From Cytophagaceae bacterium (GTDB lineage: Bacteria > Bacteroidota > Bacteroidia > Cytophagales > Spirosomataceae), in the NCBI GenBank assembly GCA_947450865.1, contig CANFWR010000011.1, positions 1-35,661 of the forward strand: DNA of 35,661 bases. Direction: 5' to 3'. Each line of letters starts with the position of its first letter. Position 1 is the first letter of the stretch. The notes under the pieces are model-generated. The model had not been told where the DNA came from. It worked only from the letters and a program-made list of their open reading frames with translations, and made no database searches. Positions 1-35,661 of the stretch are shown piece by piece. Made by a program: the position numbers and the translations under genes.

Positions 1-1578
1 CTTGAATTACCTAAAGATGGCCTAGCCGGGCTTAAAGAGAATTTCTCTTCCGATGCTGTATCGGGATTTATTGTGTTTTTATTAGCATTGCCTTTAAGTT
101 TAGGCATCGCTAAAGCTTCGGATTTCCCCCCAATTATGGGCTTATTGACAGCCATTGTGGGCGGTATTGTCGTAAGTATTTTTAGTGGATCTCGATTAAC
201 GATCAAAGGGCCTGCAGCCGGATTAATTGTCATTGTAGCTGGTGCAGTAGCTGAATTTGGAAAAGGAGATAATGTATTAGGCTGGCATTTAGCACTAGGT
301 GCTATGGTCGTTGCCGGTTTAGTCCAAATACTTTTCGGAGTTTTCAAACTGGGGAAATTGATGGATTTCTTCCCACTTTCTGCCGTTCACGGTATGTTAG
401 CTGCGATTGGATTGATCATTATCGGAAAACAAATTCCGGTGTTCTTGCATACTTCAGTTTCGACGAAAGGAAAAGGACCTTTGGAATTATTCGCTTCTAT
501 TCCAGAATTTGTGGCGCATTTAGACCCAAAAGCCACCATCATCGGTGTAGTAAGTTTAGCCATCATGATGGGCTGGCCAGCGATTAAGAATCCGATTATC
601 AAGAAAATTCCTGCGCCATTAGTCGTTTTAGCCTTAGCTATTCCAGCAGAGCTTTATATGAACTTCCAAACGATTGCACCGGATGCATTAGTGAAAATTG
701 GAAGCTTGGTAGATAATATTCAATTGAATGCTTCTTTTGAAGGATTAAGTGAATCAGGAATCTTCATCAAATTTGTCATCATGTTTGCTTTAGTGGGTTC
801 ATTAGAATCCCTATTGACTGTGAAAGCAATGGACATGTTAGATCCTTACAAACGCAAATCAGATGCAAATAAGGATTTGATTGCAACGGGTATAGGTAAC
901 ACAGTCGTGGCATTCTTAGGTGGTTTACCGATGATTTCAGAGGTAGCGCGTTCTTCTGCGAATATTGCGAATGGAGCCAAAACACGTTGGGCAAACTTCT
1001 TCCACGGTTTCTTCATCCTTTTATTCGTGTTAATCGCGGCAAAATTGATTGAGTTAATTCCTAATACAGCTTTAGCAGCCATGTTAATCACGGTAGGTAT
1101 CAAATTAACGCACCCGAAAGAGTTTATTCACACCTTGGAAAAAGGGAAGGAGCAATTATTAATCTTCTTAGTAACGATCATCTTTACCTTAGTAGAGGAT
1201 TTATTAGTGGGTATTGCTGCCGGAATCTTGACTGAAATTTTAGTGAATTTATTCAACGGAAAACCGTTAAAGGCTATTTTTAGCGCACCTACAGAAGTTT
1301 CCTTCACGGATGATGCTTATTTAATCGAAATCTCTGATGCGGCTGTGTTTACAAATTACCTAGGCATCAAGCGTAAATTAGAATCTATTCCATCTGGTTT
1401 TAAGGTGACAATTGACCTTTCCAAAACACATCTTGTCGATCACTCGGTGATGGAGAATTTCGAACACTTTAAGCACGATTACGAAAGTGATGGGGGTTCA
1501 GTAACACTTGTTGGACTTGAAAATCACAAAGCACTATCAAGTCATCAGGCTGCGGCGCGCAAGCGAATCAAGGCTTAA
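1..1578 (+). CDS. SulP family inorganic anion transporter with STAS domain (5' end outside window)
   Basis: This is an inner-membrane anion transporter of the SulP/SLC26 family (sulfate, bicarbonate or similar; the substrate cannot be read from sequence). The frame is open from base 1 and already codes for the conserved N-terminal stretch (DGLAGLKENFSSDAVSGF), so the true start lies upstream. A GTG at 73 is internal. Many hydrophobic segments follow, including PLSLGIAKASDFPP and the glycine-rich SRLTIKGPAAGL typical of SulP. The last roughly 90 residues, from about VSFTDDAYLIEI, form a STAS domain with the IDLSKTHLVDHS strand-helix signature, which is regulatory in this family. A strong terminator follows. 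Family assignment is sure; the substrate is not. Confidence 0.93.
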   Translation, partial: LELPKDGLAGLKENFSSDAVSGFIVFLLALPLSLGIAKASDFPPIMGLLTAIVGGIVVSIFSGSRLTIKGPAAGLIVIVAGAVAEFGKGDNVLGWHLALGAMVVAGLVQILFGVFKLGKLMDFFPLSAVHGMLAAIGLIIIGKQIPVFLHTSVSTKGKGPLELFASIPEFVAHLDPKATIIGVVSLAIMMGWPAIKNPIIKKIPAPLVVLALAIPAELYMNFQTIAPDALVKIGSLVDNIQLNASFEGLSESGIFIKFVIMFALVGSLESLLTVKAMDMLDPYKRKSDANKDLIATGIGNTVVAFLGGLPMISEVARSSANIANGAKTRWANFFHGFFILLFVLIAAKLIELIPNTALAAMLITVGIKLTHPKEFIHTLEKGKEQLLIFLVTIIFTLVEDLLVGIAAGILTEILVNLFNGKPLKAIFSAPTEVSFTDDAYLIEISDAAVFTNYLGIKRKLESIPSGFKVTIDLSKTHLVDHSVMENFEHFKHDYESDGGSVTLVGLENHKALSSHQAAARKRIKA

Positions 1579-1610
1579 TTTAGCGTAAATAGTACTTGTC
1601 TTTATTACCC

Positions 1611-1645
1611 ATAAACCGCCCCTAAAAAAGGCGGTTTATTTTTTT
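1611..1645 (+). terminator. Rho-independent terminator after SulP gene
   Basis: A 10-bp perfect stem (ATAAACCGCC with GGCGGTTTAT), a 9-nt loop and a following run of T. It sits 33 bp after the SulP stop and separates that gene from the operon starting at 1681. Confidence 0.9.
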
Positions 1646-1680
1646 GTAAATATTCGATACCTTTAATAAAATTTAAACCT

Positions 1681-2988
1681 ATGAAAAAACTAGTGCTGCT
1701 GCTAAGCTTGCCTCTTTTCTGTTTTTCCCAAACAGAAACCTTTCTTAGTCTTCCTAAACAGAAATCCTTTTTTCAAAAGACCGATCAACTTTCGAGTGAT
1801 TTTAACGGAGCGAAGATCGTAGTACATCCAGAACAGACCTTTCAAAGCATCGATGGATTTGGATTTACGTTAACTGGTGGCAGCGCTCAATTAATTCAGC
1901 AATTAGAACCCACGAAAAGAGCCGCACTTTTACAGGAGCTTTTTGGCAAAAATGGAATCTCCGTATTGAGAATCGGCGTAGGCGCAACAGATTTAGATGC
2001 TACGGTATTTACGTATGAGGACAAGCCTAGAAAATTTAGCCTAGAACCCTCAAAAACGGATCTAATTCCTGTTTTACAACAAATTTTAGCGATTAACCCT
2101 GCGATTAAATTGATGGCAACGCCTTGGTCTCCACCCACCTGGATGAAGGATAATGGGGAGAGTAAAGGAGGATCACTTTTGGAAAAACACTATACAACCT
2201 ATGCGAATTACCTCGCTAACTATATTCAAGCGATGGAAAAAGAGGGAATACCGATTTGGGCATTAACTCCCCAAAACGAACCTCTTCACCCTGGTAATAA
2301 TCCCAGTATGTATATGAGCTCGCAGATGCAGGCGAATTTTATCAAAACGGCTTTGGGACCAGTATTCAAAAAACGTAATATTAACACTAAAATCATCGTC
2401 TACGATCACAATTGCGATCATCCAGAATACGCCATTGACATATTAAATGACCCAGAAACAAAGCAATATGTGACTGGATCTGCCTTTCACTTGTACAATG
2501 GGGATATTTCTGCCTTGAGCAAAGTGAAAGCGGCGCATCCGGATAAAGACCTGTATTTTACGGAACAATGGACGGGGTATAAAGGTGATTTTACGGGGGA
2601 CTTCATGTGGCACGTGAAGAATGTCATTTTAGGCGCGGTAAATAACCACGCAAAAACGGCCATAGAATGGAATTTAGCGAATGATCCTAGCTATGGACCG
2701 CACACACCTGGTGGTTGTACGGAATGTTTAGGTGCGTTAACCATCTCAGGTCAGGATATCATTCGAAATCAATCCTATTACATTGTTATGCAAGCGGCCC
2801 GATTTGTACCGGCTGGCTCTGTACGCTTAGGAATCGATGTGCCGGAAGGGATTCAGGCAGCAGCCTTCAAGCGACCAGATGGAAAAACAGTGTTATTAGT
2901 CCAAAACGAGGGCCGCAAAAAGAACCTGAGCATAGAAAAACTAAACCTAGAAATACCGGCTGAATCAGTCTTAACGATCATCCTATGA
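1681..2988 (+). CDS. Exported glycoside hydrolase family 30 (glucosylceramidase-like beta-glycosidase)
   Basis: A retaining beta-glycosidase of GH30; members cleave glucosylceramide, beta-1,6-glucan or related beta-glycosides. The protein has 435 aa, with a signal peptide at residues 1-17 (MKKLVLLLSLPLFCFSQ). GH30 landmarks are IDGFGFTLTGG at 57-67 and TPWSPPTWMK at 147-156. TPQNEP carries the acid/base Glu200 and YFTEQW the nucleophile Glu295. A short beta-sandwich C-terminus (VLLVQNEGRKKNLSI) is also typical. It is the first gene of a four-gene operon; its stop overlaps the next ATG by 4 bases. Both catalytic glutamates are present, so it should be active. The exact substrate is inference; the deacetylase and acylase downstream hint at an N-acylated glycoconjugate. 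Confidence 0.92.
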   Translation: MKKLVLLLSLPLFCFSQTETFLSLPKQKSFFQKTDQLSSDFNGAKIVVHPEQTFQSIDGFGFTLTGGSAQLIQQLEPTKRAALLQELFGKNGISVLRIGVGATDLDATVFTYEDKPRKFSLEPSKTDLIPVLQQILAINPAIKLMATPWSPPTWMKDNGESKGGSLLEKHYTTYANYLANYIQAMEKEGIPIWALTPQNEPLHPGNNPSMYMSSQMQANFIKTALGPVFKKRNINTKIIVYDHNCDHPEYAIDILNDPETKQYVTGSAFHLYNGDISALSKVKAAHPDKDLYFTEQWTGYKGDFTGDFMWHVKNVILGAVNNHAKTAIEWNLANDPSYGPHTPGGCTECLGALTISGQDIIRNQSYYIVMQAARFVPAGSVRLGIDVPEGIQAAAFKRPDGKTVLLVQNEGRKKNLSIEKLNLEIPAESVLTIIL

Positions 2989-4349
2989 AAACATTCAATA
3001 TTAACCGCAGACATTTTATGAAAGGGGCATCGGCTGCTTTGGCTTTGTCTACTTTTGGCGCTTATGGATTAGATTTAGTGAATCCTACACGACCTTATCG
3101 AGTGGCCCTTATAGGCACTGGTTGGTACGGGAAAAGCGATTTATTCCGTTTAATGCAGGTTGTGCCTGTAGAAGTGGTGGCCTTGTGTGATCCGGATCGA
3201 AATATGTTAACAGAAGCAGGAAAACTCGTAGCTGCTCGTCAAAAATCACGTAAAACACCGCGCCTTTACGGCGATTACCGCCAACTATTGAAGGAAAATG
3301 AATTAGATATTGCCTTAGTGGGCAGCCCGGATCATTGGCATGCCTTGCAAATGATCGATGCGGTAAAAGCTGGCGCACACGTTTATGTCCAAAAGCCTAT
3401 TTCAGTAGATGTGCTAGAAGGTGAGGCGATGGTAGCGGCGGCTAGAAAATACGGTAAAACGGTTCAGGTGGGGACGCAAAGGAAAAGTACACCACACCTG
3501 ATTCAAGCCAAAAAAGAAATCATCGACAAAGGGTTATTAGGTAAAGTGGCACACGTAGAAATGTATTGCTATTACCACATGCGCAATAACGGAAATCCTC
3601 CAGTCCAGGCCGTTCCAGACTATTTTGACTATGAAATGTGGACGGGACCTGCGCCTTTGCGTCCTTATGATGGTTTGCCGCACACCCGCTGGTGGAGAAC
3701 TTTTGAGGAATATGGAAATGGAATTATGGGCGATATGTGCATCCACATGTTCGATACGGCTCGCTGGATGCTGGATTTAGGCTGGCCTAATCGCGTGAGT
3801 TCAGAAGGAGGGATCTATGTCCAAAAAGAGGGCAAATCCAATATCCCTGACACGCAAACGGCCGTTTTTGAATACAATGGGTTGAATTGTGTTTGGCAAC
3901 ATAGAAGCTGGGGAACTCCTCCAGATCCAGAATATCCGTGGGGTTTAACCATTTATGGAGAAAAAGGAACCCTTCGAATGAGCACAATGAAATACGATTT
4001 TACGCCTACGGATCCGAAAGGCGAGAAATTGCATATGGACGTGGTTTACGAAAAAGAAAAGTATCCAGAGGATCTAAAGGAGGATCGCATCGAATTGAAT
4101 GCAGCTCCGGCCACACGTGGACACATGCTTGATTTCTTAGCTGCGATCGATAAAAGTTCAAAACCTATTGCAGATATCTCAGAAGGGCATATTTCTACGG
4201 CATCTTGCATTATTGCGAATCTTTCGATGAAATTAGGTAGACCACTTTCCTACGATCCAGGAACAAAAACAGTTTTAAATGATCCGGAAGCAACTGCTCT
4301 TCTAGCAAGAAATTACCGTGGACCATGGAACCGAAACATGTTGAACTAA
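2985..4349 (+). CDS. Tat-exported Gfo/Idh/MocA family oxidoreductase
   Basis: An NAD(P)-dependent sugar oxidoreductase of the Gfo/Idh/MocA family, 454 aa. The N-terminus carries a twin-arginine signal (NINRRHFMKG, residues 5-14, then a hydrophobic stretch), so it is probably exported folded with its cofactor bound. The Rossmann fold begins at YRVALIGTGWYG (38-49). The usual EKP motif is QKP here (136-138, VYVQKPIS), as in many secreted Bacteroidota members. DHWHALQM (116-123) and MCIHMFDTARW later in the protein are family features. It overlaps the GH30 stop by 4 bases and shares one base (TAATG) with the next start, so translation is coupled. Some exported relatives are GH109-type NAD-dependent glycosidases; a hydrolytic role is possible but unproven. 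Confidence 0.9.
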   Translation: MKTFNINRRHFMKGASAALALSTFGAYGLDLVNPTRPYRVALIGTGWYGKSDLFRLMQVVPVEVVALCDPDRNMLTEAGKLVAARQKSRKTPRLYGDYRQLLKENELDIALVGSPDHWHALQMIDAVKAGAHVYVQKPISVDVLEGEAMVAAARKYGKTVQVGTQRKSTPHLIQAKKEIIDKGLLGKVAHVEMYCYYHMRNNGNPPVQAVPDYFDYEMWTGPAPLRPYDGLPHTRWWRTFEEYGNGIMGDMCIHMFDTARWMLDLGWPNRVSSEGGIYVQKEGKSNIPDTQTAVFEYNGLNCVWQHRSWGTPPDPEYPWGLTIYGEKGTLRMSTMKYDFTPTDPKGEKLHMDVVYEKEKYPEDLKEDRIELNAAPATRGHMLDFLAAIDKSSKPIADISEGHISTASCIIANLSMKLGRPLSYDPGTKTVLNDPEATALLARNYRGPWNRNMLN

Positions 4350-6817
4350 TGAAAAAACTCATCCTTTTGGCCTTTTTGGCCCTTCCAGCTTTCGCTCAAC
4401 AACGCACATCAGCCCAATTAGGCAAAGATTTGCAAAAATTACGGGTGCTCGGCACCGTGTTACACGTGGCAGCTCATCCAGATGATGAAAGCACGCATAT
4501 GTTGACTTGGTTTGCCCAGCAGCAACATTGGGAGACGAATTATTTTGCGTGTACTAGGGGAGATGGAGGCCAAAACCTTATCGGCGACGAGCAAGGTGTG
4601 CCCTTAGGACTGATTAGAACACAAGAATTGTTAGCGGCCAGGAGAATCGATGGCGCAAATCAATATTTCTCCCGTGCTTTTGACTTTGGCTTTTCGAAGT
4701 CGACGGATGAGGCTTTGGCATTTTGGGATAAGCAACTGATTCTCTCTGACTTAGTTTGGGTGATTCGAAAAACACGTCCTGATATCATTTTCACGCGTTT
4801 TCCACCGGATGCGCGTGCCGGACACGGGCATCACTCAGCCTCCGCGGCACTCGCCATCGAAGCTTATAAAGCAGCGGCAGACTCCAAAATGTTCCCGGAA
4901 CAATTGAAACAGGGGGTAGATGTTTGGCAGGCGAAACGCTTATTGTGGAATACGTTCCGTTTCCCGGGATCTACGGGAAATTCAACCATCTCTGACTCCC
5001 AATTCAAAGTGAATATTGGCGATTATTTACCATTTTTAGGCCAAAGCACCGGTGAATTAGCCGCCTACAGCCGCAGCCAGCATAAATCCCAAGGTTTTGG
5101 CTTTGCGGTAGACCGCGGAAGAAGTACCGAATACTTCGCCACCTTAGGCGGTGATGCTCCTAAGGAATACTTGTGGGATGGGGTAGACGCCTCTTGGAAT
5201 CGCGTGAATCCGAACATCGATGCGCTTATCATTCCCATCATCAAAGCCTACAATCCAGAAAAACCATACGAAAGCATTTCGGCTCTGATTAGTTTAAAAA
5301 AATCCATTCAAGCGCTTCCTAAAAGCCCATGGACTGAGAAGAAATTGAACGAAATCAACGCATGGATTGTCAATGCTGCCGGCATTTACTTAGGCGCAAC
5401 AACTTCACAAGGCATCATAGCGGTAGGTGAAAAACTGCCGATAAAGACAGAATTTATCGTTCGCGCACCTATTCAGGTGGAAAATGTGAAGATTTCCTTC
5501 GCAGGGATGGATTCGACCATTAAGGGCAGTTTAGAACCCTATAAAAAATATCCATTCAATCGTAGCATTACGGCCTCCGCGCCCATTACGCAACCATATT
5601 GGATACAAGAAGCGAAAGCAACTGGACACTTTAATGTGAGTGATCAACAGAAGATCGGTCAAGCAAAAGTAGATCCTGCCTATACGGCAAAAGCCACTTT
5701 TATGATTCAAGGGGAAGAATTTTCTCTAGAGAAACCGGTTCAAGAATTAATCATTGATCCAGTAAAAGGGGAGATTCTTCAACCTATCGCGATAACCCCT
5801 AAAACGGTCTTTAGTCTGAGTTCTAACGTAGTTTTACTCCCTAAGGGCAGCAAAGCAACGAAAAGCATTAACGTCTCCATCACGGCATTAGCGGCCTTAA
5901 AGCCAGGTAAAATCGAGGTGAAGTCGGGAGCATCGGTTTTGGCAAACATCGCGTTAAAAGACGGAATGAAAGCAGGAGAGAAGCACGAATGGCCTATTTC
6001 CTTTACTGAAGCATCGGTACCTACAGGGAAACTATCGAGCAACATCCAATTACACATCACTTCTGGAACTGAAAACTGGGTGGATTCCTTGACCTTGCAA
6101 ACCATCGAATACCCTCACATCCCTACGCAACGCTATTTCACACCCGTGAACTTGAGCTTATTGCACGTCGACTTTGCGAAAAAAGGCCATCGTCTAGGCT
6201 ACATCAAAGGAGCCGGCGATAAAGTCCCTGAGGCACTAAAGCAAATGGGCTATGAAGTCGATTTCTTAGGGGAAAAAGACTTAACGGCAGCAAATCTTCA
6301 AAAATACGATGTAGTGCTTACCGGAGTGAGAGCCTACAATACCAATGAGTATTGGGAAAATGCCTATCCCGAAATCATGAAATACATCGAAAACGGCGGA
6401 AATTACGTGGTACAATACAATACCGCCAGTTTCTTAGGACCGATGAAGTCGAGCATGTCGCCCTATCCATTGCAAGTAACTCGCAATCGAATCACAAAAG
6501 AGGAAGCGAAGCCTGTATTCTTTCAACCGAATCACCCACTATTTAACAGCCCTAATAAAATCAGCGAAACGGATTTCCAGGACTGGATTCAAGAACGCAG
6601 TATTTACACGGCCGAAACAAATGATCCTCATTTCGAGTTTCCACTTGGATTTTCAGATCCTGGTGAAGCCGAAAACAAAGGCAACATCGCAGTAACTAAG
6701 TACGGAAAAGGACAGTTCATCTATACCGGACTCGTTTTCTTCCGGGAATTACCGGCGGGTGTTCCAGGAGCTTGGAGATTATTTGCAAACCTATTAGCTA
6801 ACCCCAATTCTAAATGA
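4349..6817 (+). CDS. Exported PIG-L family deacetylase with C-terminal GATase1-like domain
   Basis: A secreted zinc-dependent N-deacetylase of the PIG-L/LmbE family; known substrates are GlcNAc-type amides. I chose the ATG at 4349, which gives a clean signal peptide (MKKLILLAFLALPAFAQ) and a TAATG junction with the previous gene. A start 24 bases earlier adds 8 non-signal residues. The zinc motif AHPDDE is at 42-47 and the distal histidine cluster GHGHH at 158-162. The middle is a beta-rich accessory region. The last roughly 200 residues (RLGYIKGAGDKVPEAL and onward, then YDVVLTGVRAYN and NGGNYVVQYNT) resemble a class-I glutamine-amidotransferase/ThuA-type flavodoxin-like fold. The length of 822 aa matches the long multidomain Bacteroidota form. 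It overlaps the next gene by 4 bases. Confidence 0.88.
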   Translation: MKKLILLAFLALPAFAQQRTSAQLGKDLQKLRVLGTVLHVAAHPDDESTHMLTWFAQQQHWETNYFACTRGDGGQNLIGDEQGVPLGLIRTQELLAARRIDGANQYFSRAFDFGFSKSTDEALAFWDKQLILSDLVWVIRKTRPDIIFTRFPPDARAGHGHHSASAALAIEAYKAAADSKMFPEQLKQGVDVWQAKRLLWNTFRFPGSTGNSTISDSQFKVNIGDYLPFLGQSTGELAAYSRSQHKSQGFGFAVDRGRSTEYFATLGGDAPKEYLWDGVDASWNRVNPNIDALIIPIIKAYNPEKPYESISALISLKKSIQALPKSPWTEKKLNEINAWIVNAAGIYLGATTSQGIIAVGEKLPIKTEFIVRAPIQVENVKISFAGMDSTIKGSLEPYKKYPFNRSITASAPITQPYWIQEAKATGHFNVSDQQKIGQAKVDPAYTAKATFMIQGEEFSLEKPVQELIIDPVKGEILQPIAITPKTVFSLSSNVVLLPKGSKATKSINVSITALAALKPGKIEVKSGASVLANIALKDGMKAGEKHEWPISFTEASVPTGKLSSNIQLHITSGTENWVDSLTLQTIEYPHIPTQRYFTPVNLSLLHVDFAKKGHRLGYIKGAGDKVPEALKQMGYEVDFLGEKDLTAANLQKYDVVLTGVRAYNTNEYWENAYPEIMKYIENGGNYVVQYNTASFLGPMKSSMSPYPLQVTRNRITKEEAKPVFFQPNHPLFNSPNKISETDFQDWIQERSIYTAETNDPHFEFPLGFSDPGEAENKGNIAVTKYGKGQFIYTGLVFFRELPAGVPGAWRLFANLLANPNSK

Positions 6818-8871
6818 GAATTCTCTTTATTGCCTTAGTATTATTTGCCTTTACTGCGAATGCCCAACAACCTCTTATCCGAAAGGATAAAATCACTATC
6901 GCTCGCGATACCTACGGGGTGCCTCACATTTTTGCCCCTACGGATCCTGAGGTTGCCTATGGTTTAGCCTGGGCGCATTCAGAGGATGACTTTAAGACGA
7001 TTCAGACCTTGATTTTGACGGGTAAGGGCAAATTAGGAACGTATTTAGGAAAGAAAGGTGCTCCGGTGGATTTTGTCTTCGGCTTATTGAACACACGCAA
7101 GGTGGTAGATCAGCAGATTAAATCGATGGATCCTAAGTTTTTACAATTAGTGCAGGGCTACCTGATGGGTCTTGAGGCCTATGGGAAAGCGCATCCTTCG
7201 GAAGTGGTAAACAAACATGTGTTCCCCATCGCAATAGAAGATTATATCGCGACGACGATGTTTTCGGTGGCGATCTTCTGTGGAGTGGATAAGGCTTTAC
7301 CCAAAATCCTCGATGGCTCCATTCCCTCACTTCCCGGCTTTACAGGAGAGGGAAGTAATGCCTTTGCCATTAAGGGCTCAAAATCGGCTACAGGAGAGCC
7401 GATGTTAGTCATTAACGCGCATCAGCCTATCGAGGGCGCTACGGCTTTCTACGAGGCACACGTGCAGTCAGAAGAGGGTTGGAATATCTTGGGAGGTTTA
7501 TTCCCGGGTGGCCCATTGATCTTCCACGGAGTAACACCTAATCTCGCTTGGGCGCATACGGTGAACTTCCAAGATAAAATCGACGTCTATCAATTAAAGA
7601 CGGACAAAGCACATCCGGATCAATACGAGGTGGATGGCGAATGGTTGCCGTTGGTAAAAAGAAAAATAAAACTGAGCATCAAAGGGATTCCTTTCCCTGT
7701 TTCAAAGATGGCCTACGAATCCATTTACGGCCCTACGGTGAAATCACCTAAGGGTGGCTATTTCTCTCTCCGTCTTCCGTCCTTAATGGATGCAGGTGCC
7801 TTACAACAGTGGTACGCGATGAACCGCTCTACGAACTTCACGGAATTCAAGGCGGCTTTAAACCAGAATCACTTACCTATGTTCAACATCATGTACGCGG
7901 ATAAGGAGGACAATATCTTTTATATCTCGAATGGCAAGATGCCGTATCGTAATGCCAAATACAACTGGGCCTCCACACTACCTGGAAATACGCGGGAGAC
8001 ACTTTGGGAAAAATTCAAACCGCTGAATGAATTACCGCAGCACCTAAATCCAGCGGCTGGATATTTGTTTAATACAAATCATTCGCCTTTTATGGCTACA
8101 GCAGTTAACGAGAATCTGAATCCGGCGAACTATGATAAATACGACGGTTACGAGACCTATCACAATAACCGTTCACAGCGGGCTAAGGACTTAATTGATA
8201 CCTACGACAAAATTGGTTGGGAAGATTTGAAACGCATCAAGTTCGATCGTCAATTACCAGCGAAGATCTTATATCCCTACGGATACGATGCTTCATTGCT
8301 TTTCTCCTTAGATGCTGCTAAATACCCAGCTTTAGCGACCATCATCAAAGGCTTAAAAGAATGGAATCACGTGACCAATATCGAGAGTGTGGGTGCCTTG
8401 TATTATAACATCGCTTACTACGGGGCTTCTAAAATTCGCCACGATGCTTCGAAAGATCCCTTAACAGAATCCGAGGCTGTAGAGCTAACACAATACGTGC
8501 ATGATTTCTTGATGAAGCAATACGGCCGTTTGGACGTGACACTAGGGGAGTTCCAGCGCTTGAAAAGAGGAGATCAAGATTGGCCACAAGCCGGAATGCC
8601 GGATGTGTTAGCGGCGGTGATGTCTGAGCCTTTTGGCGAATCACAACGCAAAATGAATAGCGGTGATGCCTACATAGGATTTGTGAAGTTTCCCAAAGGC
8701 GGTGGCTTGCCACTGATTGAGACGGTAAATACTTTTGGTGCAAGTTCACATCCGGAGTCGAAACACTTCGCGGATCAACGCGAACTGTATCAGGCTCAGA
8801 AGACGAAGGTGATGACTTTGGACAAAGCCGAAGTATTAAAAAATGCAGAACGGATATACCAACCTGAATAG
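6814..8871 (+). CDS. Exported penicillin-acylase-family N-acyl amide hydrolase (Ntn hydrolase)
   Basis: A periplasmic amidase of the penicillin acylase/acyl-homoserine-lactone acylase family. It is made as a precursor that cleaves itself to expose a catalytic N-terminal serine. It has 685 aa, with a signal peptide at 1-17 (MRILFIALVLFAFTANA). The alpha-chain region includes ARDTYGVPHIF (30-40) and AYGLAWAHSEDDF. The autoprocessing site is GEGSNAFAI, with Ser181 as the predicted nucleophile after Gly180. The beta chain has NAHQP, GVTPNLAWAHTVN and YNNRS-type motifs (HNNRSQRA). It is the last gene of the operon and converges on the minus-strand gene that ends one base away. The acyl substrate (AHL, antibiotic, N-acyl sphingoid or N-acyl sugar) cannot be told from sequence. 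Confidence 0.9.
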   Translation: MRILFIALVLFAFTANAQQPLIRKDKITIARDTYGVPHIFAPTDPEVAYGLAWAHSEDDFKTIQTLILTGKGKLGTYLGKKGAPVDFVFGLLNTRKVVDQQIKSMDPKFLQLVQGYLMGLEAYGKAHPSEVVNKHVFPIAIEDYIATTMFSVAIFCGVDKALPKILDGSIPSLPGFTGEGSNAFAIKGSKSATGEPMLVINAHQPIEGATAFYEAHVQSEEGWNILGGLFPGGPLIFHGVTPNLAWAHTVNFQDKIDVYQLKTDKAHPDQYEVDGEWLPLVKRKIKLSIKGIPFPVSKMAYESIYGPTVKSPKGGYFSLRLPSLMDAGALQQWYAMNRSTNFTEFKAALNQNHLPMFNIMYADKEDNIFYISNGKMPYRNAKYNWASTLPGNTRETLWEKFKPLNELPQHLNPAAGYLFNTNHSPFMATAVNENLNPANYDKYDGYETYHNNRSQRAKDLIDTYDKIGWEDLKRIKFDRQLPAKILYPYGYDASLLFSLDAAKYPALATIIKGLKEWNHVTNIESVGALYYNIAYYGASKIRHDASKDPLTESEAVELTQYVHDFLMKQYGRLDVTLGEFQRLKRGDQDWPQAGMPDVLAAVMSEPFGESQRKMNSGDAYIGFVKFPKGGGLPLIETVNTFGASSHPESKHFADQRELYQAQKTKVMTLDKAEVLKNAERIYQPE

Positions 8872-8872
8872 C

Positions 8873-9727
8873 TTATTTAATAAAATCAGGATCTCTATAC
8901 GCAGGGGCAGGGTATTTATAAAATCCTTCCCCTGTTTTTTCTCCTAGCTTGCCCGCATCCACATAGGTCTTAAGCAAGGCCGCGAAGGCTTGAGAACTAG
9001 CGTCCGGTAAATTATTAGTAACATGCCAGGCCGTATCTAAACCGATACTGTCCATTATGCCAAAGGGTCCCGCCGGCATATGCCAGTTCACCATCCAAGA
9101 CTTATCTATATCTTCAATTGAGGCAACATCCATCGTCCTTAACTTACCCGCAGCGCCTAATACGGCCATCAGCATAAAATTGAAGATATAACCAGGATTC
9201 TCCTTACGGACGATAACCGGTACTTGTTGCAAGGCTCTACCAAAATCTTCCAATAGACTAATGACCTCCTCAGAAGTTCCTGCATGCGGCATGATATCCA
9301 CCACCTTTGCCATAAACACATCATGGAAATGGAAGGCACAAAATAGGGAAGGGCGATCCACCGAATCCACTAGCATGGAAGGCAATAAATACGAGGTATT
9401 GGTCGTAAAAATCGTCTTAGCTGGCGCTAAAGCGGAAAATTGCGCCCACACCTGACGCTTCAAAGGCAATTCCTCCGTCACCGACTCCGAGATTATATCC
9501 GCGTCAGCTACGGCCTCCGCAGGATCCGTCGTGAATTTTATCGTCGCAATAATTTCATCCGTCAGCGAAAGCGATCGAAGAATCTTAGCCATCACTTTCT
9601 TCGAAGCCACAAATGCCTCCGCATTAATGTCATAAACAGCTACTTGAAAGCCTGACAAAGCAGCCTGTAAAGCAATTCTTGTTCCTAAAGTTCCGGCACC
9701 TAAGATGCACACGTTGTTGATTTTCAT
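8873..9727 (-). CDS. 3-hydroxyacyl-CoA dehydrogenase
   Basis: An NAD-dependent dehydrogenase that oxidises L-3-hydroxyacyl-CoA to 3-oxoacyl-CoA. The protein has 284 aa, the size of the stand-alone 3-hydroxybutyryl-CoA dehydrogenase type. The N-terminal Rossmann motif is GAGTLG (10-15), followed by the NAD-selecting acidic residue in VAVYDIN. SESVTEELPLK and TNTSYLLPS are family motifs, and the C-terminal helical domain contains NPGYIFNF and GPFGIMDSIGLD. It is the last gene of the minus-strand acyl-CoA cluster and overlaps the upstream kinase-like gene by 4 bases. A role in the last steps of a specialised acyl-CoA breakdown route is inferred from its neighbours. Confidence 0.9.
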   Translation of the reverse strand: MKINNVCILGAGTLGTRIALQAALSGFQVAVYDINAEAFVASKKVMAKILRSLSLTDEIIATIKFTTDPAEAVADADIISESVTEELPLKRQVWAQFSALAPAKTIFTTNTSYLLPSMLVDSVDRPSLFCAFHFHDVFMAKVVDIMPHAGTSEEVISLLEDFGRALQQVPVIVRKENPGYIFNFMLMAVLGAAGKLRTMDVASIEDIDKSWMVNWHMPAGPFGIMDSIGLDTAWHVTNNLPDASSQAFAALLKTYVDAGKLGEKTGEGFYKYPAPAYRDPDFIK

Positions 9728-10713
9728 ATGTTACCTGTTTGAATAGATGCGATCGCTTTTCGGCCGGCGGCCTCCACGACTTGATTTAATACACTAAAAC
9801 GCGGGTCTTTCGAATACCCTAAACTAAATCGTTGGTAAATCTGCTGAGCGATAGTGGCCACTTTACATAGCCCAAACACATAGTAGAAAACCATTTCGCT
9901 CATATTTCGTCCCGTTCTAGAGGCGTAATAGTCAATCACCTCGCGGCGGGTAAAATTACCCGGCACATAGGATAGATTAAACATCTTCAATATATCCTCA
10001 TCTGCTGCCTCCGCCCAATAGGCCAAAGTCGTTCCCAAGTCCATCAGCGGATCTCCCACGGTAGCCATTTCCCAATCCAACACTGCCTGCACTTCTCCAG
10101 TAGTCGTAATGACTAAGTTATCGTATTTGAAGTCGTTGTGAATGAAGGCGACATCAGAGCTGGAAGGAATCGCAGAAAGAAGCCATTGAAATGCCTCCTC
10201 GATGGAAGGAACCTCCGAAGTCTTCGCCTTTTGAAAACGTTCCGCCCAGCCTTGCACCTGACGTAACGCATATCCCTCCGGTTTCCCTAAAGCTCCTAGG
10301 CCTGAGTCGGATAATTCCAGCGAATGCAAATCGATTAAGACATCTAGGGTAGATTGTGAAAGGTTGCGAAAAAACGATAAAGACGCCTCCGCCGGCGGAC
10401 GATTTCTAATAATCATTCCTTCCACCTTCTCCATCAGGAAAAAAGGCGCCCCTATAATGGCCTCGTCCTCACAGCAAGAAATGGGATGCGGCATCTTCGT
10501 ATATCCCGCCTTTTCTAAGGCCTTCAATACCCGAAACTCCCGAATCATATCGTGGGCTTTGGCAATCTTCAATCCGTGCGGAGGTCTGCGCAAGACATAA
10601 GTCTCCTCACCAGCACTTACCTGATAGGTCAGATTCGAGAATCCACCTGGAAAAGCCGTAACCTCCACGGAAGGAACGCCTAAATATGCCGGTAATTTTT
10701 CAAAGCCTTCCAT
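9724..10713 (-). CDS. APH-type phosphotransferase of the ACAD10/11 kinase type
   Basis: A kinase-fold protein of the aminoglycoside phosphotransferase superfamily, 329 aa. The Brenner-type loop FIHNDFKYDNLVI (190-202) carries His192 and catalytic Asp194, and the metal-binding Asp213 lies in VLDWEMATVGDPLMDLG. The nucleotide-binding loop region is FPGGFSNLTYQV (21-32). Next to an acyl-CoA dehydrogenase this is not an antibiotic-resistance gene. In eukaryotic ACAD10/11 and in the bacterial levulinate (Lva) route, this kinase phosphorylates 4-hydroxyacyl-CoA and the dehydrogenase-fold partner removes the phosphate. That role is inference here. Its start shares one base with the stop of the acyl-CoA dehydrogenase. 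Confidence 0.85.
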   Translation of the reverse strand: MEGFEKLPAYLGVPSVEVTAFPGGFSNLTYQVSAGEETYVLRRPPHGLKIAKAHDMIREFRVLKALEKAGYTKMPHPISCCEDEAIIGAPFFLMEKVEGMIIRNRPPAEASLSFFRNLSQSTLDVLIDLHSLELSDSGLGALGKPEGYALRQVQGWAERFQKAKTSEVPSIEEAFQWLLSAIPSSSDVAFIHNDFKYDNLVITTTGEVQAVLDWEMATVGDPLMDLGTTLAYWAEAADEDILKMFNLSYVPGNFTRREVIDYYASRTGRNMSEMVFYYVFGLCKVATIAQQIYQRFSLGYSKDPRFSVLNQVVEAAGRKAIASIQTGNI

Positions 10714-11903
10714 TAGCCTTTACGTGATTTAAGAATACTCTTCGCTAATACCGACTTATGCACCTCATCTGGTCCATCATAAATACGTGAACCGCGTTCG
10801 TGCCGGTACCAGAAGGACAGCATCGTATCATCGGTGATTCCTAATCCTCCGTGCACCTGAATCGCCCGATCGATTACCTTCATTAACACATCCGAAACAT
10901 AGAACTTGATGGTAGAGATATCTTCTTTGGCCGCCTTAGCACCTTTATTTTCGATAATGTGGGCTGTGTTTAATACTAAGAGGCGAGAGGCCTTAATCTC
11001 CGCTGCACTCTCCGCGATCCAATTTTGAATGGTTTGCTGCATCGCTAGCGAATGTCCTGGATTTAATTCTCGTTCAATCGCTCGGTCACACATCATCCCT
11101 AACGCCCGCTCACAAATCCCAATCCAACGCATACAGTGGTGAATACGACCTGGTCCTAAACGAACCTGCGCTAAGGTAAAACCCGATCCCTCCGTCCCAA
11201 TCAAATGAGACACCGGCACTCGGCAATTCACAAACTCCACCTCACTATGGGAAAGGTAGTCTTCGCCCTCATCTCCCATAATGGGAATATTGCGAATCAA
11301 CCGGTATCCAGGATTATCCAAAGGCACCACAATCATACTCGCCCGTTCATACTTATTTTCCGCCGAAGGATTCGTCACCGCCATCACAATCGTAAAGGAT
11401 GCTCCATCCGCAGAGGACGTAAACCATTTGTGTCCATTAATCACATATTCATCACCCTCTCGTACAGCGGTCGTAGACATGTGCACCGGATTACTTCCCG
11501 CATGCTCAGGCTCCGTCATCGCAAAACAAGAACGAATCTCACCCCGCTCTAATGGCATTAGGTATTTCTCTTGTATAAAGGGAGAAGCAAATTGATGCAT
11601 CAACTCCATATTCCCTATATCTGGCGCATTGCAATTAAAAACGTAATGTCCCAAAGGGCTCGTCCCTAACACTTCTGAGATCGAAGCAAATTCCACTAAG
11701 GACAAACCAAGTCCTCCATGTGAAACGGGCAGGTGAGGGGCAAACAATCCCTCTGCTTTCGCTTTAGTGCGTAGTGCTTGCAAGGCAGGCAAATGAGCCC
11801 GAAAAGAACCATAAATGGCCCCTTGCTCTAAAGGAATAATGTATTTATCGAGGAATGCCCGGTAACGAGGTACAAGTTCGAGTGCTTTATCTGAAACAAA
11901 CAT
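10713..11903 (-). CDS. Acyl-CoA dehydrogenase family flavoenzyme (ACAD10/11 or LvaC-like partner)
   Basis: An FAD-dependent enzyme of the acyl-CoA dehydrogenase family, 396 aa, cytoplasmic. Visible features are CFAMTEPEHAGSNPVHM, the flavin-binding GHKWFTSSADGA, the helical C-terminal region QVRLGPGRIHHCMRWIG, and the closing VHGGLGITDDTMLSFWYRHERG plus YDGPDEVHKSVLAKSIL. The R-x-GRIHHCMRW version is the form found beside APH-type kinases. It lies between an SDR gene (2-bp gap) and the kinase gene (1-base overlap), so the set is one transcript. With the kinase it may turn 4-phosphooxy-acyl-CoA into an enoyl-CoA instead of carrying out ordinary dehydrogenation; this is inference from characterised relatives. 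Confidence 0.9.
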   Translation of the reverse strand: MFVSDKALELVPRYRAFLDKYIIPLEQGAIYGSFRAHLPALQALRTKAKAEGLFAPHLPVSHGGLGLSLVEFASISEVLGTSPLGHYVFNCNAPDIGNMELMHQFASPFIQEKYLMPLERGEIRSCFAMTEPEHAGSNPVHMSTTAVREGDEYVINGHKWFTSSADGASFTIVMAVTNPSAENKYERASMIVVPLDNPGYRLIRNIPIMGDEGEDYLSHSEVEFVNCRVPVSHLIGTEGSGFTLAQVRLGPGRIHHCMRWIGICERALGMMCDRAIERELNPGHSLAMQQTIQNWIAESAAEIKASRLLVLNTAHIIENKGAKAAKEDISTIKFYVSDVLMKVIDRAIQVHGGLGITDDTMLSFWYRHERGSRIYDGPDEVHKSVLAKSILKSRKG

Positions 11904-11905
11904 AA

Positions 11906-12664
11906 TTAAATGGTTAAGCCACCATCAGCAGTAATCACTGCTCCGGTGGTGTAAGACGCTCCTGGTGAGGCAAGGTATAAAGCAGTAGCTCCGATTTCCT
12001 CCGGCGTGCCTATGCGTTTAATCGGTAATTGACGAAGCGTATGTTGAAGTATTTTGTCATTGGACCAAAGCGCCTCCGAAAACTTCGTCTTGATCAATCC
12101 CGGACAAATGGCGTTCACGCGGATATTGAAGTCGCCCCATTCTTTGGCAAAAGCCTTCGTCATCGAAATAAGCGCCGCCTTACTCACACTATAAATCCCC
12201 AATCCGGGTTCCGGAGAAATACCGCCCACAGAGCTAATGTTAATCACGGACGCGTTAGCAGATTTCTGAAGATGAGGCAGACATAAGCGCATTAACTCAA
12301 ATGGTGCCTTCAGGTTCACGTTCATAATCTTATCGAAAGTATCCAGCGTAGTATCGTGAATAGGGCCAAAAGTCGGATTAGTGGCCGCATTATTCACGAG
12401 AATGTCGATTTGGCCGTATTTGGCAATCGTTTTTTCCACGAGTGACGCCAATTGATCCATCTTACCCACGTGGCACACAATTCCTGTCGCCTCATATCCT
12501 TTGTCCCGCAATTCCTGGGCTAATTGATCTAAAGTAGGTTGGTCCCGACTACTGATGACCACCTGCGCTCCAGCCTCCGCAAAAAACTCCGCAATACTGA
12601 ATCCGATTCCCTTACTAGCGCCCGTAATGAGGGCTACTTGATTCTTCAATGAAAATGCCTGCAT
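11906..12664 (-). CDS. SDR family oxidoreductase
   Basis: A classical short-chain dehydrogenase/reductase, 252 aa. The cofactor motif TGASKGIG is at 14-21, NNAA follows strand 4, and the catalytic Ser-Tyr-Lys set is in NISSVGG and YSVSKAAL. The C-terminus (GASYTTGAVITADGGLTI) is typical. It is the first gene of the minus-strand acyl-CoA cluster, two bases ahead of the acyl-CoA dehydrogenase. In Lva-type pathways an SDR interconverts 4-oxo and 4-hydroxyacyl-CoA; 3-oxoacyl reduction is the default alternative. The divergent gene at 12739 starts 75 bp away, so the short gap must hold both promoters. I could not identify boxes there with confidence. Confidence 0.9.
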   Translation of the reverse strand: MQAFSLKNQVALITGASKGIGFSIAEFFAEAGAQVVISSRDQPTLDQLAQELRDKGYEATGIVCHVGKMDQLASLVEKTIAKYGQIDILVNNAATNPTFGPIHDTTLDTFDKIMNVNLKAPFELMRLCLPHLQKSANASVINISSVGGISPEPGLGIYSVSKAALISMTKAFAKEWGDFNIRVNAICPGLIKTKFSEALWSNDKILQHTLRQLPIKRIGTPEEIGATALYLASPGASYTTGAVITADGGLTI

Positions 12665-12738
12665 ATTCTAATCTATTTTTAAACAATTTAAAGAAATAAT
12701 ATGGTAATTTACGCTATCAATACTTGAAAAAATAGACC

Positions 12739-13695
12739 ATGAAACAAGTTGTCTTTTACGAAACTGGATTACCTGAAAATGTACTTCAATTAGAAGAAAT
12801 AAAAATGCCATCGCCTGCACAAGGCGAAGCGCTCATACGCATTACGGCTCGTAACATCAATCCATCCGATATGATGTTTGTGAGAGGGCTATATGGCATT
12901 ACTCCTAATTTACCAAGTAGTGCGGGTTTTGAAGCAGCTGGAGTTGTGGAGGAATCAGCTAAGTTTCCGAAAGGCACACGCGTCATTTTTACCTCTGTGG
13001 GTACTTGGAAAGAGTTTACCTGCGTTTCGGATGCGGGTTTGATACCTATTCCAGAGGGAATGTCGGATGAGGTGGCCTGTCAGGCTTTTGTGAATCCGGT
13101 GACCGCTTATGGTATGATAGAGACCTCTGGACTTCAAAAAGGGGGGAGTTTATTGATTACTGCGGGTGCATCAGCCTGGGGTAAGGTTGTCATTCAATTA
13201 GCTGCGATGCGCGGTATTCATGTCATCGCTACGGTGAGACGACAAGATCAAAAGCAAACTTTATTGGATTTAGGGGCTACGGCGGTTATAGACGTAGCAA
13301 CAGAAAGCTTGACGAAGAAAGTGAAGGAGATATTCCCTGAGGGAATCGATTATGTATTTGATGCGGTAGGTGGGGATCAGGGGGCCAAAGCCCTAAATTG
13401 CCTCAGAACTGGCGGAAAGATGCTCGTGTTTGGCCTATTGAGTCAAGAACCCATTCCATTACATTCCGGCGTTTTAATTTTCAAAAAACTGAGCGTTGAG
13501 GGCTGGTGGCTGAGTTCTTGGTGGGCAGAATTAGGATTTGATGGAATACAGAAAGCCATCAAAGAGGTTTTCTCTCTTCTATTAAGCCAAGAAGTGACAT
13601 TAGATATTCAGGCTACCTATCCTTTGGCACAATTCAAAGAGGCCATTGAGGCTTACCAAACAGAAGGACGTACCGGAAAAATATTATTGATGTAA
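12739..13695 (+). CDS. MDR-superfamily quinone/enoyl-thioester reductase-like protein
   Basis: A zinc-free NADPH-dependent reductase of the medium-chain dehydrogenase superfamily, 318 aa. It is nearest in pattern to 2-enoyl thioester reductases and quinone reductases: ARNINPSDMMFVRGLYG near residues 37-53 has the NPSD motif of that group. No cysteine ligands for structural zinc are apparent. The nucleotide-binding motif (ITAGASAWGKVVIQLA) has the A-x-x-x-G-x-x pattern. VFDAVGGDQGAK and the tail YQTEGRTGKILLM are family features. It diverges from the SDR cluster. Its 3' end overlaps the 3' end of a minus-strand lipoprotein gene by 12 bases. Confidence 0.82.
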   Translation: MKQVVFYETGLPENVLQLEEIKMPSPAQGEALIRITARNINPSDMMFVRGLYGITPNLPSSAGFEAAGVVEESAKFPKGTRVIFTSVGTWKEFTCVSDAGLIPIPEGMSDEVACQAFVNPVTAYGMIETSGLQKGGSLLITAGASAWGKVVIQLAAMRGIHVIATVRRQDQKQTLLDLGATAVIDVATESLTKKVKEIFPEGIDYVFDAVGGDQGAKALNCLRTGGKMLVFGLLSQEPIPLHSGVLIFKKLSVEGWWLSSWWAELGFDGIQKAIKEVFSLLLSQEVTLDIQATYPLAQFKEAIEAYQTEGRTGKILLM

Positions 13696-14037
13696 GGAAT
13701 CCAGCTCTACAGGCTGATCATCGGGTTCGTGGGTATTTCGGCCATCGGTCGGAATACCATCGCCGATTACTTCATAAGAAAGTTTGTCTCCTGCGAGGGT
13801 AACTTCTAGGTTATACAAGAAAGTACCTTCCGGCTCCTTCGTTTTCAATACACCGGTGTAAAGGGAATCACTCTTTTGAACTAAAGAAACGTCCAATACA
13901 TTCACACCCGTAACGTGCTCTTTTTGAAGATTTTGCAACCATAAATCGCGCACCTCTGCCTCGATTTCAGTGGAGGATTTTTCACAGGAATTTAGAACGA
14001 ACAGGGAGGCCAAAGCCACTAATAATACTCTAATCAT
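13684..14037 (-). CDS. Small putative lipoprotein, function unknown
   Basis: A 117-aa protein with a lipoprotein signal peptide: a hydrophobic stretch followed by the lipobox LNSC (Cys18). The mature part is short and charged (EIEAEVRDLWLQNLQKEHV and onward), with a beta-rich middle (LYTGVLKTKEPEGTFLYNLEVTLAG) and an acidic Asp/Glu-rich tail. I do not recognise a family. It is convergent with the MDR gene, and the last 12 bases overlap. The ThuA gene upstream on the same strand begins 51 bp away and is probably transcribed in the same direction. Being real is supported by the intact lipobox and codon pattern; its function is open. Confidence 0.75.
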   Translation of the reverse strand: MIRVLLVALASLFVLNSCEKSSTEIEAEVRDLWLQNLQKEHVTGVNVLDVSLVQKSDSLYTGVLKTKEPEGTFLYNLEVTLAGDKLSYEVIGDGIPTDGRNTHEPDDQPVELDSLHQ

Positions 14038-14088
14038 GGTGCAAAAATGGGCATTTTTCCCGAAAAAAGGAAAATTAAAGCCTGTTTT

Positions 14089-14892
14089 TTAAAACCTCAA
14101 CCCATCATCTTTCCCCGTCGAGAATGCCTTCGAGTAATCGATTTTGCGAACCTGGCCAGCGATGTAATTAATACCTTGCAACAAGTGGTTCAAGTAGGTA
14201 GGCTCTTGGTAGTTTTCTTTTGCATGGCCAAGCGTAGTGACCCAGATGTGACCGCCTTGGAAGTGTTGGGTCCAAACTGCTGGAAAATAATCGCCGTAAA
14301 CGCCTTTGTGTTTCGTGATGAGGTCTTTTTGAGATTGGTCTAAGGTGGTTACGTCGTGCATCATCAAGGTTTGGATGCCAGGGTAAAGTTCAAAGCCAAA
14401 ATAGCATTCGTCTTCTTTCGTCCATTTTAAAGGAACACCTTTTAGGGATGGGTGCGATGGGGCGATGTTGATGACCGAGAAGGGTTGGAACTTGGCGTGC
14501 CAAGAGAAAGTTTCGCAAACCATCGATTTGAACCAGCTCCATTTGCGTTCTGTTCCCGTTACCGAGTGCACACCCACGAATCCGCCACCGGCTTCGATGT
14601 AGCGGCGGAAAGCGACGCGCTGAGCGTCTGAGTCGAAGACGTCGTTGTTCGTGGAGGTGAAGATGATGACTTTGTATTTGGCTAAATTCTGTTCTTCAAA
14701 CACCACCGGATCAGCAGATACATCCACTTGAAAGCGATTTTCAGCGCCTAACTTCTGAACCGCAGCTACCGCAGAGGGAATATTATCGTGCACGTAGCCT
14801 GGGCCATTTTTCGTGTAGACAAGAACTGAATAAGAAGTCTTTTGCGAAAAACCAGCAAAAGCAAAAAGCAGAAATAATGTCGTTAATCTCAT
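14089..14892 (-). CDS. Secreted ThuA-domain protein
   Basis: A ThuA-like protein of 267 aa with a signal peptide at 1-16 (MRLTTLFLLFAFAGFS). ThuA domains have a class-I glutamine-amidotransferase-like fold and are common in secreted sugar-metabolism loci of Bacteroidota; their chemistry is poorly known. Visible motifs are VLVYTKNGPGYVHDN near the start, KYKVIIFTSTNNDVF, the GGGFVGVHSVTGTE turn, and FPAVWTQHFQGGHIWVTTLGH near the C-terminus. It overlaps the M28 peptidase gene upstream by 4 bases, so the two are co-transcribed. A carbohydrate link is inferred from the family only. Confidence 0.88.
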   Translation of the reverse strand: MRLTTLFLLFAFAGFSQKTSYSVLVYTKNGPGYVHDNIPSAVAAVQKLGAENRFQVDVSADPVVFEEQNLAKYKVIIFTSTNNDVFDSDAQRVAFRRYIEAGGGFVGVHSVTGTERKWSWFKSMVCETFSWHAKFQPFSVINIAPSHPSLKGVPLKWTKEDECYFGFELYPGIQTLMMHDVTTLDQSQKDLITKHKGVYGDYFPAVWTQHFQGGHIWVTTLGHAKENYQEPTYLNHLLQGINYIAGQVRKIDYSKAFSTGKDDGLRF

Positions 14893-16259
14893 TTTACGCC
14901 GTATTTATCAATTAAATAGATGATGGCCGCTATGTTCACGGCGCCTAAATGTAATTCTCTTTTGTTTACGTTTTCAAATACATCCGTTTTTGCGTGGTGT
15001 AGATCAAAATAGCGTTGGCTATCTGGAATTAATCCCGCTAAAATGGTGGCTTTATTTACTCCTAACATCGGTCCAATGTCCGTACCGCCACCACCTGCAG
15101 TAATTTCAGAACTGTAGGGTTTCAATAAGGAATTCCAGGTTTGAAATCTAGCTAATTGAGTAGGAGAGGCCGTTATTCCAATCGAGCGAGGGGTGAAGCC
15201 GCCTTCGTCGCTTTCGAGAACGAAGATGTGGTTCTCTTTGTTAATTTTGGCTTGATTGGCGTATTCGTTTCCGCCGCGAACGCCGTTTTCTTCGTTTGCG
15301 AATAGGACAAAACGAATCGTACGTTTGGGTTTGTAGTTTACGGCTTTCATGACGCGTAACACTTCCATCGTTTGGACGATACCGGCACCGTCGTCGTGTG
15401 CACCTTCGTTTACGTCCCAGCTATCCAAGTGACCGCCTAAGGTGATGAATTCGTCTGGGAATTCGGATCCGCGGATTTCAGCGACTACGTTGTTTTCGTC
15501 CGCGTCTGGAAGGAAGAAACCGTAGGTTTGTAACTGGGCTTTGATGGTTCCTTTTTTGGCCAAAGCATACAACATCTTCGCATCATCCGGACCCAAAGCA
15601 ACCGCCGGAATCTTCGGATACGCCTCATCATAACTCATACTGCCCGTATGAGGCATATTATCCGGCGCAGTACTCAGCGAGTGAATCATCACCGACACAG
15701 CCCCATATTTCGCGGCTCTACTCGCACCAGAACGGCGAAAAGCGCCACTCTCACCATAAGCCTTAAAAGTCTGAATCTTCGTAGGATCAAAAACACTATG
15801 GTAATACACAATCTTTCCCTTCACCTCATCCTTCCGCTTTTCTAATTCCTCGAAACTAGCCACTGCGACCACTTCCGCCTCGATTAATCCATTGGAGCCC
15901 ATTGAATTCCCTAAGGCCAAAGCCGCCAATGGCTGCATTCTCGCCTCTCCATTCACCCCCGTAATCGCCACAAAATCATTCCCGCCACGCTTCCAATTAG
16001 GCGTTTTGCAAGGCTGCAAAAACACTTTATCAGCACCAATCGCCTCTAAACTCTTCTTCCCCCAAATCACCGCATTTTGTTGCTGCGGCGAACCGGCTAA
16101 ACGACCACCGATCTTTTTAGTTAACTCATACAATAAGTCATAGGCCTTCCCGTTTGTCATAATCTCGTCTGACATCTTCTTGATAAACAGACTGTCGACA
16201 TTGGATTGTGCGTTAGAAAAGAGGGGTAGCAATAAAAGGGGTAGGTAACGTAATTTCAT
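14889..16259 (-). CDS. Secreted M28 family zinc aminopeptidase
   Basis: A co-catalytic dizinc exopeptidase of family M28, 456 aa, with a signal peptide at 1-17. An inserted PA domain lies around 100-240 (VVAVASFEELEKR, GAVSVMIHSLS). Zinc and catalytic residues are readable: GGHLDSWD (His277, Asp279), GAHDDGAG (bridging Asp289 or 290), FANEENG (catalytic Glu323 and ligand Glu324), SDEGG (Asp351) and DLHHAKTD (His421 or 422). All are present, so an active periplasmic peptidase is expected. It is the first gene of a two-gene unit with the ThuA protein. A box close to the Bacteroidota -7 consensus (TATCTTTA on the minus strand, 16282-16289) lies upstream but is not exact. Confidence 0.92.
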   Translation of the reverse strand: MKLRYLPLLLLPLFSNAQSNVDSLFIKKMSDEIMTNGKAYDLLYELTKKIGGRLAGSPQQQNAVIWGKKSLEAIGADKVFLQPCKTPNWKRGGNDFVAITGVNGEARMQPLAALALGNSMGSNGLIEAEVVAVASFEELEKRKDEVKGKIVYYHSVFDPTKIQTFKAYGESGAFRRSGASRAAKYGAVSVMIHSLSTAPDNMPHTGSMSYDEAYPKIPAVALGPDDAKMLYALAKKGTIKAQLQTYGFFLPDADENNVVAEIRGSEFPDEFITLGGHLDSWDVNEGAHDDGAGIVQTMEVLRVMKAVNYKPKRTIRFVLFANEENGVRGGNEYANQAKINKENHIFVLESDEGGFTPRSIGITASPTQLARFQTWNSLLKPYSSEITAGGGGTDIGPMLGVNKATILAGLIPDSQRYFDLHHAKTDVFENVNKRELHLGAVNIAAIIYLIDKYGVK

Positions 16260-16329
16260 AGAGGTTTAATAAAAGTGTGTTTAAAGATAGGGATATTTCG
16301 GTAAATTTATACAGTGGGTAGTGGACCTT

Positions 16330-16358
16330 AGTCCGGAGGAAATGAGTCCGGAGGAAAT
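16330..16358. repeat. Tandem 14-bp repeat upstream of DUF4197 gene
   Basis: Two exact copies of AGTCCGGAGGAAAT at 16330-16343 and 16345-16358, one base apart. They lie in the 172-bp divergent gap between the M28 and DUF4197 genes. A small perfect hairpin, ATCCCC-gca-GGGGAT, follows at 16372-16386, and then two imperfect CTTTATTCTTT copies. They could be a regulator-binding site or decayed repetitive DNA; nothing in the window decides. Confidence 0.7.
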
Positions 16359-16431
16359 ATTTCATATGGTCATCCCCGCAGGGGATTCCTACTTTATTCT
16401 TTGTGCTTTATGCTTTATTCTTTAAAATAAC

Positions 16432-17151
16432 ATGAAAAAAATACTTTTACTCATACTAGTTCTCAGCTTTAACGCTCATTCCCAATCCTTCCAAGGCCTT
16501 CTCAAAAAAGCCACCGAAATCGCTTCAGGCGCTCAAAAAACAGGTTTAAGTTCAGATGATATCGCCAATGGCCTCAAAGAAGCTTTACGTGTTGGTGCCG
16601 AAAAAGGCTGTTCAACGCTCGCAAAACCGGACGGATTCTTCAAAAATGCCGCCCTTAAAATCCTCATGCCACCTGAAGCCACTAAAGTAGAAAACACCCT
16701 CAGAAGCGTAGGTCTAAACCAATTAGCGGACGATTTCATCCTCAGTATGAACCGCGCTGCAGAAGATGCTTCTGCTACGGCCGCACCCATCTTTGTGAAC
16801 GCTATTAAACAAATAACTATTACGGATGGGCTAACTATTTTACGAGGCGATGAAACAGCAGCTACTACTTATTTGCGTTCTAAAACAACCGATAATTTAA
16901 AATCTACCTTTAATCCTATCGTTAAAACATCCTTAGATAAAGTAAAAGCAACACAATATTGGGAAAGAGCCATCACGGCCTACAACGCCATTCCTTTCAG
17001 TAATAAGAAGATTAACCCAGACCTCAGTGCTTATGTAACCGAAAAGGCGATGGAGGGCATTTATAGTGAGATTGCAAAGCAAGAAAAAGATATACGTGCA
17101 AATCCGATGGCTAGGACGACTGAGTTGCTGAAGAGGGTGTTTGAGAAGTAA
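16432..17151 (+). CDS. Secreted DUF4197 family protein
   Basis: A 239-aa protein with a signal peptide at 1-17 (MKKILLLILVLSFNAHS). The rest matches the DUF4197 pattern: an N-terminal helical part with GLKEALRVGAEKGCSTLAK, then AALKILMPPEA, ITDGLTILRGDETAATTYLR in the middle and VTEKAMEGIYSEIAKQEKDIR near the end. The family is widespread in Gram-negative bacteria and has no assigned function; the usual length is about 220-250 aa, so this one is complete. It stands alone, divergent from the M28 gene and 122 bp before the TonB-receptor gene. Confidence 0.88.
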   Translation: MKKILLLILVLSFNAHSQSFQGLLKKATEIASGAQKTGLSSDDIANGLKEALRVGAEKGCSTLAKPDGFFKNAALKILMPPEATKVENTLRSVGLNQLADDFILSMNRAAEDASATAAPIFVNAIKQITITDGLTILRGDETAATTYLRSKTTDNLKSTFNPIVKTSLDKVKATQYWERAITAYNAIPFSNKKINPDLSAYVTEKAMEGIYSEIAKQEKDIRANPMARTTELLKRVFEK

Positions 17152-17244
17152 TTAATACATTATTCGCAAATATTACCCGCTTATTTTAATCTACATAATA
17201 AGCCCTTTTGTCTATAAAGGACAAAGCATTCGTTTATTTAAAGC

Positions 17245-17274
17245 TATATTTGGTTTAATGTTAAACCAAATATA
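17245..17274 (+). promoter_or_regulatory. Promoter -7 box inside a perfect 30-bp palindrome upstream of the TonB receptor
   Basis: An exact Bacteroidota -7 box, TATATTTG, is at 17245-17252. It is also the start of a perfect inverted repeat: two 14-base arms (17245-17258 and 17261-17274) with a 2-base centre. The right arm ends on the first base of the start codon. Transcription from this box would begin near the palindrome centre, so the structure acts mainly on DNA, as expected for a dimeric repressor. No convincing TTG -33 box is at the usual distance, so an activator may be involved. Confidence 0.7.
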
Positions 17275-19982
17275 TGTTTAAAAAACTATCTGTATTTCTT
17301 TTGCTTCTAACCATTTCGCTACAGGTTTCAGCACAAGAGAAAAAATTTAAAATTATTCAGGATGAATTTTTTGATTTCAAACGCATCATTGATATAAAAA
17401 CCGCTTTAGAATCCAAATACAAATATCCCATCCTGTTAGATGAGAAAGTAGATCCTAAGACTCGGATTAGCTATTGGTTTAATAAAATCTCACTAGAAAA
17501 AGGTATTTCAGAGTCATTAAAAAATACGCCTTACAAATCCTATGTGACGGAAGATAGTATCATTCATATTGTTCCTATCGATTTCAAAATTCCCGATGTA
17601 GAAAAAAAATATGGTAAAGCATATATAGGGAAATCAAATAAAAATAATTTTTCAATAAGCGGTTTAGTGATTGATGCCGTTTCAGGAGAACCACTTCCAT
17701 TTGCCTCGATTAGTATTCCATCAACTTCTAAAGGGGTGAGTACCAATGTAGATGGACAATATTCTTTACCCAATATACCTTCAGATACCTGTGCATTACT
17801 TGTTCGATATTTGGGATACAAATCACGTAAAGTGTTTTTAAATCCAGACATTCTTACTAAGAATTTCATTATAGAACTGGAATCGGATGAAGAACAGTTA
17901 ACTGAAGTTACAGTGGTAGGTGAGAAAACAGAAGTGATGAAGGCGAATGAGGAAATTGGAATGTATAAGATAACTCCTAAAAATATTGCCAAACTTCCCA
18001 ACATTGGTGAAAAAGATATATTTAGAGCTTTTCAATTATTGCCAGGTGTAAGTGCCGCTAATCAAAATTCATCGGGATTGTATGTCAGGGGCGGAACTCC
18101 TGACCAAAACTTAGTAACCTATGATGGCTTCACAGTTTATTATGTAGATCACTTGTATGGTTTTTTCTCCGCATTTAATTCAAATCCAATCAAAGATGTA
18201 CAGCTGTTCAAAGGTGGATTTGAATCAAAATTTGGAGGAAGAATTTCATCTGTAATGGAAATCACATCTAAAAATGGAAATAATCGATACCACAATTTAC
18301 AGGCAGATTTAAGCGCTATGTCTTTTAATATGATGGCAGAAGGGCCAATTGGCAAGAAATTCACCTATTTAGTGGCAGCAAGACGCTCCTGGGCCGGACC
18401 GTTATATAATAAAATCGCGGAATCATTAAAACCGGTTAGCACTAATTCTTCCTCAGGGGGAGGAGGTTTTGGAGGTCGAGGATTTAGACAATTCCAAAGT
18501 GCTACCGTAGCTAATTCCTACTTCTACGATGCCAATGCAAAAATAAATTATGTGCCTAATGATCATGATGTAATCGCTCTGAGTTTATATAAAGGGGATG
18601 ACATAATGGATAACTCACAATCGTTCAACCTACCTTTTCGCAATAATAGCACAGGCGGGGTATCCAATACCGATTTATCAAGCTGGGGAAATACTGGTGG
18701 TTCATTAAAATGGTCAAGAAAATGGAGCAATAAGTGGTATTCAAACTCACTAGTTAGTTTCTCGAATTTTTATACGAATCGAGATAATTCAAATCAGAAC
18801 AATTTCAACCGATCAAATGGAACAAGCCAAACACTAAAATTTGGTTCCCTTGAAAATAACAATTTATTAGATTTTAGCTTCAAATCAGATGTAGAAGGAA
18901 AATTAAATGAGCATCATTTTGTCTCCTGGGGAATCCAAGCATCTCAACTGAAAATTGACTACAGTTATAGCCAAAATGATACGATAAAGATTATTTCGAA
19001 ACAAAATAACAGTATGATCGTTTCGGCTTATCTGCAAGATAAAATTCGTTTATTTTCAAATAAACTGGAAATGACTCCAGGTATTCGAGTGAATTATTTT
19101 GGGGTAACTAAAAATATGTATTATGAACCTAGATTTAATACTATTTTACACCTTTCGAAAGAGTTCAAACTGAAGGGTGCTTATGGAATCTATTATCAAT
19201 TTGCGAAACAAATAGAACGAGAGGATATTATTGCTGGTTCCAGAAATTTCTGGGTTTTAGCTGATGGTGGTGATTTACCAGTTACTTCTGCAACACATCT
19301 TATCTTGGGTGGAAGTTATGAAAAAGGAGACTATCTATTTGATGTAGAAGCCTATTTCAAGGATATTCAAAATGATACGCGTTATACTTTGAGGTTTATA
19401 CCAAAAATTGGAGAAGGATTAAAAGCCAGCGAAACTTTCTTTAATGGAACTGGTAAAGTTTGGGGTATTGATTTTCTTGCCCAAAAGAAATTTGGAGATT
19501 TCACCGGATGGGCAGGTTATACCTTAGCACAATCCACTAAAATGATTCCGATATTTTCTCCAGATCCTTTTCCATCCAATTTTGATGTTCGACATGAATT
19601 TAAAGTAGTAGGGATGTATAAATGGAACAAATGGGATTTCTCTACCTCATTCCTATTCGCAACAGGAAAACCTTATACCTCCATATTAGGCACTTACACC
19701 GTAACACTTTTAGATGGCACTGTGCGTGATTATACAGAACCTTCAACTACTAATGGCAATCGATTCCCTGCACAACATCGCCTTGATTTAGCAGCTACTT
19801 ATAATTTCACAAAAACGAGTCTAAGTCTTTCCATTTTTAATGTATACAATCACAACAATGTGTGGTATAAAAAATTCCAGACCGTGCAGGATCCAGATAC
19901 AGGGGATCGTTACCTAAACATTACTGATGTAAATTATTTGGGCATAACACCCAATGTCACATTCACTTATCATTTAAAATAA
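17274..19982 (+). CDS. TonB-dependent outer-membrane receptor with STN-like and CarboxypepD_reg-like N-terminus
   Basis: An outer-membrane TonB-dependent transporter of 902 aa with a signal peptide at 1-20. Residues 35-103 look like an STN (secretin/TonB N-terminal) domain, seen in receptors that also signal to FecR-type regulators. A CarboxypepD_reg-like beta domain runs over about 127-205 (ISGLVIDAVSGEPLPFASI, NVDGQYSLPNI). The plug follows (FRAFQLLPGVSAANQNSSGLYVRGG, VQLFKGGFESKFGGRISSV). The remainder is a beta-barrel ending VTFTYHLK. The ligand is unknown. It starts immediately after the palindromic operator and is followed 8 bases later by its DUF4249 lipoprotein partner, a standard Bacteroidota pair. 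No sigma or anti-sigma gene is nearby. Confidence 0.93.
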   Translation: MFKKLSVFLLLLTISLQVSAQEKKFKIIQDEFFDFKRIIDIKTALESKYKYPILLDEKVDPKTRISYWFNKISLEKGISESLKNTPYKSYVTEDSIIHIVPIDFKIPDVEKKYGKAYIGKSNKNNFSISGLVIDAVSGEPLPFASISIPSTSKGVSTNVDGQYSLPNIPSDTCALLVRYLGYKSRKVFLNPDILTKNFIIELESDEEQLTEVTVVGEKTEVMKANEEIGMYKITPKNIAKLPNIGEKDIFRAFQLLPGVSAANQNSSGLYVRGGTPDQNLVTYDGFTVYYVDHLYGFFSAFNSNPIKDVQLFKGGFESKFGGRISSVMEITSKNGNNRYHNLQADLSAMSFNMMAEGPIGKKFTYLVAARRSWAGPLYNKIAESLKPVSTNSSSGGGGFGGRGFRQFQSATVANSYFYDANAKINYVPNDHDVIALSLYKGDDIMDNSQSFNLPFRNNSTGGVSNTDLSSWGNTGGSLKWSRKWSNKWYSNSLVSFSNFYTNRDNSNQNNFNRSNGTSQTLKFGSLENNNLLDFSFKSDVEGKLNEHHFVSWGIQASQLKIDYSYSQNDTIKIISKQNNSMIVSAYLQDKIRLFSNKLEMTPGIRVNYFGVTKNMYYEPRFNTILHLSKEFKLKGAYGIYYQFAKQIEREDIIAGSRNFWVLADGGDLPVTSATHLILGGSYEKGDYLFDVEAYFKDIQNDTRYTLRFIPKIGEGLKASETFFNGTGKVWGIDFLAQKKFGDFTGWAGYTLAQSTKMIPIFSPDPFPSNFDVRHEFKVVGMYKWNKWDFSTSFLFATGKPYTSILGTYTVTLLDGTVRDYTEPSTTNGNRFPAQHRLDLAATYNFTKTSLSLSIFNVYNHNNVWYKKFQTVQDPDTGDRYLNITDVNYLGITPNVTFTYHLK

Positions 19983-19990
19983 ATCATTGC

Positions 19991-20836
19991 ATGAAAAATA
20001 TATTCTACGGCCTTGTTACTTGCTTAAGTCTAGCTGCTTGCAGTGAACTAGATTCTGGATTTATAGAAACATTACCTAAACCAGTAGTAGAAGGGTATTT
20101 AGTTCCAGGACAACAAGTACATATTAAGGTACATAAAGAGATTCCTTATTCTGCGGATTCAGCACAATCGACTAAATTAGAAGTTCCTGTTAAGGGACTT
20201 AAAATAACCCTAAGTGGAGAAGGTCAAAACGAAACACTATTGGAGGAGACCGAAGGAAACTATGTAGCTTCTAGCCATTTTTTAATTAAGGTAGGAGGTA
20301 ATTATTTGCTAAAATTTGTATATAATAATAAAACAGTGAGTGCAAGTACATCTATACCTACAAAACCACAAGGTTTTATCGCTAGTACTACTTTAATTAC
20401 ACGGGCAGCCATTGATTTATCTGCTGGATTTAACGGAAGGCCATCAGGAGGATTTGGAAGTTCTCAAACCAATATTAACCTTGAATGGCTTAATCCCCAA
20501 AATGATTTTTTCATTACGGTAGTTGAATCGATGGAAACGAATCCTGTTGAAATCATCAAATTTCCAATCACGGACACGCGTCCTCGTCCAGAAACGCGTT
20601 TCAGAAATCAACCAGTTCAAGGTACTCAGGAAGTTATTAGAAGTCAATCCTTTGAATATTTTGGCAGACACCGAATGATATTATTCAAATTAAACCCTGA
20701 CTACCCTTCCTTATATCAACGCAGTGGAAATACCTCTCAAAATATTTCGACACCACCCACAACCATTACTAATGGCTTAGGAATTTTCACTGGTATCAAT
20801 GCAGATACTTTAATGATTCGTGTAATTCCGGAATAA
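19991..20836 (+). CDS. DUF4249 family lipoprotein, TonB-receptor partner
   Basis: A 281-aa surface lipoprotein of the DUF4249 family. The signal peptide ends in lipobox SLAAC (Cys18). The region PKPVVEGYLVPGQQVHIKVHKEIPYSA is the conserved N-terminal start of the family, followed by Ig-like beta strands (LKITLSGEGQNETLLEETEGNYVA). DUF4249 genes nearly always follow a TonB-dependent receptor, as here 8 bp downstream, and are thought to act as the surface-exposed ligand-binding partner. A terminator follows at 20891. Confidence 0.88.
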   Translation: MKNIFYGLVTCLSLAACSELDSGFIETLPKPVVEGYLVPGQQVHIKVHKEIPYSADSAQSTKLEVPVKGLKITLSGEGQNETLLEETEGNYVASSHFLIKVGGNYLLKFVYNNKTVSASTSIPTKPQGFIASTTLITRAAIDLSAGFNGRPSGGFGSSQTNINLEWLNPQNDFFITVVESMETNPVEIIKFPITDTRPRPETRFRNQPVQGTQEVIRSQSFEYFGRHRMILFKLNPDYPSLYQRSGNTSQNISTPPTTITNGLGIFTGINADTLMIRVIPE

Positions 20837-20890
20837 AAAAGTTGAGTATACCCAATATTTCGAAAAAATCGAGAATCAAATTTTACATTT

Positions 20891-20920
20891 AAGCCTCTTG
20901 AACTTCGAGAGGCTTTCTTT
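20891..20920 (+). terminator. Terminator after the TonB/DUF4249 operon
   Basis: An 8-bp perfect stem, AAGCCTCT with AGAGGCTT, around a 9-nt loop, followed by a short T-rich stretch. It lies 54 bp after the DUF4249 stop. Confidence 0.75.
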
Positions 20921-20942
20921 ATAAAATTAAGTACTTTTAAAA

Positions 20943-21295
20943 ATGAAACTCTTAGGATTAGTTTTCTTGTTTTAATTCCTTTTCTAGTAGGATGCTCGCA
21001 AGATTCAACACTCACTAGCACTTCATGGTACTTTCGTTCCATTCCCTTTTCAATGTATTCGAATGTCGGAAAATAGGCGGAAAGAGTTAGTCAAAATATA
21101 GAATTTGGAAAATCCTTTGAAGTCTTAGATTCAATATGGAATATTTAGTAATGCAGTTTCGCCTAGAGATTATCGTAAGAAATTATGACTTTACGGGAGA
21201 AGCAAGTAACTACAGTAAACCGTTTTTGGGAATATTTTACGGATAGGTTTGATGAGAAACGAAGACGGATTTCTCGTTTAAAAGCCTATTCTTAG
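20943..21295 (+). pseudogene. Decayed small lipoprotein gene
   Basis: The 525-bp gap 20837-21361 holds no intact gene but does hold coding remains. An ATG at 20943 reads MKLLGLVFLF and then stops. Two frames over, the stretch reads VLIPFLVGCSQDSTLTS, a clear lipobox (VGCS). That frame continues to a TAG at 21074-21076, then on in frame (AERVSQNIEFGKSFEVLDSIWN) to another stop. Further frames give NAVSPRDYRKKL and a last block starting MTLREKQVTTVNRFWEYF and ending at a TAG at 21293-21295. So a lipoprotein of about 115 residues has been broken by at least three frameshifts and an in-frame stop. I do not recognise the family. Confidence 0.55.
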
Positions 21296-21361
21296 ACCTT
21301 TTAGGCATGTGAAGAAAGTCAAAAAATCAAAACTTTTCAAAGCATTTTTTACCTTAACTTT

Positions 21362-22357
21362 CTATTTATCTGCTTGGTATACTAAAACTCCAAAACTAGC
21401 TGCAACCAAACTTTTGCCATCTTCTCCATAGGTAGCACCTGGCAAGAAAATTCGATTTGTTTTTTCATCAATAGCAATCGTTCTTAACCCTTTCGAAGTT
21501 TGAATCGTTTGAATAACAGCGTATTCGTCTTTCGATGTTTGTTTCACGACTGTGGCGGTACCATCTGCATTTGAAGTGATAACTAAATGTAGTTTGGTGT
21601 CATAAACTACACCATCAACTCCTGCACCAATTGGCAAGGTTGAGACTATTTTACCTGTTTTAGAATCCAAAACCACCAATGTCTTCGATTTTCTACAAAC
21701 TGAGAATAATCGTTGGTTTTTAACATCCATTGCTAATCCCGTAGGTACCTCGTTAGGAGCTAAAGAAAATCGATTTTTAATAACAAGAGATTTTGCATCT
21801 ATTTCCACTATCTCATGACTGTCTTCGTTATTATTAAAAATACTTCCCTTTAAATCTGAAACACTAAATTCTGGGGCCCCACCCATATTAACTTGACCAA
21901 TTACTTCATCCGTTTTAGGGTCCATTACCACCGCATTTCCACTACCATTATTAAAAATAAATAGACGTTTCGAATATAAGTCAAAAAGAATAGCATCTGC
22001 CTTCTTACCTGGTATAGCGATTGTTTTCAACACTATAAATGATTTTAAATCAAAAACAGTAATTTCATTTGTTGTGCCATTTGTTATATATCCTTTACCG
22101 ACTATTGATACTGGTGCAATTCCATGTACTCCTTTTAAATGATCTATTTCACCTAATTGTTTCCCACTTATAGCATCCAAAACGTGAACTCTATCAGTAT
22201 GCGAAACATATAATTGATTATTCTCTATTTTCAGATAATCCCAGCGTTCATTTCCAGACGGTATATTCCACTTATCAGAAAATTTATAGGGCATTTGTTG
22301 TGCTTGAGCAACAAAAAAAGAAGTAACGGAGAAGATAACAAAACAAATAATTTTCAT
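21362..22357 (-). CDS. Secreted YVTN-type beta-propeller protein
   Basis: A 331-aa protein with a signal peptide at about 1-19 (MKIICFVIFSVTSFFVAQA), followed by repeated four-strand blades of the YVTN/YncE kind. Blade cores include RVHVLDAISGKQLGEI, EITVFDLKSFIVLKTI, NAVVMDPKTDEVIGQV, KTLVVLDSKTGKIVSTL and ATVVKQTSKDEYAVIQT, with DGVVYDTKLHLVITSNADG linking them. Such proteins are periplasmic or secreted binding scaffolds, and some bind DNA or metals; no catalytic residues can be named. It is a single-gene unit on the minus strand; I found no clear promoter box upstream. Confidence 0.85.
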   Translation of the reverse strand: MKIICFVIFSVTSFFVAQAQQMPYKFSDKWNIPSGNERWDYLKIENNQLYVSHTDRVHVLDAISGKQLGEIDHLKGVHGIAPVSIVGKGYITNGTTNEITVFDLKSFIVLKTIAIPGKKADAILFDLYSKRLFIFNNGSGNAVVMDPKTDEVIGQVNMGGAPEFSVSDLKGSIFNNNEDSHEIVEIDAKSLVIKNRFSLAPNEVPTGLAMDVKNQRLFSVCRKSKTLVVLDSKTGKIVSTLPIGAGVDGVVYDTKLHLVITSNADGTATVVKQTSKDEYAVIQTIQTSKGLRTIAIDEKTNRIFLPGATYGEDGKSLVAASFGVLVYQADK

Positions 22358-22527
22358 GAGTGTTGTTTAGGCTAGTTATGAGATAAATTTAGACGAATGT
22401 CTTTTTTACTTTATTTGTCAAATAAAATCAATAGTATTATTGATTACAAGTTATGCAAAGATTAAATACTTGACCGATGGATTAAACTTTGAAGACAGAT
22501 TAGTAAATAAGTAGTTGTTAAACAAAA

Positions 22528-22561
22528 AAAACACCGTCTATATTGAAATAGACAGTGTTTT
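22528..22561. terminator. Bidirectional-looking terminator beside the outermost att-like remnant
   Basis: A long stem with 14-base arms (AAAACACCGTCTAT and ATAGACAGTGTTTT, one mismatch) and a 6-nt loop, A-rich on the left and T-rich on the right. It lies 12 bp before a fragment of the tRNA-Lys 3' end, the same arrangement as the hairpins at 23637 and 34616. It was probably once the terminator of the minus-strand tRNA gene. Confidence 0.7.
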
Positions 22562-22573
22562 ATAATTTAGGTG

Positions 22574-22585
22574 GTGATCCCGCTG
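22574..22585. repeat. Short tRNA-Lys 3'-end remnant (possible old att site)
   Basis: GTGATCCCGCTG is identical to 12 bases of the 19-bp repeat at 23687 and 34651; it diverges afterwards (AGGCG instead of GGATT). As with the other two copies, a strong hairpin sits just to its left. It may mark the left end of an older insertion spanning 22586-23686. The rest of the 446-bp gap 22358-22803 shows only AT-rich DNA with no gene I can support. Confidence 0.5.
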
Positions 22586-22803
22586 AGGCGTTTTAATTTA
22601 AATTAACTGGCACATAATCAAGGATTTATAGCTTATTACGGTTTACTCAACCCAAAGTCCTACCTCAAAGACTTTTTTTGATCATCATTTTACTCGTAAA
22701 GCCTTCTACTACAGTTAACTAAATGACCCGATAAAATTCAAAAGTGTCTTTATAACTATTTTAAATATTTTTATAAATTTGAATTGTTATCTAAAATACA
22801 TCT

Positions 22804-23568
22804 ATGATTAAAAGCATTTATGTTTTAGTCTGGGTATTATTTTCTATGCAGGTTTTTGCCCAAACTGGAATTGGTACTTCTACACCTGATCCTTCTGCAA
22901 AGCTACACGTGGCATCAACTGATAAAGGATTACTGATACCAAGAATGACTTCGGGTCAAAGAACAGCTATATCAAATCCAGCGAATGGTTTAATGGTTTA
23001 TCAAACCGATGGTATTACCGGTTTTTATGTGAATACAGGTAGTTCAGGAACTCCATCTTGGATGAGAGTGAATACAGATTGGGCCAAGTCTGGCAATGAT
23101 ATTAGTTTTTCTGGAGGCAATGTCTCTATAACTGGGAATCAAACTGTGAGTGGGAATGTGAATGCTACTAATTTTATAGGAAGTGGAAGTCAGTTAACCG
23201 ATGTGGCTATTAAAACAACGGGCACGTGGAATGTAGCAACAGGAGAATCTGATTATAGTTTTACTGTAACATCAGGCAGTTATGTTATGTGGGTTTTTGC
23301 AAATATACCCAATGGAATTATTGCTTGGAATGCTACAGTAACTGTGACTAACTCAAATGTTCCAGTTGTTGGAAGTCACTATGCCTGGGTTTACAATGGA
23401 GGAGGAACTCCAATTGAATTTATAAGCATACCAAATCAAATTACTGGAACAAATAATTCTATAGTAAGAAGTACAATTTCAGGTAGTACTTCAAATGTTT
23501 TTACATTTAAAATTAAGAATACTTCTGGGTCTTCCCAGACTGTTTACTATGGGTATATTAGGTTGTAA
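22804..23568 (+). CDS. Secreted tail-fibre-like beta-repeat protein, function unknown
   Basis: A 254-aa exported protein with a signal peptide at 1-19 ([19 protein letters not shown]). The N-terminal part [21 protein letters not shown], followed by [15 protein letters not shown] and NGLMVYQTD, is the module common in Bacteroidota secreted proteins and phage tail-fibre-like proteins. Next come [19 protein letters not shown]-type strands and a Ser/Thr/Asn-rich beta C-terminal domain ending [12 protein letters not shown]. It is probably a surface or extracellular fibre; the function is unknown. It is the only gene between the att-like remnant at 22574 and the repeat at 23687, so it may be cargo of an earlier insertion. 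It contains GATC sites, unlike the neighbouring element. Confidence 0.7.
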
Positions 23569-23630
23569 TTTACTTTTTGTTGAGCCAAACATTAAATACA
23601 ATAGGGGACAAAACCGTGCCTAAAAGGCAT

Positions 23631-23666
23631 AAAAAAACTCCGAAATCGTTAGAAATCGGAGTCTTT
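23631..23666. terminator. Hairpin terminator left of the left att repeat
   Basis: ACTCCGA (23637-23643) pairs with TCGGAGT (23656-23662), with an A-run on the left and CTTT on the right, so it could stop transcription both ways. It lies 63 bp after the fibre-like gene and 24 bp before the 19-bp repeat. It is probably the hairpin that ended the tRNA-Lys transcript before the element inserted. Confidence 0.75.
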
Positions 23667-23686
23667 AGTGCTATTTACTAGCTAAG

Positions 23687-23705
23687 AAGTGATCCCGCTG
23701 GGATT
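23687..23705. repeat. Left att site: 19-bp direct repeat of the tRNA-Lys 3' end
   Basis: AAGTGATCCCGCTGGGATT is identical to 34651-34669, where it covers the last 16 bases of the tRNA-Lys gene (minus strand) plus 3 bases beyond. After it the tRNA sequence stops matching, so this copy is the detached fragment expected after integration into a tRNA 3' end. Confidence 0.88.
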
Positions 23706-23811
23706 AATTCTTTTCTCGTAATGTCTTGAAAATGTCCTCAAATGACCATAATATAACGATTAACCTATTATACATCCCAAATCAGGAGACATAGTAAGAC
23801 ATTTAATCCAA

Positions 23812-24465
23812 TCAACTTGCTAATGATTCTGCTAAAGACCTATTATGATTTGAGGATAATCCAAGTTTCTTAATTTTGGTAATTGTATTGGGATGTAACC
23901 CCACTATTTTAGAGACTTCTGAATTTTTATAACCTTTTTTCAGAAAACCCAAAGCTGCCTTGTTTTTTGATTTAGACAGAAAATCAAGGACGTCTTCATT
24001 ACTTCCTATTTTTCTTCCTAAGTATACATTTTTCTTCAACTTGGCTAATTCAATCCCTTCTCTTTGAGCGTTTTTTATCAAATTTCGATTCATTTCAGCA
24101 ATTACTGACATAAACGCAATACACATTTTTGATATGGGGTTCTCTGTACCATCTGTATTTAAAGTTGAAAGACCTTGTTCTATGAAATGGACAGGAATTT
24201 TTCTCTCAACCATAAAATGAAGAAAATCAACAATTCCCTTTAAATCTCTACCGCATCTGTCGATTTGCCAGAAAGATACAGAACCTACTAAATCAAGTGT
24301 TATAAGTTTTAATAGTTCTTTCCCCCCCGGCCTTTCAAATAAAGCAACAGCACCCGAAATTCTATCCTCAATCACTTTGTCATATTGGTCTTCTTGTACT
24401 CTTTGTCTTTCAGGATTTTGCTCAAATGAGGAAACCCTCACATAAAGTATATTCAATTTTTTCAT
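23812..24465 (-). CDS. Serine recombinase (resolvase/invertase family)
   Basis: A small serine recombinase of 217 aa. I chose the ATG at 24465, which begins MKKLNILYVRVSSFEQ, the standard family start; the open frame extends 32 codons upstream without family likeness. Ser12 in YVRVS is the predicted nucleophile with Arg10; FERPGG and WQIDRCGRDLKGIVDFL (Asp69, Arg70, Arg73) complete the active site. The C-terminus (KKGYKNSEVSKIVGLHPNT and onward) is a helix-turn-helix DNA-binding end. It sits 107 bp inside the left end of the element, opposite the tyrosine integrase. In a plasmid-like element a dimer-resolving role is likely; DNA inversion is the alternative. Confidence 0.9.
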   Translation of the reverse strand: MKKLNILYVRVSSFEQNPERQRVQEDQYDKVIEDRISGAVALFERPGGKELLKLITLDLVGSVSFWQIDRCGRDLKGIVDFLHFMVERKIPVHFIEQGLSTLNTDGTENPISKMCIAFMSVIAEMNRNLIKNAQREGIELAKLKKNVYLGRKIGSNEDVLDFLSKSKNKAALGFLKKGYKNSEVSKIVGLHPNTITKIKKLGLSSNHNRSLAESLAS

Positions 24466-24593
24466 AAAATTAGACTTATTAGTATTTGAACCTAAAATTA
24501 TGAAGAAAGTGCCTAAATGCCGCCTAAACAAAGGTTTTTGGTAATTTTTTAGTCTCCTCAATTAAAGTATAATCTAAAAATGTGAGAAAAGAA

Positions 24594-24617
24594 AAATTCA
24601 CCCGATCGGGTGAATTT
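24594..24617 (-). terminator. Perfect 24-bp palindrome, terminator of the minus-strand block
   Basis: Twelve-base perfect arms meet at a central GATC with no spacer; in RNA they give a long stem. On the minus strand it is followed by a T-rich tract (TTTTTCTTTTC), so it reads as an intrinsic terminator below the 24678-25110 genes. Its centre is the only GATC found by eye between the two att repeats. Confidence 0.75.
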
Positions 24618-24677
24618 GTTTGGCACAGATTATAAAGGGAGAATTATAAATCTTATATGGGAATTAAAATATTTGAA

Positions 24678-24968
24678 CTAATTCTCTCCTAAATAAGGAT
24701 ATTCAAGTTCACTATCAATTTGAAGATATTGTGAGTCAATATGATATTGGTCTAAAAAATATGACAGGAATTGAGAAAGGTGAGTTATTTCACCACTAAA
24801 TCCAATAACATTACTATCTACATTATTAATATCAAGTAATTTTTTAAAATGTCTTTCAAGGTACATTACAGAAGGTTTTGTTCTGTCTAAATCATTTAAT
24901 TTTAAATCCTTTTCAATTTTGAAAAGTACACCTTCTTTATCACTAACCTTTTTAAATGTATTTCCCAT
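24678..24968 (-). CDS. Small acidic protein, function unknown
   Basis: A 96-aa protein if it starts at the ATG at 24968 (MGNTFKKVSDKEG); a TTG three codons earlier is also possible. It contains no motif I recognise. The N-terminal half is charged and helical (KIEKDLKLNDLDRTKPSVMYLERHFKKLL); the C-terminal half is acidic with aromatic residues (QFLSYFLDQYHIDSQYLQID). Its start lies inside the end of the 52-aa gene upstream (17-base overlap), so the two are translationally coupled. They lie downstream of the restriction-modification genes and before a strong terminator. An antidote, immunity or regulatory role is possible but has no sequence support. Confidence 0.6.
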   Translation of the reverse strand: MGNTFKKVSDKEGVLFKIEKDLKLNDLDRTKPSVMYLERHFKKLLDINNVDSNVIGFSGEITHLSQFLSYFLDQYHIDSQYLQIDSELEYPYLGEN

Positions 24969-25110
24969 TTGATTCAAGTATTTGAGTAATATTATTTTTA
25001 GTCTTATCTATTATCATTTTTAACTGAGCCTCGGTAACAAGAATTTTTACAGGTCTTTTAGGTTGGGGTTTCTCCTCTTTTTGTTGTTTTATAATTGACA
25101 TTAATCTCAT
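24952..25110 (-). CDS. Very small basic protein, function unknown
   Basis: A 52-aa open frame starting MRLMSIIKQQKEEKPQPKR, rich in Lys, Gln and Pro, with KILVTEAQLKMIIDKTKNN in the second half. The VTEAQLKMII segment resembles a short helix-forming motif seen in many small mobile-element proteins. I know no function. An inverted repeat just upstream (25117-25137) is shared with the upstream region of the Rep-like gene. Its stop overlaps the 96-aa gene. The case for it being real rests on this coupling and on the upstream site. Confidence 0.55.
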   Translation of the reverse strand: MRLMSIIKQQKEEKPQPKRPVKILVTEAQLKMIIDKTKNNITQILESNGKYI

Positions 25111-25390
25111 TTTATTAAGTGTTTACTATAAATACTAAAAAAATGACCTTAGTTCACGAAAGGAAGGGTTTCCCACGAAATATATTTCAACAAATTATAT
25201 TAGATTCAGAAATAAAAAACTCCCGATTTCGATGTTGAAAACTGAAATTTTATTGGGATTTTGAAGATGTGGAAAGTTGAAAATGGGTTTTTTATCCTAT
25301 CAATTTGTTACGATAGAAATGGTTCAAAAAAGTACCGATTTTGATACTAAAAACCCAATAAAAGTCTTGATTTAAAGAAATTAAAATATA
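25111..25390. other. Non-coding gap between the restriction gene and the small-gene pair
   Basis: No gene is supported in these 280 bases. There are loose A/T-rich inverted stretches, such as CCCGATTTC near 25222 facing a later GAAAT, and a pair around GGGTTTTTT and AAAACCC between 25287 and 25362. They could stop transcription coming from the restriction genes, but none is a clean terminator. The part next to 25110 holds the operator-like site listed separately. Confidence 0.4.
25117..25137 (-). promoter_or_regulatory. Operator-like inverted repeat before the 52-aa gene
   Basis: AAGTGTTTA (25117-25125) faces TAAATACTA (25129-25137) across 3 bases. The same left half-site and a nearly identical right half-site lie upstream of the Rep-like gene at 29152-29175. 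This suggests one repressor reading both minus-strand promoters. Confidence 0.45.
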
Positions 25391-26776
25391 CTAATCTTTT
25401 GAATAAATATTATCTCTTATAAAGGAGTTATTAAGCCAAAAACAATGTTTTGTGTACTCAGAAAGGCCGGTGACTTTGTCTTTAATTGGTAGGGGATATG
25501 TATCTTTAGAATTTAAAGCGTGTGGTCTTACGTGTGATACTTTGCTAAATTTTTTAGAAGGAAAGTTCGTAAATCTCTTACCTTCATAAATTCTATTTAC
25601 AATATTACCTTGGGTAACGATTTCTTTAGTAAACTCCCATACTCTTTGAGATTCATTTATTTCTTCAAAGGACATATTCCAAAACTTTACCTTATCCAAA
25701 ATAAGTGAATTGTCTTGGGTGTATCGGTAAAAAACAAATAAGAACTTACTTTCTACTACATCTTTAAAATCTGATTCTTCCCAATCTTGATTTATAATTT
25801 CTGAGAAACTGAAATTTGGAAAAGAGACATCTTCTTTAGGTAACCCATTAGACTTCAATCTTATAGTTTTAACTATTATACCAGCCTTATCGAATTCTTC
25901 TATTTCTTGATTCAACTCTATACCTAAAATATGTTTGGTAACATTGGAAAAGAAATTCTTAGAGTTTGAGTTAAATGATTTTTCACTTAGCCCTTGAACA
26001 ATATCTTCTATCGATTTATTTAGATAAGGGTTGAATTTTTCTACCACAATTTGTTCAAAAGACTTGTTACTGAGTTCTAAAGGACTTGATATTAACTTAC
26101 CATAATCACTTTTATAATTAGATAGACTCGCAATAATATGGTTTAAATAACCCTGTTTGAACGAGAATGCCCTTTGTTTTGCTCTAATTTGGCTAAATGG
26201 TTGTGGTCTAAGATTACCTCCTTTTGCCCCTTTAGTACAAGCACCTAAATAAATCGTATCTCCTTCACTTATTTCGTGTGCCTTTCCATTTTTTATTTTT
26301 TCACAAATAGATTCCCAATCCCTCTTGATTATCTCTAAATCTACCGCTGGTATTTTCCAATCCCCTACGATTTTAACTATATAATCAATTACCTCAACAT
26401 CAATTTGATAAAGGTAAAATATCATTAAAATGTGATAATTCTTCTTAAGGAATGTGCTCTCTTCAAATTTTTCTGAATGAATATCTAAATAATTGATGAT
26501 GTTTAGAACCAAACGTTCCTTAGACCTAAATTTATTTTTATTAATGATTTTTAAAGGAGAGGTTTTAAGTTCCATTCCTACTTTATCAAAATCTGCCACT
26601 GATTTTGAATTCGGTTCGTATCCATAAAAATACTTTTCTAATAACTGACCAAAGTTTCCTTTTCCTTTGTAGGTATTACTAAGTAAATCTTCTCCACAAA
26701 CATCTCTTAATGATTTGTCAATTAGATTTTTAGAATATTCTAAAATGGATTTTAAATCATTAGATTGGTAATTCAT
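25391..26776 (-). CDS. Type II restriction endonuclease, Sau3AI/MutH family
   Basis: A 461-aa restriction enzyme of the Sau3AI family, whose N-terminal half is related to mismatch nuclease MutH. The catalytic region reads KGKGNFGQLLEKYFYGYEP, then ADFDKVGMELKTSPL: Asp62, Glu69 and Lys71 have exactly the spacing of MutH Asp70, Glu77 and Lys79, and Glu47 stands where MutH has Glu56. The second half is the degenerate MutH-like repeat that lets Sau3AI bind as a pseudo-dimer; the length fits Sau3AI (about 490 aa). It overlaps the methyltransferase stop by one base (TAATG), so the pair is one operon. Predicted site is GATC or a relative, supported by the near absence of GATC in the element. Confidence 0.9.
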   Translation of the reverse strand: MNYQSNDLKSILEYSKNLIDKSLRDVCGEDLLSNTYKGKGNFGQLLEKYFYGYEPNSKSVADFDKVGMELKTSPLKIINKNKFRSKERLVLNIINYLDIHSEKFEESTFLKKNYHILMIFYLYQIDVEVIDYIVKIVGDWKIPAVDLEIIKRDWESICEKIKNGKAHEISEGDTIYLGACTKGAKGGNLRPQPFSQIRAKQRAFSFKQGYLNHIIASLSNYKSDYGKLISSPLELSNKSFEQIVVEKFNPYLNKSIEDIVQGLSEKSFNSNSKNFFSNVTKHILGIELNQEIEEFDKAGIIVKTIRLKSNGLPKEDVSFPNFSFSEIINQDWEESDFKDVVESKFLFVFYRYTQDNSLILDKVKFWNMSFEEINESQRVWEFTKEIVTQGNIVNRIYEGKRFTNFPSKKFSKVSHVRPHALNSKDTYPLPIKDKVTGLSEYTKHCFWLNNSFIRDNIYSKD

Positions 26777-28065
26777 TAGCTCAGAATTTTCTCCGTTAAT
26801 TGTTTAGAGATACGTTCAATTACCCCAACTACAAGAGCATTACCCATAAAAAACGCTCTTTTTGTATCGTTCACACCTTCCAAATATGTGTGGTTATCAG
26901 GAAACATATTAAGTCTTTCTAATTCAATAGGGGTTAATCTTCTCTGTCCTTTTTTAGTATTAATGACGTGTTTGAATCTTGAAGGGGATTTTCCACCTTC
27001 TCCTGTTATAATAGTTCTTGATGGTTTATCTAAAGGGTCAGGAAAAATCATTCCCCCTTCACTGTAGTGATATTCAAATCCGTCACTATTTTTTCTAATT
27101 TCTTTTTTTGCTCCCTTTAAGTACTCCCACTTTTCAATTGAATCCTTATCAATATAATATTCGTCACCCACTTTATCTTTTTGAATAATGTCACCAAGTA
27201 AAGTATAATCCCCATCATAATTTGACTTTGTTTTGATAGAATATACTTTTCCTTTGACCATTATACCAGCATTTTGAAAACCAGCAAACTTCATATCCTT
27301 GTTGAAATTATTACTAATGTCTACAATGTCGTCTGACAATTTAACAACAGATAGATTATCTGATTTCTCTTTTAAAGCAACAGGTAGCGATTCTGCTAAA
27401 ACACCTGTATTAAGTATGTATTCTAATGGTTCATCTTTAACAAGTTCTTTGTATAATGTAGTACCTTTCTTATAGGCTAAGATGAAAATTCGTTTTCTTC
27501 TCTGAGGAAACCCATATTCAGCCGCATTAACAATTCTCCATTCTACAACATAATCTAATTCATCTAAACTTTTAAGGATTATGGCAAAGTCTCTTCCACG
27601 TTGTTTTGAAGGTGAAATCAATAATCTATCAACATTTTCAAGAAATAAGTATTTGGGAGGATTCTTCTTATCTGTGAGAATTTTATGTATTGACCACCAC
27701 AATACCCCCTTTTTACCAATTAAACCTTTACTATTTTTCAGAGTAGTAGCCACAGAGTAGTCTTGACAAGGGAACCCACCCACCAGCAAGTCGTGGTCAG
27801 GAATTAAGTCTGTGTCCAATGTTGTTATGTCAATGTTTGTATGTCCGTCTTTTCCCCATCTGTTTTCATAAACCATCGAGGCGTGTTGAACCTTTGTAGA
27901 TGGTTCCCATTGATTACTGAATACAACTTCATATTTAGAATTCAAGTCCTCTTTATAACCTGATGTAGAACTCTTTCCATTCCAACCTTCAAGTCCAAGG
28001 CGAAATCCCCCAACACCCCCAAATAATTCGCAGGTTCTGATTTTGTTAATCTTCGTTTTTGACAT
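26776..28065 (-). CDS. DNA (cytosine-5) methyltransferase of the restriction-modification pair
   Basis: A C5-cytosine methyltransferase that protects the site cut by the adjacent nuclease. I start it at the ATG at 28065 (MSKTKINKIRTCELFGGVGG), giving 429 aa; a TTG two codons earlier is weaker. Motifs run in order: I (ELFGGVGGFRLGLEG), IV (GGFPCQDYS, catalytic Cys100), VI (LENVDRLL, 142-149), VIII (FPQRRKRIFIL), a target-recognition region through the middle, IX (RRLTPIELERLNMFPD) and X (FMGNALVVGVIERI). All are intact. It is the promoter-proximal gene of the pair, so methylation is expressed first. Confidence 0.93.
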   Translation of the reverse strand: MSKTKINKIRTCELFGGVGGFRLGLEGWNGKSSTSGYKEDLNSKYEVVFSNQWEPSTKVQHASMVYENRWGKDGHTNIDITTLDTDLIPDHDLLVGGFPCQDYSVATTLKNSKGLIGKKGVLWWSIHKILTDKKNPPKYLFLENVDRLLISPSKQRGRDFAIILKSLDELDYVVEWRIVNAAEYGFPQRRKRIFILAYKKGTTLYKELVKDEPLEYILNTGVLAESLPVALKEKSDNLSVVKLSDDIVDISNNFNKDMKFAGFQNAGIMVKGKVYSIKTKSNYDGDYTLLGDIIQKDKVGDEYYIDKDSIEKWEYLKGAKKEIRKNSDGFEYHYSEGGMIFPDPLDKPSRTIITGEGGKSPSRFKHVINTKKGQRRLTPIELERLNMFPDNHTYLEGVNDTKRAFFMGNALVVGVIERISKQLTEKILS

Positions 28066-28228
28066 ATTCAAAATTAATAGAATTTCAGTTGTTTTCTAAG
28101 TATTTTATCTTGATTCAAAACAATTATCATTTCGTTTATAAACCTCAAAATTAAGGTTAAAATGGGATTTGTGTGGTTCTTTAAACAAACATTGATTTAA
28201 GTGTCTTAAATCGAAGGAATGGTCGGAA

Positions 28229-29125
28229 TTACGACCTTTCTTGTTCACCTTGAATGGGTACACACAAACTAAATGAATTTTTATTTATGTTATATTCCTT
28301 TAGAATGTAATTTGCTCCCCAAAGACTCTTATCATACATAGCCAAATGATATTCTAAACGATTAAACTTTTTTCTATTCATTGACATTAGAAAGAATACC
28401 TTAATTGTTTCTAATTTGATATGCTCGGAATCCATATTCAAGAACATATGACAATGTCTGTGTTGACTTTGATACTTTGAAAGTCTTAAATCACCACTTT
28501 CTTTAATTGAATATTCTGTGGAATATGCTAATCTCAAAGACTTATTATTGGTATGATTTGATAGTAAATCAATGAATTTCATCAGTGTGTAACTCCATTC
28601 GTCTTCTGTCATTAATTTCTTTGTATGTATGGTGATGAAAAAATCCCAATTTTGACTTTTTAATTCACTAAGAAGTAATTGTTTATCCTTATTTCTGACA
28701 TTTATATTCGAATTATTGGCAAAGAACTTCTCTTTATCTTCCTTGGATAATAGACGAGAGGGGAGAGTATATGGTAGTTTAGCTCCTTTTATTCTTGTTT
28801 TTCTATAAGGATGAAATGTCTCCTTATCATTGTTTTTATGTTTCCAATAAGTCTTCAAAAATGATTCTTTTATAAATAATTTACCATCAGAATAGAAGTA
28901 ATCTGTTTCAAATTGAGCTTTTTCAGTTAAATATTTTCTTATGGTGGGGTCTGTTGTATCATATTGACCGAGTATTGTCGGTAATGAAATATAAAGTTCA
29001 TTTGAGATTGTAGCTCCTGTGGATATGTATTCGTATTTACCATCTTGATTAATCGTTAATACTTGGTGGTATTTTGGGTATTGTATTTTATTCATATTAT
29101 TAATTATAAAGAGAGTTTTGGACAT
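28229..29125 (-). CDS. HUH-endonuclease-like replication initiator (Rep)
   Basis: A 298-aa protein with the three-motif layout of HUH replication initiators. The first strand is NWDFFITIHT (159-168). The pattern E-Y then H-x-H is in AYSTEYSIKESG (200-211) followed by QHRHCHMFLNM (221-231), where His224-Cys-His226 would bind the metal. The catalytic tyrosine motif would be ANYILKEY (271-278; Tyr273, Lys276). Such enzymes nick one strand and start rolling-circle replication or transfer. The ATG at 29125 has an AAAGGA site upstream; an ATG ten codons later is also possible. The gene faces the palindrome-rich gap at 29126-29465, a natural place for its origin. Assignment rests on motifs only. Confidence 0.6.
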   Translation of the reverse strand: MSKTLFIINNMNKIQYPKYHQVLTINQDGKYEYISTGATISNELYISLPTILGQYDTTDPTIRKYLTEKAQFETDYFYSDGKLFIKESFLKTYWKHKNNDKETFHPYRKTRIKGAKLPYTLPSRLLSKEDKEKFFANNSNINVRNKDKQLLLSELKSQNWDFFITIHTKKLMTEDEWSYTLMKFIDLLSNHTNNKSLRLAYSTEYSIKESGDLRLSKYQSQHRHCHMFLNMDSEHIKLETIKVFFLMSMNRKKFNRLEYHLAMYDKSLWGANYILKEYNINKNSFSLCVPIQGEQERS

Positions 29126-29151
29126 AGGAAATCCTTTAGGAGAATTCCATC

Positions 29152-29175
29152 AAGTGTTTATTGAAATAAATACTT
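29152..29175 (-). promoter_or_regulatory. Operator-like inverted repeat before the Rep-like gene
   Basis: AAGTGTTTA (29152-29160) faces TAAATACTT (29167-29175), 8 of 9 bases complementary. It matches the site at 25117-25137 except for a 6-base instead of a 3-base spacer. It lies 27 bp upstream of the Rep-like start. Confidence 0.45.
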
Positions 29176-29416
29176 TAGTATCAACCAAAATCCTCTTTTT
29201 CGTCTAAAAAACTGAAAAAATTTTCAGTATGTTATTTTAGTATGTACTAAAGGGAACTATTTAAAAACCAGCAGTTACTAACTGTAAATCTCTAACCCTA
29301 TCATTTTCAAACTCTTACAGGCAGGAGGGGAGGCAGGATTCCTCTTAATAGATTACGACCTGCCCTCATTAGTGACGTGGGGGGTAAAAAATATTTTGAA
29401 ATAATGTCCAAAAATT

Positions 29417-29446
29417 TTGGTCATTAAAATAATGCCCGTATCTTTG
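29417..29446 (+). promoter_or_regulatory. Bacteroidota promoter for the plus-strand block
   Basis: TTG at 29417-29419 and the exact -7 box TATCTTTG at 29439-29446, with 19 bases between them, in the range for the Bacteroidota sigma-A promoter. An imperfect inverted repeat, GGTCATT-aaaat-AATGCCC (29419-29437), fills the spacer and is a likely operator. AAAGGA follows before the ATG at 29466. Confidence 0.7.
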
Positions 29447-29465
29447 TGTCATAAAGGAACAAAAA

Positions 29466-30056
29466 ATGGTTATTTCAACAACATTGTTAACGGCTGGTTT
29501 AGTAAAGAAAGGATTATTATTACTCCTTCTTAATCCAAACTTAGTACCTGAAAGAAAAAAATATGAAGATTGGTTGGACAATGATGGTTTCAAACTTGAC
29601 CATTCTAAAGACTCTACAAGGTCACATCTCTTTAAGGAATTAGATAGACTAAAAAATAAGTACAGAATTGATTGGGATGGAGAGTGGACATATGAAAATG
29701 GAATTTCTAAAATGGTTTTACCTAAGTCAGAAGATGGGAGAGAGTTATCGCCGGGAGAAATTAAAATGGCATTAGAGTCATTAGAACTTCAAATAGAAAA
29801 AGTTCGATTGATGATAGAACACGAGTACTCAGTTATCAGAAACCACCACAAACCGACAGGGGTATATTATATTGTTGTGAGAAGTTATTGGTTGAACCGT
29901 AATGGGAATAAATTTAAGAAGTTTAATAAAAACATTGGTGCGGAAGAGAAGGTACTTGTGAATGGTGAAGTTCCAAAGTTTAAAATAGACGAAGCAAAAC
30001 AAGAAATTGATTCAATGATGTGGAATCATTATAAGGATGAGTATGGAATAAAGTAA
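29466..30056 (+). CDS. Conserved-looking 196-aa protein, function unknown
   Basis: A 196-aa protein that starts with a hydrophobic segment (VISTTLLTAGLVKKGLLLLLL) and continues as a charged, mostly helical soluble domain. It contains RSHLFKELDRLKNKYRIDWDGEW, then ELSPGEIKMALESLELQIEKVRLMIEHEY (a probable coiled helix), and a beta part VYYIVVRSYWLNRNGNKFKKF. The N-terminus may be a membrane anchor. I do not recognise the family. It has the clearest promoter in the element, with an operator-like repeat inside it, so it is probably expressed early and under control. Two 29-bp direct repeats separate it from the ParB-like gene. Confidence 0.7.
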   Translation: MVISTTLLTAGLVKKGLLLLLLNPNLVPERKKYEDWLDNDGFKLDHSKDSTRSHLFKELDRLKNKYRIDWDGEWTYENGISKMVLPKSEDGRELSPGEIKMALESLELQIEKVRLMIEHEYSVIRNHHKPTGVYYIVVRSYWLNRNGNKFKKFNKNIGAEEKVLVNGEVPKFKIDEAKQEIDSMMWNHYKDEYGIK

Positions 30057-30057
30057 T

Positions 30058-30126
30058 TTTTTTTATCTAAAAATAGTGCCCAAAATGATTGGCATTATTT
30101 TTTTATCTAAAAATAGTGCCCAAAAT
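30058..30126. repeat. Two 29-bp direct repeats with operator-like half-sites
   Basis: Identical 29-bp copies lie at 30058-30086 and 30098-30126, starting T-rich and ending ATAGTGCCCAAAAT. The first copy's AATAGTGCC (30072-30080) also pairs, 8 of 9, with GGCATTATT at 30091-30099. AATARTGCCC recurs inside the promoter spacer at 29428-29437. They lie 26 bp before the ParB-like gene and look like binding sites for a regulator or centromere-like iterons. Confidence 0.65.
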
Positions 30127-30151
30127 ATTTTATCATAATTAAATTAAAAGA

Positions 30152-31909
30152 ATGAAAAAAGAATTCAAACAAAAACACTTAAGAGTTTCAATTGATTTGA
30201 TTGATGTTGATTCAACATTAGAAAACGATTACAATCCGATTTCTAAAGGTTTTTTTAGTGAATCAATGTCAAGAACAGGAGGGGAATCTGTCTATCCGCT
30301 GGTAATATGTAAAAATCAAAATGATAGATACTTTTTGTTATCGGGGAGAGGGAGATTGGACGAGTATATTGAACGTGGTGTCGAAACAGTAAATGTTATT
30401 CTTATTGAAGGGGAATTGACTCAAGAGGATAGAACAAATTTGATTTATGATTTAAACAAACAAAGATTAAAAGACGGCAAAACACTTTATAATGAGTTTA
30501 AACACTCCCTGATTATCTACCCACAAAAAAAAGGTGTTAGAGGTGATAGATATAAGTTGTTGGGGGCAGAATTAGATAAACCGAGGAGTGAAGTTAAAGA
30601 GCTAGTGATTCTTCACAATTTCTTCAATGGTGATGGAGATATTGTAATGGAAAAGATTTTTGATAAGAAATTATCACGTAATCAAGCTCAAAAATTGAAG
30701 AAGGTTGTTGATGAAAATTTATTAAAGTTCAATAGTTCTGAAACATACGAAAAGTTGTCCGATGGAAGTTTTGATTTTGACAGAATGGGATTTGCCATTT
30801 CAATTTTAGACCCTGAAAATGAGGATGAATTCAAGTTGATTAAAGGTTATTTAGATAGTACATTCAGTTTTAAAGAGTTTACAGATTTATCTAAGAAATA
30901 TTCCACATTTATTGAAACCGAAGATAGTCACAACAAAAACAAAGTCTTTTCCCCCATTTTAACGGATAAATTTCAAACCGAGAATACATTCATCATTAAT
31001 GATAATAATAAGATTGTTGAATTGTCAAATAACCCATTCAATAAATTAATTCAGACTATTATTTCATCATTCGAATATGGGGATAGACGAATGAATTCTG
31101 ATTCAGAAGATAGAAAAGAATTTTATAAAAAAGATGGGGAAAATGCTGCTATTGAAATGGCAGAATTATTCGAAAGTAAGATACCTTATATGGACAAAAG
31201 TGGTTCCGTTTATGTGATAATGGATGATTTTAACATAGATGGTGTAATGGCTTGTTTCCCTGAATTTTTTGTAACTGAGATGGTAAAAAGAAAATTTCAT
31301 CTTGCTTCTCGTTACAAATGGGAAAAACCTAATAGTGTTCCTATTAATTATAAATCAAAAAGAATTGGAAATGGATTTGAAATGGTTTACCGATTCGTAA
31401 TCGACAAAGTAAACTTTTATTCGAACAAGGATATTTTCATTGAAACTGAACAAGGTTTAAAGGTATCCAAAGGGTGTACTAACCATTCAAAATATGGAAC
31501 AAATAGAGGAGGTCTATATTTACAAGGTGGACTTAAAAAACCTAAAAATACTTTGAATTGGGATGTTGTAAATGATACTATAAAACATAACGTAGCCAAT
31601 CCTGACAATTTCTTTCGTCAAGCGGACGAACGCTACCATACCAGCCAATATCCACCTGAAATATGTGCTTTTTTTATCTTAGAATCTTCTCGTGAAGGGG
31701 ATATCTGTTGTGACTTATTCAACGGAGTAGGTAATACAATGACCGCCTCATTGTTGACTAACAGAAAATATATTGGTGTTGAAATGGAGAAAGATTACTA
31801 CGAACAAACTTGTAGAAGAACGAAGTATTATGAGAATTTGAAGGCTGGGGAAATCATCTACCCACTTTACGAAGAACCTGTAAACGAAATGGAATATGAA
31901 TATTGTTAA
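30152..31909 (+). CDS. ParB-like domain fused to a DNA-methyltransferase fold lacking the catalytic PP motif
   Basis: A 585-aa two-domain protein. The N-terminus resembles a ParB/Srx-type domain: VSIDLIDVDSTLENDYNPI, then YPLVICKNQNDRYFLLSGRGRLDEYIERG (the GxGR core at 65-72) and a helical part. The C-terminal half has the layout of a beta-class N4/N6 methyltransferase. Motif I is at its end (DLFNGVGNTMTASLLTNRKYIGVE, 521-544), preceded by YPPEICAFFILESSREGD. The catalytic (S/D)PP(Y/F) motif should sit near 304-310, but there the text is ISSFEYG; PP is gone. It may bind DNA and SAM without methylating. It heads an operon with the 111-aa and ART-like genes and overlaps the former by 14 bases. 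Confidence 0.7.
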   Translation: MKKEFKQKHLRVSIDLIDVDSTLENDYNPISKGFFSESMSRTGGESVYPLVICKNQNDRYFLLSGRGRLDEYIERGVETVNVILIEGELTQEDRTNLIYDLNKQRLKDGKTLYNEFKHSLIIYPQKKGVRGDRYKLLGAELDKPRSEVKELVILHNFFNGDGDIVMEKIFDKKLSRNQAQKLKKVVDENLLKFNSSETYEKLSDGSFDFDRMGFAISILDPENEDEFKLIKGYLDSTFSFKEFTDLSKKYSTFIETEDSHNKNKVFSPILTDKFQTENTFIINDNNKIVELSNNPFNKLIQTIISSFEYGDRRMNSDSEDRKEFYKKDGENAAIEMAELFESKIPYMDKSGSVYVIMDDFNIDGVMACFPEFFVTEMVKRKFHLASRYKWEKPNSVPINYKSKRIGNGFEMVYRFVIDKVNFYSNKDIFIETEQGLKVSKGCTNHSKYGTNRGGLYLQGGLKKPKNTLNWDVVNDTIKHNVANPDNFFRQADERYHTSQYPPEICAFFILESSREGDICCDLFNGVGNTMTASLLTNRKYIGVEMEKDYYEQTCRRTKYYENLKAGEIIYPLYEEPVNEMEYEYC

Positions 31910-32231
31910 CAAAATATCTGAATTAGTGACTGAAATGGGTGGTGGGATGATGAGACCTAAGAATAAAGACGACACTGAATTAATTATCAGTTTCACATCA
32001 ATGGGAAAATCAATTGTAGATAGAATTCAATTGAAAATTTGTCACTCTGAAAATGAATTTGGTGTGGTACTTAAATCCTACATAACTCATAATAAGTTCG
32101 TGAGTATCAAAGTGTGGACTTACTTACTTATTGAGGTCTTGGAAAGAGAATTTCAAGTTGATGTAATCCTTAAAGGTTCGATTAGTAGGTACTATTTTTT
32201 AGGTCAAAAAGAATTTCAAGATAAAAATTAA
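31896..32231 (+). CDS. 111-aa protein, function unknown
   Basis: A 111-aa protein whose start lies 14 bases inside the end of the ParB/methyltransferase-fold gene, so the two are coupled. Its sequence is mixed alpha/beta: NKISELVTEMGGGMMRPKNK, then strands (ELIISFTSMG, DRIQLKICHS, FGVVLKSYITH) and a helix-strand end (WTYLLIEVLEREFQVDVIL). There is no signal peptide, membrane segment or motif I know. It ends 5 bases before the ART-like gene. Its constant place between the two suggests a partner or inhibitor role, which is inference. Confidence 0.65.
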   Translation: MNIVNKISELVTEMGGGMMRPKNKDDTELIISFTSMGKSIVDRIQLKICHSENEFGVVLKSYITHNKFVSIKVWTYLLIEVLEREFQVDVILKGSISRYYFLGQKEFQDKN

Positions 32232-32236
32232 ATAAA

Positions 32237-32956
32237 ATGGAACACGTTCAAAATTTCAAAAAAGAAAAATTGTGTGAGGAGTTACGAGAACATTTATTAG
32301 TAAGAGACACACATATGGTAATTAAAAACAAGTTTGTAAATCAGTTGTATCGTTCTAATCCTGATAAAAAAACTACAATTAATGGTTTAATGAATTATTC
32401 ATATCAATATAAGTTGAATTCTTACAATGAATATTTCAAGGAAGGGGATTATGATTCTGTTGTTTTCTTGGTTATTGAAAGACCTTGGAGACTTCAATGG
32501 ATTGACGAGAATAAGGAAATGATTATTAATGAGAAGGGAGCAAAATATTATTACGAATTACTTGGTGAGGCATATAATGATACAGAAAACGCTCACGAGA
32601 ATAAGGAGAAGATTATTGAGCTATTCCATTTTGGGAAATCTCCTAAACTTATGATGAATGAGGATGAACAATCTGAATTTGAGACACTACCACAGAAATT
32701 TAAAGTTTGGAGAGGTGTTGGTGTTAATGATGAATTTGAAGAGGATTTGATTGGTTCATCTTGGACTACAGACTATAATCGTGCCGTATTTTTTGCCGAA
32801 AGAAATGTAAGAGATGAAGACGGGTATCCTTTGATTTTTGGACTTGAAATCGACAAAGAAGATGTTTTATCTCTTATTACACGAAGAAATGAAAACGAAG
32901 TAATCCTTGATTACTCAAAAATTAAAGAGGACAATTTAGAACACATTTACATATAA
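32237..32956 (+). CDS. ADP-ribosyltransferase-like protein (R-S-ExE pattern)
   Basis: A 239-aa protein. The C-terminal half shows the R-S-E layout of NAD-dependent mono-ADP-ribosyltransferases. VWRGVG (157-162) holds the NAD-binding Arg159. GSSWTTDYNRAVFFAER (173-189) holds the S-x-T strand and following helix. The ExE pair is Glu219-x-Glu221 in RRNENEVIL (216-224), as in arginine-modifying members. In between is LIFGLEIDKEDVLSLI. The N-terminal half is helical and not recognised. The target could be a host protein, a phage protein or DNA. It lies 5 bases after the 111-aa gene and 12 bp before Xis. The fold call rests on motif order and spacing only. Confidence 0.55.
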   Translation: MEHVQNFKKEKLCEELREHLLVRDTHMVIKNKFVNQLYRSNPDKKTTINGLMNYSYQYKLNSYNEYFKEGDYDSVVFLVIERPWRLQWIDENKEMIINEKGAKYYYELLGEAYNDTENAHENKEKIIELFHFGKSPKLMMNEDEQSEFETLPQKFKVWRGVGVNDEFEEDLIGSSWTTDYNRAVFFAERNVRDEDGYPLIFGLEIDKEDVLSLITRRNENEVILDYSKIKEDNLEHIYI

Positions 32957-32968
32957 AATAGAAACATA

Positions 32969-33247
32969 ATGAGATACGAGAATAATTACCCATTTGGGGG
33001 ATTACAAACTGATTTACTTAAAGAAGTGATTCGTGAAGTTGTAAGAGATGAGTTTAAGTTAATTGAACATAAACTTACTCCACCCTCAAAACAACTGACA
33101 CGACTTAAAGCAGCCAAAATTGCCCAAGTCTCCCCAAAAACCATTTCAAGATGGGTTGACAAAGGGTATGTTACAAACCTTGGGAAAGGCAGAAAAATCC
33201 TTGTTGAAGAGAGTGATTTGTTAAATTTTAATAACCATAAAAACTAA
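32969..33247 (+). CDS. Excisionase-like HTH (MerR/HTH_17) protein
   Basis: A 92-aa protein with a C-terminal winged helix-turn-helix of the excisionase type: LTRLKAAKIAQVSPKTISRW, then VDKGYVTNLGKGRKILVEESDLLNF (about 44-87). The N-terminus is a charged helix (LLKEVIREVVRDEFKLIEHKL). Proteins of this size and fold next to a Bacteroidota tyrosine integrase bend att DNA and drive excision. The integrase start is 4 bases after its stop. Confidence 0.85.
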   Translation: MRYENNYPFGGLQTDLLKEVIREVVRDEFKLIEHKLTPPSKQLTRLKAAKIAQVSPKTISRWVDKGYVTNLGKGRKILVEESDLLNFNNHKN

Positions 33248-33251
33248 AAAA

Positions 33252-34562
33252 ATGGCAGTATCCTTTTACATCATTAAAAACAAAAGTAATAGTAGTTCAA
33301 TTTATTGTTCCATTAACTATCAAGGAATCAATAGACTTGTTTATCAATTACCTAACTCAAAAATTAACATTAATAGTTGGGGGAAAGGTGGACTCAAAAA
33401 AGGTAAAGGACTTTTAAATGATTCAGTCTTAAAGAAACTTAAAGAGAGAATGGAAACATTTAGTAAGGATTGTGATACATTTTATCTTGAGTTTAATAAT
33501 ATTAATCGGCAAAATCCTACCAAAGAGGATTTCTTATCATTTTTCAAGTCAATGAAAGAACCTCAAGACTACTTTACAAATCAAGTGGTTTTTGACTTAT
33601 TACCATACTTTAAACAACTCATTGAGGAAAGAAAGACAGGGCTAATTTTAAAAAGAGGTGGCACAAGATATAGTCAAGGTACTATTGCTGGTTATGAAAC
33701 AACCTTGGAATTACTTAAAGAGTACATTCAATTCAAAAAAATAAAATTCACTAATCTGTCTACCATTACAAAGGAGTTTATTTTAGGATTCGAACACTAT
33801 CTGACCATTTCAAAAAATTATAAGTTGAATTACGTGTCAAATAGAAAGAAAGTCTTAAAGTCATTTCTTGAGATTTTCTATCAAGAAGGTCTGATTTCAT
33901 TTAATCCATTTAAAAGATTCAAAATTCCCGTTCAATGGGAAAGAGGTGTCGGAATTGCTTTGGATGAGGATGAAATGGATGAAATGTCAAATTTAGAACT
34001 TTTAGAATTTCCACATTTAGATAAAGTTAGAGACCAATTTATGGTTTTAGCTTGGACAGGTTTGAGAGTAAGTGATTATAATAATTACAAAGAGATTAGA
34101 AAGAATGGGAATATTATTTCACTTTTCAACCAAAAGACAAAAAAACAGGTTGACCTTCCTTTATTTCCAAAACTTGAACAAGTACTCAATAAGTACAATT
34201 GGATACTACCTAAGTTGATTAGTGAACAAAAAATGAGAATTCATTTGAAAACTATTGGAAAAATGGTTTCAGGACTAAATAGAGACATACAAATCCAATA
34301 CACAAGAAGTGGTATCACAACGACAGAATTCGTCAAACGTTACAAACATATGAGCCTACACGTAGGTAGAAGAACAATGTGTTCATATCTGGCTAAAATT
34401 GGTGTTCCGTTGTCTGAAATTCTTATTGTCTCAGGACATTCAAGTATCCGAGACCTTGAAATTTATATTCGTCCAAATCATTCTGATGTATTAAATAGTA
34501 TGATTGAAAAGGTCTTAAAACGTGAAGTTTCAAGAGAAGAAGAATTAGTCAAAATTCATTAA
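33252..34562 (+). CDS. Tyrosine recombinase / integrase of the element
   Basis: A 436-aa site-specific tyrosine recombinase of the Bacteroidota integrase type. An N-terminal arm-binding part is followed by a SAM-like core-binding domain (about 110-215: LLPYFKQLIEERK, FEHYLTISKNYKLNYVSNRKK). The catalytic domain has Arg272 in TGLRVSDY, a Lys near 295-298 in NQKTKK, His370 and Arg373 in LHVGRRT, His396 in SGHSS and nucleophile Tyr405 in LEIYIRP. All five are present, so it should be active. It lies directly inside the tRNA-Lys att site, the usual place for the integrase of a tRNA-targeting element, and is coupled to Xis. Confidence 0.95.
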   Translation: MAVSFYIIKNKSNSSSIYCSINYQGINRLVYQLPNSKININSWGKGGLKKGKGLLNDSVLKKLKERMETFSKDCDTFYLEFNNINRQNPTKEDFLSFFKSMKEPQDYFTNQVVFDLLPYFKQLIEERKTGLILKRGGTRYSQGTIAGYETTLELLKEYIQFKKIKFTNLSTITKEFILGFEHYLTISKNYKLNYVSNRKKVLKSFLEIFYQEGLISFNPFKRFKIPVQWERGVGIALDEDEMDEMSNLELLEFPHLDKVRDQFMVLAWTGLRVSDYNNYKEIRKNGNIISLFNQKTKKQVDLPLFPKLEQVLNKYNWILPKLISEQKMRIHLKTIGKMVSGLNRDIQIQYTRSGITTTEFVKRYKHMSLHVGRRTMCSYLAKIGVPLSEILIVSGHSSIRDLEIYIRPNHSDVLNSMIEKVLKREVSREEELVKIH

Positions 34563-34615
34563 ATCAAAAATGATTTTTGCTAAAGGAATTGCTAATAGGG
34601 AATCACTAAAACAAC

Positions 34616-34640
34616 AAAACCCACGATAAACGTGGGTTTT
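34616..34640. terminator. Bidirectional terminator between integrase and tRNA-Lys
   Basis: A perfect 10-bp stem (AAAACCCACG with CGTGGGTTTT) around a 5-nt loop, ending in T on both strands. It can stop the integrase operon on one strand and the tRNA-Lys transcript on the other. It is element DNA, so integration replaces the native tRNA terminator. Confidence 0.85.
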
Positions 34641-34650
34641 ATATTGTTTT

Positions 34651-34669
34651 AAGTGATCCCGCTGGGATT
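34651..34669. repeat. Right att site: 19-bp repeat at the tRNA-Lys 3' end
   Basis: Identical to 23687-23705. This copy lies in the intact tRNA gene, covering acceptor-stem and T-arm bases, so the tRNA stays functional after integration. Confidence 0.88.
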
Positions 34670-34726
34670 CGAACCCAGGACCCATACATTAAAAGTGTAT
34701 TGCTCTACCAACTGAGCTACGGAATC
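34654..34726 (-). tRNA. tRNA-Lys (anticodon TTT)
   Basis: A complete 73-nt cloverleaf on the minus strand: acceptor GATTCCG with CGGGATC, D arm GCTC with GAGC, anticodon stem ATACA with TGTAT around loop CTTTTAA (anticodon TTT), and T arm CTGGG with CCCAG around TTCGAAT. The discriminator base is A. No CCA is encoded. Its 3' end is the integration site of the element. Confidence 0.96.
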
Positions 34727-34863
34727 ATTCAATCCGAAGATTGTATATGTAAAATGGTTCACTCTGGAACCGAAAGGAAGTTCAACCACTGGTTGACCTT
34801 CGTTTGCAAAAGAGTAACTTTTTCCCCTTATTGCGGTGCAAAACTAGCACCCTTTTTTAAATA
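34727..34863. other. Non-coding gap with a 25-bp near-perfect palindrome and a terminator-like hairpin
   Basis: Between tRNA-Lys and the next gene. Arms 34777-34788 (GAAGTTCAACCA) and 34790-34801 (TGGTTGACCTTC) are complementary in 11 of 12 bases about one central base. A second hairpin, GGTGC-AAAACTA-GCACC at 34835-34851, is followed by C and six T and ends only a few bases before the ATG at 34864, like an attenuator or a terminator for upstream reading. The tRNA promoter must lie here on the minus strand, but I cannot assign its boxes. Confidence 0.55.
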
Positions 34864-35601
34864 ATGCAAGTCATTCGTCTAAATAAAATCACATTTCTCG
34901 TTATTTTTCTTTTGGCTTTTGGACAAAGGGCTTATAGCCAAATAGATAGAAATCAACTCGCATTAGCAGATTCTTTGTTTAAAGCGAATAGACTTTTATC
35001 TGCAGAGAAAATTTACGTGTCTCATTTAAAGACCAAACCCAGCGAATCAGAAAATATTAAGTTAAAACTGGCCTATATAGCGAAAGCAAAAAATGACTGG
35101 TTGAAGGAATTATACTATTTATCGAGTATTCAGGCAACCAATGCGCGGCCGGAAATATCGAAGCGTTTGGAGGAAATAGGAGAGAAGCAGGGGCTGAATG
35201 GCTTTAAAATGAGCCTTTGGGATCAGATTTATTGGCTTTATTTCCGATTCTTCCCCTTCATTTTAGGGTTCTTGCTCTTGATCGCCTTGTATGGTGCGGG
35301 AATTTTGACCTATTCTGTCTTCCAAAAGAAAGCCATTCGCAGTAGTCAATTCACCTATTTAATAGTCTATATCGCCTTTATTTGGCTTTTTGCAAACTTC
35401 CCTGGCTTTTTAAATTATGGGATTATTACCAAAGACAAGTCCTACATGCGCGACTTTCCGTCATCCGCCGCTCCAGTAGAGCGCCTTTTAAAGAAAGGAA
35501 ATCGGATTAATTATTGGTTTACCCGCGATATTTGGGTGTATAGCCTGATTGAGAGTCAGCAAGGCTATGTAAAAGAGGATGATTTTTTGCCTATTAACTA
35601 G
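34864..35601 (+). CDS. TPR / two-TM / SH3-like membrane protein, BatE-like
   Basis: A 245-aa inner-membrane protein. A signal or anchor segment (FLVIFLLAFGQRAYSQ, 11-26) is followed by a TPR-like helical pair (LALADSLFKANRLLSAEKIYVSHLKTKPSESENIKLKLAYI). Two transmembrane helices lie at about 130-153 and 162-182, and a C-terminal SH3-like domain at about 185-245 (MRDFPSSAAPVERLLKKGNRI, then VYSLIESQQGYVKEDDF). The order TPR, TM, SH3 is that of BatE-type proteins in Bacteroidota, which usually sit in bat operons; no bat neighbour is in view, so the symbol is not assigned. Nothing recognisable follows in the last 60 bases. Confidence 0.7.
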   Translation: MQVIRLNKITFLVIFLLAFGQRAYSQIDRNQLALADSLFKANRLLSAEKIYVSHLKTKPSESENIKLKLAYIAKAKNDWLKELYYLSSIQATNARPEISKRLEEIGEKQGLNGFKMSLWDQIYWLYFRFFPFILGFLLLIALYGAGILTYSVFQKKAIRSSQFTYLIVYIAFIWLFANFPGFLNYGIITKDKSYMRDFPSSAAPVERLLKKGNRINYWFTRDIWVYSLIESQQGYVKEDDFLPIN

Positions 35602-35661
35602 GAGCTAGAGGTGCAAGATTTGGAAACTTAAGTCCAAAATGATTTCGCGGTCTGTCTCCGC

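Follow-up and report, generated by a model that had tools for sequence, protein, structure and literature searches.

SIRV1 Rep (ORF119, PDB 2x3g; L028, 5596-5952, minus strand), the HUH Rep of a rudivirus, is a 119-aa stand-alone domain from an archaeal virus for which an HUH fold with nicking and joining activities has been reported (PMC6668415), as have the fold and the catalytic tyrosine (PMC4187194). Rep-Arvir (RepSNJ2), likewise archaeal, is encoded in an integrated element, joins a winged-helix part to an RCR endonuclease in one protein, is unrecognisable by sequence and has a hairpin origin near its gene; its description relates it to Rep_trans and sets it apart from the HUH superfamily (PMC13107129). 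In streptococci, integrase-bearing elements without a T4SS use RCR-type initiators of the MobT/Rep_trans, Rep_2, PHA00330 and Viral_Rep families as relaxases (PMC5357655), and MobT of ICEBs1 acts as both relaxase and initiator (PMC5357655; PMC5704250). According to a 2017 review, no study had until then addressed how IMEs replicate once excised (PMC5704250); papers on SGI1 replication have been published since.

Here we analyse a 35,661-nt stretch of a Cytophagaceae genome (GCA_947450865.1, contig CANFWR010000011.1; hereafter the window), in which a preliminary description had proposed an HUH-endonuclease-like Rep inside an integrated element. The protein (hereafter Rep) resembles SIRV1 Rep in the order of its motifs (FITITT, E, HYH and YMLK in the latter) and, by description only, Rep-Arvir in its integrated setting, its fused winged-helix-like part and its resistance to recognition by sequence. 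It differs from the streptococcal relaxases in lacking Pfam Rep_trans, Rep_2 and Viral_Rep matches, in having no recognised coupling protein beside it and in its Bacteroidetes host. The reading that we favour, at a probability of roughly 70%, is that Rep is an HUH-type nicking initiator by which an 11-kb element, integrated in a tRNA-Lys gene, replicates once excised as a circle.

That the gene lies in an integrated element was borne out, and the element could be bounded by a 12-nt repeat at 23689-23700 and 34653-34664, the second copy lying within the 3′ end of the tRNA-Lys gene (Table 1). A scan of a genome collection with Rep as a single sequence returned only L002, a twin element on a 289-kb contig of another Bacteroidetes MAG (genome G912), which is 99.82% identical to the window over 11,039 nt, starting at the att site at 23689 and stopping where the tRNA gene ends, at 34726. 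Two of the 20 differences fall in the tRNA gene and the other 18 in the element, and G912 has exactly two copies of the 12-mer, 10,965 bases apart as against 10,964 in the window. Nothing else in the 20.9-kb L002 locus aligned with the window (blastn at 1e-5), and single flanking genes, with orthology assumed, gave best matches of 69% identity for a second-host protein in the window's genome and of 47% and 38%, in two pieces, for a window-flank protein in the second host. Because the element is so much more alike than these flanking proteins, it has moved recently between distantly related hosts. A third copy of GTGATCCCGCTG, at 22574, bounds a 1.1-kb piece (22574-23688) whose single 254-aa ORF (22804-23568) has no Pfam match at E ≤ 0.1; the piece may have been left behind by an earlier tandem integration.

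Table 1. Features of the element and of its integration site, in window coordinates.
Feature	Coordinates	Strand	Basis or remark
Integrative element	23689..34652		10,964 bp between att copies; GTGATCCCGCTG at 23689 and 34653
att left	23687..23705	+	19 nt, AAGTGATCCCGCTGGGATT; 15 nt of these repeated in second host
Serine resolvase	23812..24561	-	PF00239, 8.8e-21; 81-82% identical to L042, L044 and L046
99-aa gene, no assigned function, adjoins resolvase	24678..24977	-	ORF list
Sau3AI-type restriction endonuclease (cargo)	25391..26776	-	NF040973, 3.6e-151
C5-cytosine methyltransferase (cargo)	26776..28071	-	PF00145, 5.5e-63
Putative HUH-type replication initiator (rep)	28229..29095	-	288 aa from likely start at 29095; 298 aa from outer ATG at 29125
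Conserved non-coding block	29096..29215	-	29131-29141 reads TCCTAAAGGAT on the minus strand; candidate origin or operator
Partner gene, 196 aa, element-family marker	29466..30056	+	Alignments; divergent from rep
DNA N6/N4 methyltransferase, 585 aa	30152..31909	+	PF01555, 2.7e-24
111-aa gene	31896..32231	+	ORF list; no Pfam family
Phage-type protein, no assigned function	32237..32956	+	phrog_4776, 9e-34
Helix-turn-helix protein, excisionase-like	32969..33247	+	PF12728, 5.7e-06, just under cut-off
Tyrosine integrase, adjoins tRNA	33252..34562	+	PF13102, PF00589; phrog_1
att right	34651..34669	+	Overlaps tRNA-Lys 3′ end; 19 nt identical to left
tRNA-Lys(ttt), integration target	34653..34726	-	ARAGORN; Rfam RF00005

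The element thus has integration- and excision-type genes of its own (integrase and helix-turn-helix protein) together with a defined pair of att sites. Its helix-turn-helix protein is 40% identical to the protein preceding the integrase of L047, one of the sister loci described below, and its integrase matches those of L047 (31%) and L040 (23%). When all 11 ORFs of the element were run against Pfam, none matched a T4SS, coupling-protein, capsid or packaging family, and PHROGs, run on nine of the 11, recognised no gene redirecting helper phage packaging. No phage structural genes were recognised in the element that encodes the phrog_4776-matching protein.

This inventory bears on whether the element is a phage satellite, with Rep as its replication initiator and a helper phage packaging the replicated DNA, which we consider unlikely. 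Its size fits a phage satellite, and the integrase, the excisionase-like gene, the phage-type protein and the restriction cargo would all suit such a life. Against this, no packaging, capsid or terminase gene was recognised, the helix-turn-helix protein matches several helix-turn-helix families, of which the terminase small subunits (phrog_57, 0.00018) are just one, and Rep has no match in 50,697 phage records or in IMG/VR.

The Rep-like ORF, read as 298 aa, occupies 28229-29125 on the minus strand, opposite 26 stops on the plus strand. Translation of rep probably starts at the inner ATG at 29095 (288 aa) instead of the outer one at 29125, since an extra base at 29101 in the twin element disrupts the first ten codons of the longer version and an independent homologue starts at a methionine matching the inner ATG. 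In the 288-aa numbering used here, the residues first listed as His224, His226 and Tyr273 become H214, H216 and Y263. The motifs originally quoted are all present and in the order given (WDFFITIHT, E before HRHCHMFL, then NYILKEY). The N-terminal part (about residues 30-90) is predicted to form a helix-helix-hairpin-helix arrangement, helix-turn-helix-like and winged-helix-like, and is followed by a C-terminal HUH-like domain (about 140-280) with F153-T155-I156-T158, E194, H214xH216 and Y263xxK266.

The C-terminal domains of Rep and its homologue share 52 of 145 aligned residues, among them D151, F153, T155, I156, T158, E194, H212, H214, H216, Y263 and K266, so that motif I, the glutamate, HxHxH and YxxK are all kept in a protein only 35% identical. 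Motif II, two histidines flanking a hydrophobic residue, reads H214-C-H216 in Rep and H-I-H in the homologue; motif III, defined as YxxK with a catalytic tyrosine (PMC6668415), lies downstream as Y263-I-L-K266 and is kept in the homologue, with Y263 as a putative catalytic residue. The combination of motif I, HxH and YxxK, a pattern picked only after both proteins had been seen, occurred in 170 of 200,000 shuffles of Rep, in 61 of 200,000 shuffles of the homologue and in one of the 27 frames in the window that are 150 codons or longer.

The claim that Rep belongs to no familiar family held up in Pfam, PHROGs and NCBIfam, none of which gave a convincing match. In particular, the Pfam Rep_trans/MobT, Rep_1, Rep_2, Viral_Rep, Y1_Tnp and relaxase families were without a match at E ≤ 1 for the whole protein and at E ≤ 10 for the HUH-like domain or the homologue, in searches where HMMER's filters discard most rows above about 0.1. 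SIRV1 Rep matches the rudivirus Rep profile PF21578 (1.2e-67) and phrog_7769, whereas Rep matches neither. As to the profile comparison with Rep families proposed at the outset, hhalign of Rep against SIRV1 Rep aligned 44 columns in the motif-I half with a probability of 0.8 on a scale of 0-100, which is no real support. A PHROG annotated as ‘transposase’ (phrog_2577) matched the part from HUH to tyrosine at E 0.022 and found no match when searched in the window's own genome; among PDB sequences there was no convincing match, the one row standing at E 0.16.

Homologues proved scarce. One true independent relative of Rep, in genome G123 (34-35% identity), was found in a sample of 200 genomes and again among 222 genomes of the same family; samples of 390 genomes of the order, 395 of the class and 395 of the phylum, which overlap, yielded no credible match besides the window's own. 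With tblastn, Rep matched nothing in 72,556 plasmid records or in the phage records mentioned above, the partner protein nothing in plasmids, and the homologue nothing in phages, with two rows at E = 5 in Klebsiella plasmids; searches of IMG/VR with Rep and with the partner gave no relative. With this single independent relative across genome, plasmid, phage and IMG/VR searches, the Rep lineage looks rare, and what is said here of its conservation refers to a family of two independent members.

Several weak profile rows were rejected as chance. They include three from the class search (G692, G779 and G842), of which the ORF in G779 looks unrelated by eye, and one from the family search (G897). 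In a further family-search row (G136) stops interrupt the frame, and a hydrolase-like ORF runs through it on the opposite strand; three rows from the phylum search (G1223, G573 and G1071) contain internal stops. A DNA pattern for motif III found four loci in IMG/VR, all judged unrelated by eye.

AlphaFold models were built for full-length Rep and for the homologue's domain alone, each resting on two sequences, and reached a pLDDT of 52 (mean) and 69, respectively. In VIA-align 2 the full-length model matched 2x3g best (Z 8.0, rmsd 2.8 Å), with 103 of 116 residues aligned at 16% identity (model 140..272 against 1..116) and the next row at Z 6.3. As models without a clear match typically have a best Z of 7 to 8, this score taken alone is suggestive only. 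By hand count the alignment puts Y263 within about one residue of Y108, the tyrosine of the SIRV1 YMLK motif. Foldseek found nothing in the PDB for the full-length model at E ≤ 0.001, and for the N-terminal part the single structural row listed was a weak one to Dachshund (1l8r, Z 5.6).

For the homologue's domain, ribosomal S6-like folds lead the VIA matches (top Z 6.0) and 2x3g is absent from the 50 matches listed. AAV Rep and IS200/ISDra2-type transposases make up nine of these 50, with Z values (5.0-5.6) that tie with those of the other rows. Among these structural rows, IS200/IS605 TnpA proteins (Y1 HUH transposases) stand at Z 5.0-5.4; the window's element differs from theirs in having a tyrosine integrase and in sitting in a tRNA gene. 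Against BFVD, Foldseek gave the domain no match at E ≤ 0.001, and the 50 rows listed are mostly nameless, the named ones including two parvovirus-type NS1 proteins, a microvirus initiator, a putative Rep and unrelated proteins. The motif-III tyrosine (NYILK) sits in coil or strand in both models. HUH enzymes usually carry this tyrosine in a helix.

In the structure prediction first proposed as a check, the full-length model thus has an HUH Rep as its top match, and the model of the homologue's domain has S6-like folds in the lead, tied with HUH rows. The HUH Rep reading itself gains from the conserved motifs, the 2x3g match and the replication-type genes of the sister loci, and loses from the low or middling confidence of the models and the position of the tyrosine; an HUH fold is no more than likely. 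We think it quite unlikely that the motifs are coincidental, in which case Rep would be some other nucleic-acid enzyme, or a regulator of transcription, whose ferredoxin-like domain includes a strand rich in histidine. Model confidence, the tied ferredoxin-like matches, the tyrosine outside a helix and the lack of family matches would all agree with it. Yet E194, H214, H216, Y263 and K266 are all kept at 36% identity, which independent residues would achieve with a chance of 0.36^5, about 0.6%; SIRV1 Rep is the top structural match, and the gene occupies a replication slot.

Conservation extends beyond the coding sequence. The 120 nt upstream of rep aligned with those upstream of the homologue gene with a local score of 70, against a mean of 27.8 and a maximum of 54 in 2000 dinucleotide shuffles. 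Set against the homologue's 120 nt, six further regions upstream of element genes scored 21 to 41. The core TCCTAAAGGAT ends 35 nt (window) and 45 nt (homologue) before the start codon and is followed by TATGTCCAAAA in the window and by TATTGCCCAAAA in the homologue. Our claim of conservation rests on the 120-nt alignment score; the length of the exact common 11-mer was rejected as evidence, because 197 of 500 shuffles reached at least 11. Single-stranded DNA folding of the two intergenic regions was unremarkable (z −1.45 and −1.78). The block is a candidate for either an origin or an operator.

The partner gene led to sister elements. Its profile matched in 11 of the 222 same-family genomes at E ≤ 0.01: the window's own, G123, seven others of the window's genus and two weak rows (G052 and G061) with internal stops and E about 0.001. 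The seven same-genus genomes contribute ten loci (L039-L048), which we compared with L009 and the window; L002 was left out as a twin, and because L044/L046 and L047/L048 are close pairs, the independent cases number fewer than twelve. In 11 of the 12 loci the partner is preceded directly upstream by a gene encoding 236 aa or more, L045 having none in this slot. L040 and L043 each have one ORF of 65-105 aa between the two, and L009 has a doubtful one of 70 aa.

The slot is filled by HUH-like Rep in the window and L009 and by other proteins elsewhere. L039, L042 and L043 have helix-turn-helix proteins that match PHROG replication-initiation or helicase-loader families (best E 6.8e-13, 4.1e-8 and 1.6e-11), and L041 a protein matching a PHROG DNA primase/helicase family (1.1e-8). 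The slot proteins of L041 and L044 also carry Pfam BT4734-like_N, to which L046 is assigned by resemblance to L044; BT4734-like proteins are counted among archaeo-eukaryotic primase families (PMC5862659). Four of the seven sister slot proteins scanned with PHROGs thus have a replication annotation. The other three (L040, L044 and L047) matched no replication family there: the 828-aa protein of L040 matches a PHROG of unassigned function, that of L044 is the one with the primase-type domain in Pfam, and that of L047 matches nothing in PHROGs. The proteins of 603-605 aa at L047 (8349-10160) and L048 (2812-4629), the latter grouped by resemblance, are candidate unclassified initiators.

Other parts of the elements are shared less uniformly. 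A ParB-like/methyltransferase fusion lookalike, represented in the window by the methyltransferase, follows the partner in eight of the 12 loci, a count judged from the first 220-330 residues with Pfam run on the window, L039 and L044. Neither the window's methyltransferase nor its 99-aa protein matched any sister-locus ORF (blastp at 1e-3, phmmer at E ≤ 1), so both were dropped as a shared backbone, and the methyltransferase has only its Pfam family and position in common with the sisters. The tRNA genes beside recombinases are Lys in the window, Asn in L009, L039 and L041, and Arg in L044 and L046; an Asp tRNA gene lies about 3 kb off in L047 and may be unrelated. Since an exact 14-nt att search near tRNA genes found no repeats within the stretches fetched for L009, L039, L041, L044, L046 and L047, these elements are undelimited. 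In the L009 element there is a type I restriction system, along with a serine recombinase of the large kind. This sister element (L008, 8473-18268) has HsdM and HsdR for its restriction system, and with them a PADLOC candidate defence gene (PDC-S02, 3.7e-168) and unassigned genes in between.

The slot also bears on whether Rep is primarily relaxase-like, nicking an oriT near 29096-29215 so that a helper conjugation system moves the strand; the element would then be an IME with a non-canonical relaxase. To this we assign a low probability. It would account for an element whose 11 ORFs show no T4SS or coupling family in Pfam and which nevertheless moved recently between distant hosts, and 118 streptococcal IMEs carry RCR-type relaxases (PMC5357655). 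On the other hand, no coupling-protein gene was recognised in the element, PHROGs places four of the seven sister slot genes with initiators or primases and not with nickases, and Bacteroidetes IMEs are described in PMC5704250 as using MobP. A relaxase role would, by analogy, be compatible with an initiator role, the same review offering precedents for RCR initiators used both in maintaining the excised circle and in transfer.

A replication initiator remains the best reading of Rep, because several sister slots hold initiators or primases, the motifs are conserved and a conserved block lies upstream of the gene. The integrase and the excisionase-like protein would cut the element out, and the helix-turn-helix-like part of Rep would bind a site just upstream of rep. 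With a metal held by H214 and H216 together with E194, Y263 would nick one strand and remain attached to its 5′ end, leaving a free 3′ end to prime rolling-circle copying. The serine resolvase, whose presence fits a circle that forms multimers, would resolve these before the integrase put the circle back. The element would on this account replicate as a single strand, and might also be transferred as one, if the Rep nick served a helper conjugation system.

RCR-type proteins in integrative elements are already known. What appears to be new is the unclassified Rep lineage and, within the open-access papers searched, a family of Bacteroidetes elements with swappable replication modules; no description of this architecture was found there by title or the start of the abstract. 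We see an even chance that Rep represents an HUH lineage that is both new and very rare, with a helix-turn-helix part of its own, and that it is one of several interchangeable replication modules in an undescribed family of tRNA-integrated Bacteroidetes elements. The sister elements have in common the partner gene, often a methyltransferase in the same place and, in three of them, a closely similar resolvase, together with unrelated initiators or primases, and the HUH version could double as a relaxase. A compact element, seen in two nearly identical copies in distant hosts, that has both a candidate initiator and conserved sequence upstream of it, and whose sisters differ at the replication slot, offers a natural experiment on module exchange and on whether an HUH initiator also enables transfer. 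As the elements of the window and of L009 carry restriction systems, the question bears on the spread of phage defences.

Palindromic TAATGNCCAAAA boxes lie upstream of the partner gene (29402-29426) and, as part of a direct repeat of 29 nt, of the methyltransferase gene (30058-30126). None of the ten sister loci has a regular-expression match to the palindrome in the 250 nt preceding its partner gene. In the window, TAATGNCCAAAA with at most one mismatch has eight matches against 1.9 expected, four of them in these two intervals, and the boxes resemble operators of an element regulon.
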